Shown: piece by piece, positions 1 through 64,000 of the stretch
Layout: each line of letters starts with the position of its first letter
Numbering within the stretch: position 1 is the first letter of the stretch
Source: Veillonellaceae bacterium
GTDB taxonomy: Bacteria; Bacillota_C; Negativicutes; UBA1444
Reading direction: 5' to 3'
DNA length: 64,000 bases
NCBI GenBank assembly: GCA_012798135.1
Contig: JAAZNU010000021.1
Location: 62,001-126,000, forward strand
The notes under the pieces: generated by a model
The model's database searches: none
What the model was told of the DNA's origin: nothing
The model's input: only the letters and a program-made list of their open reading frames with translations
Translations under genes and position numbers: made by a program

Positions 1-401
1 CGGTTTCCCGCTTCGTCGATCAGGACGATTTCCGACAGCGCCAGAACGGCGCGCGGCGTTTGCCGCAATTTGGCCAGGCATTTTTGGATGTAGTCGGGGT
101 GGAACAGGTCGTCCTGCGCCGCCCACATGAAGTATTCTCCCGTCGACAGTTCAAAGGTCCGGTTGAAGTTTTTGGCGCCGCCGAGCCGCTGCTCGTTGAC
201 GACGACCTCGATCCGGGGATCCCGGGCGGCGAATTCGCGGCAGATGGCCACGGTTTCGTCGGTGGAGCCGTCGTCACAGATCGTGAGCCGAAAATCGGCA
301 AAGGTCTGGTTGACGAGGGAGTGCAAGGTTTGACGGATATATTGCGCTCCGTTGTACACCGGCATGCCGATGGACACGGCGGGCGAAGGTTTATTGCTCA
401 T
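1..401 (-). CDS. Family 2 glycosyltransferase, C-terminus outside window
   Basis: Read on the minus strand from ATG at 401, the protein begins MSNKPSPAVSIGMPVYNGAQ and runs off the window edge after about 133 residues. It shows the GT-A nucleotide-sugar fold of family GT2: a VSIGMPVYNG first strand, CDDGSTDET near residue 42 and AAQDDLFHPDY near residue 94, where the DD pair is the expected metal/nucleotide-binding site. Such enzymes transfer a sugar from an NDP-sugar to a glycan or lipid acceptor in the cytoplasm. The start lies inside the 3' end of the upstream minus-strand gene (11 bp overlap), so the two are probably co-transcribed. Substrate cannot be told. Only the N-terminal part is visible. 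Confidence 0.9.
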   Translation of the reverse strand, partial: MSNKPSPAVSIGMPVYNGAQYIRQTLHSLVNQTFADFRLTICDDGSTDETVAICREFAARDPRIEVVVNEQRLGGAKNFNRTFELSTGEYFMWAAQDDLFHPDYIQKCLAKLRQTPRAVLALSEIVLIDEAGN

Positions 402-1683
402 GCGAATCATCCTCTGCGGTTTTTTGGCGGAGAGCATGCCGGACCCGCGCCAGCACGTCATCCCATTGCCCGGGGATTGTCTGGCGGAACAGCCGGAAAC
501 CGGGGTACCAGGGGCTATCCGAGCGACGCAGCAGCCAGCGCCATTCGTTGGCGAACGGCAGCAGCAGCCAGGCGGGCTTGCCCAGGGCGCCGGCGACATG
601 CGGCACGGAGGTGTCGATGGAGACGAGCAGATCGAGCTGGTCCAGCAAGGCGGCGGTGTCCGCGAAGTCGTTGATATTGCCGGACAGATCGATCAGGTTG
701 GGGTGTTCGGCGGCCGCCTGCCGCAGTTCGGCGGCTGCCGGGCCTTTTTGGACGCTGAACCACCGGGTGTTCGGGACGGAGAATAACTGCGCCAGCTGCG
801 GCAGCGGGCAGGTGCGGACCTGGCCGAGCTTGTCGAGCGGGTTGCAGGTCCAGACAAAGCCGATGTTGCGAATGCCGTTTCGCTGGCGATGAGGCGCCAG
901 CAGGGTGCGCCACTTGTCGCGGCAGACCGGGGGCGCCGTCAGATAGGGCGTCTGGTTGGGGAGGCTGTCCAGCGTCGTTCCGCACAGATGCGGCAGGCTT
1001 TGGATGGGTACGGCCCAGTCGAATTTCAGGCGCTCGAGCGTTTCGACGGACTGTTCGATGACCTGGTCGGCGCCGGCGGCGGTGGACAATAGCGGGATGA
1101 GGGCGGAGCGGGTGCTGAGGATGACTTTGCCGCCCAAGGCTTTGACGTAGGGGAGGTAGCGGCAAAACTGGATGTCGTCGCCCAGCCCCTGCTCATGATA
1201 GACGACGAGGGTCTGGCCGGGGAACAACTGTCCCCGCCATTGTTTTTGTTCCGGGTACCACTCGTAACGGGGCTTGTATTCCGGCACCTGACGGCGCCAT
1301 TCGTATTCCGCCCAGCCTTCCGGATATTTACCGGCCAGGAGCAGCGCTTGCGCGAGGTTGAAACGGATGGCCGGCCGGTTGTCTTTTTCCCAGGCCGTTC
1401 GATAGGCGGCGATGGCTTTGTCGGTTTGTTGCAGCCATTGCAGCACGACGCCGAGATTCAGAAAATAGTCGCTGTGCGCCGGGTCCAGCCGGCAGGCTTC
1501 CTCATAGGCGCGGGCGGCGGCGGCCAGATGGTAGCCGGAGCGCAACAGGTTCCCATATTGGTAGAATCCGTCGGCGTGTCCGCGATGGGCTGCCAGATGC
1601 TGCTGCAGACAGGCCAGGGCTTGCGGGATTTCCTGTTTCTCCAGATGTTTCTGATATTGTTCGTAGGGAGTCAGGATGGGCAC
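391..1683 (-). CDS. TPR-repeat protein with GT9-like glycosyltransferase domain
   Basis: 430 residues. The first ~150 are tetratricopeptide helices (for example YQYGNLLRSGYHLAAAARAY and YFLNLGVVLQWLQQTDKAIA). The C-terminal ~270 contain the YHEQGLGDDIQFCRYLPYV segment and the SIDTSVPHVAGALGKPAWLLL segment, typical of TPR proteins fused to an ADP-heptose:LPS heptosyltransferase-like (GT-B, GT9-like) domain. In other bacteria these proteins are found in flagellin or surface-glycan glycosylation loci. The start is GTG at 1683; a GGAG sequence directly abuts it, so the true start is uncertain, but no better in-frame start lies upstream. It overlaps the following GT2 gene. Function is inferred from family only. 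Confidence 0.8.
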   Translation of the reverse strand: MPILTPYEQYQKHLEKQEIPQALACLQQHLAAHRGHADGFYQYGNLLRSGYHLAAAARAYEEACRLDPAHSDYFLNLGVVLQWLQQTDKAIAAYRTAWEKDNRPAIRFNLAQALLLAGKYPEGWAEYEWRRQVPEYKPRYEWYPEQKQWRGQLFPGQTLVVYHEQGLGDDIQFCRYLPYVKALGGKVILSTRSALIPLLSTAAGADQVIEQSVETLERLKFDWAVPIQSLPHLCGTTLDSLPNQTPYLTAPPVCRDKWRTLLAPHRQRNGIRNIGFVWTCNPLDKLGQVRTCPLPQLAQLFSVPNTRWFSVQKGPAAAELRQAAAEHPNLIDLSGNINDFADTAALLDQLDLLVSIDTSVPHVAGALGKPAWLLLPFANEWRWLLRRSDSPWYPGFRLFRQTIPGQWDDVLARVRHALRQKTAEDDSHEQ

Positions 1684-1708
1684 CTCCAGACCGCGCGGGA
1701 TGTTCTTC

Positions 1709-1740
1709 GTCTATTGTAACGGGGATGATCGGCAATAGAC
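1709..1740. promoter_or_regulatory. Inverted repeat in divergent intergenic region
   Basis: A perfect 8-bp inverted repeat, GTCTATTG (1709-1716) and CAATAGAC (1733-1740), separated by 16 nt. It lies in the only gap (1684-1812) between the minus-strand TPR gene and the plus-strand protease gene. It could be a regulator site or a leader hairpin for either gene. No run of T follows, so a terminator is unlikely. Confidence 0.3.
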
Positions 1741-1812
1741 AAGGAGTTTTTGCTGATTTGGCGAAAAAATCAATAATGGAATGATTCGGGCAATAGGAAT
1801 GGAAAGGGGTAA

Positions 1813-3597
1813 ATGCTGGTGGCTACATTGTCGGTTTCGACGGTTTCCTCGTCCGGAAGCAATGCCATTGACGCCTTGCTATACGGAACTTGCTGGAGTA
1901 CAGGCAGCATTTCATTTAGCTTCCCGGTGGACGGGTCCACGTTTGTGTCCGATTACTCGGATTCCCAGGAGTATGAGCGAGGCTTCGAGGCCTTGTCCGC
2001 AACCATGCAGGACGGTATCCGGCAGGCGCTTTCCTTGTGGGCGTCGGTTGCCAACCTGACGTTTACGGAGGTCGACGAGCCATCGGGCGGCGGGGTGATC
2101 CGTGTGGCGCAGAGCAGCGAGCCGAGCACGGCGTATTCTTATCTGCCGACAGCCGCCGAGAGAGGCGGCGATATCTGGTTCGGCTATCACTATAATTATA
2201 CGAATCCGCAATGGCAGACCTATAGTAATTACGCTTTTTTGACCATGCTGCATGAAATCGGCCACGCACTCGGACTGAAGCATCCCGGCGATTATGGCGA
2301 CGGGGATGAGGCGCCGTTTCTGGATACTGCGCATGACGCGGTCCAGTATACCGTGATGAGTTATCGCTCATATCCGGGCGACACGGCGGGGGGTTATATT
2401 CTGGGCTCGTCGTCTTATCCGCAGACGCCGATGCTGTATGATATCCAGGCCATCCAATATCTTTACGGCGCCAACTATGACTATAACGCCGACGATACGA
2501 CCTATAGCTTTTCACCGACGGACACGAAAATTTTCCGGACCGTCTGGGATGGCGGCGGCACGGACACGTATGACGCTTCCGCCTATGCTTGCGCCGTGGA
2601 GATCGAATTAACGCCCGGGTCATGGAGCATCCTGGCTTCGTCGCAGTTGGCTGACCTGGGTAACGGGGTCAAGGCGCCGGGAAGTGTGGCCAATGCCTTT
2701 CTGTACCAAGATGATGCCCGGTCGTTGATCGAAAATGCGGTGGGCGGCAGCGGGGATGATATTCTACGGGGCAACGCCGGCGACAATGTTTTGACGGGCG
2801 GAGCCGGCTGCGATCAGATCTGGGGCGGCAGCGGCGGCAATGATACCCTGGTTGGCGGTCTTGGCGACGATGTGTACTGGTGGGGAACCGGCGGCGGCAA
2901 CGATACCGTCATGGGGGATGCGTATATGCAGCTCGACGTGCTGCGGCTGTCGGACGTGACGATGGGAACGCATCAGACTTCCAATCAGGATGGGAATCTG
3001 CACATTCAGCTTGACGACGGATCGACGCTGGATATCCTGGGCTGGTATCCGCAGGACGCAACGACGCGCCTGCAATGTTTTGTGTTTGCCGATAATGTCG
3101 CGTATGCCTGGAACAATGGCCAGGGGGCGTCGGTCAATCTGTTCGACGCGGCGTACCAGAATAATGTCCATGTTGCGATTGGCGGCGATGCCGAGCCGTA
3201 CTGCCTGCGGGGAACCAGCGCGGCCGACACGCTGACGGGCGGCGCGGCCGACGATCAGATCTGGGGGGGAGACGGCGGCAACGATGTGCTGTCGGGACGG
3301 AGCGGCAGCGATACCTATTGGTTCACTGCCGACGGAGGCGTGGATACGATCGTGGCGGCGGCGGACAATAGTGTCGACAGGGTATGGCTGAATACGACCT
3401 GGCAACCGTCGGACTTGACTCCCTCGCTCACCGGAGCGGATCTGCACCTGACTGCCGGCGCTACGGAAATCGTTCTTGCCGGCTGGGGAAATGGCGGCGG
3501 CTACCAACTGAATTCGTTCTATTTCGCGCAGACCGGCGGGACGTACATGGTGGCGGGGTATGACAGCGGAACCCTGCAATGGGCGCAGATTTCCTGA
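1813..3597 (+). CDS. Secreted RTX serralysin-type metalloprotease
   Basis: 594 residues. The zinc site HEIGHALGLKH starts at residue 147 (HExxHxxGxxH) and the Met-turn is VMSYRSY at residue 182, which places it in the M10 serralysin group of metzincins. Two blocks of glycine/aspartate nonapeptide-like repeats follow (about 309-365 and 465-500, for example GGAGCDQIWGG), with a haemolysin-type calcium-binding related domain after each. There is no Sec signal peptide, as usual for type I secreted RTX proteins. No type I exporter (ABC, MFP, TolC) is encoded in this window. The repeats are degenerate compared with the GGxGxDxUx consensus. The ATG at 1813 follows AAAGGGGTA. Likely role: extracellular protein degradation. 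Confidence 0.88.
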   Translation: MLVATLSVSTVSSSGSNAIDALLYGTCWSTGSISFSFPVDGSTFVSDYSDSQEYERGFEALSATMQDGIRQALSLWASVANLTFTEVDEPSGGGVIRVAQSSEPSTAYSYLPTAAERGGDIWFGYHYNYTNPQWQTYSNYAFLTMLHEIGHALGLKHPGDYGDGDEAPFLDTAHDAVQYTVMSYRSYPGDTAGGYILGSSSYPQTPMLYDIQAIQYLYGANYDYNADDTTYSFSPTDTKIFRTVWDGGGTDTYDASAYACAVEIELTPGSWSILASSQLADLGNGVKAPGSVANAFLYQDDARSLIENAVGGSGDDILRGNAGDNVLTGGAGCDQIWGGSGGNDTLVGGLGDDVYWWGTGGGNDTVMGDAYMQLDVLRLSDVTMGTHQTSNQDGNLHIQLDDGSTLDILGWYPQDATTRLQCFVFADNVAYAWNNGQGASVNLFDAAYQNNVHVAIGGDAEPYCLRGTSAADTLTGGAADDQIWGGDGGNDVLSGRSGSDTYWFTADGGVDTIVAAADNSVDRVWLNTTWQPSDLTPSLTGADLHLTAGATEIVLAGWGNGGGYQLNSFYFAQTGGTYMVAGYDSGTLQWAQIS

Positions 3598-3673
3598 TGG
3601 ATGACAAATGGAATTTCGCATGATAGAATAATTGCGTGTTTTGTCGAGGATTGTTCAGTGTTGGGGTGACTGG

Positions 3674-5851
3674 ATGCTGCCATATGTCTTGCTGTCCGTC
3701 ATGAGTACCTTGGCGGGACTGGGTGCGCTCAGGATTTTCGCCGGTCGCTCCGGGGCCAGCCGTGTGCTGATGGCGCCGGCGGTTTTGTTGAGCTTGTGGG
3801 CCGTTTTTCTCGGAATGTCGATTCCGCTGGGAATTCCGGTCAGGACGTCTTGGAACGTGATATTTGGCATCACCGTGCTCTTGGCGGTGGTGGGGCTGGC
3901 AGCGGGCGGCAGGGAATTATTTGCGTGGCGTCATTCCAAATGGATGGCGGTTGCGCTGGCCTTGCCGCCGCTTCTTTTATATCCTTATGTTATTTATGGC
4001 GTTTCTGCTTATGCGGGAGCTCCGGCCTGGGATGGATGGTCCTATGTGGCGAACGGCCGGTATTTGTGGGAATACCCGCTGGGCAGCGAGGGCGGGTTGC
4101 GGCCGCTGTACCAATATGGCGCCCATTTGGCGGAAACCCGCTTTGTGGCAACGGGCCTTTTGGGGTTGCTTTCCCCGTTGATGCTTCATCCGGGCGAGAC
4201 GCACATGGCGCGGGGGCTGTTTTTATTCTGGACTTTTTTTGTAGCGGCTTCGTCGGTTCTGTATTGTGCCGTGCAGCGGAACTGGCGGCCGCGAGCCGCT
4301 TTTCTGTATGTGGTTTTGGCGATTTGTTCCGGTTGGCTGCTTCTCGCGGTGGCCGCCAATAATTATGATAATTTGCTGATTTTGGCGATTTTGCCGGCAT
4401 TCGCCGCCTGGTGCCGCGACTGCGACATGAGCGGCTGGCGCGGGTTATGGCTGACGGGATTGCTGCTGGCCGGCTTGCAATACTGCTATGCCGAGTTGAG
4501 CGCGGTGGCGATGTTTGTCGGCATGGCGATGATTCTCGGGCGCAGCGGGGACATCCGGGCCAAGGCCCGTTTCATGGCTCTGTCCCTGGGGGCGGGGATA
4601 TTGTTGCTGGCGCCATACTGGCGGATTCTCGCGGCCTATTTTTGTCGGCAATTCGTTGCCGCCGGACTCTTGAATGCGACTCGTCCGGGCGAAGGGTTTA
4701 TTCCGGAAATCCTTCGCGCGAATTCCGCTTTTCCCGTGTTTTGGGGGACGTGGCTGGGCTCCCTGGAGGCGGCGTTTCCCGCCTTCGGCGCCGAGTTGCT
4801 GGCCGGCGCCTGGCTGGCTGCTTTGGGGTTGGCGCTGCTGTTCCTGCTGGGCTGCCGGACGCTGTTGCAGCAGGGCGACTGGGCGTCGGTAACGGCGAGC
4901 GCCTGTTTGATTTGTGCATCCCTGTATTTTATCGGCGTAAAAAACTATGACTATGCGGCCTATAAAATGCTGTTGCTCAACTGGTGGCTGATGTCCCTGC
5001 TGATCGTCCTCGGCTTGGAACAGGTGCTGACGGGGATTGGCGACAGGTTTGGCCGGATCCCGGTGAACCTCGTTTGGGGCGGGGCGCTGATTTGCTTCCT
5101 GGGTTTGGGATGGGGTAAAATGTCACTGATAGACCGTGCGGTTGCGCCCAAGACCATGCAGCCGTACGAAATGATCCGTACTGTGGTGCCGGCGGGAGCG
5201 GCGCACCCGATTGCCTTGCTCGCGGACGATGACGTTGCCAACGCTTGGGCGGTTTACTTTCTGCGGGAGAATCCGTTGGCGCTTTTGCGGGTGCGACATT
5301 ACATGGCGCAACCGTATACCCGGAATTTTATGGACCGGGCGGAGCGAACCGATCCCCGGCAAGCGGAATTCGTGATCACCGATCATGGGCAATGCGCCGA
5401 CAACGCGAGCATCCGGGTAGTACAGCCCGAAGCCGGAAAATATTGTGTATTGCAGGCGCTGAAACCGGAATGGTCGCTGGTGATGCGCATCGACAACCCC
5501 AATGGCCGCGAACGCGCCGGCGACAGCTTTTTTTACTGGCTGGGCCGGGGGAATACGGTGCTGCATGTGTTTTCGATGACGGAGAAGACGACGCAGCTTC
5601 GCCTGGACCTGATGCTGGGTCCGAGCATTCCCGGCAATGCGCCGCGGATGCTGCAGGTCGCCTCAGCCGGCGATCCGCCGCAAGCTGTTCGTGTGGAACG
5701 GGATGGACCGGTGGCTATTCGGGTTCATTTGCGGGCCGGGGACAACGAGATCGTTCTGACACCGTTGGATAAGCCAAGGGTGCCTGTTCTGGCCAACGGG
5801 GATGAGCGTCCCTTGATTTTAAGACTGAATGCCGTATCATTTGAACCGTGA
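3674..5851 (+). CDS. Polytopic membrane protein, probable GT-C glycosyltransferase of a Gtr-type set
   Basis: About 725 residues from ATG 3674, which has GGGGTGA a few bases upstream. A TTG at 3632 would add 14 residues but has no ribosome-binding site. The first ~480 residues hold roughly ten to twelve membrane segments; a soluble ~240-residue C-terminal domain follows, probably outside the cytoplasmic membrane. An early external loop contains APAWDGWSY (Asp at about 120), the type of acidic loop residue used by GT-C enzymes. The next two genes encode GtrB- and GtrA-like proteins. In O-antigen glucosylation systems those two are partnered by a polytopic transferase, which this protein would be. 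No recognisable specific family; acceptor and sugar unknown. Confidence 0.6.
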   Translation: MLPYVLLSVMSTLAGLGALRIFAGRSGASRVLMAPAVLLSLWAVFLGMSIPLGIPVRTSWNVIFGITVLLAVVGLAAGGRELFAWRHSKWMAVALALPPLLLYPYVIYGVSAYAGAPAWDGWSYVANGRYLWEYPLGSEGGLRPLYQYGAHLAETRFVATGLLGLLSPLMLHPGETHMARGLFLFWTFFVAASSVLYCAVQRNWRPRAAFLYVVLAICSGWLLLAVAANNYDNLLILAILPAFAAWCRDCDMSGWRGLWLTGLLLAGLQYCYAELSAVAMFVGMAMILGRSGDIRAKARFMALSLGAGILLLAPYWRILAAYFCRQFVAAGLLNATRPGEGFIPEILRANSAFPVFWGTWLGSLEAAFPAFGAELLAGAWLAALGLALLFLLGCRTLLQQGDWASVTASACLICASLYFIGVKNYDYAAYKMLLLNWWLMSLLIVLGLEQVLTGIGDRFGRIPVNLVWGGALICFLGLGWGKMSLIDRAVAPKTMQPYEMIRTVVPAGAAHPIALLADDDVANAWAVYFLRENPLALLRVRHYMAQPYTRNFMDRAERTDPRQAEFVITDHGQCADNASIRVVQPEAGKYCVLQALKPEWSLVMRIDNPNGRERAGDSFFYWLGRGNTVLHVFSMTEKTTQLRLDLMLGPSIPGNAPRMLQVASAGDPPQAVRVERDGPVAIRVHLRAGDNEIVLTPLDKPRVPVLANGDERPLILRLNAVSFEP

Positions 5852-5882
5852 ATCGCTGATTCCGGCAGAGAAGAGGAAAGAG

Positions 5883-6839
5883 ATGACGGAAAAGGTATCC
5901 ATTGTTGTTCCCGTTTATCGGGAGGAACACAATATTCCCTTGTTCATCGAGCGGGTGCAGGGCGTGGCAGCGGGACAGGATTGGGATTGGGAGATTTTGT
6001 TCGTGTTGGATCCGTCGCCGGATCGCTCGTATGAGGTGATCAAGGAGCAGATGGAACGAGATCCGCATATTGGGCTGCTGAGCATGAGCCGCCGTTTCGG
6101 CCAGCCGGCGGCGACGATCGCGGGGATCATGAATTGCACCGGGGACGCCTGTGTGGTGATCGACGTCGATCTGCAGGATCCGCCGGAATTAATCCTGCCG
6201 ATGGTCCAAAAATGGCGGGAGGGGTATGATGTCGTTTATGCCCAGCGACGGTCGCGCAAGGGGGAAACGGCAGTCAAAAAAGTGGTGGCGCATGTCGGCT
6301 ACAAGGTCATCAATCACTTGGCTGAGGTCGAGATTCCCCGAAATGTCGGCGATTTTCGCTTGATGGACCGGAAGGTGATCGAGGAGCTGCGGAAGCTGAA
6401 AGAGCACCATGGCTTTTTGCGTGGATTGGTGGCCTTTGTCGGATACCGGCAAGCCGCGATTCCCTATGATCGCGACGAGCGGGCGATGGGATCGGGAAAT
6501 TACAATCGCTACCTGGGCTCCTTGCGAATCGGCTTGAATGGGTTGATTTGTTTTTCCAGCCGGCCGTTGCAGATTATTTCCCTGTTCGGGGTCTTGGTGG
6601 CTTTTCTTGGCTTTGCCTTGGGGCTGTGGTATTTTGTCCAGAAAGCGATTTTGGGGGTTGATCTGACGCCGGGGTTATCGACGACGGTGATTGTGGTGAC
6701 GTTTTTTTCCGGCGTGCAGTTGCTTTCCCTGGGTATTGTCGGCGAATATATCGGCCGGATTTATGACGAGGTGAAGCAGCGTCCAATGTACATTATCGCT
6801 GAGAAATCCGTCCCGCGGGATCGCGGCGCCGATGATTGA
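5883..6839 (+). CDS. GtrB-like polyprenyl-phosphate glycosyltransferase (GT2)
   Basis: 318 residues from ATG 5883, preceded by AGAAGAGGAAAGAG; an upstream in-frame ATG at 5829 lies inside the previous gene. The N-terminal GT-A domain has VSIVVPVYREEHNI, VIDVDLQDPPELI (the DxD-like site) and FGQPAATIAGI. The C-terminal ~90 residues carry two membrane helices, as in GtrB/DPM1-type enzymes that load a sugar from an NDP-sugar onto undecaprenyl phosphate at the inner face of the membrane. It overlaps the GtrA-like gene by 8 bp. The lipid-linked sugar is then thought to be flipped and used outside by a GT-C transferase, here probably the preceding gene. Confidence 0.9.
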   Translation: MTEKVSIVVPVYREEHNIPLFIERVQGVAAGQDWDWEILFVLDPSPDRSYEVIKEQMERDPHIGLLSMSRRFGQPAATIAGIMNCTGDACVVIDVDLQDPPELILPMVQKWREGYDVVYAQRRSRKGETAVKKVVAHVGYKVINHLAEVEIPRNVGDFRLMDRKVIEELRKLKEHHGFLRGLVAFVGYRQAAIPYDRDERAMGSGNYNRYLGSLRIGLNGLICFSSRPLQIISLFGVLVAFLGFALGLWYFVQKAILGVDLTPGLSTTVIVVTFFSGVQLLSLGIVGEYIGRIYDEVKQRPMYIIAEKSVPRDRGADD

Positions 6840-7218
6840 CCGGGCGGCCCTGCGGTTCGTCCTGGTCGGCGGAACGGTGTATTTGTTTGATACTGCGATG
6901 TTGTGGGCCCTGGTGCGGCTGGCGGGTTTCGGGCTGGCCGCCGGCACGACGGCGGCGTATGTTGCGGGTGTGCTGCTGCATTTCGTTTTGAGCTGCACCT
7001 TCACTTTTGCGGATACGCAGGCTTCCTGGCGGCGACGAATCGGCGGTTATCTGGGAGTATTGGCGCTGAATTACCTGATTACTTTGGGAATCGTGGTCGG
7101 CATGCAGACTTATGTCGTGGATAATGTGGTGCTGTCGAAAACAACGGCGGTGGCGACAACGGCGGTTACCGGCTATCTCGGCCTGCGTCGGCTGGCGTTT
7201 CCGCAAAAAAATGAGTAG
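6832..7218 (+). CDS. GtrA-family membrane protein (putative lipid-linked sugar flippase)
   Basis: 128 residues with four predicted membrane helices: LRFVLVGGTVYLFDTAMLWAL at the start, then the segments around TAAYVAGVLLHFVLS, LGVLALNYLITLGIVV and TTAVTGYLGL. The pattern RFxxVGG...TAY...FxxxxTFTF is that of the GtrA/DPMS family. GtrA is proposed to move undecaprenyl-phosphate-sugar across the cytoplasmic membrane. Starts inside the end of the GtrB-like gene, so the two are translationally coupled. Confidence 0.85.
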   Translation: MIDRAALRFVLVGGTVYLFDTAMLWALVRLAGFGLAAGTTAAYVAGVLLHFVLSCTFTFADTQASWRRRIGGYLGVLALNYLITLGIVVGMQTYVVDNVVLSKTTAVATTAVTGYLGLRRLAFPQKNE

Positions 7219-7231
7219 GGGAGCACAGGGG

Positions 7232-8194
7232 ATGAACAAGATATTTCTCACTGGCGGCGCGGGGTTCATCGGCAGTAATCTGGCCGACCGGCTGGCCGCT
7301 GACGCCGCTCGCGAGGTCGTGGTTTACGATAATTTCAGCACCGGCCGTGAACTGTTCTTGGCCCAGGCGCTGGCAAAGCCGAACGTCCGCATCGTGAAGG
7401 GTGATTTGCAGGATACGGAGCGGTTGACGCAGGCCATGCGGGGCTGTGATTTTGTTTTCCATTTGGCGGCCAATGCCGACGTGCGGTTCGGGACCGAGCA
7501 TCCGCGCAAGGATCTGGAACAGAATACGCTGGCTACTTTCAATGTTTTGGAGGCGATGCGGCAAAACGGCGTGAAGCGTCTCGCTTTTTCCTCGACGGGA
7601 TCGGTGTATGGGGAGGCGACGGTCATCCCCACTCCCGAGACGGCGCCATTTCCAATACAGACTTCGTTGTACGGCGCGTCAAAATTGGCCTGCGAAGGAC
7701 TCATCGCGGCATACGCCGAAGGATTCGGCATTCAGAGTTATATCTTTCGGTTTGTGTCGATTTTGGGGGAACGGTATACGCATGGACATGTGTTCGATTT
7801 TTACCGGAAATTGCTGCGGGATCCCGCCCGTCTGGAAATTCTGGGCGACGGCCATCAGCGCAAGTCCTATCTGTATATTCAGGATTGCCTCGATGCGATC
7901 TTTTGCGCCATCGAAAAAGCGGCTGACAAAGTCAATATTTTTAATTTGGGAACGGATGAATATTGCGAAGTCAATGATTCGGCCGGCTGGATCGCCGAGA
8001 CCCTGGGGCTGTCGCCCAAATTGGAATATACGGGCGGCCGTCAGGGGTGGATCGGCGATAACCCGTTTATTTTCCTCGACTGCGCCAAAATTCGTGCTTT
8101 GGGTTGGCAGCCCAAGCTGACAATCCGGGAGGGCATCATCAGAACCTTAAAGTATTTGCAGGAAAACCCCTGGGTTTTCGAAAGCCGGACGTGA
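7232..8194 (+). CDS. NAD-dependent nucleotide-sugar epimerase/dehydratase
   Basis: 320 residues from ATG 7232 (CACAGGGG upstream). Extended SDR fold: Rossmann motif TGGAGFIGS at residues 7-15, HLAANADVR, the Ser-Thr pair of FSSTGSVYGE and the catalytic YGASK. Closest in pattern to UDP-glucose 4-epimerase/dTDP-glucose 4,6-dehydratase-like enzymes; substrate is not decidable from sequence. It belongs to the surface-glycan operon and would supply a modified NDP-sugar to the glycosyltransferases downstream. Confidence 0.88.
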   Translation: MNKIFLTGGAGFIGSNLADRLAADAAREVVVYDNFSTGRELFLAQALAKPNVRIVKGDLQDTERLTQAMRGCDFVFHLAANADVRFGTEHPRKDLEQNTLATFNVLEAMRQNGVKRLAFSSTGSVYGEATVIPTPETAPFPIQTSLYGASKLACEGLIAAYAEGFGIQSYIFRFVSILGERYTHGHVFDFYRKLLRDPARLEILGDGHQRKSYLYIQDCLDAIFCAIEKAADKVNIFNLGTDEYCEVNDSAGWIAETLGLSPKLEYTGGRQGWIGDNPFIFLDCAKIRALGWQPKLTIREGIIRTLKYLQENPWVFESRT

Positions 8195-8197
8195 ATC

Positions 8198-8992
8198 ATG
8201 GACAGGACGGCATTGGTATTTGGCGGAACGGGCGGAATCGGACGCATGGTGGCGGCGCATCTGGCGGAGTGCGGTTTCGGCGTTACGGTGGCGGCGCGCT
8301 CCCCAGGGCCCGATCGCTCCGTGTTTGCGATTTCGGCGGACATAGCCGAGAGGGCGCAGGTGGTCGGCGCGTTTGACCGTCATTGCGAGAAATGGGGAGC
8401 CGAAGCATCGGTCGTGGTGAACGCCGCCGCCATTCAGGGCCCGATCGGTCCATTCTGGAAGGTCGACGACGCTCACTGGGAACAAACGGTGCAGATCGAT
8501 CTCGTCGGCAGTTTTCGCGTGTTGGCGGAAGCGACCCGGCGCATGGAGCGGCGACAGCAAGGAAAAATCTTGTTGTTTTCAGGCGGCGGCGCCGTAAGCT
8601 CGCGCCCCAACTTTTCGGCGTATGCGGCGGTGAAGGCGGGATTGCTGCGATTGGTCGAGAACGCGGCCGATGAACTGAGAGGCGCGGGACTGCCCGACAT
8701 TCATGTGTTTGCAGTGGCACCGGGCGCCGTGCGCAGCCGGATGACGGGCGAAATTCTGGCGGCCGGGGAACGGGCGGGTGATGCGGCGGCGCGGGAAGCG
8801 CTGATTACGATGCAGGGCGGCGGCACGGACACCGCGTTAATTACCCGGCTTCTGAACTTTTTAATCGACGGGGACTGCGCCGCGCTGAGCGGACGGCTCA
8901 TTCACGTACGGGAAGAGTATTTAGCTTATGGCGGCAAGCGGCTGGACGAGATGCCGCCGGACATCGGCAAGTTGCGCCGAATACCGTTGTGA
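8198..8992 (+). CDS. Short-chain dehydrogenase/reductase
   Basis: 264 residues, classical SDR: cofactor loop GGTGGIG at residues 9-15, NAAAIQG in place of the usual NNAG motif, the catalytic serine in FSGGGAVS and the YAAVK pair (Tyr-x-x-x-Lys). The cofactor-binding region AARSPGP lacks the acidic residue typical of NAD enzymes, suggesting NADP, though this is weak evidence. It starts 4 nt after the epimerase gene stop and is followed closely by a Gfo/Idh oxidoreductase, so a role in making or reducing a keto-sugar intermediate is inferred. Confidence 0.85.
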   Translation: MDRTALVFGGTGGIGRMVAAHLAECGFGVTVAARSPGPDRSVFAISADIAERAQVVGAFDRHCEKWGAEASVVVNAAAIQGPIGPFWKVDDAHWEQTVQIDLVGSFRVLAEATRRMERRQQGKILLFSGGGAVSSRPNFSAYAAVKAGLLRLVENAADELRGAGLPDIHVFAVAPGAVRSRMTGEILAAGERAGDAAAREALITMQGGGTDTALITRLLNFLIDGDCAALSGRLIHVREEYLAYGGKRLDEMPPDIGKLRRIPL

Positions 8993-9005
8993 CAGGAGGT
9001 TGCCG

Positions 9006-9989
9006 ATGAACGTTGCGATAGTCGGTTGCGGTTTGATTGGCGAGAAACGGGCGAAGAATTTGGGCCATCACAAGCTGGTCGGGGTGGCTGATCCGGTGAC
9101 GGCGAAGGCGGAGAAAATCGCGGGGCTCGCCGGCGGAGCTTGCTCGGTTTATGCGGATTGGCGTGAAGCCATTGACCAGGAGAATGTGGATTTGGTCGTG
9201 GTGGCGACGCCAAACCGTTTTCTGGCGCCGGTCACCAAGTTTGCTTTGCAGCACCGGCGGCACGTGCTGGTGGAAAAACCGGCCGCCCGCAGTGCGGCGG
9301 AACTGGACGAAGTCCGTCGGTTGGCGGCGCAAACCGATTGCCGGGTCATGGTCGGCTTTAGCCTCCGCTACCACCGGGCCATTCGAAAGGCATACGAGAT
9401 CTATGCGCAGGGAGCGCTCGGGGATTTGATGTTCATTCGGGCGCGCTACGGACATGGCGGACGGATCGGTTATGATCGCGAGTGGCGGGCGGATCCGGAG
9501 TTGTCCGGCGGCGGTGAACTTCTCGACCAGGGAATCCACCTGATTGACTTGTCACGTTGGTTCATGGGGGATTTTACCGAGGTGTACGGTTTCGCCCCAA
9601 CTTATTTCTGGGATATGCCCGTGGATGACAACGGCTTTGTTTGCTTGCGGAATGCCGCGGGAAAGACCGCTTGGCTTCACGCCAGTTGTACGGAATGGAA
9701 AAACCTGTTCTGTCTGGAGGTATACGGCCGCTACGGGAAGCTGCAGGTGGACGGGCTGGGGGGCAGCTATGGCGTGGAACGGCTGAGCTACTACAAGATG
9801 CTGCCGGAAATGGGGCCGCCGGAGACGATGATGTGGGAATATCCGGGCGAGGATACGTCCTGGCGGGACGAGTTCGCCGATTTTACGGATTGCATCGAAA
9901 ATAAGCGGCCGATTGGCGGCGATATCGAGGATGCCTATGCGGCGTTGCGGATCGTCGACGAAATTTATGGACGGGGGCATCAGGCATGA
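9006..9989 (+). CDS. Gfo/Idh/MocA-family sugar oxidoreductase
   Basis: 327 residues from ATG 9006 with AGGAGG upstream; the reading frame is open further upstream but only within the SDR gene. N-terminal Rossmann motif VGCGLIGEKRA, the family lysine motif VEKPAAR around residue 95, and a C-terminal alpha/beta domain with GGGELLDQGIHLIDL, where the D..H pair is part of the active site. Members oxidise or reduce sugar hydroxyl/keto groups with NAD(P). It overlaps the HddA gene by 4 bp. Together with the SDR before it, it may act on an NDP-hexose or heptose; the exact substrate is unknown. Confidence 0.88.
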   Translation: MNVAIVGCGLIGEKRAKNLGHHKLVGVADPVTAKAEKIAGLAGGACSVYADWREAIDQENVDLVVVATPNRFLAPVTKFALQHRRHVLVEKPAARSAAELDEVRRLAAQTDCRVMVGFSLRYHRAIRKAYEIYAQGALGDLMFIRARYGHGGRIGYDREWRADPELSGGGELLDQGIHLIDLSRWFMGDFTEVYGFAPTYFWDMPVDDNGFVCLRNAAGKTAWLHASCTEWKNLFCLEVYGRYGKLQVDGLGGSYGVERLSYYKMLPEMGPPETMMWEYPGEDTSWRDEFADFTDCIENKRPIGGDIEDAYAALRIVDEIYGRGHQA

Positions 9990-10966
9990 TCATTGTTCGG
10001 AGTCCCTTACGGATTTCCCTGGGTGGGGGAGGAACCGATCTTCCTTCCTATTACCGCGAGCACAGCGGCTTTTTGGTCGCCGCCGCCATTGACAAGTATG
10101 TTTATATTACGTTGCATCATACTTTTCAGCCCGGGTTGATCATCAAGTATTCGAAAATGGAAAAGGTCGATTCGGTGGCGGAAATTCAGCATCCGATCAT
10201 TCGAGAAAGCATGCGGGCACTCGGGATTATGGACACCCACCTGGAAATTGCCAGTATGGCCGATATCCCGGCAGGAACCGGCCTGGGCTCTTCCGGCAGT
10301 TTTACGACTGGGCTGCTGCGGGCGTTGCATGCATCGCAGCGGAACTTGATCCACCCGAATCAGTTGGCGGAACAGGCTTGCGATATCGAAATCAACCGCC
10401 TGGGGGAGCCGATCGGCAAGCAGGATCAATATATCGCCGCGTATGGCGGCTTGACCTGTTTCCGTTTTTTGCCGAACGACGCCGTCGAAGCCTGGCCACT
10501 GAAAATTTCCTCGAAAACCCTGCACGAGCTGGAAGATAACCTGCTGCTGTTCTTTACCGGTTATTCGCGCAATGCTTCCTCCATCCTGAAAGAACAGGAT
10601 GACAAAAGCAAACACAGCGAACGCGAGATGATCGACAATCTGCATTTTGTCAAGGAACTTGGCCGACAGAGCCAGGCGGCGTTGGAGCAGGGGGAGGTCC
10701 GCAAGTTCGGGGAGCTGATGAATGTGCATTGGGAGCATAAAAAGAAACGCTCCGGCGGCATGTCGAATTCCCGAATTGATGAGTGGTATCGCTTGGCCCT
10801 GGACAACGGAGCGGTCGGCGGCAAGCTGATCGGCGCCGGCGGCGGCGGTTTCCTGATGTTTTACGCGGAAGACCGGGCCCGGCTGCGTACGGTGATGGAC
10901 GAACAGGGACTGCAAGAGGTCCGGTTCCGGTTTGATTTCGAAGGCACGAAGGTCCTGGTGCAGTGA
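9986..10966 (+). CDS. hddA: D-glycero-alpha-D-manno-heptose 7-phosphate kinase
   Basis: 326 residues, GHMP kinase superfamily: N-terminal RSPLRISLGGGGTDLPSYY, ATP-binding motif AGTGLGSSGSFTTG at about residue 95 and the C-terminal motif GGKLIGAGGGGFLMFY. This combination is that of HddA, which phosphorylates D-glycero-D-manno-heptose 7-phosphate to the 1,7-bisphosphate. The assignment is supported by direct neighbours: an HddC-GmhA fusion and GmhB follow with 0-4 bp spacing, giving the GDP-heptose pathway known from Aneurinibacillus S-layer glycans and from capsule/O-antigen loci. Cytoplasmic. Confidence 0.9.
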   Translation: MIIVRSPLRISLGGGGTDLPSYYREHSGFLVAAAIDKYVYITLHHTFQPGLIIKYSKMEKVDSVAEIQHPIIRESMRALGIMDTHLEIASMADIPAGTGLGSSGSFTTGLLRALHASQRNLIHPNQLAEQACDIEINRLGEPIGKQDQYIAAYGGLTCFRFLPNDAVEAWPLKISSKTLHELEDNLLLFFTGYSRNASSILKEQDDKSKHSEREMIDNLHFVKELGRQSQAALEQGEVRKFGELMNVHWEHKKKRSGGMSNSRIDEWYRLALDNGAVGGKLIGAGGGGFLMFYAEDRARLRTVMDEQGLQEVRFRFDFEGTKVLVQ

Positions 10967-10967
10967 C

Positions 10968-12248
10968 ATGACGACGGTGGCGATACTGGCAGGCGGTTTG
11001 GCGACCCGGCTGCGGCCGGTGACGGAAACCATCCCCAAGGCATTGTTGGAGGTGGGGGGGCGGCCGTTCATCGAATGGCAGCTTGATTTGTTTCAGAGCC
11101 AGGGGTTCACGGATTTTGTGATTTGCACCGGATATCTGGGCGAAAAGATCGAGGCGCTGCTTGGCAATGGGTCATCACGGGGCGTTTCGATCCGGTATTC
11201 GCACGATGGGCCGATCCTGCTGGGCACCGCAGGCGCGCTGCGTAAAGCGACAGAACTGTTGAGCGATCCGTTTTTGGTGATTTACGGCGACTCGTATCTG
11301 GAGATGGATTACCGGGCCGCCGTCCGATGCTTTTATGATTCGGGCTGTCCCGCGCTGATGACGGTCTATGCGAATGGCGGCCGCTGGGATTCCAGCAATG
11401 CGGAGTATGCCGGCGGACGGGTTCAGCGGTATGATAAAAGACAACGAACCCCGGCGATGAATTATATTGATTACGGGCTTTCGATTGTCTCCCGGCAGGT
11501 GCTGCAGACGATTCCCGAAGGCCGGGCAGCGGATTTGGCGGATGTGTTCAGCCACCTGGCCGCTGCGGGAAATCTCGCCGGGTATCCGGCATCACGGCGA
11601 TTTTATGAGATCGGCTCCCGTCCGGGTTGGACGGAATTGGACCGGATGCTGCGGGGTGCGCGGCAGAATGAAGGAGGCGGCGGGATGGACCTGGCGCAAT
11701 ATGTATCGGATTATTTGCGGGAAACCCGGCGAATTGCGGAGACGATCGACCAGGTCAGCATTGTCAGGTCGGCCAGGGTTTTGGGCGACATTCGGGACCG
11801 GAACGGGCGGTTGTTTATTTTGGGCGTTGGCGGCAGTGCGGCCAATGCGTCCCATGCTGTGAACGATTTTCGAAAAATCGCCGGCATGGAGGCCTATGCC
11901 CCGACCGACAATGTCTCAGAGCTGACGGCACGGGTCAATGATGAGAGTTGGGAAAGTGTTTTTGAAAACTGGCTGAAGGGATCGAGATTATCCGACAAGG
12001 ATGGATTGCTGGTTTTCTCGGTCGGCGGCGGTTCGCCGTCCGCTTCGTTGAATTTGGTTCGGGCCATGGATTTGGCGAAAGAACGGGGGGCGCAGATCGT
12101 CGCCGTGGTTTCTCGCGACGGCGGCCGGGCCCTGCAAGTCGCCGACGCCTGCGTGCTGGTTCCGGTGGTGGCTGATGCCCGCATTACGCCGCATGCGGAG
12201 GGCTGGCAGGGGATTGTATGGCATCTGTTGGTGAATGCAATTCGATGA
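10968..12248 (+). CDS. Fusion of HddC-like nucleotidyltransferase and GmhA-like isomerase
   Basis: 426 residues from ATG 10968, which sits directly behind the hddA stop. Residues 1-~230 are a sugar-phosphate nucleotidyltransferase (LAGGLATRLRPVTETIPKAL, VIYGDSYLEM), resembling HddC, which makes GDP-D-glycero-alpha-D-manno-heptose. Residues ~235-426 are a SIS domain like GmhA (LGVGGSAANASHAVNDFRK, FSVGGGSPSASLN, WQGIVWHLLVNAI), the sedoheptulose-7-phosphate isomerase. GmhA catalyses the first and HddC the last step of one pathway; they are normally separate proteins. The frame is continuous, with no stop at the junction (about 11670-11700). GTP specificity is inferred from the hddA/gmhB context. 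Confidence 0.87.
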   Translation: MTTVAILAGGLATRLRPVTETIPKALLEVGGRPFIEWQLDLFQSQGFTDFVICTGYLGEKIEALLGNGSSRGVSIRYSHDGPILLGTAGALRKATELLSDPFLVIYGDSYLEMDYRAAVRCFYDSGCPALMTVYANGGRWDSSNAEYAGGRVQRYDKRQRTPAMNYIDYGLSIVSRQVLQTIPEGRAADLADVFSHLAAAGNLAGYPASRRFYEIGSRPGWTELDRMLRGARQNEGGGGMDLAQYVSDYLRETRRIAETIDQVSIVRSARVLGDIRDRNGRLFILGVGGSAANASHAVNDFRKIAGMEAYAPTDNVSELTARVNDESWESVFENWLKGSRLSDKDGLLVFSVGGGSPSASLNLVRAMDLAKERGAQIVAVVSRDGGRALQVADACVLVPVVADARITPHAEGWQGIVWHLLVNAIR

Positions 12249-12841
12249 GCCGGGCGGTTTTTCTGGATCGGGACGGAGTGCTCAATCCGTTGGTGTATAA
12301 TGTGCGTACCGGGGAATACGAGTCGCCGCACCGCGGGGAGGATTTCAGCGTGTATCCCTATGTCGTGCGTTCTTTGCGGGCCCTGGCCGATGCCGGCTTT
12401 CGCCTGTTTTTGATTTCGAATCAACCCAGCTATGCCAAGGGGAAAACTTCAATGGCGAATTTGCAGGCGATTCACGGGTTATTGGATCGGTATCTGCTAG
12501 AAAACAACATCGTATTTGCCGAGTATTATTATTGCTATCACCATCCAAACGGCGTTGTTCCCGAATTTACGGGAGTCTGCCAGTGCCGCAAGCCCCAGCC
12601 GTTTTTCATTCTTCAGGCAGCGGAAAAATATAAATTGAATTTGGCGAAATGCTGGATGATCGGGGATCAGGACACGGATGTACAATGTGGCCAAAATGCC
12701 GGAGTGCGGACGATTCAACTGGGCAATCCCCACTCGGCGGCGAAGCGCGGACAAGCCAAGCCGGATTATCAGGCAACGGATTTGGCAGCGGCCGTGAGCT
12801 GGTTGTTGGGAGTGTATCCGCAAAACATGGAGAGGATGTGA
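12245..12841 (+). CDS. gmhB: D-glycero-D-manno-heptose 1,7-bisphosphate 7-phosphatase
   Basis: 198 residues from ATG 12245, overlapping the previous stop as ATGA. HAD-IIIA phosphatase: motif I FLDRDGVLN, motif II LISNQPS, and MIGDQDTDVQCGQNAG for the last metal-binding acids. The cysteine/histidine loop CYHHPNGVVPEFTGVCQC matches the structural zinc site of GmhB (C-x-H...C-x-C). It removes the 7-phosphate before nucleotidyl transfer, the third step of the heptose pathway encoded by its neighbours. Confidence 0.9.
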   Translation: MSRAVFLDRDGVLNPLVYNVRTGEYESPHRGEDFSVYPYVVRSLRALADAGFRLFLISNQPSYAKGKTSMANLQAIHGLLDRYLLENNIVFAEYYYCYHHPNGVVPEFTGVCQCRKPQPFFILQAAEKYKLNLAKCWMIGDQDTDVQCGQNAGVRTIQLGNPHSAAKRGQAKPDYQATDLAAAVSWLLGVYPQNMERM

Positions 12842-12845
12842 TCGC

Positions 12846-13559
12846 ATGAGTTTGCCGGGCTTGCAGATTAAGATCTTTTCGGATGGAGCCGATGTCGGCG
12901 ATATGCTGAGGGTTTATAAGGAAGGTGTGGTCAGCGGATTTACGACCAATCCGACGCTGATGAAAAAGGCGGGAGTCGCCGATTATCAGGCTTTTGCCAG
13001 GGAGGCCCTGCAGCATATTACGGATTGCCCAATTTCGTTCGAGGTTTTTTCCGATGATTTCGAGGCCATGGAACGGGAAGCCCGGATCATTCATTCCTGG
13101 GGCCCCAACGTCAATATCAAGATTCCCGTGACCAATACCAGGGGGGAGTCGTCGGCGAAGCTGATCCGAAAGTTGTCATCGGAACAAATGAAGCTGAATG
13201 TCACCGCCATTCTTTCGATCGAGCAGGTCAAACAGGTCGTGGATGCCTTGGCCCCGGCTGTGCCGGCCATTGTATCGGTTTTTGCCGGTCGTATCGCCGA
13301 TACGGGCCGCGACCCGGTTCCTGTCATCCAACAGGCGGTTAAGCTTGCCAAGAGCCGGCCGCTGACCGAGCTGCTTTGGGCCAGCACCCGGGAGGTGCTG
13401 AATATATTTCAGGCGGATGCTTGCGGTTGCGATATCATCACGGTGACTCCCGATCTGCTGAAAAAGTTGTCGTTGCGGGGCATGGATTTACAGGATCTTT
13501 CCCTGGAAACTGTAAAAATGTTTTATGCGGACGCCCAGGCTGCGGGATTCAGACTTTAG
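12846..13559 (+). CDS. Transaldolase family protein (TalC/Fsa type)
   Basis: 237 residues, TIM barrel. TTNPTL near residue 35, the Schiff-base lysine K92 in NIKIPVTN, and SVFAGRIADTG. Length is that of the small decameric TalC/FSA class rather than classical transaldolase. Transaldolase makes sedoheptulose 7-phosphate, the substrate of GmhA. Its place four nucleotides after gmhB therefore suggests a dedicated supply of the heptose precursor; this is inference from context. A fructose-6-phosphate aldolase activity cannot be excluded from sequence. Confidence 0.88.
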   Translation: MSLPGLQIKIFSDGADVGDMLRVYKEGVVSGFTTNPTLMKKAGVADYQAFAREALQHITDCPISFEVFSDDFEAMEREARIIHSWGPNVNIKIPVTNTRGESSAKLIRKLSSEQMKLNVTAILSIEQVKQVVDALAPAVPAIVSVFAGRIADTGRDPVPVIQQAVKLAKSRPLTELLWASTREVLNIFQADACGCDIITVTPDLLKKLSLRGMDLQDLSLETVKMFYADAQAAGFRL

Positions 13560-13601
13560 CCGGAGATTTTCCATCGAGCCTAGCGGAAACGGGGTGGCCA
13601 T

Positions 13602-14345
13602 GTGGCAAAGGAACGATATCTGCCGTTGTTGTTTCGTCAGGAAGCCGTCCTAAACAGCCCGCATATTGCGCGCTTGAACCAGTTGTCCCGATCCTATCTG
13701 GAGCAGCAGCAGGTTTTCAAGGCGCTATATCCTGCCGATGACGTCCGGCCGTGGACCTTTCAAAAAGTCGCCCAGATTTTGGCTTATTACCGACTATCGC
13801 TGGAGTATACGACGGGCATTCTGAGCCGGACCGACAACTTGAGCAAGATTCTGGAACCGGCGCGGGGCATGATGGTTTCGGCGGAGAGCGGCGGCGCGAT
13901 TCTCCGGGAGTATGAGCAATATATTACGTTCAGCTTTTTCCACGTAGTGTTTTCCTCTTTTGAGAGCAGTATGCGCTGCATCGTGGGGAAGGTGCCCGTA
14001 ACAAACAGCCGGGGGAAGCCTTGCCGCGAGACGGCCAAGTTTTACGACATTTATCATGGCCTGATCGATGTGGCGGGCCTAGATGACCAGTATCGAACTT
14101 TGTTTGAGCTGTTGCTGATGATGCGGAACTGTATTCATAACCGGAGCGTGTATTTTTCGGATAAAGGTTCGCGCAGCATTGTTTATAAAGGGGTACGCTA
14201 TGATTTTGTGAATGGCAAGCCCGTCACGTTTGCGACCATCAGTTTATTTTTTGATTTTTTGACGGATATCCGGGATTTTTTCATTGCGCTGTATCGATCG
14301 CCGCGCTTGACGGAGGAGGCTCATATTCCGGATAATGTCCTATGA
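13602..14345 (+). CDS. Uncharacterised protein, possible HEPN-like helical domain
   Basis: 247 residues from GTG 13602 with GGGGTGG upstream. I do not recognise a named family. It is predicted mostly helical, and has LLLMMRNCIHNRSVYF at about 167-182. An Arg-Asn-x-x-His-Asn signature inside a helical bundle is common in HEPN-type proteins, many of which are RNases or nucleotide-binding partners. There is no signal peptide or membrane helix. It sits between the heptose pathway and the Gmd-like gene and its stop overlaps the region just before that gene, so it is in the operon. Its role in glycan synthesis, if any, is unknown. Confidence 0.65.
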   Translation: MAKERYLPLLFRQEAVLNSPHIARLNQLSRSYLEQQQVFKALYPADDVRPWTFQKVAQILAYYRLSLEYTTGILSRTDNLSKILEPARGMMVSAESGGAILREYEQYITFSFFHVVFSSFESSMRCIVGKVPVTNSRGKPCRETAKFYDIYHGLIDVAGLDDQYRTLFELLLMMRNCIHNRSVYFSDKGSRSIVYKGVRYDFVNGKPVTFATISLFFDFLTDIRDFFIALYRSPRLTEEAHIPDNVL

Positions 14346-14368
14346 AAAGGGATGAACAGGAGGAACAT

Positions 14369-15379
14369 ATGCCGAAAGCATTGATTACCGGGATCAACGG
14401 GCAGGACGGGTCGTATTTGGCGGAATTGCTGTTGGCGAAAGGCTATGAAGTCCATGGGACCGTTCGCCGATCTTCCCTGGAAAGCCGGGAAAAATTGGTG
14501 AATATTGCCGCGATTGAAAAGAAAGTGTCGCTGCACCCGGTGATGTTGGACAATCATTTGTCGGTGTACAAGCTGATCCAGCAGGTGCAGCCGGATGAAT
14601 GCTATCATTTGGCGGCCTCGAGCTTCGTCAGTTATTCTTTTGAGGATGAGGCCTCAATTATTGCGACAAATTTCAATTCAACCCATTATTTGCTGTCCTG
14701 CATCCGGGAGTTGACTCCACAGTGCCGGTTCTATTTCGCCGGTTCGAGTGAAATGATCGGCAATGCCGCCGCAGCGCCCCAGAATGAAACCACCCCCTTT
14801 CAGCCGCGTTCGATATACGGGATTTCCAAATTGGCGAGTTTTCATGTGGTTCGGGCGTATCGCGACTATCATGGCCTGTTTGCCTGCACGGGGATTACCT
14901 ACAATCATGAGTCGGAACGGCGTGGGCGTGCGTTTGTGACGCGCAAGGTGACTTCGCAGGTGGCGAAAATCGCGTTGGGGATCGAAAACTGTCTGGAATT
15001 GGGGAATCTGGATGCAAGCCGCGATTGGGGGTATGCCCCCGAATATGTGGAAGCTATGTGGCTGATGCTTCAGAATCCGGCCGGACCGCGCGATTATGTG
15101 ATCGCGACCGGGAAATTGCATTCGGTTCGGGATTTGCTGCAAGTTGCTTTTTCGTCGGTGGGATTGGATTATACTCAATATGTGAAGGTCAATGAGGAAT
15201 TCTTCCGTCCGGGCGAGACGGTTCCGCTCGTTGGGGATGCTTCCAAAATCCGTCGCGAACTGGGATGGCAACCGCGTATCTCCTTTACCGAGATGATTCA
15301 CCGGATGGTGGAGCATGATCGGCAGAGCATCGCAGTCTCGTCTCCCGGTGGATTTTCCCGGGCGGATACGATACAATAA
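14369..15379 (+). CDS. GDP-mannose 4,6-dehydratase-like enzyme (possibly acting on GDP-heptose)
   Basis: 336 residues from ATG 14369 with AGGAGGAACAT directly upstream. Extended SDR of the Gmd type: ITGINGQDGSYLAELLL at the N-terminus, RRSS, HLAASSFVSYSF, the GSSEMIGNA motif (Ser-Glu in place of Thr-Glu) and YGISK. It departs from typical Gmd after the RRSS motif and in the substrate-binding half. The adjacent genes complete GDP-D-glycero-D-manno-heptose, and Gmd relatives in Yersinia, Burkholderia and Campylobacter dehydrate GDP-heptose. GDP-mannose is equally possible because manC is also in this window. No reductase partner of the DmhB/RMD type is obvious next to it. Confidence 0.82.
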   Translation: MPKALITGINGQDGSYLAELLLAKGYEVHGTVRRSSLESREKLVNIAAIEKKVSLHPVMLDNHLSVYKLIQQVQPDECYHLAASSFVSYSFEDEASIIATNFNSTHYLLSCIRELTPQCRFYFAGSSEMIGNAAAAPQNETTPFQPRSIYGISKLASFHVVRAYRDYHGLFACTGITYNHESERRGRAFVTRKVTSQVAKIALGIENCLELGNLDASRDWGYAPEYVEAMWLMLQNPAGPRDYVIATGKLHSVRDLLQVAFSSVGLDYTQYVKVNEEFFRPGETVPLVGDASKIRRELGWQPRISFTEMIHRMVEHDRQSIAVSSPGGFSRADTIQ

Positions 15380-15380
15380 A

Positions 15381-16547
15381 ATGAATATTGTTGCAGACTT
15401 GACCCCGTTTCGCTGCGAGAAGCCGCCGGAGGAGGCGGCGCTCGTAACGCTGGAATTGATAAAGGCATTGAAGTCGACTCCCCGCGTGCGGCTCATGCTG
15501 TTGACGGCTGACTGGAATGATGCCGAATTGCGTCGGCGAATCGGGACGGATCGATGCGTGTTCGTCAATGTTTACGGCGCTTGGCATAAGCGCAATCCGG
15601 CGGGCGGATTGGAGGTGCCGCAGGACAGAAGGCGGTGGCGGCGATTGTGGCTGGAAATCGGCTATGGCAAACCGGAGTTGCTGTTTTGCCCCTTTGGCGT
15701 CATTGTCTATCAGCCCTCGGCTATTCCTACGGTTTGCACGGTTCAGGATACCCGGCATCTGGTGTATCCGCAGTTTTTCGATTCGTCGGAATTGGCTTAC
15801 CGCAATCAGCTGTTTGACGATGTTTGCCGGAATTCGGCGGCCGTTGTTTGCACTTCGGCGTTTACGCAAAAGGTGTTTGCGGCGCAGTATCCATATCCGA
15901 AGGAACAGGTTTTCGTCGCGTATCAGCCCGTTCGGTCATGCCCGGATGCGGTTGGGGAGGACCGGACGCGGCAATTTCTCGAGGCGGCGGGATTGCCCGG
16001 CAAACAGTTTGCGTTTTATCCGTCAGGTTTTCTGCCGCACAAGAATCATCGGCTGCTATTAATGGCGTTTGCCGTATTCTGCCGACGGAACCCGGAGCTT
16101 GATTTGTCTTTGGTGTTGACCGGCAGTGAGCTGGCCGAAGCGCAGGATTTGCGCGAAGCGATGGCGACCATGGGGATTGCTGATCGGGTGTACGCCACGG
16201 GTCCGGTCGATGACGGGATGCGGGCGGCGTTATACCGGCATTGCAGTTTTGTCATATATCCCAGCTTGTACGAAGACGCCGCTCCCGAAGCGCTGGCGGC
16301 GCTGCAATTCGGCAAGCCGCTTTTGTGCAGTGACCGGGCCGGTTTGCCTGAATACGCTGGCGAGGCCGCTTTGTATTTTGATCCGCGAATCGCCGGGGAA
16401 TTGGCGGTGGCCATGCAACGAATCATGACGGATGACCGGCTGTCGGGCGAGTTGCAGCGCCAAGGGGCGCTGCAGGCGCAAAAGTTCGGAGCTGCCGGAA
16501 TGGCCCGCCAATATGCGGAGATTTTTCATTCAGTGATGGAAAAATAG
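15381..16547 (+). CDS. Family 4-type (GT-B) glycosyltransferase
   Basis: 388 residues from ATG 15381, one base after the preceding stop. GT-B fold: an N-terminal acceptor domain with TVCTVQDTRHLVYPQFF and a C-terminal donor domain with YPSGFLPHKNHRLLLMAF, VIYPSLYEDAAPEALAAL and LPEYAGEAALYFDP. The E-x7-E motif of GT4 enzymes (here EDAAPEALAAL) is present. It probably adds one sugar to the surface glycan on the cytoplasmic side. With the GT2 gene after it, it forms a GT-B/GT2 pair that appears to be repeated at 17474-19600. Confidence 0.85.
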   Translation: MNIVADLTPFRCEKPPEEAALVTLELIKALKSTPRVRLMLLTADWNDAELRRRIGTDRCVFVNVYGAWHKRNPAGGLEVPQDRRRWRRLWLEIGYGKPELLFCPFGVIVYQPSAIPTVCTVQDTRHLVYPQFFDSSELAYRNQLFDDVCRNSAAVVCTSAFTQKVFAAQYPYPKEQVFVAYQPVRSCPDAVGEDRTRQFLEAAGLPGKQFAFYPSGFLPHKNHRLLLMAFAVFCRRNPELDLSLVLTGSELAEAQDLREAMATMGIADRVYATGPVDDGMRAALYRHCSFVIYPSLYEDAAPEALAALQFGKPLLCSDRAGLPEYAGEAALYFDPRIAGELAVAMQRIMTDDRLSGELQRQGALQAQKFGAAGMARQYAEIFHSVMEK

Positions 16548-16583
16548 TTGGCTTCCGGGCTAATCAAGGGAAGGATGCCGGCA

Positions 16584-17477
16584 ATGAAACTGAGCATTAT
16601 TACACCGTCCTATAACCAGGGGCGGTTTATTGCGGATACGATTGAGAGTGTTTTGTCCCAGGAGATTCATGATTTGGAATACTGGGTGATCGACGGCGGC
16701 AGTACGGATGAAACCCTGCAAGTTCTCCGGCGGTTCGAGGGGCGGATTCATTGGGTATCCGAACCCGACGCGGGCCAGACGGACGCAGTCAATAAGGGAA
16801 TCCGCCGTTCGGCCGGCGAGATTATCGGCTGGCTGAATTCCGATGATATCTATTATCCGGGCGCCTTGGCGACGGTCGCCGATTTTTTTCTCCGGCATCC
16901 CGAAGCGGAGATTATATACGGGGATGCGGATCATATCGATGAACAGGGACAAGTCTTGTCGGCTTACCCTACGGAAGACTGGAATTATGAACGCTTGCTT
17001 GAGACCTGCTTTGTTTGTCAGCCGGCAGTTTTTTTTCGCCGGAGTTTAGTGGAGAAACTGGGGCTATTGAATACCAGTTTGAATTATTGCATGGATTACG
17101 AGTATTGGCTGCGTGCCGGACGTATAGCGCCAATGGTGCATGTGCCGATACGGCTGGCCGGTTCGCGCCTGTATCCGGATACGAAGACGTTGGGGAGCCG
17201 GCGCAAGGTTCACCAAGAAATTTTGACCATGGTGTGTGCTTTTCACAGCGGATTTCCCTTGCGATGGGCTTCCAACCTGGGACATGTGATTGCGGAAGAA
17301 AAGGGGCTGCGCCGTGATACGGCTTTTCAGGAATTGCGATTTTGTACGCGGGTTTGGCTGACAATCGTGACCGAAAAGCTTCGTCATGGGTTTTCGTTGG
17401 ATCGCGAGGATTGGAAATTGATGAAGCAATGGCTGGCGCATGTGATCCGCTGCCGGCGACAGGGAGGCAATGGATGA
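16584..17477 (+). CDS. Family 2 glycosyltransferase (first of a tandem pair)
   Basis: 297 residues. Start chosen at ATG 16584 because AAGGGAAGG lies 9 nt upstream; the ATG at 16575 is too close to it. GT-A motifs: LSIITPSYNQGRFI, VIDGGSTDET and GWLNSDDIYYPGA (DD metal site); MDYEYWLRAG near residue 170 is conserved in this WcaA-like subgroup. The protein at 18680-19600 is a close paralogue with the same motifs, including the WLNSDDIYYP block and the CQPAxFFRR block. Its stop overlaps the next start (ATGA). Confidence 0.88.
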   Translation: MKLSIITPSYNQGRFIADTIESVLSQEIHDLEYWVIDGGSTDETLQVLRRFEGRIHWVSEPDAGQTDAVNKGIRRSAGEIIGWLNSDDIYYPGALATVADFFLRHPEAEIIYGDADHIDEQGQVLSAYPTEDWNYERLLETCFVCQPAVFFRRSLVEKLGLLNTSLNYCMDYEYWLRAGRIAPMVHVPIRLAGSRLYPDTKTLGSRRKVHQEILTMVCAFHSGFPLRWASNLGHVIAEEKGLRRDTAFQELRFCTRVWLTIVTEKLRHGFSLDREDWKLMKQWLAHVIRCRRQGGNG

Positions 17478-18637
17478 GAATCGGGTTTGACGTGAGTCAG
17501 ACTGGGGAAGATAAGGCGGGTTGCGGTTTCTTCGCCGACCAGTTGATCCGGGCATTGGCGGAAGAGGATTCGGAAAATGAATATAGGCTTTATCCGACTT
17601 TTTATGGGTACCGGTCGTTTCTTTTTGAGCAGGCAACGCGGATCGAAAAGCCCAATTTCGCGACGATGTTTGGACAGTGGCCGTTCGAAGCGCAATGCCT
17701 CTGGTGGGATACGGTACAGGACCGGATGGAAGCATTGGGCGCTCCGGATATTATTCACGCCAACAATTACTCTTGTCCGCGGGATGTGCCGGCCAAGGCG
17801 GTATTTACCGTTTATGATCTGGCAGTTTTAGAAGTTCCCCAATATACAACGGAAGAAAATCGCCTGGTTTGTTTTCAGGGATTATTTGATGCGGCGATGC
17901 GAGCGGATCATTTGATCATGATTTCGGAAGCGACGCGACAGGCGTTCATTCGCCATTTTCCGCACTACCCCGAGGATCGGATGACCGTCATTCATCTGGG
18001 AAATCGTCCCACCATCGTTCCCCGGCCGGCGGCGGACTGCCGCGACTATCTGGCCGAACTGGGGGTTTCCCGGGAAGGCTTTTGGCTCGGTGTCGGCACT
18101 GTTGAGCCGCGAAAAAATTACCGGCTGCTGATTGACGCCTACAAGGCAGTTGTAAATCGCGGGGAGGATGAACGGCCCCTTTTAATTGCCGGCGGCAAGG
18201 GCTGGCTGGAATCGGACATCGGCAACTTTGTTCATGCCAATGGGTTGGCGGATAAAGTCAGATTTCTCGGCTATGTGACGGATGAGCAACTCTCGATGCT
18301 GTATTCCAGTTGTTTCGCTTTTGTATATCCCAGCTTTTACGAAGGGTTTGGGCTGCCGGTGTTGGAAGCTATGTCGTGCGGCGCTGCGGTCATTTGCAGC
18401 AATTCAACCAGTTTGCCGGAGGTGGCCGGCGATGCGGCCTTGCTGATTGATCCGAAGTCCTCCTGTTCCTTGCAGCAGGCAATGCAGGAATTGCTTCATT
18501 CCCGGGAGAGCGTTCACCGGCTTCGAAAGGCCGGTGCATCGCAAGCCGCAAAATTCAGTTGGCGAAAGGCCGCTGGGGAAACATTGCAGGTTTATGGGAA
18601 AGTCATAGAATATCCCAAGTATTCACAGGTAAAATAA
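17474..18637 (+). CDS. Family 4 (GT-B) glycosyltransferase
   Basis: 387 residues from ATG 17474, overlapping the previous stop. MRIGFDVSQTGEDKAGCGFF at the N-terminus, the AVFTVYDLAVLEVP strand, the donor-domain motif GVGTVEPRKNYRLLI, and FVYPSFYEGFGLPVLEAM (the E-x7-E motif). These are typical of GT4 mannosyl/rhamnosyl-type transferases; donor not known. Followed at 42 nt by the second member of the duplicated GT2 pair. Confidence 0.88.
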   Translation: MRIGFDVSQTGEDKAGCGFFADQLIRALAEEDSENEYRLYPTFYGYRSFLFEQATRIEKPNFATMFGQWPFEAQCLWWDTVQDRMEALGAPDIIHANNYSCPRDVPAKAVFTVYDLAVLEVPQYTTEENRLVCFQGLFDAAMRADHLIMISEATRQAFIRHFPHYPEDRMTVIHLGNRPTIVPRPAADCRDYLAELGVSREGFWLGVGTVEPRKNYRLLIDAYKAVVNRGEDERPLLIAGGKGWLESDIGNFVHANGLADKVRFLGYVTDEQLSMLYSSCFAFVYPSFYEGFGLPVLEAMSCGAAVICSNSTSLPEVAGDAALLIDPKSSCSLQQAMQELLHSRESVHRLRKAGASQAAKFSWRKAAGETLQVYGKVIEYPKYSQVK

Positions 18638-18679
18638 TACGGCGCACCAAGTGCGCTGTTTGCTGGAGAACGAATCAGA

Positions 18680-19600
18680 ATGCATCAAAACGACACGATC
18701 AGGATTTCGATTATTACACCTTCGTTCAATCAGGGCCAGTTCATCGAACGGACCATCCAAAGCGTTTTGTCGCAGGATGTGAAGGGGATGGAGTACTGGG
18801 TGGTCGACGGCGGCAGTACGGATGAAACTTTGCAGGTTCTTCAAAGGTTTGAAGACCGCCTCCAATGGGTGTCCGAACCAGACAAGGGGCAAACGGATGC
18901 GCTGAACAAAGGAATCCTGCGTTCGGCCGGCGAGATCATCGGTTGGCTGAATTCGGATGATATCTATTATCCGGAGGCTTTGCCCCGAATCTTGCGTTTT
19001 TTTGACGAGCATCCCGAGGTGAATGTTGTCTATGGCAAGGCGCATCATATTGATGAGGATGATGGGATTATCGCGGCGTATCCGACACAGGAGTGGGATT
19101 ATGACGCACTCCTGAAGGACTGTTTCATTTGTCAGCCGGCGCTTTTTTTTCGCCGGAATATTATCGAACGCTATGGGCTGTTTGATGAGACGCTTCAATA
19201 CTGCATGGATTATGAATATTGGCTGAGAGTGGGCGTGAAGGAGCCGTTTTGCCACTATCCGGAATTTTTGGCGGGTTCCCGTCTGTATGAGCAGAATAAG
19301 ACGTTGGGATGCCGTCGCCAAGTTCGGGAAGAGATTTTGGAGATGATTTATCAAAAAACGGGAACGTTATCGATGCGCTGGGCCATTATTCTCGGCAGCT
19401 ATTTGGCGGAACAGGAGAATTTGTTTCCCGGTGGCATCCGAAGCGGAGTTCGTTATGCGCGTGCTGTATATCGGACGGTCGCCGGGGAAGCGCACCGCCG
19501 GGGGAAAACGCTGACGCAACAGCAAAAGCTGGCGTTCGGCCGCTGGTGGTGCGGAGTCTTTCTGCGGGCGGTCGGGCAACAATGCCGGCGTATTATTTAG
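18680..19600 (+). CDS. Family 2 glycosyltransferase (second of a tandem pair)
   Basis: 306 residues from ATG 18680. The motifs ISIITPSFNQGQFIERTIQS, VVDGGSTDETLQVLQRFE, GWLNSDDIYYPEAL and MDYEYWLRVG match the paralogue at 16584-17477 nearly position for position, and the DNA is also visibly similar around the DGGSTDET and NSDDIYYP codons. The two copies probably arose by tandem duplication of a GT-B/GT2 gene pair. The divergent C-termini may reflect different acceptors. Confidence 0.88.
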   Translation: MHQNDTIRISIITPSFNQGQFIERTIQSVLSQDVKGMEYWVVDGGSTDETLQVLQRFEDRLQWVSEPDKGQTDALNKGILRSAGEIIGWLNSDDIYYPEALPRILRFFDEHPEVNVVYGKAHHIDEDDGIIAAYPTQEWDYDALLKDCFICQPALFFRRNIIERYGLFDETLQYCMDYEYWLRVGVKEPFCHYPEFLAGSRLYEQNKTLGCRRQVREEILEMIYQKTGTLSMRWAIILGSYLAEQENLFPGGIRSGVRYARAVYRTVAGEAHRRGKTLTQQQKLAFGRWWCGVFLRAVGQQCRRII

Positions 19601-19666
19601 ACGAAAGTGGTAGAATATGATCAGTATTTGCGGACCTGAAGAGAAGCGGGGAGTGGTCAAACCAAG

Positions 19667-20809
19667 ATGAAGATTTGTTATATTGACCACTCGTTTCATC
19701 AGAAGACGTTATCGACGCAGTTTGTCGCGGACATTCTGCGCAAGCACGGTCACGAAGTCGATTTCTATTGGGATGATTCATGGCAAGGCGGCAAATCGGT
19801 ATGCATTGACGATTTGATTGGCGCATACGATACGTTCGTCTTCTTTCAGCTGGCGGCCCGGTCTTCCAAACCGTATTATAAGCTGCCGATCAATATTACT
19901 TTTATTCCGATGCTCGATTCCTACGGCAATGAGTATTCCTTGCACCATCATCGAATGATGTGGAAACAGTTTGCCGGCGTAAAAGTTCTTAATTTTTCCA
20001 AGGCATTGCATTGCGCGGCAGCAAGTCACGGTTTGGCGAGCAAATATTTCAAGTATTTTCCTGATCCGTCCCAATATGAAACTTGTGAAACGGGAGAACC
20101 CTTGAAGGGCTTTTTGTGGCAACGTCATCCCGAGGCAATCAATTGGCATGTTGTCAAAAAAATTGCGGCGGCGACACACTTTGGCTCATTTCACCTGCAT
20201 ATGCCGGTCGACCCTTTTCATGCCCAGGTGTACCCGGATCAGGCAGATATCGATCGGTACGGGATCACGGTCACGGATTGGTTCAAAGAGCGGGATGATT
20301 ATTATTCGCGGGTTCAGGCTTGTCAGGTATATTTTGCCCCGCGCCCTTCGGAAGGGATCGGCATGTCGTTCCTGGAAGCGATGGCGATGGGAAAGTGTGT
20401 GGTGACTCCCGACTGCGGAACCATGAACGAGTATATCGTCGATCGAGTCAATGGGTTGCTGTATGATTTGTCGGAGCCGCGAGCCCTCGATTTTTCCCGC
20501 GCTGCGGAGATCGGCAAAATGGCCCGGTATAGCGTCGAAACCGGGTTTGATGAGTGGCGGCGGCGGGAAGCCGAATTGGTGGACTATATCGTGACCCCCA
20601 GGGACATTGTGTATCGACAGTTATATACGGTCAATATCGATTATTCGGAACTGGCGGCGGCGCAGCCTCTGGCGGGATCGCTGGCGGCCAAGTGCCGATT
20701 GCGGTTGGTCAAGTTCAAGCAAAGAGTCGGCAAAAGCCGCTTGCGGCCGTGGCTGAACCCTGTCTGGCAGAGAATAAAAAAAGTGCGGGGAAAGATGAAA
20801 GAGCGATGA
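19667..20809 (+). CDS. Glycosyltransferase, GT-B type
   Basis: 380 residues. The first half is unusual (MKICYIDHSFHQKTLSTQFV, then a short acceptor domain). The second half has GT-B donor-site features: VYFAPRPSEGIGMSFLEAMAMG with the E-x7-E motif (EGIGMSFLE) and TPDCGTMNEYIVDRVNGLLY. The C-terminus is basic (KFKQRVGKSRLRPW...RIKKVRGKMKER) and may bind membrane phospholipid. A GT4 assignment is likely but less certain than for its neighbours. It overlaps the next gene as ATGA. Confidence 0.78.
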   Translation: MKICYIDHSFHQKTLSTQFVADILRKHGHEVDFYWDDSWQGGKSVCIDDLIGAYDTFVFFQLAARSSKPYYKLPINITFIPMLDSYGNEYSLHHHRMMWKQFAGVKVLNFSKALHCAAASHGLASKYFKYFPDPSQYETCETGEPLKGFLWQRHPEAINWHVVKKIAAATHFGSFHLHMPVDPFHAQVYPDQADIDRYGITVTDWFKERDDYYSRVQACQVYFAPRPSEGIGMSFLEAMAMGKCVVTPDCGTMNEYIVDRVNGLLYDLSEPRALDFSRAAEIGKMARYSVETGFDEWRRREAELVDYIVTPRDIVYRQLYTVNIDYSELAAAQPLAGSLAAKCRLRLVKFKQRVGKSRLRPWLNPVWQRIKKVRGKMKER

Positions 20810-21642
20810 GCAGCCCATTGCCAACGGACAATATGCCGCTTGTGACGATTATTACTGCATCGCTCAATAGCGCCCGAACGTTGGAGCGGACGATTCAGAG
20901 CGTATTGGCGCAGACCTACCCCAACGTCGAATATATTTTGTTGGATGGCGGTTCCACCGACGGAACGCGTTTGATCATTGAAAAGTATGCAACCCGTCTG
21001 GCCGATTGGTCGAGTGAGCCGGATCGTGGAATTTCGGATGCGTTTAACAAGGGCTTGGCCAAAGCTTCCGGTGAGTATATCGGAATCTTGAATTCCGACG
21101 ATGTGTATATGCCGGAAACAGTGCGGAAAATCGTCTGCGCTTTTGGCGAACATCCGGAAGCCGGGTTTGTGTTCGGCGACCAGTTGTTTATGGATGAACA
21201 GGGACGGGTTTTGTTTTGCCAACAGGGCGACCCCGGCTATCAAGGCAAAATCAGGACGGGAATGCCGTCCATTCCGCACCCGACCACATTTGTGCGGCGT
21301 GAAGTCTATCAAAAATACGGAGCCTTTGCGTTGGAATACAAAACAGCCATGGATTATGAACTGTTGTACCGGTTTCACCTGGCTGGGGTTTCGGGGTGCT
21401 ATGTTCCAAAAATCCTTGCGGCAATGCAAGTGGGCGGCGAATCGGATCGCCGGTTTTGGCGGGCCTATTCGGAAGTGCGGGATATTTCGATACGCTATGG
21501 GCTCAGTCCGTTACATGCAAGACTGCTTTTTTGGGGACGGGTAGTCAAGACTTTTTGGCGGCGAAAGTTGGAACGACTGGGTTGTGATGGCTTGGTGCGG
21601 GCTTTTCGCCAACGGTTTAGCAGCAGGTATTTTTATGAGTGA
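20806..21642 (+). CDS. Family 2 glycosyltransferase
   Basis: 278 residues from ATG 20806, overlapping the preceding stop. The frame is open further upstream inside that gene but without a ribosome-binding site. GT-A motifs: LVTIITASLNSARTLERTI, LLDGGSTDGTRLIIEKY, GISDAFNKGLAKASGEYIG and ILNSDDVYMPET. This is the WcaA/colanic-acid-like GT2 subgroup. A positively charged C-terminus (RRKLERLGCDG) could aid membrane contact. Overlaps the next gene by 8 bp. Confidence 0.88.
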   Translation: MSSPLPTDNMPLVTIITASLNSARTLERTIQSVLAQTYPNVEYILLDGGSTDGTRLIIEKYATRLADWSSEPDRGISDAFNKGLAKASGEYIGILNSDDVYMPETVRKIVCAFGEHPEAGFVFGDQLFMDEQGRVLFCQQGDPGYQGKIRTGMPSIPHPTTFVRREVYQKYGAFALEYKTAMDYELLYRFHLAGVSGCYVPKILAAMQVGGESDRRFWRAYSEVRDISIRYGLSPLHARLLFWGRVVKTFWRRKLERLGCDGLVRAFRQRFSSRYFYE

Positions 21643-22747
21643 GCCAAGGGTGCACCGAATCGCCATAGATTGCCGGATGTGGGAAGCGTCGGGCATCGGG
21701 ACGTATCTGCAAAACTTGGCGCCGCGGGTGATACGGCGAATGCCGGCGACACAATTTGCGTTGCTCGGGAATGCGCCTTCGCTGGCGGATTTGCGGACGG
21801 ACAATGTATCGGTGCGGCCGTTGACGGCGCCGATTTATTCCGTGCAGGAACAGTGGGCAGTGCCGCGGGCGGTTCCGGGGGGCACTGAATTGTTGTGGAC
21901 GCCGCATTACAATTTGCCGTTGTTTTCACCGTGCCCGGTGGTGGTGACGATTCATGATATCTTGCATCTGGCGATGCCGGAGTTGTTTCCCGGCTGGCCC
22001 AAACAGCTGTATGCAGCGGTCATGTTTCGCGCGGCGATGCGAAAAGCCGGAGCGATCCTGACCGTGTCCCGCTTTACCGCCGAGGAGTTGTCGAGGCTGC
22101 TGGGCCGATGGGTGGCGCGGGAGCGCATTCATATTGTGCCCAATGGCGTGGACGAGAGTTGGTTTGACATCTTGTCCGGACCCCGGCCGCAGGAGCGGGA
22201 GTATCTCCTGTACGTCGGCAATGTCAAGCCGCATAAGAATCTGCGCCGGCTGACGGAGGCCTTCGCACGGATCAAGGACAGCATGGCCGTGGACCTGGTG
22301 ATCGTGGGGGAACGAGAGGGCTTTTTGACCGGCGACACCGAATTGGCGGCGGCAACGAAACATTTGGGCGACCGCGTGCATTTCACCGGGCGGGTGGAGT
22401 TGGCGGAGCTGCGGCAGTACTATCGGCATGCCGGCGCGCTGGTATTGCCGTCGCTGTACGAAGGATTCGGCCTGACCGCGCTGGAGGCCATGGCGGCCGG
22501 TTGCCCGGTCGCGGTTTCCCGGGCGGCATCCTTGCCGGAGGTCTGCGGTGATGCGGCCCTGTATTTTGACCCTGCGGACACAGAGGATTTGGCGGCTGCG
22601 CTGCGCCGGCTGATTGGGGACAAGCATTTGCGCGGCGAGCTGACATTCAAGGGAAAACAACGGGCGCGTGAATTTTCCTGGGAGCGGGCTGCGGATCAGA
22701 CTGCCGAAGTGATCCGGAATGTTATGCAAAGGCGGGATGAACCTTGA
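21635..22747 (+). CDS. Family 4 (GT-B) glycosyltransferase
   Basis: 370 residues from ATG 21635. N-terminal RIAIDCRMWEASGIGTYLQN has the GIGxY loop of GT4 enzymes. Donor domain: LLYVGNVKPHKNLRRLTEAF, VLPSLYEGFGLTALEAMAAG (E-x7-E) and LPEVCGDAALYFDPADTEDL. This pattern is typical of mannosyltransferase/rhamnosyltransferase members such as WbaZ-like or MtfB-like proteins. Its stop overlaps the TTG start of the following GT4 gene. Confidence 0.9.
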   Translation: MSEPRVHRIAIDCRMWEASGIGTYLQNLAPRVIRRMPATQFALLGNAPSLADLRTDNVSVRPLTAPIYSVQEQWAVPRAVPGGTELLWTPHYNLPLFSPCPVVVTIHDILHLAMPELFPGWPKQLYAAVMFRAAMRKAGAILTVSRFTAEELSRLLGRWVARERIHIVPNGVDESWFDILSGPRPQEREYLLYVGNVKPHKNLRRLTEAFARIKDSMAVDLVIVGEREGFLTGDTELAAATKHLGDRVHFTGRVELAELRQYYRHAGALVLPSLYEGFGLTALEAMAAGCPVAVSRAASLPEVCGDAALYFDPADTEDLAAALRRLIGDKHLRGELTFKGKQRAREFSWERAADQTAEVIRNVMQRRDEP

Positions 22748-23874
22748 AGGTTGCAATCGTTCATGATTGGCTGGTGACTTCCGCCGGGGCCGAACGGGTT
22801 TTGGCGGAAATTGCGGCGTTGTATCCATCAGCCGATGTATTTACGGTGGTGGACTTTCTGCCGGAACGGGATCGGAACTTTTTGGCCGGGCATAGAATCC
22901 AGACGACGTTCGTGCAGCATTTGCCGTTGGCCAGGAAACGTTATCGTTCCTACCTGCCGTTGATGCCGTGGGCGGTGGAGCGGTTCGACCTATCTGGGTA
23001 TGATCTGATTCTTTCATCGTCGCATGCCGTAGCGAAGGGCGTGGTGACCCGACCCGATCAATTACACGTCTGCTATTGCCATTCACCGATGCGGTATGCC
23101 TGGGACATGCGGGAGGAGTATTTGCGGGAAGCCGGGATCGCCGGCGGGATCAAAGGCCGGTTGGCCCGGTTTTTGCTGGAGCGACTGCGTCGGTGGGATC
23201 TGGCGAATTCCCGGCGAGTGAATTGCTTTATCGCCAACTCCGGTTTTATTGCCGAAAGAATTCGCCATTCCTACGGGCGGGACGCGATAGTGGCGTATCC
23301 GCCGGTGGACACGGAGTATTTTACCCCGGAGGGCAAGCGGAAAAAATTTTTTCTGGCAGCGTCGCGAATGGTCCCGTACAAGAGAATGAATTTGATTGTG
23401 CAGGCGTTTTCGCGCATGCCATCCCGCCGGCTGGTGGTGATCGGCGATGGGCCGCAGTATGAAACGACGCGCCGGGGTGCTGGGGCGAATGTGGAGTTTT
23501 TGGGCTTTCAGCCGCGAACGGTTCTGAGGGATTATTTGCGCCGGGCGCAGGCGCTGGTGTTCGCCGCCAAAGAGGATTTCGGCATTCTGCCGGTGGAGGC
23601 GCAAGCCTGCGGGACGCCGGTCGTCGCTTATGGCGCCGGCGGGGCGTTGGAAACGGTACGGGGGTTGGGCTGCGATGGCGTAGAGAGGCCGACGGGCCTT
23701 TTTTTCGAAACACAGTCGGCGGAATCCATCATCGCGGCAGTGGAATATTTCGAGGCGAATGCCGCGAAGTTTCAGCCGGAGGACTGCCGGAACAATGCGC
23801 TGCGGTTTGCGCCGGAGCGGTTCCGGCAGGAGTATAAGCGAGTGGTGGAGGCCACTGTCGGCGCGTTGATCTGA
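22744..23874 (+). CDS. Family 4 (GT-B) glycosyltransferase, WbaZ-like
   Basis: 376 residues from TTG 22744, overlapping the previous stop as TTGA; MKVAIVHDWLVTSAGAERVL begins exactly there, which supports the unusual start. Donor domain: FFLAASRMVPYKRMNLIVQAF, VVIGDGPQYE and ALVFAAKEDFGILPVEAQACG, with ...EDFGILPVE as the E-x7-E motif. The YCHSPMRYAWD segment is conserved in mannosyltransferases of the WbaZ/WbdB type. Last glycosyltransferase of the locus. Confidence 0.9.
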   Translation: MKVAIVHDWLVTSAGAERVLAEIAALYPSADVFTVVDFLPERDRNFLAGHRIQTTFVQHLPLARKRYRSYLPLMPWAVERFDLSGYDLILSSSHAVAKGVVTRPDQLHVCYCHSPMRYAWDMREEYLREAGIAGGIKGRLARFLLERLRRWDLANSRRVNCFIANSGFIAERIRHSYGRDAIVAYPPVDTEYFTPEGKRKKFFLAASRMVPYKRMNLIVQAFSRMPSRRLVVIGDGPQYETTRRGAGANVEFLGFQPRTVLRDYLRRAQALVFAAKEDFGILPVEAQACGTPVVAYGAGGALETVRGLGCDGVERPTGLFFETQSAESIIAAVEYFEANAAKFQPEDCRNNALRFAPERFRQEYKRVVEATVGALI

Positions 23875-23913
23875 ACAAATGGCTGAAAAATGGGAAATGA
23901 AAAGAGGCGCATT

Positions 23914-25284
23914 ATGACTGATAATCAACAAAGTGGTTGGGCGAAAGCTTTCAAGGCGTACGATATCCGGGGCCGGGTACCGTCGGAATTAAACCCGGAA
24001 ATGGCGTACCGGCTGGGACGGGCTTTCGCCGAACAATTGCAGGCGAAGAAGGTCGTGGTGGGCCGGGATGTCCGGCTGTCCAGCGCGGAGTTGGCGGTTG
24101 CTGTGGGCAAGGGGCTGATGGAAGCGGGCTGCGATGTGCTGGACATCGGGTTGGGCGGGACGGAGATGGTATATTTCGCGACTTCCCATCTGCGGGCCGA
24201 TGGCGGGATCATGGTGACGGCCAGTCACAATCCGCTCGACTACAACGGGATGAAGCTGGTACGGCGGGAGTCGCGGCCGATCAGCGGCGATAGCGGGTTG
24301 CACGCGATCCGCGACGCAGTGTGCGATGGACGCAATTGGGGTCCGGCCGCCGCACCTGGGACAACGCAAGCCGTCGATGTGCTGCCGGCGTATGTTGAGC
24401 ATCTGCTGTCCTATATTGAGGTTACACGGATGAAACCGCTGAAAGTGGTCATGGACGCCGGTAACGGCGGCGCCGGACTGGTGCTGCGGGAGCTGGCGAA
24501 ACGATTGCCGTTGACGCTGATTCCGGTGCGGTTTGAGCCGGATGGAAATTTCCCGCAAGGGATCCCCAATCCGTTATTGCCGGAGAACCGATCTCTCACG
24601 GCCGAAACCGTGCGGAAAACCGGTGCGGATCTCGGGATCGCCTGGGACGGGGATTTCGACCGTTGCTTTTTCTTCGACGAAACGGGCGAGTTTATCGAGG
24701 GCTACTATGTGGTGGGACTGCTGGCAGCGGCGTTTCTGCAGAAGACGCCAGGGGCGAAGATCATCCACGATCCGCGACTGATTTGGAACACGCGGGACAT
24801 TGTCAAAACGGCCGGCGGCATGGCGATCCAGAGCAAGACCGGGCACGCGTTCATCAAGGAACGAATGCGGGCCGAGGATGCGGTGTATGGTGGCGAGATG
24901 TCGGCGCATCACTATTTCCGGGATTTCTTCTATTGCGACAGCGGGATGATTCCCTGGCTGCTGGTGCTGGAGCTGATGAGCCGTTCCGGCAAGAAACTGT
25001 CGGAGCTGGTGGATGAGCGGATGCGGTTGTACCCCTGCAGCGGCGAAATCAACCGGGAACTGGCCGCTGCTGCGGTGGCGATCCGGCGGGTGGAGGAAAA
25101 ATATCTGCCGCAGGCCATTGGCGTGGACCGGACGGACGGAGTGAGCCTCGAGTTCGCAACGTGGCGGTTTAATCTGCGTAGTTCCAATACGGAACCGGTG
25201 GTGCGGCTGAATGTGGAGACGCGGGGCGATGCGGCGCTGATGCGGGAAAAGACGACGGAAATATTGGTTTTGCTGGATCAGTAA
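23914..25284 (+). CDS. Phosphomannomutase/phosphoglucomutase
   Basis: 456 residues from ATG 23914 (AAGAGG seven bases upstream); an in-frame ATG at 23890 would add eight residues. Alpha-D-phosphohexomutase family: AFKAYDIRG, active-site serine S104 in [11 protein letters not shown], metal loop [11 protein letters not shown], sugar-binding [12 protein letters not shown] and phosphate-binding RSSNTEP. The GGEMSAHH form is that of ManB/CpsG/AlgC enzymes, which give mannose 1-phosphate for GDP-mannose. Co-directional with the glycosyltransferases, so it likely belongs to the same operon. Confidence 0.92.
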
Positions 25285-25287
25285 ATC

Positions 25288-26040
25288 ATGATTTACCTGC
25301 TGAAGTTTTTCTATTCCTGGTTGCTGCCGCCGGCCTGCTTCGTCGTGGCGCTGGCCTGGCTGGGCTGGCGGCTGTGGCGGCGATCACGCCGGCTGGCCGG
25401 CGTGGCCTGGGCCGTGGCGTTATTGCTGTATGCGGCAGCGGTGCCGCCGGTGTCGGAGTGGCTGCTGCGTGGGTTGGAGTACCGGATTCCGCCGGCGGCG
25501 GTGGCCGGGTCGGACGTGATCGTGGTGCTGGGCGGCGGGACGGTGAAGGATGTGCCGACGCCGGCAGGGTGGAGCGGCCAGTTGCACGATGCGGCGGCGC
25601 AACGCCTGCTGGCGGCGTATGCGTTGCACCGGCAGACCGGATTGCCGCTATTGGTTTCCGGCGGCGAGGTGTTCGCGGAGTATGGCCGGGAAGCGTTGAT
25701 CATGCGGGATATCCTGGTGAGTTTCGGCATGTCGCCGGCCAAGATCATTCTGGAGGACCGCAGCCTGAATACGACGGAGAATGCGCGGTTTACCGCGCCG
25801 ATTTTGCGGGAACGGGGCTGGCGACATCCTTTGCTGGTCACGTCGGCATTTCACATGCCGCGTTCGGTTGCGGAGTTTCAGCGGGCCGGCATCGGCGTGG
25901 CTCCCTATCCGGCGGGGTTTTACACCAGTCGCCGCTATCACGGGACGTTGCTGGATGTGGTTCCGTCGGGTTCGGCGCTACGGGGAACATCGATTGCGTT
26001 GAAGGAATACCTGGGCTTGGCTGCGCTGGCGGTGCGATAG
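25288..26040 (+). CDS. YdcF/ElyC-like DUF218 membrane protein
   Basis: 250 residues. Two N-terminal membrane helices (residues ~5-25 and ~36-56) are followed by a DUF218 domain: VIVVLGGG at about 73, LLVSGGEVFAEYGREALIM, EDRSLNTTENARF and LLVTSAFHMPRSVAEF. This is the ElyC/SanA/YdcF arrangement; E. coli ElyC influences peptidoglycan and polyprenyl-carrier use. It starts 3 nt after the mutase gene and ends the glycan operon at a strong terminator. Confidence 0.88.
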   Translation: MIYLLKFFYSWLLPPACFVVALAWLGWRLWRRSRRLAGVAWAVALLLYAAAVPPVSEWLLRGLEYRIPPAAVAGSDVIVVLGGGTVKDVPTPAGWSGQLHDAAAQRLLAAYALHRQTGLPLLVSGGEVFAEYGREALIMRDILVSFGMSPAKIILEDRSLNTTENARFTAPILRERGWRHPLLVTSAFHMPRSVAEFQRAGIGVAPYPAGFYTSRRYHGTLLDVVPSGSALRGTSIALKEYLGLAALAVR

Positions 26041-26051
26041 ATCGAAACCGG

Positions 26052-26077
26052 AAGAGGGGGGAACCCTCTTTTTTTTT
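26052..26077 (+). terminator. Intrinsic terminator closing the glycan operon
   Basis: Seven-base stem AAGAGGG (26052-26058) with CCCTCTT (26064-26070), 5-nt loop, then an unbroken T run to 26077. It begins 11 nt after the stop of the DUF218 gene. Confidence 0.9.
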
Positions 26078-26158
26078 GTGTAGAATGGCAGGAAAAGAGG
26101 GAGAGCGGTTCGAACCTATTCTTAGCAGAATCTTGGAATTTTGGGGGATGATATACGC

Positions 26159-29100
26159 ATGCGGGTCAAACGATGGCTGGATCGGATTTCGTTATCAGTA
26201 TTGTTGGGGCTGTGTCTGATCTGGACATCGGTAACGGCCTTTGCCGCGCCGCCGGATTACAACTGGTACATCCGGATGATCCGGGCCGACGAGGCCTGGG
26301 CGGCGGGCTGGACCGGCAAAGGGGTGGCCGTGGGGGTACTGGATTCCGGCGTGGATACGACGCATCCGGGGTTCGGCAATCGTCTGACGGCGCAGGACTT
26401 CCTGGACCGGACCGGATTTTACTACAATCCGGTGGACCGGAATACTCCCTATGATCCCTGGAACATTTACCAAACCGGCGGCTCTTACTATCTGTCGGCC
26501 GGCGGTCACGGCACGGCGGTCGCCGGACTGATCGGCGGCTATCTGGCGACGCCGCTGGCGGATGGCACCAGCTGGACCTACAAAGGGATCGCCTACGAGA
26601 GCCTGCTGAAAGTCGGTTCCATTCGTGACAACCCGCAATCGACCGCTTCCGGCTATCCATACAGCGGCTTCACCATGAATGACGAAGTGCTGGGCACGAC
26701 GGGCGGGCCCGTCGATTGGCTGCTGGCCCGGAACGTACGGGTGATCAACAACAGCTGGGGGACGTCGACGCGGATCACGGACTATAACCTGACGGATAAG
26801 AATCCGGTGACGCTGAGGGATCTGAGTCAAACCACGCTGGACGGCTGGCGCAAGGCGGTGGAACGCAATGTGCTGGTCGTATTCTCGGCCGGCAACGACG
26901 GCAGCAGTCCGCTCAACTACTCGCAGCCGAGCCTGGAGGGCGGTCTGCCCTATCTGTACCCGGAACTGCGCAAGTCTTGGATCAACGCGGTGGCGGTCAG
27001 CAGCAACGGTGTGAAATCCTCTTATTCCCAGCCGGCGGGCGTGGCGGCGGCCTGGACGCTGTCGGCCCCGGGCGGCGAATGGGCGACGAACGGATCGGTC
27101 CCGCACGATCTGACGGGCGTGATCGCGTTCCGGTCACGCAACATGAACGCGTTGAACGGGTTGCCGTTCAGTCTGACGGAATATAACTTGGAGGGCGACG
27201 ACTTCCAACTGCCGGACGGTACGGTGGCGGACGAGAATTCCCGGCTCAAGCAGTTCCTGGGAACGTCGGCGGCCGCGCCGATCATTTCGGCCGGAGCGGC
27301 GCTGGTGATGCAGGCGCATCCGGACTACACGGCCCAGATGGTGGCGCAGACACTATTCACCACGGCCAATCATTCCGGGGCTTACGCCGATACGACGATG
27401 TATGGCTGGGGCATGATGGATCTGGCCGAAGCGGTGCAGGGGCCGCGTTACCTCCGCAAAGCGCTGCTGCTGGGATTGAATCCGGACTACACGAAGGGGC
27501 AGCTGGTGGCCGAGGTGGCGGCGGGAGCCTCACCGAGCTTCGACAACGACCTGACAGGTGATGGCGGTCTGGTGAAAAAAGGCACCGGTTCGCTGACCCT
27601 CACCGGCGATAACGATTACACCGGCGATACGGACATTCTGGCCGGTACGCTGTATGTGGACGGGTCGCTGACCGGCTCGGCGATCAACCTGAACAGCGGC
27701 GCCTTTTTGGGCGGACATGGCACGCTGACGCTGACGGACGGGCTGATGATCGGCAGCGGGGCGACCCTGGCGCCGGGGCATTCGCCGACGACCATGACGG
27801 TGAACGGGACGGTGACCCAGGCCGGCGGCAGCAATCTGCAGGTGGACTTGGCCGGCCATCGTTACAACAGCATGCTGGCGGTCACTGGAACGGGCAATCA
27901 GTATGTTTTGTCCGCGACGGCCGGCGGGGTGACGCTCGTGCCGCAGTTGTGGAACGGTTATGCGCCGGCGCTGGGCGATGCCTGGACGCTGGCGACGGCC
28001 GAAGGCGGCGTGGTCGGAACTTTTTCCGCACTCTCGCTGCCGGCGGCGTATCCGGCGGGGATGTCGCTCGATGTGTTGTATGGCGCGAACTCGATCGTTT
28101 CCTATGCCACGCCGGCGGATTATCGGCAGGTGGTGGCGCTGGGCTGGAACTGGAACCCCAATCAGAGCCAGGTGGCGGCGCTTTGGCAGGTGGATCGGCC
28201 GGCAAAGCTGGCGGCGCTGACGGCGGACGAGAATCTGGTGTACGGGACATTGTACACGTTGACCGGCGCCGGGCTGCGGGCGGCGGCCGGCCAGATGAGC
28301 GGCCAGCTGATCGCCGACAGCCAGTCCGGTTCGCTGGAGCTGCTGCGGGGAACCAACCGGAATTTGGCGTCGATGCTGCATGAGGAGCCGGCGACGGATC
28401 ACGTCCAGGTCCGGCAGTTTCGCCAATGGGGCCGGACAGGCACCTACGCGGTGGCCGGCCGGGATGTCCAGGGCAACGGGACGATCGTGAATGTGGAATT
28501 TATGAACAAGCCGCAGGTTCGGGCGGGCATCGGCTTCGCGACCTTGAAAGGCAGCACGGTGAGCCTGAGCGGGCCCGGCGTGTCGACGCTGGAGCAGACC
28601 GGCGGCCATGTCTATGCCCAATACCGGCCGGGTAAGTTTTTTGTGGACGGCCAGTTGGGCGTCGGCCGGACAAACGGCCGGCATGACCGGCAGCTGACGG
28701 CCTGGGGGATGAACGCCAGCGGCAGCGCTGGCGGCCAGCACTGGTTCGGCCGGCTGGCGGTGGGACAGGACCAGGTTCAGGCCCAAGGCCGCCAGGAATG
28801 GTCGCTGGCGCTGCTGGGCGAGCGGGTGGCCCGCGACGGTTTTCACGAAACCGGCGACGAGCTGCTGCGGGTATCGGCCGCGGCGGCACAGGATTCCCGC
28901 CTGGCGGCGGAACTTTCCTACGGACGGAGTTTTGCCGGCGGCGCGAAGACGGGCCGGGGATTCCGGCGGAACTACAGCTACCGGGTCGGCGTGCTGCACG
29001 AACTGCGGAACACGGACACGACGGCGGATTTGACCTGGGGTGGCAGTCCGCTGCGCATCGTCAGCCAGAAGGCTGGCGCCGACGCGGTGCAGGCCGAGCT

Positions 29101-29215
29101 GGCGGCCAGCTGGGAAACGGCGGGCGGCTGGAAGCTGAGCGCCGGTCTGCAGGGCGAATGGCGGCGGTTCGGCTCGAACTTCGGCGTCAACGCGGCACTT
29201 AGCTACAGTTGGTGA
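26159..29215 (+). CDS. Subtilisin-family serine protease autotransporter
   Basis: 1018 residues from ATG 26159 (GGGGGATG about 11 nt upstream). Signal peptide to about residue 30 (LLGLCLIWTSVTAFAA). S8 protease domain with catalytic D62 (VLDSGVD), H117 (GGHGTAVAG) and S370 (GTSAAAP). A passenger-associated repeat near 470-510 (KKGTGSLTLTGDNDYTG) starts the beta-helical stalk. The last ~280 residues form an autotransporter beta-barrel ending in YSW, the usual BAM signature. This is a type V secreted, SphB1/NalP-like protease, which requires an outer membrane. It has its own unit after the terminator at 26052. Confidence 0.93.
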   Translation: MRVKRWLDRISLSVLLGLCLIWTSVTAFAAPPDYNWYIRMIRADEAWAAGWTGKGVAVGVLDSGVDTTHPGFGNRLTAQDFLDRTGFYYNPVDRNTPYDPWNIYQTGGSYYLSAGGHGTAVAGLIGGYLATPLADGTSWTYKGIAYESLLKVGSIRDNPQSTASGYPYSGFTMNDEVLGTTGGPVDWLLARNVRVINNSWGTSTRITDYNLTDKNPVTLRDLSQTTLDGWRKAVERNVLVVFSAGNDGSSPLNYSQPSLEGGLPYLYPELRKSWINAVAVSSNGVKSSYSQPAGVAAAWTLSAPGGEWATNGSVPHDLTGVIAFRSRNMNALNGLPFSLTEYNLEGDDFQLPDGTVADENSRLKQFLGTSAAAPIISAGAALVMQAHPDYTAQMVAQTLFTTANHSGAYADTTMYGWGMMDLAEAVQGPRYLRKALLLGLNPDYTKGQLVAEVAAGASPSFDNDLTGDGGLVKKGTGSLTLTGDNDYTGDTDILAGTLYVDGSLTGSAINLNSGAFLGGHGTLTLTDGLMIGSGATLAPGHSPTTMTVNGTVTQAGGSNLQVDLAGHRYNSMLAVTGTGNQYVLSATAGGVTLVPQLWNGYAPALGDAWTLATAEGGVVGTFSALSLPAAYPAGMSLDVLYGANSIVSYATPADYRQVVALGWNWNPNQSQVAALWQVDRPAKLAALTADENLVYGTLYTLTGAGLRAAAGQMSGQLIADSQSGSLELLRGTNRNLASMLHEEPATDHVQVRQFRQWGRTGTYAVAGRDVQGNGTIVNVEFMNKPQVRAGIGFATLKGSTVSLSGPGVSTLEQTGGHVYAQYRPGKFFVDGQLGVGRTNGRHDRQLTAWGMNASGSAGGQHWFGRLAVGQDQVQAQGRQEWSLALLGERVARDGFHETGDELLRVSAAAAQDSRLAAELSYGRSFAGGAKTGRGFRRNYSYRVGVLHELRNTDTTADLTWGGSPLRIVSQKAGADAVQAELAASWETAGGWKLSAGLQGEWRRFGSNFGVNAALSYSW

Positions 29216-29300
29216 GCCGGTCTAACCGGCAGGATATTGAAATCACCATGCAGAATTATTTCTACACAGTGATTCTTTGCGATGATCGCGGGGTGGCAGG

Positions 29301-30113
29301 ATGAAGATGCGGGTCTGGCGATGGCTGTTGACGCTGTGTTTCGTGCTGCTGGTGTGGCAGCCGGTGGCATCGGCTGCCCAGTGGTACACGTTGCGGGTGG
29401 ACAAGGGCAACCATCCGCCCCAACCGGTCATGGACGAAGTCTACCTGTCCATCCGGACGACCGGGGATCTGTTCACACGATATAAGCTGATTTTGCCGGA
29501 AATCGTCACGATCCGGGTCACGACGACCGCCGATTCCTACGCGCGGGCTCTGTCCTACTACCTGAAGGCCTCGCCGGACCAAGCCGCGCAGTTGGCGAAA
29601 TTGTCGGCCGGGGTCAGTACCCATGCCTATCCGCTGGTGATTCTCAACGGTCAGTATGCGAACCAGTTCGTTTCCACGCTGCCGCACGAGATGTTTCATC
29701 AGGCGCAGCGGCAACTGGCGACGATCAACACGCCGACTTGGCTCACGGAAGGATCGGCCGAGTTGTTCGAAAAGCTGGCGCTGCACCAGGCGAATCGCGG
29801 TGTCTACAGCCAGTACATTCGCGGCGTGAAGCAGCGGCTGCGGCAGGCGGGAATCCTGCCCAGCGTCCGGCAGGTGGTGTCGAACTGGGACGCGCTGTTC
29901 AAGCAGGGCCAGGGCGGCGTCATTTACAACATGGCCACGTTGATGGTGTGGTATCTGGCCGACCAGCAGGGTTTCGAAGGAGTCGTTTACTTTTATCAGC
30001 TGATCCATCAGGGACTGGCGGTCGATGAAGCTTTCCTGAATGCGTTTCATGTGACTCCGTCGCTGTTTTACCAGGACTTCGAGGCGAAATTGCCGCAGTT
30101 GTTGCAGTTTTGA
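29301..30113 (+). CDS. Secreted peptidase MA-like metalloprotease
   Basis: 270 residues from ATG 29301 (GGGTGGCAGG upstream). Signal peptide LLTLCFVLLVWQPVASAA. HEMFH at residue 129 and the downstream TEGSAELFEKL supply the HExxH plus Glu zinc ligands of the gluzincin 'peptidase MA' group. Substrate unknown; the protein should act in the periplasm or outside the cell. It follows the autotransporter on the same strand and precedes a secreted PDZ protein; the three may form one export-linked proteolysis unit (inference). Confidence 0.8.
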   Translation: MKMRVWRWLLTLCFVLLVWQPVASAAQWYTLRVDKGNHPPQPVMDEVYLSIRTTGDLFTRYKLILPEIVTIRVTTTADSYARALSYYLKASPDQAAQLAKLSAGVSTHAYPLVILNGQYANQFVSTLPHEMFHQAQRQLATINTPTWLTEGSAELFEKLALHQANRGVYSQYIRGVKQRLRQAGILPSVRQVVSNWDALFKQGQGGVIYNMATLMVWYLADQQGFEGVVYFYQLIHQGLAVDEAFLNAFHVTPSLFYQDFEAKLPQLLQF

Positions 30114-30130
30114 CACGGGAGGGTTCGTGA

Positions 30131-31024
30131 ATGGGGAGCAGGAGCAGATGTTGGGCGGTGCTGGTGTTTTGCCTGTGCTGGTTCACCGCGTCGGCGGCCG
30201 AAGCGGTCGGTTTGGCAATCGGCATCCGGCCGATCTACGCGGATGACAAGGAGCGCCTGAAGTTGCCGGATACCGCCGGCTGCGTGGTCGTGGTGGTTCA
30301 GAAGGGTGGACTCGGCGATTTGACCGGTTTGAAGATCGGCGATGTCATCAAGACATTTAACGGCGAGCCGGTGCTGAACGTCCCCTCTTTCATGCAACAG
30401 GCGCAGCGGGCGCCGACGCTGCAGAACATCGGCATCTGGCGCGATGGCCAGGCTCAGACCTTGGTGGGGCAGGGCAGCAGCGGGACGGCGACGCCGGGCG
30501 GCACGGGAATGGCGATGCCGGAACGGGCGCAGCCGCTGGACGGGTTCCTGGGCATCGGCTGGACGACGCCGATCGACCAGGCCAAACAGCAGATCCAGTC
30601 GCGCGGGTTTACCGTTGCTTCCGCCGGCGGGTCGCCGCAGGAAAACTATACGGCGGCATACAAGGGAACCTTTGCCGGGCGGCCGGCGGAGGTGGCCTTC
30701 AGTTTTTACCAGGGCCAGTTTTACCTGGGCACGGCGTTTGTCCGTTCGCCGGTGGATGATACTCTGAAGAACTTTGAGGCGATCATGGCGGATATCGCCG
30801 AAAAATACGGACCGGCAAACCGCCGCACCGGCAAGTATCTCGATCAGAAGACGGTCTGGCTGTTCCCGGCGGGGGACAATCCGCCCAACAGCATCGTGCT
30901 GGAGATTCAGCGGATTTCCAACGCCCCGGCCGGCGCCTTTTTCATCCGGGTCGAGTATGCCTACGGCGTGCTCCAGAAAGCCTGGAACGACAAGAAAAAG
31001 ACCACGACCAAAAAGGATCTGTAG
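30131..31024 (+). CDS. Secreted PDZ-domain protein
   Basis: 297 residues. Signal peptide to about residue 24 (VLVFCLCWFTASAAEA). A PDZ domain covers ~25-115: AGCVVVVVQKGGLGDLTGLKIGDVIKTFNGEPV. There is no protease domain, so it is not an HtrA. The C-terminal ~150 residues are an uncharacterised alpha/beta domain with a lysine-rich tail (DKKKTTTKKDL). It is 17 nt downstream of the MA-like peptidase gene and ends at a bidirectional terminator. It may act as a substrate-recognition or scaffold partner of the secreted proteases; this is inferred from position only. Confidence 0.72.
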   Translation: MGSRSRCWAVLVFCLCWFTASAAEAVGLAIGIRPIYADDKERLKLPDTAGCVVVVVQKGGLGDLTGLKIGDVIKTFNGEPVLNVPSFMQQAQRAPTLQNIGIWRDGQAQTLVGQGSSGTATPGGTGMAMPERAQPLDGFLGIGWTTPIDQAKQQIQSRGFTVASAGGSPQENYTAAYKGTFAGRPAEVAFSFYQGQFYLGTAFVRSPVDDTLKNFEAIMADIAEKYGPANRRTGKYLDQKTVWLFPAGDNPPNSIVLEIQRISNAPAGAFFIRVEYAYGVLQKAWNDKKKTTTKKDL

Positions 31025-31030
31025 GAAGAA

Positions 31031-31060
31031 AAAAGTCCCGGCATTCGTACCGGGACTTTT
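31031..31060. terminator. Bidirectional intrinsic terminator
   Basis: Eleven-base perfect stem AAAAGTCCCGG (31031-31041) with CCGGGACTTTT (31050-31060), 8-nt loop, A run on one side and T run on the other. It serves the PDZ gene on the plus strand and the heptosyltransferase gene on the minus strand, whose stop codon abuts it. Confidence 0.92.
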
Positions 31061-32133
31061 CAGCATTTTTTGGCGATTTCGCGGGCGGCCGCGACGACCT
31101 CGTCCGGGTCGATGTGCAGCAGGCAGGTGAAGCGGGGACACTTTTCCTTCACGCAGGCGCCGGCGCATTCATAGCGGACCGGCCGGATGATGCGGTGGGC
31201 GTCGATGGCCGGCCGCCAGCGGGCGGGAATGTCGGAGCGGACCGGGAAGATGGATACGACGGGAACGCCGAGGGCGGCGGCCAGATGGCCGGTGCCGGTG
31301 TCCGGACAGATGAAGACATTCAGCCGCTCGATGAGGGCGGCGGTCTCGCGCAGAGTACTGGCGCCGGCGAAGTCGATCAGACGCGCGCTGGCGTCGGTCG
31401 GCAGCATGGCCTGGGCCCGGGCGGCCACCTGTGCAGTCAGGGGCTGCTCATTGGCGGTGCCGGTCAGGATGACATCGAAACCCTGCCCTAGCAAGCCGAC
31501 GGCAATGTCCACGAAGCGGTCGAGCGGCCAGCGGGCTTCGTCGACGGCCAGCCCCTTGCAGATGTGCAGGCCGCAGCGGGGCCGCTTGCCGGCAAAGCCG
31601 AGTTCCTGCAGGCGGTTGCCAGCCCATTCTCTTTCTTCCGGGGTGGTGATGACGACCGGCAGCAGATCTGACGGAGCGGCGCAGCCGATGATGCGGGCAT
31701 AGTCGAGCTGGCTGTCGGTCCAGTGGCTGGTGACATCGCCCTGCCGGGACCGGACTTTCACCGGATGGGTGAACAGAAAACTGTAGGTGAGACGGCCGCC
31801 CTGGCCGACCCGGACCGGGATGCCGGCCAGCCAGGTGAGCCAGGCGTGGCGGCTGACCGACCAGGGGATGAGCACGGCATCGAAATGCTCCGCCCGCAGA
31901 ATCCGGGCGTTGTCCCGGAGCGGCGCGGCAGGGTCGAGATCGAGCCGGGCATCGACGAACGGGTGGTGGTCGAGCAGCGCGGCAAATTTTTGCTGCGCCC
32001 AGAAGGTGACGCGGCAGTCCGGGTTGCAGCGGTGCAGGGCTTCGGCCAGCACGGAGGACAGCAGCAGGTCGCCCATGCCGCCGTGGGTATGGATGATGAG
32101 GATATTGTGCGGGGGGCGGGAAGGTGGTCGCAT
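31060..32133 (-). CDS. Heptosyltransferase-like glycosyltransferase (GT9)
   Basis: 357 residues from ATG 32133, with GAGGAG nine bases upstream; a longer frame to 32175 lacks a ribosome-binding site. GT-B fold of family GT9: ILIIHTHGGMGDLLLSSVLAEAL at the N-terminus, RCGLHICKGLAVDEARWP in the middle and FICPDTGTGHLAAALGVPVVSIF for the donor site. The C-terminus is rich in cysteines (CAGACVKEKCPRFTC), as in many WaaF-type proteins. It probably adds a heptose to the LPS core or a related surface glycan; the presence of GDP-heptose genes nearby fits but the donor could be ADP-heptose. Confidence 0.88.
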   Translation of the reverse strand: MRPPSRPPHNILIIHTHGGMGDLLLSSVLAEALHRCNPDCRVTFWAQQKFAALLDHHPFVDARLDLDPAAPLRDNARILRAEHFDAVLIPWSVSRHAWLTWLAGIPVRVGQGGRLTYSFLFTHPVKVRSRQGDVTSHWTDSQLDYARIIGCAAPSDLLPVVITTPEEREWAGNRLQELGFAGKRPRCGLHICKGLAVDEARWPLDRFVDIAVGLLGQGFDVILTGTANEQPLTAQVAARAQAMLPTDASARLIDFAGASTLRETAALIERLNVFICPDTGTGHLAAALGVPVVSIFPVRSDIPARWRPAIDAHRIIRPVRYECAGACVKEKCPRFTCLLHIDPDEVVAAAREIAKKC

Positions 32134-32330
32134 GTTCCGATACTCCTCACTTCGAGCGTTTGCTTTGCTGGACATTGCGGAACGGCAAATTCCGGAAAAA
32201 TTATATCATACGGCGGGCGGGTTTGCATTCCCGTGCGAGCGACTTTAATTATCTCGTGAATTACTTACTCATGAGTTACTAGAACAATGGAATTCACCCC
32301 TTGCGGCCTATTAGAAAACATGCGTGACAA

Positions 32331-32400
32331 AAAGTCGAACGACTTTATGTAATGTTAATCCAAAAAGTCGAACGACTTTTGTGATGTGCTGTGCTATAAT
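32331..32400 (+). promoter_or_regulatory. Extended -10 promoter with tandem palindromic operators
   Basis: Two copies of AAAGTCGAACGACTTT (7-bp inverted arms around AA) at 32331-32346 and 32364-32379, start-to-start distance 33 bp, about three helical turns. The second overlaps the expected -35 of an extended -10 promoter, TG (32392-32393), C, TATAAT (32395-32400). A matching half-site, CGACTTT, lies at 32240-32246 toward the divergent heptosyltransferase gene. This looks like repressor control of the ATPase gene. The cognate regulator is not identified in this window. Confidence 0.7.
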
Positions 32401-32431
32401 GGAACCGAGCAACAGACCGGAGGGAGAAACG

Positions 32432-33745
32432 ATGTTCCGACACGCCATTCATGACTTGATTCGCTGGAAAAACCGATCGGATCGTAAGCCGCTCATCATC
32501 CGCGGAGCCCGTCAAGTGGGAAAAACCTGGTTGATGCGGGAGTTCGGCCGAACGGAATATCACCGGTGCGCCTATATCAATTTTGACAACAATGCCCGCA
32601 TGCAGGAGTTGTTCAACGGTGACCTGGATATCGAAAGGGTTGTGGCTGCGCTCCGCATCGAATCCGGCGTGGCGATTGACGTCCGCGACACGTTGCTGGT
32701 ATTTGACGAGGTGCAGGAAGTGCCGCGAGCGTTGTCCGCACTGAAATATTTTTGCGAAAATGCGCCGCAATATCATATCGTGGCCGCTGGCAGCCTGCTC
32801 GGAGTGGCATTGCATCCGGGAACGTCGTTCCCTGTTGGCAAGGTGGAGTTTCTGGATTTGTCCCCGCTCGATTTCCGGGAATTTTTGTTGGCGACCGGCA
32901 ATGAGTCTCTGGAGAAGCTTTTGACATCTTTGGATTTTTCGCTGATGAAGACGTTTAAGGGTAGATATATCGACCTTTTGAAGCAATACTGCTATGTGGG
33001 CGGGATGCCCGAGGCGGTGGCCCGGTTTGCCGAGACCCGGGAATATTCCTCCGTGCGGGATATTCAGCAAAGAATCCTGACCGCCTATGAGCAGGATTTT
33101 TCAAAGCATGCGCCAGCGGCGACGGTGTCCCGACTCCGGATGCTTTGGGCTTCTATTCCGGTCCAATTGGCCAAGGAGAACCGCAAGTTTGTTTATGGGC
33201 TGATCCGACAGGGGGCGCGGGCGCGGGAGTATGAACTGGCCATGCAGTGGCTGGTGGATTGCGGCCTGGTGATCAAGGTTGGACGTGTGGCCAAACCGGA
33301 CATGCCCCTGACGGCGTACCAGGACTTCGACGCTTTCAAGCTGTTCGTTCTGGACGTGGGGCTGTTGTCGGCGCTGAGCGGGCTGGATGCCCGGTCCTTG
33401 CTCGAAGGGAGCAATATTTTCGAGGAGTTCAAGGGAACCCTGACAGAACAGTATGTGTTGCAGCAACTGGTGGCGACCGGCATCCGGCCGTATTACTGGT
33501 CGGCGGAGAAATCGACCGGGGAAATCGATTTTGTGTTTCAGCGAGGCGGCGACGTAGTGCCGTTAGAAGTGAAGGCCGCGGAGAATTTGCAGTCGAAGAG
33601 CCTGAAAAATTACTGTCTGAAATACCGCCCACGGGTTGCGTTGAGAAGTTCTTTGTCGGATTACCGGCGGGAAGAGTGGCTGACGAATGTGCCGCTTTAC
33701 GCCATTCCGGTTTTGACGGAAATTTTGCAGAAACCTCCGGTGTGA
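32432..33745 (+). CDS. AAA ATPase with DUF4143 C-terminal domain
   Basis: 437 residues from ATG 32432 (GGAGGGAGAAACG upstream); the longer frame reaching 32324 only translates the operator repeats. Walker A GARQVGKT at residues 25-32, Walker B LLVFDEVQE near 93, sensor AAGSLLG. The C-terminal DUF4143 region includes LLKQYCYVGGMPEAV, KLFVLDVGLLSAL and the nuclease-like GEIDFVFQRGGDVVPLEVKA. Such ATPases are widespread accessory genes of unknown function, often with regulators or toxin-like partners. There is no partner gene here: it stands alone between sugar-nucleotide genes and has its own operator region. Confidence 0.88.
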   Translation: MFRHAIHDLIRWKNRSDRKPLIIRGARQVGKTWLMREFGRTEYHRCAYINFDNNARMQELFNGDLDIERVVAALRIESGVAIDVRDTLLVFDEVQEVPRALSALKYFCENAPQYHIVAAGSLLGVALHPGTSFPVGKVEFLDLSPLDFREFLLATGNESLEKLLTSLDFSLMKTFKGRYIDLLKQYCYVGGMPEAVARFAETREYSSVRDIQQRILTAYEQDFSKHAPAATVSRLRMLWASIPVQLAKENRKFVYGLIRQGARAREYELAMQWLVDCGLVIKVGRVAKPDMPLTAYQDFDAFKLFVLDVGLLSALSGLDARSLLEGSNIFEEFKGTLTEQYVLQQLVATGIRPYYWSAEKSTGEIDFVFQRGGDVVPLEVKAAENLQSKSLKNYCLKYRPRVALRSSLSDYRREEWLTNVPLYAIPVLTEILQKPPV

Positions 33746-33876
33746 CGGCGCAAGATGATGCGTTTTTGCATTTTCTTGCAGGAATACAGCGCGGATTCAC
33801 CGAAAATAAACATGTTTGAAGAGTCGTTCCTGTCCGTAGCGGACGATAGATTTACGCAGAGAGGACTTGAATCCCG

Positions 33877-35265
33877 ATGAAAATCATTTTGTTGGCCGGC
33901 GGCGGCGGCACCCGCTTATTTCCCCTGTCGCGCACCCGGTTCCCCAAACAGTTTCTGAAGGTGACGGGCGATGATTCCTTGTTTGCCCAGACGGTGAAAC
34001 GGTTCCTGGCGGTGACGCGGCCGCAGGATCTCGTGGTCATCACCAACCGGGCCTACGAGCACCTGGTGAAAGCGGAACTGGCGGCCTGCGGCGCCAAAGA
34101 GGCCAGCGTGGCCCTGGAGCCGGCGGGTCGCAACACGGCGCCGGCCATCGCCCTGGCGGCGGCGTTCTGCCGCGACAAGCTGGGAGCGGTGGAGTCGGAA
34201 GTGCTGTTCGTGACGCCGTGCGACCACGTGATCGAGCCGGTGGAAGCGTTCGCCGTCGGAGTGAAAGATGCGGTCCAGCTGGCGGAGACCGGTGCGATCG
34301 TGACCTTCGGGATTCGGCCGACCGGCCCGGAGACCGGTTATGGCTATATTCAGGCGGGGCGCGACCTGGATGGCGCGTTCGCCGTGGATTCCTTCCGCGA
34401 AAAACCGGACCGGGAGACAGCCGAGCGCTATGTCGCGGCCGGCAACTATTACTGGAATTCCGGCATGTTTGCCTTCACTCTGGGCCGGTTCTTGCAGGAA
34501 CTGGCGGCGCAGCAGGCGGCGATCGCCGCCCTGGCGGCGCAGCCGTTGGAACAGGTGCTGGAACGGTTCGAAGAAATGCCGGACATCTCGATCGATTACG
34601 GGATCATGGAACAGGCGGCGAATGTGCGGGTGATTCCGCTGCCCGCCTACTGGAACGACATCGGTTCCTGGGACGCGATCTACGACGTGCTTGGCAAGGA
34701 CGGAGACGGCAACGCGCTGCAGGGAGACTGTCTCAGCATCGACTGCAAGAATACGCTGATGTTGTCGAACCGGCATCTGGTGGCCGGAATCGGCCTGGAC
34801 GACCTGCTGGTCGTGGAAACGGCCGATGCCATTCTGGTGGCAAAAAAAGGTGAATCGCAGAAGGTCAAGGATGTGGTGGCCAACCTGAAGGGGCGGGGCC
34901 GCCGCGAAGCGAGCGAGCATCTGACGGATTACCGGCCGTGGGGCCGCTACACGATTCTCGGCGAAGGGCCCGACTACAAGATCAAGCGGATCGTCGTGGA
35001 GCCGGGACAGGTGCTGAGTCTGCAAATGCATCACCACCGCAGCGAGCACTGGGTGGTGGTGAGCGGAACGGCGCTGGTGACGATCGGAGACCGTGAACAG
35101 ATGGTGTGTGACAACGAAAGCGTATTTGTGCCCCAGACAGTGAAACATCGCCTTTCTAATCCCGGCAAGGTGCCGCTGGTGTTGATCGAGGTGCAGAGCG
35201 GCCGTTATCTGGGCGAAGACGACATCGTACGGTTCGAGGATGTCTACGGACGCAGCGGCCAGTGA
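33877..35265 (+). CDS. manC: Mannose-1-phosphate guanylyltransferase/mannose-6-phosphate isomerase
   Basis: 462 residues. N-terminal nucleotidyltransferase domain LLAGGGGTRLFPLSRTRFPKQ and FREKPDRETAERY. C-terminal cupin-type phosphomannose isomerase domain with PGQVLSLQMHHHRSEHWVVVSG (His metal ligands). Full length for the bifunctional ManC/AlgA type. It turns fructose 6-phosphate into mannose 6-phosphate and mannose 1-phosphate into GDP-mannose. The mutase step between them can come from the next gene or from 23914-25284. First gene of a sugar-nucleotide group running to pgi. Confidence 0.95.
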   Translation: MKIILLAGGGGTRLFPLSRTRFPKQFLKVTGDDSLFAQTVKRFLAVTRPQDLVVITNRAYEHLVKAELAACGAKEASVALEPAGRNTAPAIALAAAFCRDKLGAVESEVLFVTPCDHVIEPVEAFAVGVKDAVQLAETGAIVTFGIRPTGPETGYGYIQAGRDLDGAFAVDSFREKPDRETAERYVAAGNYYWNSGMFAFTLGRFLQELAAQQAAIAALAAQPLEQVLERFEEMPDISIDYGIMEQAANVRVIPLPAYWNDIGSWDAIYDVLGKDGDGNALQGDCLSIDCKNTLMLSNRHLVAGIGLDDLLVVETADAILVAKKGESQKVKDVVANLKGRGRREASEHLTDYRPWGRYTILGEGPDYKIKRIVVEPGQVLSLQMHHHRSEHWVVVSGTALVTIGDREQMVCDNESVFVPQTVKHRLSNPGKVPLVLIEVQSGRYLGEDDIVRFEDVYGRSGQ

Positions 35266-35291
35266 ACTTGGATTTCAGGGAGGTTTGACGC

Positions 35292-36701
35292 ATGGGACGG
35301 ATTAAATTCGGCACCGACGGTTGGCGGGGAGTTATCAGCGAGGACTATACGTTCGCCAACGTGCGGCTGGTGGCGGCGGGAATCGCCGAGTGGGTAAGGC
35401 GGCGCGAGGAACAGGGCAAAGGGATCGTGGTCGGTTACGACGCCCGGTTTTTGTCGGCGCGGTATGCGCAGGACTGCGCAGCGGTGCTGGCCGACGAGGG
35501 GATCAAGGTCTGGCTGGCCGATGAAATGCTGTCCAGCCCGGCGCTGACCTGGCAGGTGAAAGACCGGCAGGCGGCCGGCGGCGTGATGATTACGGCCAGC
35601 CACAATCCGCCGGAATATAATGGCCTGAAGTTCAAGGCGTCATTCGGCGGCTCGGCGCCGCCGGAGCTGGTGGCTGAGATCGAGTCTTGCGTCAGCCGCC
35701 TGGAAGCGGAGAAAGCGGTGGTGACCAAGGTGGCGCTGCCGCCGTCGGTGGAGAAGTTCACCGCCAAAGCCTCGTATCTGGACCATGTGCGTCGGTTGCT
35801 GAACCCGGATTTGCTCGAAAGTTTCAAAGAGAAGATCGTGTTCGACGTGATGCACGGTTCGGCGCAGGGCTACCCGACGGAGCTGGCGGCGACCTACGGG
35901 CTGAATCTCAGCGAGGTGCGCAACAGTTACAATCCGGTGTTCGGCGGTGTGAACCCCGAACCGATCGATAAGAACCTGGATGCGCTGCGGCAGGCGGTGC
36001 GGGAACAAAACGCCTGGATCGGCCTGGCCACCGACGGGGACGGCGACCGGATCGGCGCGATCGACGCCGACGGCCGCTACATCACACCCTACCAGATTTT
36101 TTGCCTGCTGATGAAATATCTGGTCGAGAAGCGCGGTCTGCGCGGCACGGTGGTGCAGACGCTGACCTTCTCGGAGCAGGTGAAGCGGCTGGCGGAAAAA
36201 TACGGCCTGCCGATGCGGCAGACGCCGGTCGGCTTCAAGTATGTGGCCGAGCTGATGGTGAAGGAGGATGTCCTGATCGGCGGCGAGGAGTCCGGCGGCC
36301 TGTCGGTGAAGGGGTACATCCCGGAACGGGATGGCATCTTGCTCGGATTTTTGCTCATTGAGACGGCGGCGGCCTACGGCAAGACGTTGGGACAGTTGCT
36401 CGATGAGATGGCGGTGGAGCTGGGAACGTTTTTCTATGACCGGCGCGACCTGCATCTTGATATGGCCCGCAAGGAGCGGCTGATGGCGGCGCTGGAACAG
36501 AATGCGCCGACTGCGGTCGGCGGCAAGCCGGTGACGGCGGTGACGGTGGGCGACGGGACGAAGCTGGCGTTCGCCGATGGTTGGGTGATTTTCCGGGGAT
36601 CCGGCACCGAACCGATCGTGCGGGTGTATTGCGAGGCGCAGAGCCGGGAAGCCGTGGACGAGATTCTGAAGGGAGCTGTGGATTATGCCGAACACGCGTA
36701 A
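35292..36701 (+). CDS. Phosphoglucomutase/phosphomannomutase family protein
   Basis: 469 residues. Alpha-D-phosphohexomutase with KFGTDGWRGVI, active-site S103 in TASHNPPEYNG, metal loop ATDGDGDRIG, sugar-binding GGEESGG and phosphate-binding FRGSGTEP. The GGEESGG form favours glucose 1-phosphate/6-phosphate interconversion, which fits the galU gene directly after it. It differs clearly from the CpsG-type mutase at 23914. It overlaps galU by 17 bp. Confidence 0.92.
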   Translation: MGRIKFGTDGWRGVISEDYTFANVRLVAAGIAEWVRRREEQGKGIVVGYDARFLSARYAQDCAAVLADEGIKVWLADEMLSSPALTWQVKDRQAAGGVMITASHNPPEYNGLKFKASFGGSAPPELVAEIESCVSRLEAEKAVVTKVALPPSVEKFTAKASYLDHVRRLLNPDLLESFKEKIVFDVMHGSAQGYPTELAATYGLNLSEVRNSYNPVFGGVNPEPIDKNLDALRQAVREQNAWIGLATDGDGDRIGAIDADGRYITPYQIFCLLMKYLVEKRGLRGTVVQTLTFSEQVKRLAEKYGLPMRQTPVGFKYVAELMVKEDVLIGGEESGGLSVKGYIPERDGILLGFLLIETAAAYGKTLGQLLDEMAVELGTFFYDRRDLHLDMARKERLMAALEQNAPTAVGGKPVTAVTVGDGTKLAFADGWVIFRGSGTEPIVRVYCEAQSREAVDEILKGAVDYAEHA

Positions 36702-37572
36702 AGTACGAATTGCGGTTATTCCGGCGGCGGGGCTGGGTACCCGGTTTTTGCCGGCGACCAAGGCGCAGCCGAAGGAAATGCTGCCGATCGTGGACAAACC
36801 TTGTATCCAGTACATCATCGAGGAAGCGATCGATTCCGGGATCGAGGATATCCTGATCATCACCGGCCGCAACAAGCGGGCGATCGAGGACCATTTCGAC
36901 CGGGCGGTGGAGCTGGAACTGATGCTGAAGGCCCAGGGGAAATACGACCTGCTGGGGCTGGTGCAGGAGCTGTCGCGGGTGACGATCCACTATGTGCGGC
37001 AAAAGGAGCCGAAAGGACTGGGTCACGCCGTGCTGTGCGCGAAGCATTTCGTCGGCGACGAACCGTTCGCGGTGCTGCTCGGCGACGATATCATGGACGC
37101 CGAGGTGCCGGTGCTGAAGCAACTGATGGACGTATACGAGGATTGCGGCGGCTCGGTGCTGGGCGTGCAGGAAGTGCCGCGCGAGAAGGTGTCGAGCTAC
37201 GGCGTGGTGAAGCCGGTACCGGTGAAGGACCGCCTGTGGCGGGCCGAAGACCTGGTGGAAAAGCCGCCGGTGGAGGAAGCACCGTCGCGGTTGGCGGTGC
37301 TGGGACGATACATCATTACGCCGGAGATCTTCGAGATCCTGGAGAAAACCGCGCCGGGGCGGGGCGGCGAGATCCAGCTGACGGACGCGCTGAAGAAGCT
37401 GTCCGAGCGGGAGCCGGTGTATGCCTACGAGTTCGAAGGCCGACGCTACGATTCTGGCGACAAGCAGGGCTTTCTGGAAGCGACGGTGGACTTCGCCCTC
37501 AAGCGTCCCGAGTTGCGCGATCAGTTTCTGCGTTATCTGATGAAGACGGTCGGCCGGGAAACCGGCGAATAA
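36685..37572 (+). CDS. galU: UTP-glucose-1-phosphate uridylyltransferase
   Basis: 295 residues. GalU signature: IPAAGLGTRFLPATKAQPKEMLPIVDKP (residues ~11-38, in two pieces either side of the ATK), followed by YIIEEAIDSGIEDI and AVLLGDDIMDAEVP. Length is typical. It makes UDP-glucose, which the following galE product converts to UDP-galactose. The gene starts inside the phosphohexomutase gene (translational coupling). Confidence 0.95.
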   Translation: MPNTRKVRIAVIPAAGLGTRFLPATKAQPKEMLPIVDKPCIQYIIEEAIDSGIEDILIITGRNKRAIEDHFDRAVELELMLKAQGKYDLLGLVQELSRVTIHYVRQKEPKGLGHAVLCAKHFVGDEPFAVLLGDDIMDAEVPVLKQLMDVYEDCGGSVLGVQEVPREKVSSYGVVKPVPVKDRLWRAEDLVEKPPVEEAPSRLAVLGRYIITPEIFEILEKTAPGRGGEIQLTDALKKLSEREPVYAYEFEGRRYDSGDKQGFLEATVDFALKRPELRDQFLRYLMKTVGRETGE

Positions 37573-37605
37573 GAAGATGGGGGGCGCCCCATGCGGAGGA
37601 AGAAC

Positions 37606-38595
37606 ATGAATGTGTTGGTGACCGGCGGTGCCGGCTATATAGGTTCGCACGCGGTGCGTGAGCTGCTCGCGGCGGGGCACAAGGTCGTGGTGTACGACAG
37701 CCTGGTGAAGGGGCATCGCGGGGCTGTGCCGGACGGTGTGCCGTTCGTGAAGGCGGATATCCGCAATGCAGCGGTGCTGGCGGAGACGTTCGAGGTGTTC
37801 CCGGTCGACGCGGTGATGCATTTCGCGGCGGCCAGCGAGGTCGGCGAGTCGATGGTGAACCCGGCGAAGTATTATCAGGACAATGTGGCGGCGACGCTGT
37901 CGCTGCTGGAGTCGCTGAACAAGGCCAAGATCAGAAAGATCGTGTTTTCGTCGACGGCGGCGGTGTACGGCGAGCCGGAATCCTGCCCGATCCGCGAGGA
38001 TGCGGTGCTGGCGCCGACCAATGTGTACGGGCGGACCAAGCTGATTATCGAAGGGATGCTGGCGGACTTCGCGATGGCCTACGGCTTTTCGTATGTGGCG
38101 CTGCGCTATTTCAACGCGGCGGGGGCGCTGCCGGCCGGCGGCGTGGGCGAGGACCATGCGCCGGAAAGCCATCTGATCCCGTTGATTTTGAAGACGGCGC
38201 TTGGCCAGCGGGAAGCGATCTCGGTGTACGGCACGGACTATGCGACGCCGGACGGGACCTGCATCCGGGATTACATCCATGTGACGGACCTGGCGACGGC
38301 CCATGTGCTGGCGCTGGAGCATTTGCTCGCCGGCGGCGGGCCGCGGACGTACAATCTCGGTTCGCAGACCGGCTTCTCGGTGCGGGAAGTGATTGACAAG
38401 GCGAAGGCGGTGACGGGGGTTGACTTTCCGGTGAAAGAGACGCCGCGCCGGGCCGGTGATCCGGCGGTGCTGGTGGCGTCGTCGGCGAAGTTCCAGGCGG
38501 ATTTCCCCTGGCAACCGCGCTACAGCGATCTGGAGACGATCCTGCGCACGGCCTGGGACTGGCACCGCAGCCATCCAGAAGGGTACGGGAACTGA
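37606..38595 (+). CDS. galE: UDP-glucose 4-epimerase
   Basis: 329 residues from ATG 37606, with GCGGAGGA five bases upstream. TGGAGYIGSHAV at the N-terminus, HFAAASEVGESM, FSSTAAVYG, catalytic YGRTK and RYFNAAGA give the GalE pattern, including the S-T and Y-x-x-x-K catalytic residues. Product UDP-galactose, for the surface glycan or LPS. The intergenic stretch after it holds the unusual conserved-loop hairpin before pgi. Confidence 0.94.
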   Translation: MNVLVTGGAGYIGSHAVRELLAAGHKVVVYDSLVKGHRGAVPDGVPFVKADIRNAAVLAETFEVFPVDAVMHFAAASEVGESMVNPAKYYQDNVAATLSLLESLNKAKIRKIVFSSTAAVYGEPESCPIREDAVLAPTNVYGRTKLIIEGMLADFAMAYGFSYVALRYFNAAGALPAGGVGEDHAPESHLIPLILKTALGQREAISVYGTDYATPDGTCIRDYIHVTDLATAHVLALEHLLAGGGPRTYNLGSQTGFSVREVIDKAKAVTGVDFPVKETPRRAGDPAVLVASSAKFQADFPWQPRYSDLETILRTAWDWHRSHPEGYGN

Positions 38596-38607
38596 GAATC
38601 GGTTTTG

Positions 38608-38686
38608 GGCGGACTGGATCGGGGCATGAGATAAGCGGAGGTTAAGCGAAGCGTCGAAGCGTTCTCATCCTCGATCCAGTCCCGCC
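38608..38686 (+). repeat. Conserved-loop hairpin element, copy 1 (galE-pgi gap)
   Basis: A hairpin with a 33-nt loop (38631-38663, starting ATAAGCGGAGG and holding four AAGCG units) that is base-for-base identical to copy 2 at 52605-52637. Upper stem ATGAG (38626-38630) pairs with CTCAT (38664-38668). A single bulged C is at 38625. The lower stem runs from 38611-38624 to 38669-38682 with one G-T pair, extended by about three more pairs beyond one bulged base. The lower stem shares no sequence with that of copy 2. No T run follows. Orientation is given as plus by position in the galE-pgi unit; not proven. Confidence 0.85.
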
Positions 38687-38728
38687 GCTCACCAGACGAA
38701 CTAATGACAACACTGGAGGTGCGTTCGT

Positions 38729-40204
38729 ATGTCGGACATGAAGTTGCAGCTGCCCAGCGGTTTCTCTTTTGATTATGAAAACCTGTTCGGCGACGGCAAA
38801 GTCACGGCTGCCGAGCTCGAAGCCCTCGCCGACCGGATCGCCGCCGCCCACCGGGCTGTCGAGCATATGCGCGCGACCGGTGAAGTGAACGCGCACCTGT
38901 CCAAGGACGGCACGCCGGAAAAAGTCTTGTTCACCCAACTGCCGCACGTCGAGCCGGGCCACCTTAACTCACCGGAATCCATCGCCCGCCTGAAGGCGTT
39001 CGGCGCGTCCCTGAAGGATAAAGTGGATGCGGTTGTTTCCTTTGGCATCGGCGGTTCCTACCTCGGCAATAAGGTGCTGTTCGACGTGCACTGCGGCGAG
39101 TTCTGGAACCTGCAAACGGCGGCGGAGCGCGACGGCTGGCCCAAACTTTATTTCTCGGGAAATAATCTGGACCCGCGGCGCACTGGCGAACTGCTCGACC
39201 AACTGGCGCGCGAGGCCAAAATGAAGGCACATCACCATCCCAGCCAGCTCTACCGGGTCTGCCTGGTCGTGATCTCCAAATCCGGCTCGACCATCGAAAC
39301 GACCGCGACGTTCATGGCGCTGTACGATGCCTTGCGGCGACTGACGCCGCCCATCGAGGTGAAGGTGGTGGCGGTGACCGATCCGGCGACAGGACCGCAG
39401 GAGACGGTGCTGCATCGTCTGGCCCGCACTCATGGCTGGCCGACGTTTTCCGTGCCGGACGGCGTGGGCGGCCGGTTCAGTATTTTTGCCGAAGTTGGCC
39501 TGGTGACCGCCGCCTGCATCGGCTTTGACATCGACGCTTTTTTGGCCGGCGCCCGGGCCATGGACGAAGCTTGCCGCACGGCTGACGTTTCCCGGAACCC
39601 GGCGCTGCTCAACGCCAGTCTGAAATATCTGGCGGCGGCGAAGCACGGACGAAAACTGGAAGTGTTCATGCCGTACGCTGACTATCTGAAATCGGTGGCG
39701 GAATGGTACATTCAGCTGCTGGCGGAATCGCTCGGCAAGCGGACCGATCGGGAAGGCCGGACGGTGTATTATGGCCGGACGCCGATCGTGGCGGTGGGCA
39801 CGACGGACATGCATGCCCAGACCCAGCAGCATCAGGACGGCGCGCAGGACAAGGTGGTCCAGTTCCTGCGCATCCAGGAATGGGAACGGGATATTACCGT
39901 GCCGAACGTGTTTGCCGATGAGGCGGGCGTCGCCAAGTTCGCCGGCATCCCTCTGTCAGCGGCTCTGGAAGTAGCCCGCGAATCCAATGCCGAAGCGTTG
40001 GCCGCCGATGGCCGGTTCAGTGCGGTGTTCAGCCTGCCGCAGCTGAATGCGTTCCATCTGGGCGAGCTGCTGTATCTGCTGGCCCTGTCGGTCGCCTATG
40101 AAGGGGAACTGGCCGACGTGGACGCCTTTGACCAGCCAGGAGTGGAAGCCTACAAACGGATCATGGGGCCGAAGATTGCTCGCCTGAAAACTGCCGGCCA
40201 ATGA
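38729..40204 (+). CDS. pgi: Glucose-6-phosphate isomerase
   Basis: 491 residues from ATG 38729, with CTGGAGGTG upstream. PGI features: SFGIGGSYLGNKVLF, VISKSGSTIETTATF (the SKSGxTxET phosphate loop), GVGGRFSIF and the QQHQDGAQDK segment. It interconverts glucose 6-phosphate and fructose 6-phosphate, linking the UDP-sugar branch (galU/galE) to the mannose and heptose branches (manC, transaldolase). The conserved-loop hairpin lies just upstream of its ribosome-binding site. Confidence 0.94.
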   Translation: MSDMKLQLPSGFSFDYENLFGDGKVTAAELEALADRIAAAHRAVEHMRATGEVNAHLSKDGTPEKVLFTQLPHVEPGHLNSPESIARLKAFGASLKDKVDAVVSFGIGGSYLGNKVLFDVHCGEFWNLQTAAERDGWPKLYFSGNNLDPRRTGELLDQLAREAKMKAHHHPSQLYRVCLVVISKSGSTIETTATFMALYDALRRLTPPIEVKVVAVTDPATGPQETVLHRLARTHGWPTFSVPDGVGGRFSIFAEVGLVTAACIGFDIDAFLAGARAMDEACRTADVSRNPALLNASLKYLAAAKHGRKLEVFMPYADYLKSVAEWYIQLLAESLGKRTDREGRTVYYGRTPIVAVGTTDMHAQTQQHQDGAQDKVVQFLRIQEWERDITVPNVFADEAGVAKFAGIPLSAALEVARESNAEALAADGRFSAVFSLPQLNAFHLGELLYLLALSVAYEGELADVDAFDQPGVEAYKRIMGPKIARLKTAGQ

Positions 40205-40259
40205 TAATAATAAAGTTTCTCAAACGCCGGCTGGACTTTTGGGCAGGAAACCGATAACA

Positions 40260-40288
40260 TATAGTGGAGAAAATGTATTTCCGCTATA
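40260..40288. other. Hairpin in pgi-pilP gap
   Basis: Nine-base stem TATAGTGGA (40260-40268) with TCCGCTATA (40280-40288), one G-T pair, 11-nt loop. No T run follows, so it is either a weak transcript-end structure after pgi or a regulatory site upstream of the pilP-like gene. Confidence 0.35.
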
Positions 40289-40347
40289 GTCCTCTAAATT
40301 GCTCGTCGCAGGCTGTTGATTGATTCGGGAAGGGTATTGCCATAGGC

Positions 40348-40839
40348 ATGGATGATAAAACAAAACGCTATATCCTCATAGGGTTGTTGGCGGTGGCCTT
40401 GAGTCTGGCCACATTGTTGCTATTCACCTTTGGGCCGCCTATGCCCGCAGCGCTGCCGCCGGTCGGGCCGGCGCCGCAAGCAACGGCACCGGCGGCGAAG
40501 GCGGCGCCGTTGTTGCCGGCTGGCGCGGCCAAAGTGGCGTTGCCGACGCGGGATATCTTTTCGCCGCCGGTCGAATTCGCTGCCATGTTGCCGCCAGCCG
40601 GCAATGGCGCGGTTCATGGCGTAACCGGACCGGTTGCGCCGCTGGGCCCGGCGCCAGTATTGACCGGCGTGATCGAAGGATCGGGCGGGCGACGGGTGGC
40701 GATATTGCGACAGGGCAACATTAGCCGCTCGTATCGGGTCGGCGAATCGGCGGGCGCTTATCGGATCACCGCCATTGGGCCAAGGTCCGTGACGCTGGCG
40801 GGACCCGGCGGGACGCGAGTATTGACGATGGGACAGTGA
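40348..40839 (+). CDS. PilP/GspC-like inner-membrane protein of the secretin system
   Basis: 163 residues. One N-terminal membrane helix (YILIGLLAVALSLATLLLF), then a Pro/Ala-rich linker (~30-75), then a small C-terminal beta domain (VLTGVIEGSGGRRVAIL..GNISRSYRVGESAGAYRITAI). That layout and the VxGVI...G..SY.VGE pattern are those of PilP/GspC homology-region domains, which bind the secretin. Four nucleotides separate it from the secretin gene. Family assignment is moderate because these domains are poorly conserved. Confidence 0.7.
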   Translation: MDDKTKRYILIGLLAVALSLATLLLFTFGPPMPAALPPVGPAPQATAPAAKAAPLLPAGAAKVALPTRDIFSPPVEFAAMLPPAGNGAVHGVTGPVAPLGPAPVLTGVIEGSGGRRVAILRQGNISRSYRVGESAGAYRITAIGPRSVTLAGPGGTRVLTMGQ

Positions 40840-40843
40840 TGAG

Positions 40844-42256
40844 ATGATTTTTTGTCGCGATCAATGGAAAATTTGGTTGTGCCTGCTATGTGCGGTCGCT
40901 TTATTATTCACCGGGACGCCGGCTTCGGCCTATGCCCCGGTAGTAACTATGTCCGTGACAGACGCCAACCTGGGCGTGGTGTTGGCGGAAGTGGCGCGGA
41001 TGGGCAACGCCAATATCGTGATCAACGTGAAACCGGCGGATACGGTGACGGTCACGTTCGACCGCGTACCGTTCGAAACCGCGCTGTATTATATCGCCCG
41101 CACCAAGGGGCTGAGCATCGACAAGAAAAACGGCAACACCTACATTGTGACCTCGCCGGAGGAAATGGCCAAAGGATTTCAGGAGGTTAAGGTGTTTCCA
41201 CTGAAATTCGCCCGCGCCGATCACATCAAAAATATCATTGTCGGCGGCGGCAAGAGCGACAGCGAATTCGCGGTGGAAAATCCGGGAGCCTCGAAAGCCA
41301 CGGAAGCCGGGACGCTCAGCACAAGTGGGTCCGGTTCCGGCGGATCTGGAGCCGCTAGCGGCAGTAGCGGCGGAACGACGTCGAGCGCCAACAAGGAAGG
41401 CATCAAAGGGTTGGTGCTCAACACGGACGCCTCCACTAATTCCATCATCGCCTTCGGCACTCCAGACCAGATCCATACGGTCGCACAGTTGCTCAAGGAA
41501 CTGGACGTACCCTATCAACAGATATTGCTGGAAGCCCAAGTTGTGGCATTGTCGAAAAACGCCTCCAAAGAGTTGGGAATTGACTGGAGCTGGTCGGAAT
41601 TCGGCGCATCCCGCCCCCAAGGAACGACAACAAGGTATTCTGATGGCTCTAGTATTTATACAGCCGCACAAACCACTTCATTCCCGATCTTTACCGTAAC
41701 AGGCAAAACTGGATTGTTGTACGATATGGGTGTAAATGCGAAGATCAATGCCTTAATTACCAACGGAGAAGGAAAACTATTGGCCCGACCGAACGTGCTG
41801 ACGTTCAACGGCAACAAGGCAACCATTTTTGTGGGCGACCAATTGCCGGTGATTACCCCAAACTCGGATGCTAGTAGTGGAAAGATAACTTATACGACTG
41901 ACTACAAAAATGCGGGTATTACCTTGTCCTATGTGCCCCGTATCAATGACAACGACCAAATCGCAGCCAATGTATTCGTGGAAGTTTCTACGCCATCAAC
42001 GGTAACATTGAACGTTGGCGGGCAGAAGACGGACGCCTACCAGATCACGACCCGCTCGGCCCAGACCAACGTCCGGATGAAAGACGGCGATACCTTGGTC
42101 ATCGGCGGGCTGATTTCCAGTATTGAGGCTAAGAGCTTGAACAAAGTGCCTCTATTGGGTGATTTGCCGATCCTCGGACAGTTTTTCCGTAACTTATCAA
42201 AATCAAAAACCGAGAGCGAAGTCGTGATTTTCCTGAAGGCTAAAGTATTGAAATAG
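40844..42256 (+). CDS. Secretin of type IV pilus/type II secretion (PilQ/GspD-like)
   Basis: 470 residues. Signal peptide (LWLCLLCAVALLFTGTPASA region, ~10-29), an STN/N0-like domain (~35-110), a Gly/Ser linker at ~155-185 (SGSGSGGSGAASGSSGG), an N1-like domain, and the secretin pore from ~225 with VPLLGDLPILGQFFR and ESEVVIFLKAKV at the end. It forms an outer-membrane ring, again implying a diderm cell. The linker before the secretin core is low complexity. From about 41590 onward parts of the gene use noticeably more A/T-ending codons than the first third. No pilin, ATPase or PilC gene is nearby. Confidence 0.88.
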   Translation: MIFCRDQWKIWLCLLCAVALLFTGTPASAYAPVVTMSVTDANLGVVLAEVARMGNANIVINVKPADTVTVTFDRVPFETALYYIARTKGLSIDKKNGNTYIVTSPEEMAKGFQEVKVFPLKFARADHIKNIIVGGGKSDSEFAVENPGASKATEAGTLSTSGSGSGGSGAASGSSGGTTSSANKEGIKGLVLNTDASTNSIIAFGTPDQIHTVAQLLKELDVPYQQILLEAQVVALSKNASKELGIDWSWSEFGASRPQGTTTRYSDGSSIYTAAQTTSFPIFTVTGKTGLLYDMGVNAKINALITNGEGKLLARPNVLTFNGNKATIFVGDQLPVITPNSDASSGKITYTTDYKNAGITLSYVPRINDNDQIAANVFVEVSTPSTVTLNVGGQKTDAYQITTRSAQTNVRMKDGDTLVIGGLISSIEAKSLNKVPLLGDLPILGQFFRNLSKSKTESEVVIFLKAKVLK

Positions 42257-42276
42257 ACGGGTGAGGGGGTGACGCC

Positions 42277-42947
42277 ATGCCGATTCGCATTCTCATCGCC
42301 GATGATCATCAGCTATTGCGGGAGGGAATCCGGAATTTTCTGTCCCTGGAGCCCGACTTTGAAATCGTCGGCGAGGCGGCTAACGGCGAGGAAGCCATAA
42401 CCCGAACAATCGAGTTGCGGCCGGACGTACTGCTGCTGGACATTAACATGCCCAAGGCCAATGGCATCGAGGTGGCGACCCGCTTGAAAGAGAGCTGTCC
42501 GGGGGTCCGGATTCTGGCGCTGACGATCCATGATGATCAAAATTACATGATGAATATGATCCAAAGCGGTGCGGCAGGTTATCTGCTGAAAGATGTGGAG
42601 CCGTCGATGATGGTCCAGGCGGTGCGCCGGGTGTGTCAGCCGGCGAGTCGTATGTCGAGCCGTCGCTGACGAAAAAACTGTTTCAGGGCATCACCAACCA
42701 TGAAGATAAAAAAAAGACGCCGCCGGCGCCAGGAATCACGGAGGGGGACCGACTGTCGGCGCGGGAGATCGAAGTTCTGCAGCTGATCGGCAAAGGCATG
42801 AGCAACGCCGAGATCGCTCGGACGTTGTATCTCAGTGAAAAGACGGTCAAGAACCATCTGACGAATATTTTCCGCAAGATCGATGTCACGGACCGGACGC
42901 AGGCGGTGCTGTACGCCATCAAACACAAGATCGTGAATGTTGAATAG
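42277..42947 (+). pseudogene. NarL/DegU-type response regulator split by a 2-nt frameshift
   Basis: Frame 1 from ATG 42277 encodes a complete receiver domain (D9/D10, phospho-acceptor D55 in LLLDINMP, KDVE lysine) but stops at 42669. The LuxR-type DNA-binding domain (LSAREIEVLQLIGKGMSNAEIA, SEKTVKNHLTNIFRKI) is in another frame and runs to 42947. The frames meet at GTGTGT (42631-42636). Removing one GT would give RRVSAGESYVEPS, the sequence expected of an intact protein. The gene therefore carries one extra GT unit: a true mutation, a slippage-variable site or a sequencing error. It follows the secretin gene by 20 nt. Confidence 0.85.
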
Positions 42948-42950
42948 CGG

Positions 42951-42983
42951 ACGAAAAAACCGGAGGCGTTCAACCTCCGGTTT
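42951..42983 (-). terminator. Terminator of the small minus-strand gene
   Basis: Perfect 10-bp stem AAACCGGAGG (42957-42966) with CCTCCGGTTT (42974-42983), 7-nt loop. Read on the minus strand it is followed by a T run (42954-42959 as A on the plus strand). On the plus strand the T run is only three long, so it may also end the response-regulator transcript weakly. Confidence 0.75.
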
Positions 42984-43001
42984 CGACTGTGGTGAGAGTG
43001 T

Positions 43002-43148
43002 TCAGGCGCCCAGCATTGCGCTCAGGCAATAGACTCCGTACAGGAGGGCGATGCCGAGGATGCCGAGACAGATCAGGCGGGGGCTTTGGTCGCGTTGGAT
43101 AATGGCGCGCTTCCGGTGGTAGTGATAGGAATACATGCACTCTTTCAT
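43002..43148 (-). CDS. Small single-pass membrane protein
   Basis: About 48 residues from ATG 43148 (minus strand), with AAGGAG about 12 nt upstream; a longer frame to 43190 is possible. The protein is MKECMYSYHYHRKRAIIQRD followed by one membrane helix (LICLGILGIALLYGVYCLSAML). The basic stretch before the helix predicts the N-terminus in the cytoplasm. A terminator lies right after its stop on the same strand, which supports a real gene. No family recognised. Confidence 0.55.
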   Translation of the reverse strand: MKECMYSYHYHRKRAIIQRDQSPRLICLGILGIALLYGVYCLSAMLGA

Positions 43149-43269
43149 GGTCGGGGTTGGCTCCTTACAAGCAGTAGTATTTCTCGCCAATAATTATACG
43201 ATATGTTGTACAAAATTCCTGCTGGTTTAAAAAATAAACTTTTTAGAGAGATTCAGAAAGGACACAACG

Positions 43270-45423
43270 ATGGATACATTGACCGGCGTGGTCGAAAACA
43301 TTACCTTCCAGGGCCAGAACGACTATGTCGTGTTCCGCCTGAAAACCGAACAGGGCTTCGTGGTGGTGGCCGGCAACATTGGCGCGCCGCTGCCGGGCGA
43401 GGATGTCGAGGTGTCCGGCGCCTGGACGGTTCATCCCCGCTATGGCCGCCAATTCCGCGGCGAAGCGCTGCGGCGGGTTACGCCGGCCACCTTGCCAGCC
43501 ATCGAGCGGTTTCTCGGCTCCGGCGCCGTCAAAGGCATTGGCCCGGCGATGGCGCAGCGGATGGTGGCGCGGTTCGGCCTGAAAACTCTGGACATTCTGG
43601 AACGGGAGCCTAGGCATTTGCTGGAGGTCGAAGGGATCGGCCCGAAGAAACTGGCCATGATCGTCGAATCGTATTCCGCCAAAGCCGAACTGCGGGAGCT
43701 GATGTTTTTCCTGGAATCGCACGCCATCCCCGGAGCGTATGCGCGGCGCATCCATGCCGTGTACGGCGATTCGTCGGTCCAGGTGATCGAGCAGGACCCG
43801 TACCGGCTGGCCGAAGAAGTCGACGGCATCGGTTTCCGGATCGCCGACCGGATCGCTCTGGCCTGCGGAGCCGAGAAGGAAAGCCACGAGAGGATTGCGG
43901 CGGGCATCCGGTATGCTTTGCTCGGGACTGCGGACGCCGGCCATACCTGTGTGCCGGAAGACGTGTTGGTACAGGCGGCGGCGAAGGAACTGGGCTGTGA
44001 CCGCTACGCGGTGGCGGAGGTACTGTCGCAACTGCTGCGGCAGGGGTCACTGGCGATGGAGGATGCGCCGGGCGGCGCGCTGATCTATCCGGACCATTTG
44101 TACCATGCTGAACGCCAGGTGGCGGAGCGCCTGCTGCGGCTGCGCGACTCGGCGAAACGCCTGGGCGAGGCGGATGTGGCGGCATTGACGGCTAAATTCG
44201 AGCGGGAGCGGGGAATCCAGCTGGCTGAAGCGCAGCGGGAAGCGGTGCGGGCGGCCTGCGGCCACGGGGTGCTGGTGATGACCGGGGGCCCGGGCACCGG
44301 CAAAACGACTACTATACAGGCGGTACTGAACGTGCTGTCGATGCAGGGCTGCAAGATCGCCCTGGCGGCGCCGACCGGCCGGGCGGCCAAGCGCCTGTCG
44401 GAGGCGACGGGCCGGGAAGCCTTGACTGTCCACCGGCTGCTGGAGGCCACCGGTTCGAAGGGCGGCGGCCGGGCGATGTTCGGCCGGAGCGAGGAGTACC
44501 CGATCGACGCCGATGTGATCATCGTCGACGAAGTGTCGATGATGGACATTTTGCTGATGTATTATTTGCTGCGGGCGACGCCGGACGGGTGCCGGGTGGT
44601 GCTGGTCGGCGACGTGGATCAGCTGCCGGCGGTGGGACCGGGTTCGGTGCTGAAGGACATCATCCGGTCGGAAACGACGCCGGTGGTGCGGCTGACCGAA
44701 ATTTTCCGCCAGGCGGGGCAAAGCCCGATCGTCCTCAACGCCCACCGCATCAATCGCGGCCGGTTCCCGGATGTGCGCAGCGCGCGGGAGTTCCAGCTGC
44801 GGGAGGTCGCCGACGACGAAGCGGCGGCGGCCCTGGTAGTCAAACTGTGCCGGGACGAACTACCCGGCGAAGGCGTCAACGTCGGACGCGACGTGCAGGT
44901 GCTGTCGCCGATGCACCGGCTGGCCTGCGGCGTGGAAAACCTGAACAAACTCTTGCAGGAGGCGCTGAACCCGCCGGCGCGCGGCAAACGGGAACTGGCG
45001 GTCTCCGGCAAGATTTTCCGGGTCGGCGACAAGGTGATGCAGACGCGCAACGACTATGACAAGGGAGTGTTCAACGGCGATATCGGCCGCATCGCCGACA
45101 TGGACGATGAGATGGTGCTGGTCCGGTATCCGGAGGGGGACGTGCCGTATGACCGGACGGAGCTGGACGCGCTGGCCCCAGCGTTCGCGATGAGCGTGCA
45201 CAAAAGCCAGGGCAGCGAATATCCAGTGGTGATCTTGGCCCTGGTGAACAGCCATTACATCATGTTGCAGCGAAATTTGCTGTATACGGCGATCACTCGG
45301 GCGAAGCAGCGGGTCATCCTGGTCGGTTCGAGCGAGGCACTCGGCACGGCGGTGTCCAACGACCGGACGCGGCGGCGACATTCGCTATTGGCCGAGCGGC
45401 TGCGGCGCGAGGTGTTTCTGTGA
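43270..45423 (+). CDS. recD2: RecD2-type ATP-dependent DNA helicase
   Basis: 717 residues. An N-terminal OB-like domain and helix-hairpin-helix repeats (LGSGAVKGIGPAMAQRMV, LLEVEGIGPKKLAMI) precede the superfamily 1B helicase: Walker A MTGGPGTGKTTT near residue 340, DEVSMMD, GDVDQLPAVGPG, and the C-terminal AMSVHKSQGSEYP and YTAITRAK motifs. This is the RecD2 layout found in bacteria without RecBC. 5'-3' helicase in DNA repair and replication stress. It overlaps comFC by 4 bp. Confidence 0.93.
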   Translation: MDTLTGVVENITFQGQNDYVVFRLKTEQGFVVVAGNIGAPLPGEDVEVSGAWTVHPRYGRQFRGEALRRVTPATLPAIERFLGSGAVKGIGPAMAQRMVARFGLKTLDILEREPRHLLEVEGIGPKKLAMIVESYSAKAELRELMFFLESHAIPGAYARRIHAVYGDSSVQVIEQDPYRLAEEVDGIGFRIADRIALACGAEKESHERIAAGIRYALLGTADAGHTCVPEDVLVQAAAKELGCDRYAVAEVLSQLLRQGSLAMEDAPGGALIYPDHLYHAERQVAERLLRLRDSAKRLGEADVAALTAKFERERGIQLAEAQREAVRAACGHGVLVMTGGPGTGKTTTIQAVLNVLSMQGCKIALAAPTGRAAKRLSEATGREALTVHRLLEATGSKGGGRAMFGRSEEYPIDADVIIVDEVSMMDILLMYYLLRATPDGCRVVLVGDVDQLPAVGPGSVLKDIIRSETTPVVRLTEIFRQAGQSPIVLNAHRINRGRFPDVRSAREFQLREVADDEAAAALVVKLCRDELPGEGVNVGRDVQVLSPMHRLACGVENLNKLLQEALNPPARGKRELAVSGKIFRVGDKVMQTRNDYDKGVFNGDIGRIADMDDEMVLVRYPEGDVPYDRTELDALAPAFAMSVHKSQGSEYPVVILALVNSHYIMLQRNLLYTAITRAKQRVILVGSSEALGTAVSNDRTRRRHSLLAERLRREVFL

Positions 45424-46100
45424 CCGCCTGGCGGCAACAGGCGGCGGAATGGCTGGCTGCGGCGCTGCAACTCGTTTTTCCGTCCCATTGCCCGGCCTGC
45501 GGCACGGCGGTGGACATTGCGGACGCCTGGTGCGCCGACTGCCTGCGCGAACTGTGGCGGCCCCGGCGGCTGAACCTCGTGGAACGAAATATGGCGCACG
45601 TGCGGCGCTGTCAGGTGCTGACTGACTATAACGGTGCGGTCCGGACTCTGCTGCACGGACTGAAATTTCAAAGGCGCCGCGCGAATGCGGCGCCTTTGGC
45701 TTGGCTGGTATCCCTCGCGGATGAGACGGAACTGGCCGATCTGTGGGACAATGATACGCTGGCCGTGCCGGTGCCGGTTTCCGCCGGCCGGCTGGCCGAA
45801 CGCGGCTACAACCAGGTGACGCTGATTTTTGAAACCTGGTGCCGGCGGCAGGGGATTCCCTGGCGGGAGGACTGCCTGTCCCGCCGCCGGGCAACGCTGC
45901 CGCAGTGGGAGCTGGACCGCCGCCAGCGGGCGGCAAATATAAAAGACGCGTTTGTTGTCAACGCGTCTGAAATCGTCCGGGGACATTCCGTGCTATTGCT
46001 CGATGATATCGTCACTACCGGCCGCACCTGCGAAGAATGCGCCGCTGCCTTGCAAGAGGCTGGCGCGACCGCCGTGTCCTGTCTGGCGCTGGCCAACTGA
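45420..46100 (+). CDS. comFC: ComFC-type phosphoribosyltransferase-like protein
   Basis: 226 residues from GTG 45420, overlapping the recD2 stop (GTGA). An N-terminal zinc finger CPACGTA...CADCLREL is followed by the PRPP-binding loop VLLLDDIVTTGRTCEECA and YNQVTLI. ComFC is needed late in DNA uptake during natural transformation. In Bacillus the gene is followed by yvyF and flgM; here the same order holds except for a minus-strand HD-GYP gene in between. No comFA is adjacent. Confidence 0.9.
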   Translation: MTAWRQQAAEWLAAALQLVFPSHCPACGTAVDIADAWCADCLRELWRPRRLNLVERNMAHVRRCQVLTDYNGAVRTLLHGLKFQRRRANAAPLAWLVSLADETELADLWDNDTLAVPVPVSAGRLAERGYNQVTLIFETWCRRQGIPWREDCLSRRRATLPQWELDRRQRAANIKDAFVVNASEIVRGHSVLLLDDIVTTGRTCEECAAALQEAGATAVSCLALAN

Positions 46101-46116
46101 CGCCGCTGACGCCGGT

Positions 46117-46716
46117 TTAGCCCAAGGCGTTGATGAAAGCTCGCACGGCCTCGGGGTCGAGTAATGTGCCGGCGATGTTGTTAAGTTCCTTTACCGCTTC
46201 TTTTTTGGTCTTGGACCAGTTTTGCTCGCAAGGGTTGATGAAGCGGTCGTAATAGTTGGCAACGGCGATGATCCGGGCGCCGAGCGGGATGTTCACGCCC
46301 TTGAGCCGCTTCGGATAGCCCTTGCCGTCCCACTGCTCGTGGTGGAACCGGATGTAGGGGATGAATTCCGTGAACGCTTCCATATTTTCCAGCATGGCCG
46401 CGCCGGCGTTGCAATGACCCCGGTACAGGCTCATTTCGCGGGCGGACAGATAGGGAACCTTCGAAATGATAGAGTTCGGCACCGACAGCTGCCCGATGTC
46501 ATGCAACACCGCCGCCATACGGATCCGTTCGATTTCTTCCTTGGGCAGACGCATCTGGGCCGCGATACTGACCGCATAATTCGCCACCTGGAAACTGTGC
46601 TGACAGATCCGGTGGTTCTTTAGCCGAAGCATCTGGATCAAGGTTTCCACGATTTCATTGTCGATGGACGGAACCGCCACTTTTGCCGGGGCGGCGGGAG
46701 TCGTCAGTTTGCTCAT
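46117..46716 (-). CDS. HD-GYP domain phosphodiesterase
   Basis: 199 residues from ATG 46716 (GGAAAGGTG upstream on the minus strand); the long frame above it is antisense to yvyF. Nearly the whole protein is an HD-GYP domain: HSFQVANYA, HDIGQLS, HCNAGAAML, HHEQWDGKGYP and IIAVANYYDRF, with all metal ligands and the GYP motif present. It is likely a cyclic-di-GMP phosphodiesterase. There is no receiver or sensor domain. It sits opposite to the flagellar genes, between comFC and yvyF. Confidence 0.88.
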   Translation of the reverse strand: MSKLTTPAAPAKVAVPSIDNEIVETLIQMLRLKNHRICQHSFQVANYAVSIAAQMRLPKEEIERIRMAAVLHDIGQLSVPNSIISKVPYLSAREMSLYRGHCNAGAAMLENMEAFTEFIPYIRFHHEQWDGKGYPKRLKGVNIPLGARIIAVANYYDRFINPCEQNWSKTKKEAVKELNNIAGTLLDPEAVRAFINALG

Positions 46717-46767
46717 GTGCAGAGGGACACCTTTCCTGTCGTAAAATGATTTACGGGAAGTACATAT

Positions 46768-46796
46768 AGTATACCAGAGATTTGGCAGTTTGACAG
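46768..46796 (-). promoter_or_regulatory. Sigma-A-type promoter of the HD-GYP gene
   Basis: Minus-strand CTGTCA (46796-46791) and TATACT (46773-46768) with a 17-nt spacer, about 52 nt upstream of the HD-GYP start. The -10 matches consensus in five of six positions and the -35 in four. Confidence 0.5.
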
Positions 46797-46992
46797 CGAT
46801 ATTTCCGTTCCCGGTTTGATTATATTTTTTTATCGACCGGGGCTGCTGGCTTTTTCGTTTTGTCACGTTTTTAGTATATTGTTTGCCGTTGCCGGTCAAA
46901 ATCCTGCCGGTTTTCACTTTTTTCCCGTTTTGCATTGCGCCGATATAGTTTATAATAATATCGCAAGTAATGCAACGGAAGGATGGTTCGGC

Positions 46993-47391
46993 ATGGGACT
47001 GGCGAATTGCCCGGAGTGCGGCAAACTGTACGTGGAGAACCCGGCGAAGCTGTGCCCGGATTGCTATCGACAAGAAGAGGAAAACGAGGAGAAAGTGGCC
47101 AAATACCTGCGGTCGAACCGTGGCGCCTCGATTCCGGACATACATGAGGCCACCGGCGTGGCAGAAAAAATTATCTTGAAAATGATCAAAAAAGGTCGGA
47201 TCACCGGCGACATTCAGGTGGAATATCCCTGCGAAAGCTGCGGCCGGCCGATTCTGGAAGGTCGGGTGTGTGCGGAATGCGGCCGTCGGGTGCTCGAACA
47301 GCTCAAACCGGAAACCAAGCCGGCCGCCAAGGCGTCGGAACCGCCCCGCCGTCCTGGAGAAGGCGTGCATATGCGGCTGGAGCGACGATAA
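46993..47391 (+). CDS. yvyF: YvyF/TIGR03826-family flagellar-locus protein
   Basis: 132 residues from ATG 46993. Two zinc ribbons, CPECGKLYVENPAKLCPDC at the N-terminus and CESCGRPILEGRVCAECGRR at about 77-96, flank a helix-turn-helix-like middle (SNRGASIPDIHEATGVAEK). This is the protein found beside flgM in Firmicutes flagellar operons. A TATAAT at 46951-46956 may be its -10. A terminator follows 27 nt after the stop, so it is separated from flgM. Confidence 0.88.
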   Translation: MGLANCPECGKLYVENPAKLCPDCYRQEEENEEKVAKYLRSNRGASIPDIHEATGVAEKIILKMIKKGRITGDIQVEYPCESCGRPILEGRVCAECGRRVLEQLKPETKPAAKASEPPRRPGEGVHMRLERR

Positions 47392-47417
47392 TATAAAATA
47401 ATTTTGAAAAAGTTGCG

Positions 47418-47446
47418 GGAGCCGGTTAATATTCGGCTCCTTTTTT
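47418..47446 (+). terminator. Intrinsic terminator after yvyF
   Basis: Seven-base stem GGAGCCG (47418-47424) with CGGCTCC (47434-47440), 9-nt loop, then six T. Confidence 0.88.
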
Positions 47447-47454
47447 GCGATATA

Positions 47455-47480
47455 TAAATTAAGTGGAATGTTACCGACCG
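47455..47480 (+). promoter_or_regulatory. Candidate sigma-28 (SigD/FliA) promoter of flgM
   Basis: TAAATTAA at 47455 and ACCGACCG at 47473-47480, compared with the sigma-28 consensus TAAA-N15-GCCGATAA. The first four bases of the -10 core (CCGA) match and the spacing fits; the last bases do not. It lies between the yvyF terminator and flgM. Confidence 0.45.
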
Positions 47481-47517
47481 GGGAATGGGTCGTAGCATGG
47501 CAGATGAGGTGTGAAAA

Positions 47518-47823
47518 ATGATTATTTCAGGCAACAGCGGCATCGGCGGCATCAACAAGGCTTATGGCGTGGATTCGGTGAAGTCGGGCAAAGGTGCCCG
47601 CGCAACCGGCAAGTCCACGACCCAGCGCAGCGACGAAGTGGTTTTGTCTTCGGAAGCGCAAGGCTTGCAGCAGCAGATCGCGGCCATCAAGGCGTTGCCG
47701 GATGTGCGGATGGACAAGGTCGAGGAGCTGTCACGCCGGGTGGAAGCCGGGCAGTATCAGGTGGACGCCGCGAAGCTTGCCGATCAGATGATCGGCCGGG
47801 CACTGGCGGATAAATTAGTTTAG
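47518..47823 (+). CDS. flgM: Anti-sigma-28 factor FlgM
   Basis: 101 residues, small and probably disordered at the N-terminus, with the conserved C-terminal helical half: SDEVVLSSEAQGLQQQ, VRMDKVEELSRRVEAGQYQV and AAKLADQMIGRAL. It binds and holds sigma-28 until the hook-basal body is complete. Its place between yvyF and flgN is that of Firmicutes flagellar loci. Confidence 0.92.
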   Translation: MIISGNSGIGGINKAYGVDSVKSGKGARATGKSTTQRSDEVVLSSEAQGLQQQIAAIKALPDVRMDKVEELSRRVEAGQYQVDAAKLADQMIGRALADKLV

Positions 47824-47842
47824 TGCGGTAGGGGGAAGCCCG

Positions 47843-48340
47843 ATGCAAGAACTGTGGCAGGAACTGATTGCGGCGCTGGCGGAGACTCTGGCGCTGTATC
47901 GGCATATGCTCGAACTGAGCGAGAACAAAAAAAACGTCCTGGTCCGGGGCAAGCCGGTCGAATTGGAAGCGATCAACCGCGAAGAGGAGTCGCTGTTGCT
48001 GCAGGGCAAGGAACTCGAACACCGGCGGGCGAAAGCGACCGCCGGTCTTGTTACGGCCTGCGGCCTGGCCAACGCCAATCCCGCGCTGACTGAACTGGCG
48101 GCGGTGGCGGAACCGGACACCGCCGAACAGCTGTTGACGTTGAAAACGGAGTTCGCCGCGGTTCTGAAAGAACTGACACGACTCAACTCCGTCAATGCGA
48201 AATTAACCGAGCAGGCGCTGGCGTTCGTCAACTATAATCTGAATCTGCTCACCCGGCGGCAAGCGGAGCCTACCTATGCGCCGGTCGGAGCGGCGTTCAG
48301 AGAATCCACGCTGTCGGCGCTGCTCGATAGGAAGGTGTAA
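47843..48340 (+). CDS. flgN: Flagellar export chaperone FlgN
   Basis: 165 residues, predicted almost fully helical (LWQELIAALAETLALYRHML... and LTRLNSVNAKLTEQALAFVNYN). The C-terminal NxLLTRR-type segment and position directly before flgK identify the FlgN chaperone for FlgK and FlgL. Confidence 0.88.
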   Translation: MQELWQELIAALAETLALYRHMLELSENKKNVLVRGKPVELEAINREEESLLLQGKELEHRRAKATAGLVTACGLANANPALTELAAVAEPDTAEQLLTLKTEFAAVLKELTRLNSVNAKLTEQALAFVNYNLNLLTRRQAEPTYAPVGAAFRESTLSALLDRKV

Positions 48341-48342
48341 CG

Positions 48343-49851
48343 ATGGTTTCGGCTTTCAGCGGACTCAATACCGTGGTGCGGGGCCTGATGGCCCAGCAAA
48401 TGGCCCTGAACACGGTGGGGCACAATATCTCGAATGCCAATACGGACGGGTATTCGCGCCAGAGTGTCGGCATCGTCACGTCGACGCCGGACACGTTCAC
48501 CGGCTCATATGGCAAACTGCAAATCGGCACCGGCGTCGACACGCAGTCGATCACCCGGGCCCGTGATGAATTCATGGACCAGCAGTACTGGAAGGAAAAC
48601 ACCACGCTCGGCTACGCGCAGACGCAGGGAGACCTGATGTCGCAGGTCGAGGGTGTGTTCAGCATTTCGTCCGATACCGGCATGCAAAAAGTGCTGGATA
48701 ATTTCTGGTCGGCCTGGCAGACGCTCGGCAGCAACGCTTCCGACGACAGTACCCGCAACCTGGTATTGCAGCGCGGCACCGAACTGGTCAACACGATCCA
48801 ACAGGCGGCAGACCAACTGAAGGACCAGGTGGACAGCATCAATACCGATTTGCAGCTGAATGTCCAGACGGTGAACCGGATTTCGTCCGACATCCTGTCC
48901 CTGAACCAGAAGATAGCCATGGCCGAGGTCACTTCTCCCGGCTCGGCGAATGATCTGCGCGACCGGCGCGACCTGTTGGTCGACCAGCTGTCGGAGTATG
49001 TCCCGGTGCAGGTCACGGAAGACCGTTCCGGCAACTATATTATTCAGAGCGGTTCCGCCACCTTGGTCGATGGCAGCCGCACCACCGAACTGACCACCGC
49101 TGCGCGGACGGATGCCGATTATGGCTACCCAACGCTGGCGATTCAGGCCAACGGCATCGATGTGGAGTTTGACGGCGGTTCGCTGCAAGGACTGGTCGAC
49201 ATGCGGGATGACGGGGAATTTGGCGTCAAGGGCTACCTGAACAATCTGTCCACGATCAGCGAATTTTTGCTGCGGGACTTCAACGCCATCCACCGGGCCG
49301 GTTATGGCGAGGACAATGTCGGCGGGCGCAACTTTTTTGGCGACATGTCGACCGCCTATAACGAGACGAGTTTTACGAACCCGGAGGCTTGGCTGGAAGC
49401 GTTGCAGGTCAACTCGGCGTTGCTCAACCAGACCACGGATCCGTCCGGACTGCAGATGATCGCTGCCAAGACCGCCGACACGCAGGGCAATGCCAGCGGC
49501 GACAATGCGGTCAAGCTGTCCCAGGCCCTGCGCATGAACACGACCGACCTGCTGCCGACGGGGTACACGCCGACATTGGGCGCGACCGCCTCCCTGAACA
49601 GCTACTATTCCGCGACGATCGGCACGCTCGGCATCCAGAGCGCCAGCACGACCCGGGTGGTGACCAACCAGAAAACCTTGGTCGCCCAGATTGAGAATTG
49701 GCGGCAGTCGACTTGCGGCGTGAACATGGACGAGGAAATGTCCGACATGATCCGGTTCCAGAAAGGCTACAACGCGGCAGCGCGGATGATCACCACCATG
49801 GACGAGTTGTACGACAAACTGATCAACAGCACCGGCGTCGTCGGTCGCTAG
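48343..49851 (+). CDS. flgK: Flagellar hook-associated protein 1
   Basis: 502 residues, two nucleotides after flgN. The N-terminal D0 region SGLNTVVRGLMAQQMALNTV and SNANTDGYSRQ is the FlgK signature; the C-terminal coiled coil has MDEEMSDMIRFQKGYNAAARMI and LYDKLINSTG. It joins the hook to the filament. Length is close to the Bacillus protein (507), with no large insertion. Confidence 0.95.
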   Translation: MVSAFSGLNTVVRGLMAQQMALNTVGHNISNANTDGYSRQSVGIVTSTPDTFTGSYGKLQIGTGVDTQSITRARDEFMDQQYWKENTTLGYAQTQGDLMSQVEGVFSISSDTGMQKVLDNFWSAWQTLGSNASDDSTRNLVLQRGTELVNTIQQAADQLKDQVDSINTDLQLNVQTVNRISSDILSLNQKIAMAEVTSPGSANDLRDRRDLLVDQLSEYVPVQVTEDRSGNYIIQSGSATLVDGSRTTELTTAARTDADYGYPTLAIQANGIDVEFDGGSLQGLVDMRDDGEFGVKGYLNNLSTISEFLLRDFNAIHRAGYGEDNVGGRNFFGDMSTAYNETSFTNPEAWLEALQVNSALLNQTTDPSGLQMIAAKTADTQGNASGDNAVKLSQALRMNTTDLLPTGYTPTLGATASLNSYYSATIGTLGIQSASTTRVVTNQKTLVAQIENWRQSTCGVNMDEEMSDMIRFQKGYNAAARMITTMDELYDKLINSTGVVGR

Positions 49852-49863
49852 GAGGGTTGAACC

Positions 49864-51129
49864 ATGCGGATCACCAACAATATGATCGTGAATTCCTATC
49901 TGACCAGCTTCAATAGCGCGCTGGAGCGTCAGAACAAGCTGCAGGAGCAACTGTCGGACGGCAAACTGATCCACCGGGCCTCGGACGACCCGGTCCGGGC
50001 GGTGCGCAGTCTGAAATACAACACCAACTTGGCGGAAAATGAGCAGTTCACCCAGAATGTCAAAGACGCTGCTTCTTGGATGGAGACGACGGACTCGGCC
50101 ATGTCCGAGATGAATTCGATCATGACCCGGGCCCGCGAGTTGGTCGTCAGCGCCGACGGCAGCAAGCCTGTCGACGCGTTGCAGGCATTGGGCAAGGAAC
50201 TGGACGGTCTGGTTGACGCGGCCGTCACGATCGGCAACACCCAGATCGGCGATCGCTACCTGTTTGCCGGCCAGATGGACAAGACGCTGCCGCTGACGCG
50301 CCAGACGATCACGAACGCAGCCGGCGAATCCGTCGAGGTCGTCGTGTACAACGGCGATAACAACAAGATTTCCATGGCTTCCCAGGCCGGCTTGATCAAT
50401 CCGGATCAGGACAGCGTGAACCTGACCGGCGTGGAGGCGTTCGGACCGGCAGAAACCATGACGGACGCCGTGACGGGCAAAACGGTCACGACACTAAAGA
50501 CGCTGAACGATCTGATCAAAGTGAAGAATGAGCTGCTGAAAACTTCGGCGGTCAAACAAAGCAACGCCAGCGGCGGGGCGGCGACAGTAGGCGGGACGTA
50601 TACGGGGACCGCCGAGCAAAATGTTGCCGTTCGGATCACGGCGGATGGAACGGGAAAGGTGACGGCTGCGGAGTTTACGACAGACGGCGGGACGACCTGG
50701 GCCGCCGCGGCGGCGGACGCCAGCACCGATCCAACGACCTTCACGTTGACTGGGCTGGGTGTGACCACGCAGTTTGCGACCAATGCCGCGAATGCGAATA
50801 ATGATACCTATTCCTTCCGCGTACCGTATTCCGGAGTTTCACCGGATACGACCTGGATCGGTTCGACCGCCCTGTCTTTGATCTCGAAGAGCCATGACTA
50901 TATTTTGCAGGCCCAGACGGGGATCGGCGCCCGCAGTGCGTCCTATGAAATGATTTCCAATATGCTGCTCGCCAATAATACCACCATCACGGACAACCTG
51001 TCGGCGAATGAAGATCTTGATATTCCCAAGGCCATTATCGACTTCAAAAACAGCGAGAATGTCTATAATGCGGCACTGGCCGTCGGTTCGAAGATTATGC
51101 CGCAGTCACTCGTTGATTTCTTGAGCTGA
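49864..51129 (+). CDS. flgL: Flagellar hook-associated protein 3 with inserted domain
   Basis: 421 residues. The N-terminal RITNNMIVNSYLTSFNSALE and SDGKLIHRASDDPVRAVRSL and the C-terminal NSENVYNAALAVGSKIMPQSL are FlgL. The family is usually about 300 residues; here ~100 extra (about 230-325) form a Thr/Gly/Ala-rich beta-type insert (GGTYTGTAEQNVAVRITADG...). A similar kind of insert is seen in the flagellin central region. The insert would be exposed at the hook-filament junction. Confidence 0.93.
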   Translation: MRITNNMIVNSYLTSFNSALERQNKLQEQLSDGKLIHRASDDPVRAVRSLKYNTNLAENEQFTQNVKDAASWMETTDSAMSEMNSIMTRARELVVSADGSKPVDALQALGKELDGLVDAAVTIGNTQIGDRYLFAGQMDKTLPLTRQTITNAAGESVEVVVYNGDNNKISMASQAGLINPDQDSVNLTGVEAFGPAETMTDAVTGKTVTTLKTLNDLIKVKNELLKTSAVKQSNASGGAATVGGTYTGTAEQNVAVRITADGTGKVTAAEFTTDGGTTWAAAAADASTDPTTFTLTGLGVTTQFATNAANANNDTYSFRVPYSGVSPDTTWIGSTALSLISKSHDYILQAQTGIGARSASYEMISNMLLANNTTITDNLSANEDLDIPKAIIDFKNSENVYNAALAVGSKIMPQSLVDFLS

Positions 51130-51150
51130 TGATGCTGCGAGGATAAAGCT

Positions 51151-51723
51151 ATGCTACAGGTTCGTATTTCCACCCAGCCTATGGTGTTATCGATGCAAAG
51201 CCGACCGGCGACTCTGGAACTGCAGAGCCGGCGGTCGGAGGTGCAGATTGCATCGGAACCGGCCCGGCTGAATGTTCAGCCATCCGAAGTGCGGCTGACA
51301 GTGGATAACTCCGCCGGCCGGCAAGCGCTGGGGTTGTACGATGCCGCCGGTTTTTCCGCGCAGGTTGCGCAGCAGGGCGCCGAGGCCGCCCAACAGGCGG
51401 TCGCGCAATATGTGCAGAACGGCAACCGGCTGGCGCAGATCAGCAGTTCGGCCAGTTCCGTCGCCCAGCTGTCCACGGATCAAACGGCAAGCCGACTGCA
51501 AGCGACTTCCATTACGTGGACATATAAGCCGCCGCCGGAAGTTCGGTTTGATGTAACGCCGCTGGCCCTTGAATGGTCGGAACCGCAGCTTCGCTATCAG
51601 GTGCAGCCGGCCGACTTGTCGGGGAGCTATACGCCGGGCGAAGTCGATATCCGGCTGGCCCAATACGCCAACATCGACATTCAGGTTGCCGAGGCGCAGA
51701 GTGCGGTGCATTTGCTGGTCTGA
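51151..51723 (+). CDS. YviE/DUF6470-family flagellar-locus protein
   Basis: 190 residues. Pattern LQVRISTQPMVLSMQSRPATLEL..RRSEVQIASEPARLNVQPSEVRLTVDNSAGRQALGL is that of the YviE/DUF6470 family found between flgL and fliW in Firmicutes. Role unknown. The segment after the stop contains a weak hairpin (ATCCTG 51723-51728 with CAGGAT 51743-51748). Confidence 0.8.
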   Translation: MLQVRISTQPMVLSMQSRPATLELQSRRSEVQIASEPARLNVQPSEVRLTVDNSAGRQALGLYDAAGFSAQVAQQGAEAAQQAVAQYVQNGNRLAQISSSASSVAQLSTDQTASRLQATSITWTYKPPPEVRFDVTPLALEWSEPQLRYQVQPADLSGSYTPGEVDIRLAQYANIDIQVAEAQSAVHLLV

Positions 51724-51805
51724 TCCTGCGGATTTCGTCTGACAGGATTTTGGGGAAGGACCAAGAATATATTTTAAGTAGCAGCGATGAGGGAGGAACC
51801 AAAGC

Positions 51806-52246
51806 ATGATCGTACAATCGACGCGATTCGGCGAACTGGATGTTCCGGATGGACAAATTCTGGATTTCCCGCAGGGTGTACTGGGCTTTCCGGCGGAAAA
51901 ACGGTTCGCGCTCATGGAATATAAAACTGACAGCCCGTTCTATCTTTTGCAGTCATTGGCGGATGCGGACCTGACCTTTTTGATGATCAATCCATTCGCC
52001 TTTTTCAATGACTACGAATTTGCCATGGATGATGCCCTGATGGCCGAGATCGGCGTGACGGCGGACAATCCGCCGTCGGTATTCAACATTGCCACCGTCA
52101 AAGATAAGATCGAGAACATGACGGTTAACCTGGCCGGGCCGGTCTTGGTCAACCTGCGTGACCGCAAGGCGGCCCAATGGGTCATCGAGAAAACCGTTTT
52201 CCCGACCAAGTACGCACTGTTCCCGGCCACTGCGGGAGGGAAATAG
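51806..52246 (+). CDS. fliW: Flagellar assembly factor FliW
   Basis: 146 residues. [23 protein letters not shown] at the start and FVMINPF-like [15 protein letters not shown], then [24 protein letters not shown]. FliW binds flagellin and CsrA in a partner switch: free flagellin releases CsrA repression of hag. csrA follows 2 nt later, as in Bacillus subtilis. Confidence 0.94.
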
Positions 52247-52248
52247 CC

Positions 52249-52491
52249 ATGTTGGTATTGACCCGCAAACCTGGCGAACGTCTCGTCATCGGTGACAACA
52301 TCGTGGTGACGGTCGTGGACGTGAAGGGGGATAACATCCGGATCGGCATCGATGCTCCCCGCGAAGTGAAAGTTTACCGCGGTGAAATCTATGACGCCAT
52401 CGTCGCCGAAAACCGCCAGGCGGCCTCGCCGATCGGCGACCTGACCGGCCTCGACCAACTGAAAGCCTCGCCGGAAAAGAAATCCTTGTAG
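52249..52491 (+). CDS. csrA: Carbon storage regulator CsrA
   Basis: 80 residues from ATG 52249 with GGGAGGGAAATAGCC upstream. [20 protein letters not shown] at the N-terminus; L4 and R44 (VYRGEI), the RNA-contacting residues, are present. The C-terminal extension (from ~60) is longer than in E. coli, as in FliW-regulated CsrA proteins, where it binds FliW. A terminator follows. Confidence 0.95.
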
Positions 52492-52521
52492 AATTTTTGA
52501 GAGTTTTATATAACGCTGATC

Positions 52522-52562
52522 ATCCCGGTGTGCAGCCTTCGTTCTGCTCCCGGGATTTTTTT
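52522..52562 (+). terminator. Intrinsic terminator after csrA
   Basis: Stem ATCCCGG (52522-52528) with CCGGGAT (52550-52556), extended inside by GCAG/CTGC pairing, followed by T7. It closes the flgM-to-csrA unit. Confidence 0.9.
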
Positions 52563-52586
52563 GTGGTATGAAAATGTTGATTTAAA

Positions 52587-52654
52587 GGAAGGGGACGCCA
52601 TAGGATAAGCGGAGGTTAAGCGAAGCGTCGAAGCGTTCCTATGCGTCCCCTTCC
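52587..52654 (+). repeat. Conserved-loop hairpin element, copy 2 (csrA-hag gap)
   Basis: The same 33-nt loop as at 38631-38663, here 52605-52637, identical at every base. Upper stem ATAGG (52600-52604) pairs with CCTAT (52638-52642); compared with copy 1 the two middle base pairs are exchanged on both sides (covariation). A bulged C is at 52599 in the same place. The lower stem is 12 perfect pairs, 52587-52598 with 52643-52654, unrelated in sequence to copy 1. It lies between the csrA terminator and the hag promoter, so it is not part of either predicted transcript. The loop contains GGAGG. Orientation follows copy 1. Confidence 0.85.
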
Positions 52655-52717
52655 CTGCGTGATGCCTTTATTTCATACACAACTTAAAAATCCCTATATT
52701 TTTTTCAAAAACACTAT

Positions 52718-52743
52718 TAAGATTTGCTTTCCCCCTTCGATAA
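52718..52743 (+). promoter_or_regulatory. hag: Sigma-28-type promoter of the flagellin gene
   Basis: TAAGATTT at 52718 and TTCGATAA at 52736-52743 (consensus TAAA-N15-GCCGATAA; CGATAA matched, spacer 14). It predicts a leader of about 110 nt before the flagellin start. Confidence 0.6.
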
Positions 52744-52819
52744 TAATAGTGAGATCAAAATTCGGTAATAAACTTACCGGCGGCCGACGGAAAATTCGTT
52801 ACCGGATTGATCCGAAAAA

Positions 52820-52856
52820 ATCGGGCAAGGAAGCCCGATGTAAAAATCAAGGAGGA
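52820..52856 (+). promoter_or_regulatory. Predicted CsrA-binding hairpin and Shine-Dalgarno site of hag
   Basis: A perfect 7-bp stem ATCGGGC (52820-52826) with GCCCGAT (52833-52839) presents the loop AAGGAA, i.e. a GGA in a hairpin loop, the classical CsrA site. A second GGA lies in the ribosome-binding site AAGGAGGAAG (52849-52858). The same two-site arrangement is known for Bacillus subtilis hag, where CsrA blocks translation. Confidence 0.72.
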
Positions 52857-52863
52857 AGAAACC

Positions 52864-54447
52864 ATGATTATTAACCACAATATCGCCGCGATGAACACCT
52901 ACAACAAATTGAGCGCGAACAACGCCGCGACCTCGAAATCCCTGGAAAAACTGTCCTCGGGTCTCCGCATCAACCGCGCTGGCGACGACGCCGCCGGACT
53001 GGCGATTTCCGAAAAAATGCGGGCTCAGATCCGCGGCCTTGACCAAGCCTCCAACAATGCCCAGGATGGCATCTCACTCATTCAGACCGCTGAAGGCGCG
53101 CTGACCGAAACCCATAGCATTCTCCAACGGATGCGCGAATTGGCGGTCCAGTCGGCTAATGACACCAATACGAATGCCGACCGTACGGAAATTCAAAAAG
53201 AGGTCGACGAACTGGCCAAGGAAGTCACCCGGATTGCCAATGATACCGAATTCAACACGCAAAAGTTAGTGAATGGCGCTATCTCGGATAGCGGGCTGGG
53301 TTCCATGAAGTTTCACATTGGCGCCAATGCCGACCAAAACATCACTCTGTCGGTGGCGGCTATGGATGCAAAATCGTTGGGTGTATCCCGTGATACTTCG
53401 ACCAATACGGGAACCACTGCAGGTGACATCAATACGGCGACCTTCAGTGACCCCGTCGGTTCGGGGATCGCAAATGGTGCGGTATTGACGTTCCAGTATA
53501 CAGCGGGATCCGCCGCGACAGCCGCAACAGCTGGTCAGGTTACTGGCGCAGCGGGAACCCCTGCGACAAGTTTGGCTGGTATTGCTGCTGACGCAGCATT
53601 GACGGTAACTATTGACAGTGTTGCTTACACTGTTGACAGTGCTGCCCTGAAAACGGCTTCTAACGCTGGGGCCGGGACAATGACGGATTTTGCATCTGCA
53701 ATTCAAACCGCGATTGGCGCAAACGGCTCAGTGTCGGTAAATGCAGGCGCTTTGGTCATTACTTCCGCCACTACTGGAACGACTTCGAATGTCACTATTG
53801 GGATCGCGAGCAGCGTCGGTGCTGATGTTACTGCAATTCAAACAGCTACCGGTTTGACAAATGCCGCAACGGATACTGGTGACGCTGCTGTGGCCGCCGT
53901 TTCAGCGAAGGTCACCGTTTCTGACGGTGCGATTACTCAGGACGTCAATATCGACGATGCAACGGCGACCAGCTTCTCGGTGGAAGCCGGACGCTACAAA
54001 GGCGTAAGCATTACGATGGATGCTACAAAATCGTTGGCTGATTTGGACAGTGTCAATGATACGGTTACTGTGGCTCAAACTGTCAACGTTTCGAGCGCAG
54101 CCAGCTTCTCGGCCGGTGTCACGACAGCCGCCGTCGCCTATGCCGGTCTCGATGTCTCTACACAGGACGCGGCGAATGATTCCATCACGGTGATCCAAAA
54201 AGCGATCGAAACCGTTTCGGCGGAACGCTCCAAAATGGGTGCCTACCAGAACCGGCTAGAACACACCATCAATAACCTCGATTCTTCCAGCGAAAACATC
54301 TCCTCCGCCGAATCCCGCATCCGCGACGTAGACATGGCGAAGGAAATGATGAACTACCAGAAAGGCAACATCCTGAACCAAGCCGCGACCGCGATGTTGG
54401 CCCAGGCCAACCAGTTGCCGCAGGGCGTTCTCCAGTTGCTCCGGTAA
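52864..54447 (+). CDS. hag: Flagellin
   Basis: 527 residues from ATG 52864. The N-terminal D0/D1 region MIINHNIAAMNTYNKLSANN, LSSGLRINRAGDDAAGLAIS and the C-terminal ISSAESRIRDVDMAKEMMNY are conserved. The central part (about 180-420) is long, rich in Thr, Ala, Ser and Val, and uses A/T-ending codons more than the ends, which suggests fast change or exchange of the exposed domain. Subtilis-type Hag is about 304 residues, so ~220 are inserted. Control by sigma-28, FliW and CsrA is predicted from nearby sites. The glycan genes could glycosylate it, but nothing in the sequence proves that. Confidence 0.95.
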   Translation: MIINHNIAAMNTYNKLSANNAATSKSLEKLSSGLRINRAGDDAAGLAISEKMRAQIRGLDQASNNAQDGISLIQTAEGALTETHSILQRMRELAVQSANDTNTNADRTEIQKEVDELAKEVTRIANDTEFNTQKLVNGAISDSGLGSMKFHIGANADQNITLSVAAMDAKSLGVSRDTSTNTGTTAGDINTATFSDPVGSGIANGAVLTFQYTAGSAATAATAGQVTGAAGTPATSLAGIAADAALTVTIDSVAYTVDSAALKTASNAGAGTMTDFASAIQTAIGANGSVSVNAGALVITSATTGTTSNVTIGIASSVGADVTAIQTATGLTNAATDTGDAAVAAVSAKVTVSDGAITQDVNIDDATATSFSVEAGRYKGVSITMDATKSLADLDSVNDTVTVAQTVNVSSAASFSAGVTTAAVAYAGLDVSTQDAANDSITVIQKAIETVSAERSKMGAYQNRLEHTINNLDSSSENISSAESRIRDVDMAKEMMNYQKGNILNQAATAMLAQANQLPQGVLQLLR

Positions 54448-54496
54448 TCGGAATCTGGGATTCGTCTCACGCAACGCAGTTTCCCATAATGCAACG

Positions 54497-54528
54497 ACAA
54501 GGGCTCTCCGGCCGGAGAGCCCTTGTTT
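54497..54528 (+). terminator. Terminator after flagellin
   Basis: A 30-base perfect palindrome centred on GGCC (54497-54526): arms ACAAGGGCTCTCC and GGAGAGCCCTTGT around a 4-nt loop, then TT. The T run is short (TTGTTTAT) but the stem is very strong. Confidence 0.85.
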
Positions 54529-54562
54529 ATAGTCCTTATGGTTCCTTTTCTTCCCGATTTGT

Positions 54563-54579
54563 GTTATACTTCGTTATAC
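54563..54579 (+). promoter_or_regulatory. Direct-repeat operator candidate of the toxin-antitoxin pair
   Basis: GTTATAC occurs at 54563-54569 and again at 54573-54579, exactly 10 bp (one helical turn) apart and just upstream of the antitoxin gene. Tandem heptads on one DNA face suit a ribbon-helix-helix antitoxin that represses its own operon. TATACT at 54565-54570 could be the -10. Confidence 0.45.
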
Positions 54580-54601
54580 AAGATGCTAGGAGGCGAGATA
54601 G

Positions 54602-54820
54602 ATGTTGGCGTTACGGCTGGAAGCGGAATTGGAGCGGCGGATCGTGGCGTTGGCGCGACGGCAGGGGCGTAATAAAAGCGCCTTGGTCCGGGAGGCATTG
54701 ATCCGCTATATGGAAGATCAGGAAGATATCATGCTGGCGGAAGCCGCCTTGCACAATCTGGGAGACGGCAAAACGCTATCGCATGAGGAAGCGAGGCGCG
54801 CCCTTGGCCTGGCGGATTGA
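54602..54820 (+). CDS. Ribbon-helix-helix antitoxin, RelB family
   Basis: 72 residues with TAGGAGGCGAGATAG directly upstream. The N-terminal LALRLEAELERRIVALARR and NKSALVREALIRYMEDQED form the beta-helix-helix DNA-binding unit of RHH antitoxins (RelB/DUF6290-like); the C-terminal ~25 residues would wrap the toxin. It overlaps the toxin gene. The pair sits between hag and flaG, each side bounded by a terminator. Confidence 0.86.
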   Translation: MLALRLEAELERRIVALARRQGRNKSALVREALIRYMEDQEDIMLAEAALHNLGDGKTLSHEEARRALGLAD

Positions 54821-55073
54821 GTTTTCGCCGGACGCCATACATCAGCTGAATCGTCTTGACAAACCGATACGGCAACGAATTTTCGACTATTTGGATGACC
54901 GGATCCAGGATTGCAAGAATCCCCGACATTTTGGCGAAGCTTTGGTGGCCAACCTGTCAGGACTATGGCGCTATCGCGTGGGGGATTACCGGATTATCTG
55001 CCGGATCGAGGAGGAACGGGTCGTGGTGCTGGTGCTGGCGATCGGGCATCGGCGGGAGATATATAAGTTGTAG
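54804..55073 (+). CDS. RelE/ParE-family toxin
   Basis: 89 residues from TTG 54804 (LAWRIEFSPDAIHQLNRLDK), with GAGG six bases upstream; ATG 54783 would add seven residues. The RelE/StbE pattern is clear: IHQLNRLDKPIRQRIFDYL, GLWRYRVGDYRIICRIEE and VVLVLAIGHRREIY. Arg/Tyr residues of the C-terminal strand are those used for ribosome-dependent mRNA cleavage in RelE relatives. Overlaps the antitoxin by 17 bp. Confidence 0.87.
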   Translation: MAWRIEFSPDAIHQLNRLDKPIRQRIFDYLDDRIQDCKNPRHFGEALVANLSGLWRYRVGDYRIICRIEEERVVVLVLAIGHRREIYKL

Positions 55074-55078
55074 TATTG

Positions 55079-55110
55079 GGAGTGCGGAAACGCGCTCCTT
55101 AATTTTTTTT
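55079..55110 (+). terminator. Terminator after the toxin gene
   Basis: Eight-base stem GGAGTGCG (55079-55086) with CGCGCTCC (55091-55098), one T-G pair, GAAA tetraloop, then TTAA and T8. It isolates the toxin-antitoxin pair from flaG. Confidence 0.85.
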
Positions 55111-55130
55111 CGCGAATCTCCATAAATTCC

Positions 55131-55158
55131 TAAAGATTTTGCGGCGTTTTGCCGATAC
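55131..55158 (+). promoter_or_regulatory. Sigma-28 promoter of the flaG-fliD-fliS unit
   Basis: TAAAGATT at 55131-55138 and GCCGATAC at 55151-55158, near-perfect against the sigma-28 consensus TAAAGTTT-N11-GCCGATAA (spacer here one base longer). It lies about 60 nt upstream of flaG. Confidence 0.8.
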
Positions 55159-55216
55159 AATACATAAGAGCTATTATGTTTTCGGGGAATCCAAAATTTT
55201 TATCGAGGTGATTTAC

Positions 55217-55645
55217 ATGGACGTGAATCTCAAACTGCCGCAGGATGTCGGCGCGAACGGCTATGTCAACCCTGTGAAGCAAGGAGGCTTTTCCGTCAAA
55301 AGTTCGCCGGAGCCCCAGAAAATGTCGGACCCGGCGGTTCTCAGCCTGTCCAGTGCCGCGACAGCAGGTGGAACGGAAACGGAAACTGCGGAACAGAAGG
55401 CGGCATCACCGAACCCGTTCACCAAGGAGGAACTGGCGACAGTCGCCGCGGACCTGAGCGATTTCATGCAGTCGCTGAACACGCACATCGAGTTTTCTAT
55501 CCACGAAAAGTCCGGCCGGATGATGGTCAAGGTCGTGGATACCAAGACCCAAGACGTACTGAAAGAGTTCCCGCCGGAGAAACTGCTCGATACGATCGGC
55601 GCGATTCGTGAGTATGTCGGCGTGTTGCTGGATAAAAAGGCCTGA
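55217..55645 (+). CDS. flaG: FlaG family protein
   Basis: 142 residues from ATG 55217 with CGAGGTGATTTAC upstream. The N-terminal ~65 residues are Pro/Ser/Thr-rich; the C-terminal FlaG domain has MQSLNTHIEFSIHEKSGRMM and VKVVDTKTQDVLKEFPPEKLL. FlaG influences filament length. First gene of the flaG-fliD-fliS group under a sigma-28 promoter. Confidence 0.92.
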   Translation: MDVNLKLPQDVGANGYVNPVKQGGFSVKSSPEPQKMSDPAVLSLSSAATAGGTETETAEQKAASPNPFTKEELATVAADLSDFMQSLNTHIEFSIHEKSGRMMVKVVDTKTQDVLKEFPPEKLLDTIGAIREYVGVLLDKKA

Positions 55646-55668
55646 CCGGCCGCAAAGGAGGGAATGTC

Positions 55669-57159
55669 ATGTCTTCAACGAGTCGGGTGACTAGCTTGGG
55701 CGTGTCCGGCCTGGATATCGATCAGACGGTCAAGGATTTGATGGCGGCCAAACGGGCGCCGTATGATAAGATGTTCCAAAGCAAGACGCTGGCGGAGTGG
55801 AAAAAGGCCAGTTACAATACGATGTACAATACGATCAGCGATTTTCGGACGACGGTGTTCAATAACAAATTGCAGGCGACGCTGGCGCCGAAAACGGCTT
55901 CCTCGGCCGATGACTCCGTCGCCACGGTGTCTGCCAATGCCGACGCGGCGAATATCAGCCACGAGCTGGAAGTCACGCAGCTGGCCGAAGGAGTGAGGAA
56001 AACCAGCAGCGCGGCCATCACCACCGGATCTAGCAAGACGACCCTGGCCGACCAGTTCGGGATCAGCGGTTCGTTCGACATCAAGGTCGCCAACACTGAG
56101 AACAGTACGACGGTTACGGTAAAAAGTACCGACAGCATCTACGATTTCGTCCAGAAGCTCAACAATGCCGGCGCCGGGGTGGCGGCGAACTATGACGCGA
56201 CGCTGGACCGGTTTTTCCTGTCTACCACCAATACCGGAGCGAATTCGGGAATCGATTTTACCGGTAGCAGTACTGCGGGCCTGAATTTTCTGAAGGATAA
56301 CCTCAAAATCGATACGACTGCGGCGAGTGGTAAGAACGCCAAGTTCAGCCTGGATGGCGTGGCGCTGGAGCAGCAGTCCAACAGTTTCACCATCTCCGGC
56401 GTGAGCTACAAACTCAAAGCCACCAATGAAGGTTCGCCGATTGCGGTCGGCGTTTCGGCCGACATCGACAAGACGATCGAGAATGTGAAGGCCTTCGTTG
56501 ATTCCTACAACACGATGCTGTCGAAGGTCAATGCGGCGTTGAAGGAGACCCGCTACAAAGACTACGCGCCGCTGACGAGCGCGCAACGGGCCGACATGAC
56601 CGAAACGGAAGCGAAACAATGGGATGCGAAAGCCCAGAGCGGTATGCTCTACAATGATTCTATTCTGCGGCAAGCGGTGGACAATATTCGCAGCGACGTA
56701 TCCACGCCGGTTTCCGGCTTGACTGGCAAATATACCAGCGCGGCGGCGATTGGCATCACGACCGGATCGTATACCGAGGGCGGCAAGCTGTATATCGACG
56801 AGACCAAGTTGCGGACGGCGCTGACGGCCGACCCAAACGCTGTCTACAAGATCTTCGGCGCCGACGGTGATTCGAATAGCCAGGACGGGATCACGGTCCG
56901 GCTGTACGACACCTTGAAGACGACGCTGGACAAGATCAAATCCGAGGCGGGAGTTTCAGCCGGCGTGTCAGATGATACCAAGAGCGTTCTGGCCAAGCAG
57001 ATCAACCAGTATACGGATGACATGGCGGACTTGTCCGACCGGCTGGATGAATTGCAGGACAAGTATTACAATCAGTTCAGCGCGATGGAAACGGCCTTGA
57101 GCAAAATGGCGAACCAGAGCTCCTGGCTGTCGTCGATGCTGGGGACGAGCAGCAACTGA
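55669..57159 (+). CDS. fliD: Flagellar cap protein
   Basis: 496 residues. N-terminal VTSLGVSGLDIDQTVKDLM, VTQLAEGVRK and C-terminal LSDRLDELQDKYYNQFSAMETALSKM with the SSWLSSMLG end are FliD (HAP2). It forms the filament cap and promotes flagellin folding. Normal length for the family. Confidence 0.94.
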   Translation: MSSTSRVTSLGVSGLDIDQTVKDLMAAKRAPYDKMFQSKTLAEWKKASYNTMYNTISDFRTTVFNNKLQATLAPKTASSADDSVATVSANADAANISHELEVTQLAEGVRKTSSAAITTGSSKTTLADQFGISGSFDIKVANTENSTTVTVKSTDSIYDFVQKLNNAGAGVAANYDATLDRFFLSTTNTGANSGIDFTGSSTAGLNFLKDNLKIDTTAASGKNAKFSLDGVALEQQSNSFTISGVSYKLKATNEGSPIAVGVSADIDKTIENVKAFVDSYNTMLSKVNAALKETRYKDYAPLTSAQRADMTETEAKQWDAKAQSGMLYNDSILRQAVDNIRSDVSTPVSGLTGKYTSAAAIGITTGSYTEGGKLYIDETKLRTALTADPNAVYKIFGADGDSNSQDGITVRLYDTLKTTLDKIKSEAGVSAGVSDDTKSVLAKQINQYTDDMADLSDRLDELQDKYYNQFSAMETALSKMANQSSWLSSMLGTSSN

Positions 57160-57211
57160 TTGGGCTGAATCTGGAGAAACGGTTTACAGGGGAAAGTAAG
57201 GGGGATATTTC

Positions 57212-57604
57212 ATGAACACCGCAGAATCGGCTATGGCTTATAAGCGGCAGCAGGTCATGACGGCTTCGCCGGCGGAACTCACGCTCATGCTGTACAACGG
57301 CGCGATCCGCTTCATCAATGAAAGCATTATGGCGTTGGAAAGTGGCGATATGACCAAGTGCAACAACAGCAATGTCAAGGCGCAGAACATCGTGCACGAA
57401 TTCATGGCCACGCTGGACATGCAGTACGAGATCTCCCAGAATTGGGCGGCGCTGTACGAATACATCCATTACCGCCTAGTTCAGGCCAATCTGAAGAAGG
57501 ATCGGGCGATGCTGGTCGAGGCGCGGGAACTGCTGACGGAGCTGCGGGACGCTTGGCACCAGGCCATGAAGGCTGTGCGGATGCCGGAAGCGGTGGGCAA
57601 ATAG
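57212..57604 (+). CDS. fliS: Flagellin export chaperone FliS
   Basis: 130 residues. AYKRQQVMTASPAELTLMLYNGAIRFI is the FliS signature, followed by a four-helix layout (NSNVKAQNIVHEFMATLD, YEYIHYRLVQANLKKD). It keeps flagellin monomeric before export and, with FliW, takes part in the hag feedback loop. One nucleotide separates it from the next gene. Confidence 0.94.
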   Translation: MNTAESAMAYKRQQVMTASPAELTLMLYNGAIRFINESIMALESGDMTKCNNSNVKAQNIVHEFMATLDMQYEISQNWAALYEYIHYRLVQANLKKDRAMLVEARELLTELRDAWHQAMKAVRMPEAVGK

Positions 57605-57605
57605 G

Positions 57606-57947
57606 ATGGCGGCGCCACTGTCGTCGGCGGAGGCGTTGTGGCAGGATTATGCGTTTTTGACGCGTGAACTGGCGAAATTCGCCGGCCGGCAGAGCTGGAA
57701 CATGGTGATGAATCTGCTGGACCAGCGGGCCAGTTTGCAACAACGGCTCGATGAACTGGCAGACCGGGACTTCGTGGTTTCGCCGGCCGGCCGGAAACTC
57801 TTGGGCGAGTTGTTACGGGAAGAGCAGGCGATTGCCCGGCAGATTCGTTTGGCGCGTAACCAGAGCCAGCAACGGCAGCAGGTCGCCCTGGCGTACGACG
57901 CGTATTCGGCGGTTTCGCCGGGTATGATTTTGAATCGGGGAACCTGA
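57606..57947 (+). CDS. FliT-like small helical flagellar protein
   Basis: 113 residues, one nucleotide after fliS. Predicted mostly helical (LWQDYAFLTRELAKFAGRQSWN, LLDQRASLQQRLDEL, LLREEQAIARQIRLARNQSQQR). FliT, the FliD export chaperone, is expected at this position, but its sequences are poorly conserved. Assigned by position, size and helical content, not by a diagnostic motif. Confidence 0.6.
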   Translation: MAAPLSSAEALWQDYAFLTRELAKFAGRQSWNMVMNLLDQRASLQQRLDELADRDFVVSPAGRKLLGELLREEQAIARQIRLARNQSQQRQQVALAYDAYSAVSPGMILNRGT

Positions 57948-58005
57948 GACGAATGATTCCGGGGTGACGGATTACTCCGGACTAAAAACCAGGGAGGGAA
58001 AATGC

Positions 58006-59091
58006 ATGAAGATTGCGGATTCGCAGGTGAATCTGTCCAGTCAGCACAGTCTGATCGAGCAGGAGGCGCGGCAGGAGACGCTACGCATTCAAAACGCCGG
58101 TGTGGCTGGCCAAACGACCGGCGTTGTGATTCAGATTCGGCAGGACCAGGTCAGCATTTCCGAGCAGGCGCAGAATCTTTGGTCGAATCAGACGGCAAGC
58201 GATAACGGTGTCAGCCAGGTGGCGCAGGCAGATGCTTCGGGGTTGAGCGAGATCGACAAGCAACGGATCACCCTGATCGAACGGATGCTGGAGATGTTGA
58301 CCGGCAAGAAAGTCAAACTGCGCGTGTTCGACCCATCCCGATGGGCGCAGCGACAAGCGCCGACCCTGAATATCGGCGCGAACGTCCGGACGACAGGCGG
58401 CCAGCTGACGGCGATTTCCGGCCGTGGCTCGGGAATGTCGTACGATTTACAGACGACGCACGCCGAGCAGGAGAAGACGACAATGCAGGCGGGCGGCGTG
58501 GTCCGTACGGCCGACGGCCGCGAAATCAACTTTTCCCTGGATGTGTCGATGAGCCGCCAGTTCCTGGCGAAGCAGGGTTTGAGCATCCGGGCTGGCGCCG
58601 CGATGAAGGACCCGCTGGTGATCAACCTGTCGGGTGCGCTGGGCGATCTGACGGAGCGAAAATTCAGCTTCGATATCGACGCCGACGGCAAGGCTGACCA
58701 GATTTCCTTCGCGGGACCGGGCAGCGGCTTTTTGGCGCTGGACCGCAACGGCGACGGAGCAATCAATGACGGCGGCGAGCTGTTCGGCACGGCGAGCGGC
58801 AACGGCTTCAAAGATTTGGCGGAGTTCGACACCGACGGCAACCAATGGATCGACGAAAACGACGCCGTGTTCGACAAGCTGCGGATCTGGATGAAGGATG
58901 AAACCGGGCGCGATCAGCTGGTGGCGCTGGGCCAGGCCGGCGTCGGAGCGATTTATCTCGGCAACGTGTCCACGGAGTTCGCCGTGAAGGACGCGGCCAA
59001 CGTCCAGCAGGGCCAAGTGCGCAGCAGCGGTATGTTCCTGCGCGAAAACGGCGGAGCCGGTGTGATCCAGCAAATTGACCTGGCGGTGTAA
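58006..59091 (+). CDS. Protein with EF-hand-like calcium-binding loops
   Basis: 361 residues from ATG 58006 (GGGAGGGAAAATGC upstream). The first ~220 residues are Gln/Thr/Ser-rich and unrecognised. Three Asp-rich loops follow: DIDADGKADQ, LDRNGDGAINDGGELFG and FDTDGNQWIDENDAVFDKL, the last two of EF-hand/dockerin-like DxDxDG form. There is no Sec signal peptide. It is the last gene of the flagellar run, so export by the flagellar apparatus or a role on the filament is possible; neither is shown. Confidence 0.7.
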   Translation: MKIADSQVNLSSQHSLIEQEARQETLRIQNAGVAGQTTGVVIQIRQDQVSISEQAQNLWSNQTASDNGVSQVAQADASGLSEIDKQRITLIERMLEMLTGKKVKLRVFDPSRWAQRQAPTLNIGANVRTTGGQLTAISGRGSGMSYDLQTTHAEQEKTTMQAGGVVRTADGREINFSLDVSMSRQFLAKQGLSIRAGAAMKDPLVINLSGALGDLTERKFSFDIDADGKADQISFAGPGSGFLALDRNGDGAINDGGELFGTASGNGFKDLAEFDTDGNQWIDENDAVFDKLRIWMKDETGRDQLVALGQAGVGAIYLGNVSTEFAVKDAANVQQGQVRSSGMFLRENGGAGVIQQIDLAV

Positions 59092-59125
59092 AGGATAAAA
59101 TTTTCACACTTTTTTACCATTCTCC

Positions 59126-59154
59126 TTGCTTTTTCTGGAAAAGCTGATTATAAT
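59126..59154 (+). promoter_or_regulatory. Sigma-A promoter of the structured RNA
   Basis: TTGCTT (59126-59131) and TATAAT (59149-59154) with the optimal 17-nt spacer. A start near 59161 coincides with the first paired base of the RNA fold. Confidence 0.8.
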
Positions 59155-59160
59155 TGTGTC

Positions 59161-59386
59161 ATAAAGAACCTTCTGCTTAGGTCCGTGGTTGAAAATCGAT
59201 GCCAGTCGCAGGCGAAACGATCCACGTAAGGGGTCCAAGGCGGCCCTGAGCATGGTGCGGCTTAGGGATAAGTCCTGCCGGATTCATCCGAGAGAAGTAG
59301 TAGTGAGAGGAGCAGATCCGGGGTAGCGAACCTTCCAGCAGGCGAGTGTGGGGTCAAAGACCAGGTCGGCTAAGCAGGGTCCTTTA
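59161..59386 (+). ncRNA. Structured non-coding RNA, about 225 nt, possibly raiA class
   Basis: A closing stem pairs 59163-59180 with 59370-59385 (CTGCTTAG/CTAAGCAG plus ACC/GGT and AAAG/CTTT). Inside: a hairpin built from CGTGG/CCACG, ATCG/CGAT and GCC/GGC (59184-59226); CCCTGAGC/GCTTAGGG (59244-59267) enclosed by GGCGG/CCTGCC; CGGA/TCCG (59279-59290); and GGTC-AAA-GACC (59352-59362). It has its own sigma-A promoter. The stretch AGTAGTAGTGAGAGGAGCAG (59296-59315) is unpaired and looks like a conserved RNA core. Length, fold and Firmicutes context suggest the raiA RNA motif, but I cannot verify this against a covariance model. No raiA/hpf gene follows. Confidence 0.75.
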
Positions 59387-59416
59387 ATTTCAAGCAAGGT
59401 GAGGGGATTGGGGTAA

Positions 59417-59707
59417 ATGGCGTTCGAGGACAAAACACTCAAGTGCAAGGACTGTGGCAAGGATTTCGTATTCACTGCCGGCGAACAACAATTCTATGCG
59501 GAAAAAGGCTTCGAGAATGAGCCGGTCCGCTGCAAGGATTGCCGGGACGTACGAAAACGCAGCCGGGACGGCGGAGCGGCATCGGGTCCCCGCGAAATGT
59601 ACGATGCTGTATGCGCACAGTGCGGAGCGGCGACGCAAGTCCCCTTCAAACCGCGCAACGACCGGCCGATCCTGTGCCGGGACTGCTTCACCGCCAGCCG
59701 CGGCTAA
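59417..59707 (+). CDS. Small zinc-ribbon protein
   Basis: 96 residues. Two ribbons: CKDCGKDFVFTAGEQQFYAE with VRCKDCRDVRKRS (CxxC...CxxC, the 'probable zinc-ribbon' domain), and CAQCGAATQVPFKPRNDRPI ending LCRDCF. The second resembles CxxC-x-CxxC cold-shock-linked zinc proteins. Likely binds nucleic acid, but function is unknown. It follows the structured RNA by 30 nt and could be transcribed from the same promoter. Ended by a strong terminator. Confidence 0.82.
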   Translation: MAFEDKTLKCKDCGKDFVFTAGEQQFYAEKGFENEPVRCKDCRDVRKRSRDGGAASGPREMYDAVCAQCGAATQVPFKPRNDRPILCRDCFTASRG

Positions 59708-59749
59708 GCCGGGGAATCAGGTCGTACCAACACTGATTGAACGTATTGT

Positions 59750-59777
59750 GTCCGGACAGTTTTGTCCGGACTTTTTT
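59750..59777 (+). terminator. Intrinsic terminator after the zinc-ribbon gene
   Basis: GTCCGGAC (59750-59757) pairs with GTCCGGAC (59764-59771), a self-complementary octamer, 6-nt loop, then T6. Confidence 0.9.
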
Positions 59778-59797
59778 GATATATCGGTTTACTAAAC

Positions 59798-59826
59798 TGG
59801 ACATTTGTCCATTGGTGAGCTATAAT
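59798..59826 (+). promoter_or_regulatory. Sigma-A promoter overlapped by a palindromic operator
   Basis: TGGACA (59798-59803) and TATAAT (59821-59826), 17-nt spacer. The -35 is half of a perfect inverted repeat TGGACATTTGTCCA (59798-59811), so a dimeric repressor bound there would block the polymerase. Confidence 0.72.
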
Positions 59827-59888
59827 GTTTTTACTAACCTGAATAGCGGCCTGGGAATATCGCCCGACGGGGGGAAGGAGTGCCTGCC

Positions 59889-60167
59889 ATGTTTGTAGTG
59901 CATACCTTGAACCAGTTGGAAGAGGCTGTCCGTGCCGGCGCCGGAGAAATCCTGGTGACGGGAGGCTTGGCGAGCAATGTGCGCGAGGCGTATCTGTCGC
60001 AACCCGGCCGGGACACGTCCGTGCCCCTGGACTCCGAACACAATGTCGGGGTCCCGCTCTGGCGGGTCGCCTCTTTGATGGTCGTCACGGACCAGTACGC
60101 CATACTGGATACGCAGCTGGAATCACAATCGCCCTGCATGATTTTGCAGCGAACGACGCACCACTGA
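59889..60167 (+). CDS. Uncharacterised small protein
   Basis: 92 residues from ATG 59889, with GGAAGGAG eight bases upstream. FVVHTLNQLEEAVRAGAGEILVTGGLASNVREAYL resembles the start of an alpha/beta fold with a Gly-rich turn; nothing diagnostic follows. No signal peptide or membrane helix. It is a single-gene unit with its own promoter, palindromic operator and terminator. No family recognised. Confidence 0.65.
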   Translation: MFVVHTLNQLEEAVRAGAGEILVTGGLASNVREAYLSQPGRDTSVPLDSEHNVGVPLWRVASLMVVTDQYAILDTQLESQSPCMILQRTTHH

Positions 60168-60200
60168 GATGACGGATATTGCATATATCGATGGATTCTG

Positions 60201-60230
60201 ACCTGCAGCCGACCGGTTGCAGGTTTTTTT
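60201..60230 (+). terminator. Intrinsic terminator
   Basis: ACCTGCA (60201-60207) pairs with TGCAGGT (60218-60224), 10-nt loop, followed by an uninterrupted T run to 60230. Confidence 0.9.
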
Positions 60231-60320
60231 GTCGTGTGCAGGAGAAAGAGGAGAAATGTGGAAATAACTTTGTTCAAGGGGGAGTCATCCCTAATAGAGT
60301 CGTGTGGGGAGATTTAAAGG

Positions 60321-61178
60321 ATGGATGTACTGAAAAGCATTAACCAGGCCATTCCGGAACTGTCGAAAAGCCAAAAGGTAGTGGCGTACTATATTCTTGA
60401 GAACTGGCAGACGGTGGCGTACAAATCAGCGCGGACTTTGGCGGAGGAGCTTTCGGTCAGCCAATCGACGATCCTGCGTACAGCCGATCAGTTGGGATTT
60501 GTCGGTTTTCCCGCGTTACAGGAAGCCTTGCAGGGCGTGATCAACGAAAGAGTATCGATCCTTTCCCAGCTCGATTTGGCCGCAACGGAAGAGAAAAAGC
60601 AAGGTTCAGCGACTGATGAAATAGCGAAAGTGCTCAATCTTCACGAGGCCAACCTACAAAAGACGTTCCGACAGCTTGACGCTGAGAAGATCAAACGGGT
60701 GGCGTCGATTCTGCTGGAAGCGGACAGGGTAGCCGTTGTCGGCATGCGCTCTTCGTCTGCGGTGGCCCATTGTCTCGGCTTTAATCTCAGCTTTATTCGC
60801 GGCAATGTGCAAGTTTTCAACAGCGACTATATGCTACTGGAATATATTGCCTCCATGAGCCCGGCGGATGCTTTGGTCGTGTCCAGTTTCTCGCGGTATA
60901 CGATGGCTGCTATCGAGGTGGCTCGGACCGCCAAAAAAAAACAATGCAAAGTTGTGGCCATTACCGATAATATGACATCCCCGCTGATTGCCATTGCCGA
61001 TGAATCTTTCATCGTGTCGACGACATCCAGGCATATAAACCATTCTTTTGTGGCGGCGATTGCTGTGGTGGACGCCATTCTGACTTTAATGACGCGAACC
61101 GGACAACAGAACGCGCGAAAGAGATTGACCGGAATCGAAGAGCAGGTGGATAGTCTGAAAATTTTTTATAATACCTGA
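60321..61178 (+). CDS. MurR/RpiR-family transcriptional regulator
   Basis: 285 residues. N-terminal HTH_6 domain (INQAIPELSKSQKVVAYYIL, SARTLAEELSVSQSTILRTADQLGF) and C-terminal SIS domain (VAVVGMRSSSAVAHCLGFNL, VVSSFSRYTMAAIEVARTAK), the standard RpiR layout. SIS domains bind phosphosugars, so it probably senses a sugar phosphate. The only neighbour it could control is a broken Opp ATPase gene downstream, so the original target operon may be lost or elsewhere. Confidence 0.92.
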   Translation: MDVLKSINQAIPELSKSQKVVAYYILENWQTVAYKSARTLAEELSVSQSTILRTADQLGFVGFPALQEALQGVINERVSILSQLDLAATEEKKQGSATDEIAKVLNLHEANLQKTFRQLDAEKIKRVASILLEADRVAVVGMRSSSAVAHCLGFNLSFIRGNVQVFNSDYMLLEYIASMSPADALVVSSFSRYTMAAIEVARTAKKKQCKVVAITDNMTSPLIAIADESFIVSTTSRHINHSFVAAIAVVDAILTLMTRTGQQNARKRLTGIEEQVDSLKIFYNT

Positions 61179-61225
61179 GCAATCTTGCAGGAGTTTTCGT
61201 TCCCTTGGCGAAACTAAACTAATAA

Positions 61226-61897
61226 ATGACGCATGTGAGTAAAAAAATAAAAAAAAGCGAGATTATTGCCGAACCGATCAAGGTATGCCGAACGATCACC
61301 AACAAGTCGGAACTGGATGACAAGGTGTATGAACTGATGGAAACGGTCGGTTTGGCGGAAAGACTGGTCAACGCCTATCCGCACGAGCTGGATGGCGGCC
61401 GGCGCCAACGCATCGGCGTCGCCAGAGCCTTGGCGCTTGACCCCCAATTCATCGTCTGCGACGAGCCGGTATCTGCCTTGGACGTTTCGATTCAGGCCCA
61501 GATCCTGAATCTGATGATGGACCTGCAAGAAGAACGCGGGCTGACTTATATGTTTATAACCCATGACCTCAGTGTCGTTAAACATATTAGCCAGGATATT
61601 GCGGTGATGTATCTGGGGCAATGTGTGGAAAGGACATCCTCGACGGAATTGTTCAGAAATCCGCTGCATCCCTATACGCAGGCCCTGTTGGATGCCGTTC
61701 CCGTTCCAAGTCTGCGGCATAAACAGCAGCTGACCGGAATCATTAAAGGCGAGATAACCAGCCCGATCAATCCCAAACCAGGTTGCCGCTTCGCGGCTCG
61801 TTGCCCGAAAGCCACCGCCGCCTGCACACAACAGGATGTTTCTTTGCGCGAAATCGCCGAGGGTCATTTCGTCGCTTGCACGCTTTTTAAACAATAA
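61226..61897 (+). pseudogene. Truncated OppF/DppF-like ABC transporter ATPase
   Basis: The frame encodes 223 residues that match only the C-terminal two thirds of an oligopeptide/dipeptide ABC ATPase: IIAEPIKVCR, the signature LDGGRRQRIGVARAL (usual LSGGQ changed to LDGGR), Walker B FIVCDEPVSALD, FITHDLSVVKHI and the C-terminal oligo_HPY domain with RCPKATAAC. The Walker A lysine region and about 110 N-terminal residues are absent. The DNA before it is A-rich and has no good ribosome-binding site. No permease or binding-protein gene is present. It could not hydrolyse ATP as a normal ABC subunit and is best read as a remnant. Confidence 0.85.
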
Positions 61898-62084
61898 CTT
61901 GGAACCGATTTGATGATTTGTGAATTTGCGAATCGCTGAATCGATGGCTTATTATTTTTGCCTGGACTTTGGTTCGGGCTATTTTTTTAAAATGAAGGAT
62001 TTCTGGGGCGGATTGGATAATAGTTACTAACAGGATTTATGTACGGATGCGTGGATCCGAGTATGATACAGGGATGGCGATCGA

Positions 62085-63905
62085 GTGAAGACCCTGCGGG
62101 CCCATTTGTTCATCGGCGGGTTGCTGTTGATTTTGCTGCCGGCGCTGTTGTTGGCCGGTTATTATTTTCGGGAAGTTTCGCGAACCGGGACCATTCCATT
62201 GACGATCGATCTGGAACCGGCGGTGGCGGGAGCGGCGGGCATCGTATTGCTGGCGCTGCTGCTGTTGCTGTGGGTGTATCGAAGCATTGTCGTGCCGCTG
62301 CGACTGTTGACGGAGGCGGCTCGGGCGATTCGCGAAGGCCGGTTCGACGATCAGACAGAGGCCCGCTTTCCCTCATCGGGCCCGCTGGAAGTCCGCGAGC
62401 TGTTGTATACGTTTGCCCGGATGGCCGAAAAGATCAACATGCAGATCCGGTCCCTGGAAAAGGCCAACGAGATCCTGGCGCAAAAGGAAGAACGCTGGCA
62501 GCTAGCGCTGCAGGGAAATAAAGACGGAATCTGGGACTGGGATGTCGCGACCGACTCCATGTTTCATTCGGACCGCTACCGTGAACTGTTCGGATTCGTG
62601 GCAGGCGAGGAACCGGCGACCCATGACGAGTGGTTATCCTGCATTCATCCTGAGGATCAGGCGATGGTGCGGCAGAAACTGGCCGATCATCTGCAGGGAT
62701 TGTCGCCGTATTTCGAAGTGGAGTATCGCTGCAGGGACAAGGACGGACAGTACAAATGGATTCAGGACCGGGGCCGGGCGCACTGGGACGCGCAGGGGCA
62801 GCCGGTCCGGATGGTGGGCTCGTCCACGGATATCACCGACCGTAAACAGATGGAAGAAAAGCTGATTTATTACAGCATGCGCGATTCATTGACTGGCCTG
62901 TACAACCGGGCGTATTTCCAGGAAGAACTGCGTCGTCTGAACGACGGCCGGTACGCGCCGATTGCGGTGATCGTCTGCGATGTCGACGGCTTGAAGTTAT
63001 ATAACGACAGCTTCGGCCATCTGCTTGGCGACCGGCTGCTCAAGAAGGCGGCGGATCTGCTGGCGAAGACGTTCCGCAGCGGCGATGTGGTGGCCCGGAT
63101 CGGCGGCGACGAATTCGTCGTGCTGTTGCCACAGGCCTCGGCGGAAATCGTGGAGAAAACGATTCGGCGGCTGAAGGCTTCGATGGCGGAAGCCAATGTG
63201 CAGTCCGACGAGTTTTTGTTGAGCATGTCGATCGGCACGGCGATCAGCCCGGATGGGAAGGTCAATCTGACTCGTCTGTTCCGGGAGGCTGACAGCAATA
63301 TGTACCGCGAGAAGAGCCGCCGCGGCGCCGAGATTCGTTCGGCGATCATTCAGACCATCGTCCGGCTGCTCGAAAAACGGGACCATATCGCGGAAGGGCA
63401 TGCCCGCCGGGTGGAGGAGATTTGCGTACGGCTGGCTGAGACCGCCGGCTTTTCACCGGAACGGATCGACAGCATTCGGCTGTTGGCGGAGTATCATGAC
63501 CTTGGCAAAGTCGGGATTCCGGACCGAATTCTGTTCAAAAAAGGTCCGCTGACCAGCGTGGAAAAACGGGAGATTCAGCGCCACAGCGAGATCGGCCACC
63601 GGATCGCCTTGTCGGTAGCGGAAATTCGGCCGGTTGCCGAATGGATTCTGAAGCATCAGGAGTGGTGGGATGGCCACGGCTACCCCCTGGGGATCGCCGG
63701 CCAAGATATACCTTTGGAATGCCGGATTCTGGCGATTGCCGACGCCTACGACTCGATGACGAGCGACCGGCCGTATCGGCCGGCGATGAGCCACGAAGAA
63801 GCGATGGAGGAACTGCGGCGTTGCGCCGGTTCACAGTTCGATCCGGCCTTGATCGAGTTGTTCAACGGGATGGATCCTCGGCAATGGATGGAAAATGCGG
63901 GTTGA
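62085..63905 (+). CDS. PAS-GGDEF-HD-GYP membrane signalling protein
   Basis: 606 residues from GTG 62085. Two membrane helices (about 7-27 and 47-66) enclose a short external loop. A HAMP-like linker (~67-118) follows, then a PAS domain with PAC motif (~135-260, DGIWDWDVATD...WIQDRGRAHWD), a GGDEF domain (~265-430) with intact RIGGDEFVVLL and the RSGD inhibitory site five residues before it, and an HD-GYP domain (~430-600) with HDLGKVGIPD and HQEWWDGHGYP. Both synthesis and breakdown of cyclic-di-GMP are possible; the HH of the HHExxDGxGYP motif reads HQ. Upstream (61898-62084) no further gene is seen. Confidence 0.92.
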   Translation: MKTLRAHLFIGGLLLILLPALLLAGYYFREVSRTGTIPLTIDLEPAVAGAAGIVLLALLLLLWVYRSIVVPLRLLTEAARAIREGRFDDQTEARFPSSGPLEVRELLYTFARMAEKINMQIRSLEKANEILAQKEERWQLALQGNKDGIWDWDVATDSMFHSDRYRELFGFVAGEEPATHDEWLSCIHPEDQAMVRQKLADHLQGLSPYFEVEYRCRDKDGQYKWIQDRGRAHWDAQGQPVRMVGSSTDITDRKQMEEKLIYYSMRDSLTGLYNRAYFQEELRRLNDGRYAPIAVIVCDVDGLKLYNDSFGHLLGDRLLKKAADLLAKTFRSGDVVARIGGDEFVVLLPQASAEIVEKTIRRLKASMAEANVQSDEFLLSMSIGTAISPDGKVNLTRLFREADSNMYREKSRRGAEIRSAIIQTIVRLLEKRDHIAEGHARRVEEICVRLAETAGFSPERIDSIRLLAEYHDLGKVGIPDRILFKKGPLTSVEKREIQRHSEIGHRIALSVAEIRPVAEWILKHQEWWDGHGYPLGIAGQDIPLECRILAIADAYDSMTSDRPYRPAMSHEEAMEELRRCAGSQFDPALIELFNGMDPRQWMENAG

Positions 63906-63923
63906 AGCGAGGTTCGGCGATTG

Positions 63924-64000
63924 ATGAAACGAGTTGTGGTCGTGGGTGGCGGAGCCGCGGGCCTGATGGCGGCAATCAGCGCTGCTGAAAACGGCGCTGC
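63924..64000 (+). CDS. FAD-dependent flavoprotein, N-terminus only
   Basis: The window ends after 25 residues, MKRVVVVGGGAAGLMAAISA and five more. VVVGGGAAGLMAA is the dinucleotide-binding GxGxxG turn of FAD/NAD(P)-dependent oxidoreductases; the form is close to the BaiN/HI0933-like group. It starts 18 nt after the signalling gene. Confidence 0.75.
   Translation, partial: MKRVVVVGGGAAGLMAAISAAENGA

What the first reader, a model, noticed from the sequence alone, without database searches (positions are those of the whole stretch)
38608..38686. Hairpin with an invariant 33-nt loop and a replaced, fully complementary stem (copy 1)
Compared with 52587-52654, the loop (33 of 33 nt) is identical while the lower stem is completely different yet pairs 14 bases (one G-T). 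The 5-bp upper stem covaries (ATGAG/CTCAT against ATAGG/CCTAT) and a single bulged C sits at the same place in both. Selection on loop sequence plus stem pairing, but not stem sequence, is the hallmark of a structured RNA or of an element recognised as a folded single strand. The loop contains four AAGCG units and a GGAGG. I do not recognise it as a known family. Here it lies between galE and pgi, just before the pgi ribosome-binding site.
Basis: seen in the sequence. Interest (0 to 1): 0.88.

Follow-up and report, generated by a model that had tools for sequence, protein, structure and literature searches.

The report
Roaming hairpins with one fixed tip
These are two copies of an apparently uncatalogued kind of repeated hairpin that is scattered through the genomes of a number of Negativicutes bacteria, with nearly the same folded tip on a stem about 21 base pairs long whose sequence is free to change as long as it pairs; it may be a mobile element that is recognised by its shape.

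Summary
Both window copies share an identical 33-nt tip on unrelated, paired stems. Covariance models match the same hairpin in at least 35 of 380 Negativicutes genomes, with at least 118 copies in one; Rfam 15 has no match. On 64 members 95.4% of pair cells pair and 23 of 25 pairs show two-sided changes. The "loop" is itself folded (GC/GC, a GNA/GNA internal loop, one free covarying pair, a mini-hairpin); tips outside the alignment mostly agree. Stem length is nearly fixed: 34 of 43 stem clusters have 19-23 bp. In some genomes it is a clearly amplified repeat (near-identical 116-nt palindromes); in the window lineage stems differ from copy to copy, even at the same csrA-hag site in two species. 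Tested neighbours share no function, so it is no dedicated pgi regulator. Best reading: a probably mobile palindromic element recognised as a folded strand through tip and stem length. Molecule (RNA or single-stranded DNA) and protein are unknown; wobble pairs are not preferred outside one group, and the folded strand is mostly antisense to genes in two groups, which argues against a simple mRNA element.

The parts
38608..38686 (+). Copy 1, whole hairpin, between galE and pgi
   Evidence: (R1 91.4 bits)
38611..38624 (+). Copy 1 lower stem, 5' arm; pairs with 38669-38682 (one G-T)
38669..38682 (+). Copy 1 lower stem, 3' arm; 3 more pairs (38608-38610 with 38684-38686) follow across a bulged C
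38625..38625 (+). Bulged base between lower and upper stem (C here); seen in most aligned copies of the window/G001 lineage, not in most other genomes
38626..38631 (+). Copy 1 upper stem, 5' arm; pairs with 38663-38668
38632..38662 (+). Copy 1 folded apical core (conserved module)
52582..52660 (+). Copy 2 as matched by the model (stem 52587-52654), between csrA and the flagellin gene
   Evidence: (R1 86.1 bits)
52587..52598 (+). Copy 2 lower stem, 5' arm; pairs with 52643-52654
52606..52636 (+). Copy 2 folded apical core
37591..38595 (+). galE-like epimerase gene upstream of copy 1 (PF01370)
38729..40204 (+). pgi, downstream of copy 1 (PF00342)
52177..52491 (+). csrA open frame upstream of copy 2 (PF02599; the start is probably further in)
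52864..54447 (+). flagellin gene downstream of copy 2 (PF00669, PF00700)

Best explanation
Both copies belong to a family of dispersed palindromic elements of Negativicutes. SHOWN: one strand can fold into a stem of about 21 bp of free sequence capped by a conserved, covarying core, and the family is multi-copy and recently amplified in some genomes. INFERRED: the element is non-autonomous and mobile. A host- or transposon-encoded protein binds it as a folded single strand, reading the core (GC/GC, GNA/GNA, one free pair, mini-hairpin) and the stem length of about two helical turns rather than the stem sequence. That lets the arms drift or be replaced as long as they pair, while the core is kept. 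Single-stranded DNA exposed in replication is somewhat more likely than RNA as the folded form. The window copies are settled members; whether they also do something for galE-pgi or csrA-hag is not shown.
For: Family: matches in 31 of 380 class genomes with R1, plus G094 and G304 and G140 and G141 with R2, so at least 35 of 380; a few weak single matches (such as G102, G244, G296) were not looked at one by one. Folding. Core fold; tips absent from the alignment; a C-G version of the free pair in G659. The thermodynamic alternative for the core has no covariation. Stem length: 34 of 43 stem clusters 19-23 bp. Amplification: near-identical 116-nt palindromes at 18 loci of G308, 25 core matches in 800 kb of G308, 118 and 72 matches in G308 and G298. 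Patchy: absent from both orthologous gaps in G002. No common neighbour function. Against mRNA function: no G-T over A-C preference outside group C (36:35); in the 64-member alignment pairs 34-53 and 42-49 switch without any G-T; tandem-gene orientation antisense 16:1 and 15:3 in groups B and C.
Against: No transposase or binding protein was found. Of 78 Y1-transposase matches, 30 loci were fetched and 1 has an element in its flanks; one further match lies about 240 bp from a G308 copy. Two genomes with 32 and 19 copies have no Y1 match. No end-sequence pair enclosing a gene showed in 800 kb of G308, checked by end motif only. No target-site duplication or empty site was proven. In group C G-T outnumbers A-C 33:6, as expected of RNA. 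In the window/G001 lineage orientation leans to sense (6:3, not significant). The same csrA-hag gap is occupied in two species and another gap in two genomes, which could also mean local function. Four group-B tips break core pair 40-50 and have G-T at 34-53. Stem-length and orientation evidence comes partly from genomes with alike stems and from orthologous sites.
Confidence: 0.5

Rival explanations
1. A transcribed RNA element: the hairpin acts in mRNA or as a small RNA, bound by a protein or cut by RNase III (which needs about two turns of duplex, recalled), setting stability or processing of neighbouring messages.
For: Purine-rich core with GNA/GNA and a 20-22 bp stem; window and G001 copies lean to sense orientation (6:3); G-T over A-C 33:6 in group C; the RNA fold of the + strand is very stable; csrA-hag site kept in two species.
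Against: Antisense to tandem genes 16:1 and 15:3 in two groups; no wobble preference elsewhere, 36:35; no common neighbour function; patchy and amplified like a mobile repeat.
Confidence: 0.25
2. Ordinary MITEs moved through their terminal sequences by a DDE (IS630/Tc1-like) transposase; the core is passive cargo or a remnant.
For: In G308, G298 and G074 the hairpin lies inside larger palindromes with TA-rich ends.
Against: Terminal sequences differ between these genomes and are not seen at the window copies, while the core and stem length are shared; passive cargo would not keep compensatory changes.
Confidence: 0.15
3. Pairing is kept without selection by template switching (quasipalindrome correction) while the core is kept for some other reason.
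For: Symmetric G-T and A-C mismatches outside group C; stem conservation falls from tip to base in the G001 lineage.
Against: Does not explain the near-fixed stem length, the core covariation or the core conservation.
Confidence: 0.07
4. The core inserts into pre-existing hairpins such as terminators.
For: One G001 copy (L031) has a longer stem and a T run.
Against: The orthologous gaps in G002 have no comparable hairpin (-7.9 and -2.8 kcal/mol); the csrA terminator is separate and intact next to copy 2; stem length is nearly fixed.
Confidence: 0.03

Closest known systems
REP / REPIN elements (GTAG- or CGTC-tagged palindromes; RAYT-mobilised for GTAG)
   Same: Short dispersed palindromes, many copies; a RAYT is reported to recognise single-stranded REP DNA (PMC3733652, passages seen).
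   Different: REP stems are 5-13 bp (GTAG) or 8-9 bp (CGTC) with a terminal tag; here stems are about 21 bp of free sequence and the conserved part is the tip; no clear Y1 transposase association.
MITEs (palindromic, TA-rich target)
   Same: Near-identical 116-nt palindromes with TATA ends in G308, similar elements in G298.
   Different: A MITE family is defined by its ends (general knowledge); here the ends differ and the centre is shared between genomes.
Rickettsia palindromic elements and other bacterial palindromic repeats (recalled, not compared)
   Same: Dispersed hairpin repeats.
   Different: Not compared here. Copy 2 has no blastn match in the phage or plasmid records.
DNA mini-hairpins d(GCGNAGC) (recalled; only a search listing seen)
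   Same: The core contains GCGNAGC strings, and the mini-hairpin has a GNA or GNNA loop in many members.
   Different: Two of the three GNA units are better read as facing each other across an internal loop, because the flanking pair covaries.

Membership tests
Rfam families (release 15) | Score at or above a family's gathering cut-off | tested here: not met
   Window: only raiA, elsewhere. 20 loci: only RNase P, 5S rRNA and tRNA, none on the element. Permissive searches of 6 loci and of copy 1 give only sub-threshold microRNA, snoRNA and tp2 matches (best MIR156, E 0.0028, 29 bits against a cut-off of 62).
REP (GTAG/CGTC) | Stem 5-13 bp (GTAG) or 8-9 bp (CGTC) | tested here: not met
   34 of 43 stem clusters are 19-23 bp; REP values from PMC3733652 passages.
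REP (GTAG) | RAYT / Y1 transposase gene flanked by the repeats | tested here: not met
   1 of 30 fetched Y1_Tnp loci (of 78 matches) has an element in its flanks; G316 and G072 have copies but no Y1_Tnp match.
REP (GTAG/CGTC) | GTAG or CGTC tag at one end of the palindrome | not tested
   Not scanned; in 34 clusters the base pair is G-C in 21, with 5' A in 20 and 3' G in 19.
MITE | Short, many near-identical copies in a genome | tested here: met
   G308 and G298. Not met in the window/G001 lineage, where stems differ.
MITE | Terminal inverted repeats with target-site duplication and a matching autonomous element | tested here: inconclusive
   Inverted ends beside TATA in G308; a duplication cannot be told from TA-rich ends; no gene-bearing copy seen in 800 kb. 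None seen at the window copies.
Intrinsic terminator | Stem followed directly by a T run | tested here: not met
   No T run directly after either window copy.

The most novel reading that the evidence does not exclude
A class of mobile or mobilisable element addressed by fold alone: a protein measures a two-turn stem of any sequence between a base junction and a fixed folded core, so each copy can wear a different stem, even at the same site in sister species. It would be a bacterial shape-addressed element outside the REP, MITE, IS200/IS605 and integron attC schemes.
Probability: 0.25. Interest if true: 0.85.

Novelty: new variant of a known kind. Interest (0 to 1): 0.62.

Why it matters
Bacterial palindromic repeats are usually recognised by conserved stems or ends. 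Here the conservation is turned inside out: tip and stem length kept, stem sequence free, with compensatory changes inside the tip. It is a clean natural experiment for structure-only recognition, a ready covariance model for annotating Negativicutes genomes, and a lead to an unknown hairpin-binding or mobilising protein.

Tried and rejected
CsrA site: one GGA lies in the window core, but 20 of 64 aligned members read TA or AA there (column 32), and the neighbour functions do not fit. RAYT/Y1 partner: not supported. Strand-specific RNA wobble: the first count, 53:18 for G-T over A-C, looked convincing but came mainly from group C; outside it 36:35. Thermodynamic fold of the core (GTT/AGC): no covariation. 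First gene-orientation script took antisense open frames as genes (it misread galE) and was replaced by codon-model calls. Viral pattern hits: 35 stretches, the best with 5 mismatches to the fuller tip, none accepted as the element. Of 26 genome contigs pattern hits 7 are the element, all in the MAG UBA1444; 19 are not. Hammerhead and 8-17 DNAzyme likeness: recalled only, does not fit. Template switching and terminator insertion: see rivals.

Print searches. I saw listings (titles and starts of abstracts, capped at 6 to 20 papers, of up to 374 holding the terms); none listed was about this element. The five sequence strings occur in no held paper. This covers only the held open-licence library. 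One paper, PMC3733652, was seen in passages.

Dropped or faulty rows: A1 misplaced L029 and L038 (wrong minus-strand coordinates) and was replaced. A2 used 14 sequences, leaving out L032 (N), L038 (degenerate), the N-broken second C93 copy and L010 (N). A4 was fitted to R1. In one search, 109 of 120 pattern hits passed the stem score, 110 members. In one search, 19 of 110 members did not parse; one search lists them, and four (group B) break core pair 40-50. One row (window, minus strand) is a false match. Groups A, B, C are my pooling of genomes with alike stems; the tools told no kinship.

Full report
WHAT IS THERE. The 33-nt tip at 38631-38663 and 52605-52637 is identical; the lower stems are unrelated but paired. 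The RNA fold of each + strand is better than all 200 shuffles (z -6.3 and -6.9); as DNA the z-scores are -4.3 and -5.2. The minus strands fold too (z -3.9 and -4.7 as RNA). Rfam has nothing on it at the gathering cut-off.

A FAMILY. No genome is held for the window. An exact 18-mer of the tip hits 26 genome contigs stretches; 7 show the element, all in the metagenome assembly Negativicutes UBA1444, here G001. G001 has 15 tip matches with up to 3 mismatches and none of the reversed control; no other of the 380 held class genomes has one. A covariance model from 14 copies (R1) widens this to 31 of 380 class genomes at E 0.01 (only the 12 best candidates per genome were scored). R2, from 64 members, was run on 36 chosen genomes, the 31 positives plus 5 negatives: 33 match, so two negatives turned positive. 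Matches: 118 in G308, 72 in G298, 54 in G299, 34 in G306, 32 in G316, 19 in G001, 1 in G002, 0 in G313, G290 and G307 (131 candidates scored per genome). In a phylum sample 4 of 398 genomes match: G001, G140, G141, G659. G140 and G141 are in the class list, which makes at least 35 of 380; G659 is not in that list and may lie outside the class. The five best hits of the last three genomes, as aligned, keep the architecture with further tip variants.

STRUCTURE. On 14 copies 90% of cells pair and 18 of 20 pairs have two-sided changes. On 64 members it is 95.4% and 23 of 25, with 0 of 500 shuffles as high in any measure and slid registers at 33-50% paired. That alignment was fitted to R1, which leans towards the outer stem. 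Read from the columns the core is 5'-TAAGC GNA R GTYAA [GY GN(N)A RC] G K Y GNA GCGTT-3'. GC pairs with GC; GNA faces GNA (two G-A mismatches around an N-N, my inference, which explains why the N positions vary); R pairs Y; GY...RC is a mini-hairpin. I found this on the same 64 sequences, so I checked tips that occur in none of them. Of 18 such tips that parse, pair 40-50 is G-C in 10 and A-T in 8; 34-53 is G-C 10, A-T 7, A-C 1; 42-49 is C-G 12, T-A 6. Among 19 further tips that did not parse, four of group B break 40-50 (G-G) and have G-T at 34-53, and others have single departures. G659 has C-G at 34-53. Some of these tips come from genomes also in the alignment. The minimum-energy alternative shows no covariation.

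STEM LENGTH. Clustering 110 members by stem gives 43 clusters; 34 have stems of 19-23 bp. In those 34 the base pair is G-C in 21, the 5' neighbour A in 20 and the 3' neighbour G in 19. Genomes with alike stems contribute several clusters, so these are not 34 independent events.

MOBILITY. In G308, 18 loci (19 rows, one locus fetched twice) are near-identical palindromes of 116 nt whose ends read TATAG... and ...CATATA beside TA-rich DNA. In 800 kb of G308 there are 25 core matches, including one head-to-tail pair 116 bp apart, and partial copies at 7514 and 2301903 that keep only the left part. G298 is similar with other arms (12 loci). In the window/G001 lineage 15 copies fall into at least 11 stem clusters; the pairs next to the core are more alike than those at the base.

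SAME SITE, DIFFERENT STEM. G001 contig C180 is collinear with the window at pgi and fliW-csrA-hag (PGI 93% identical over residues 122-491, FliW 90%). Both have the element between the csrA terminator and the flagellin gene, with two differences in the 33-nt tip and unrelated stems. G074 and G078 share an occupied gap whose flanks are 84% and 78% identical, again with different stems but not at exactly the same base. So the place is kept and the stem is not; conserved function and insertion hot spot are both possible. The galE-pgi site of G001 cannot be read: the best galE match there is 43% identical. G002 lacks the element at both sites; its gaps of 44 and 39 nt fold with -7.9 and -2.8 kcal/mol.

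WHICH STRAND, WHICH MOLECULE. G-T against A-C mismatches in the arms are 53:18 over one member per cluster, but as distinct events 33:6 in group C and 36:35 outside it. Gene calls by a codon model, tandem genes only: group A (window and G001) sense 6, antisense 3; group B 1 and 16; group C 3 and 15. Several of these are orthologous sites counted twice. With dnaA at base 1 of G308 and the terminus taken as the midpoint, 19 of 25 copies of the 800 kb sample lie against fork direction (positions, counted by hand; p 0.015; three evenly spaced copies and a tandem pair are not independent). The GNA/GNA core makes sense only on the + strand, which is mostly antisense to genes in groups B and C; hence my lean to single-stranded DNA, at modest confidence.

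CONTEXT. 19 proteins beside 11 window and G001 copies: DcuC carrier, mandelate-racemase family, Hsp70 and Hsp20, a weak GDSL match, radical SAM, Mur ligase, O-antigen ligase, aminotransferase, FAD oxidase, ABC-3 permease, NlpA lipoprotein, PLP enzyme, GGDEF-HD, BPD permease, epimerase, PGI, CsrA, flagellin: no theme.

VERDICT. A strongly supported hairpin family that I found in no catalogue searched here; repeat-like and in places recently amplified; mechanism inferred.

Noticed in passing
window 59172-59378 (+): raiA RNA, 191 bits, the only Rfam match of the window at the gathering cut-off.
   Followed up: no
window 52822-52863: Flagellin leader with a hairpin-like string CGGGCAAGGAAGCCCG and AAGGAGGAA before the start, resembling a CsrA-type leader (recalled), downstream of csrA and copy 2; near identical in G001.
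   Followed up: no
window 52177-52491: The csrA open frame has an N-terminal extension overlapping fliW; the true start is probably about 24 codons further in, since Pfam matches from residue 25.
   Followed up: no
G308:C1 about 35974, 61722, 87470: Three element copies exactly 25,748 bp apart, and three orphan end motifs (39145, 64893, 90641) with the same spacing, the first a degenerate copy: a triplicated 25.7-kb segment or an assembly artefact.
   Followed up: no
L110, L113, L128, L130: Copies near contig ends lie beside 5S rRNA genes.
   Followed up: partly
L298 1256-1336 and 1501-1581: Two copies 245 bp apart in G141 with different stems and a shared variant tip.
   Followed up: no
L254 (G308:C1:2057000-2059500): A Y1-transposase gene (IS200-like) lies about 240 bp from an element copy.
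   Followed up: partly
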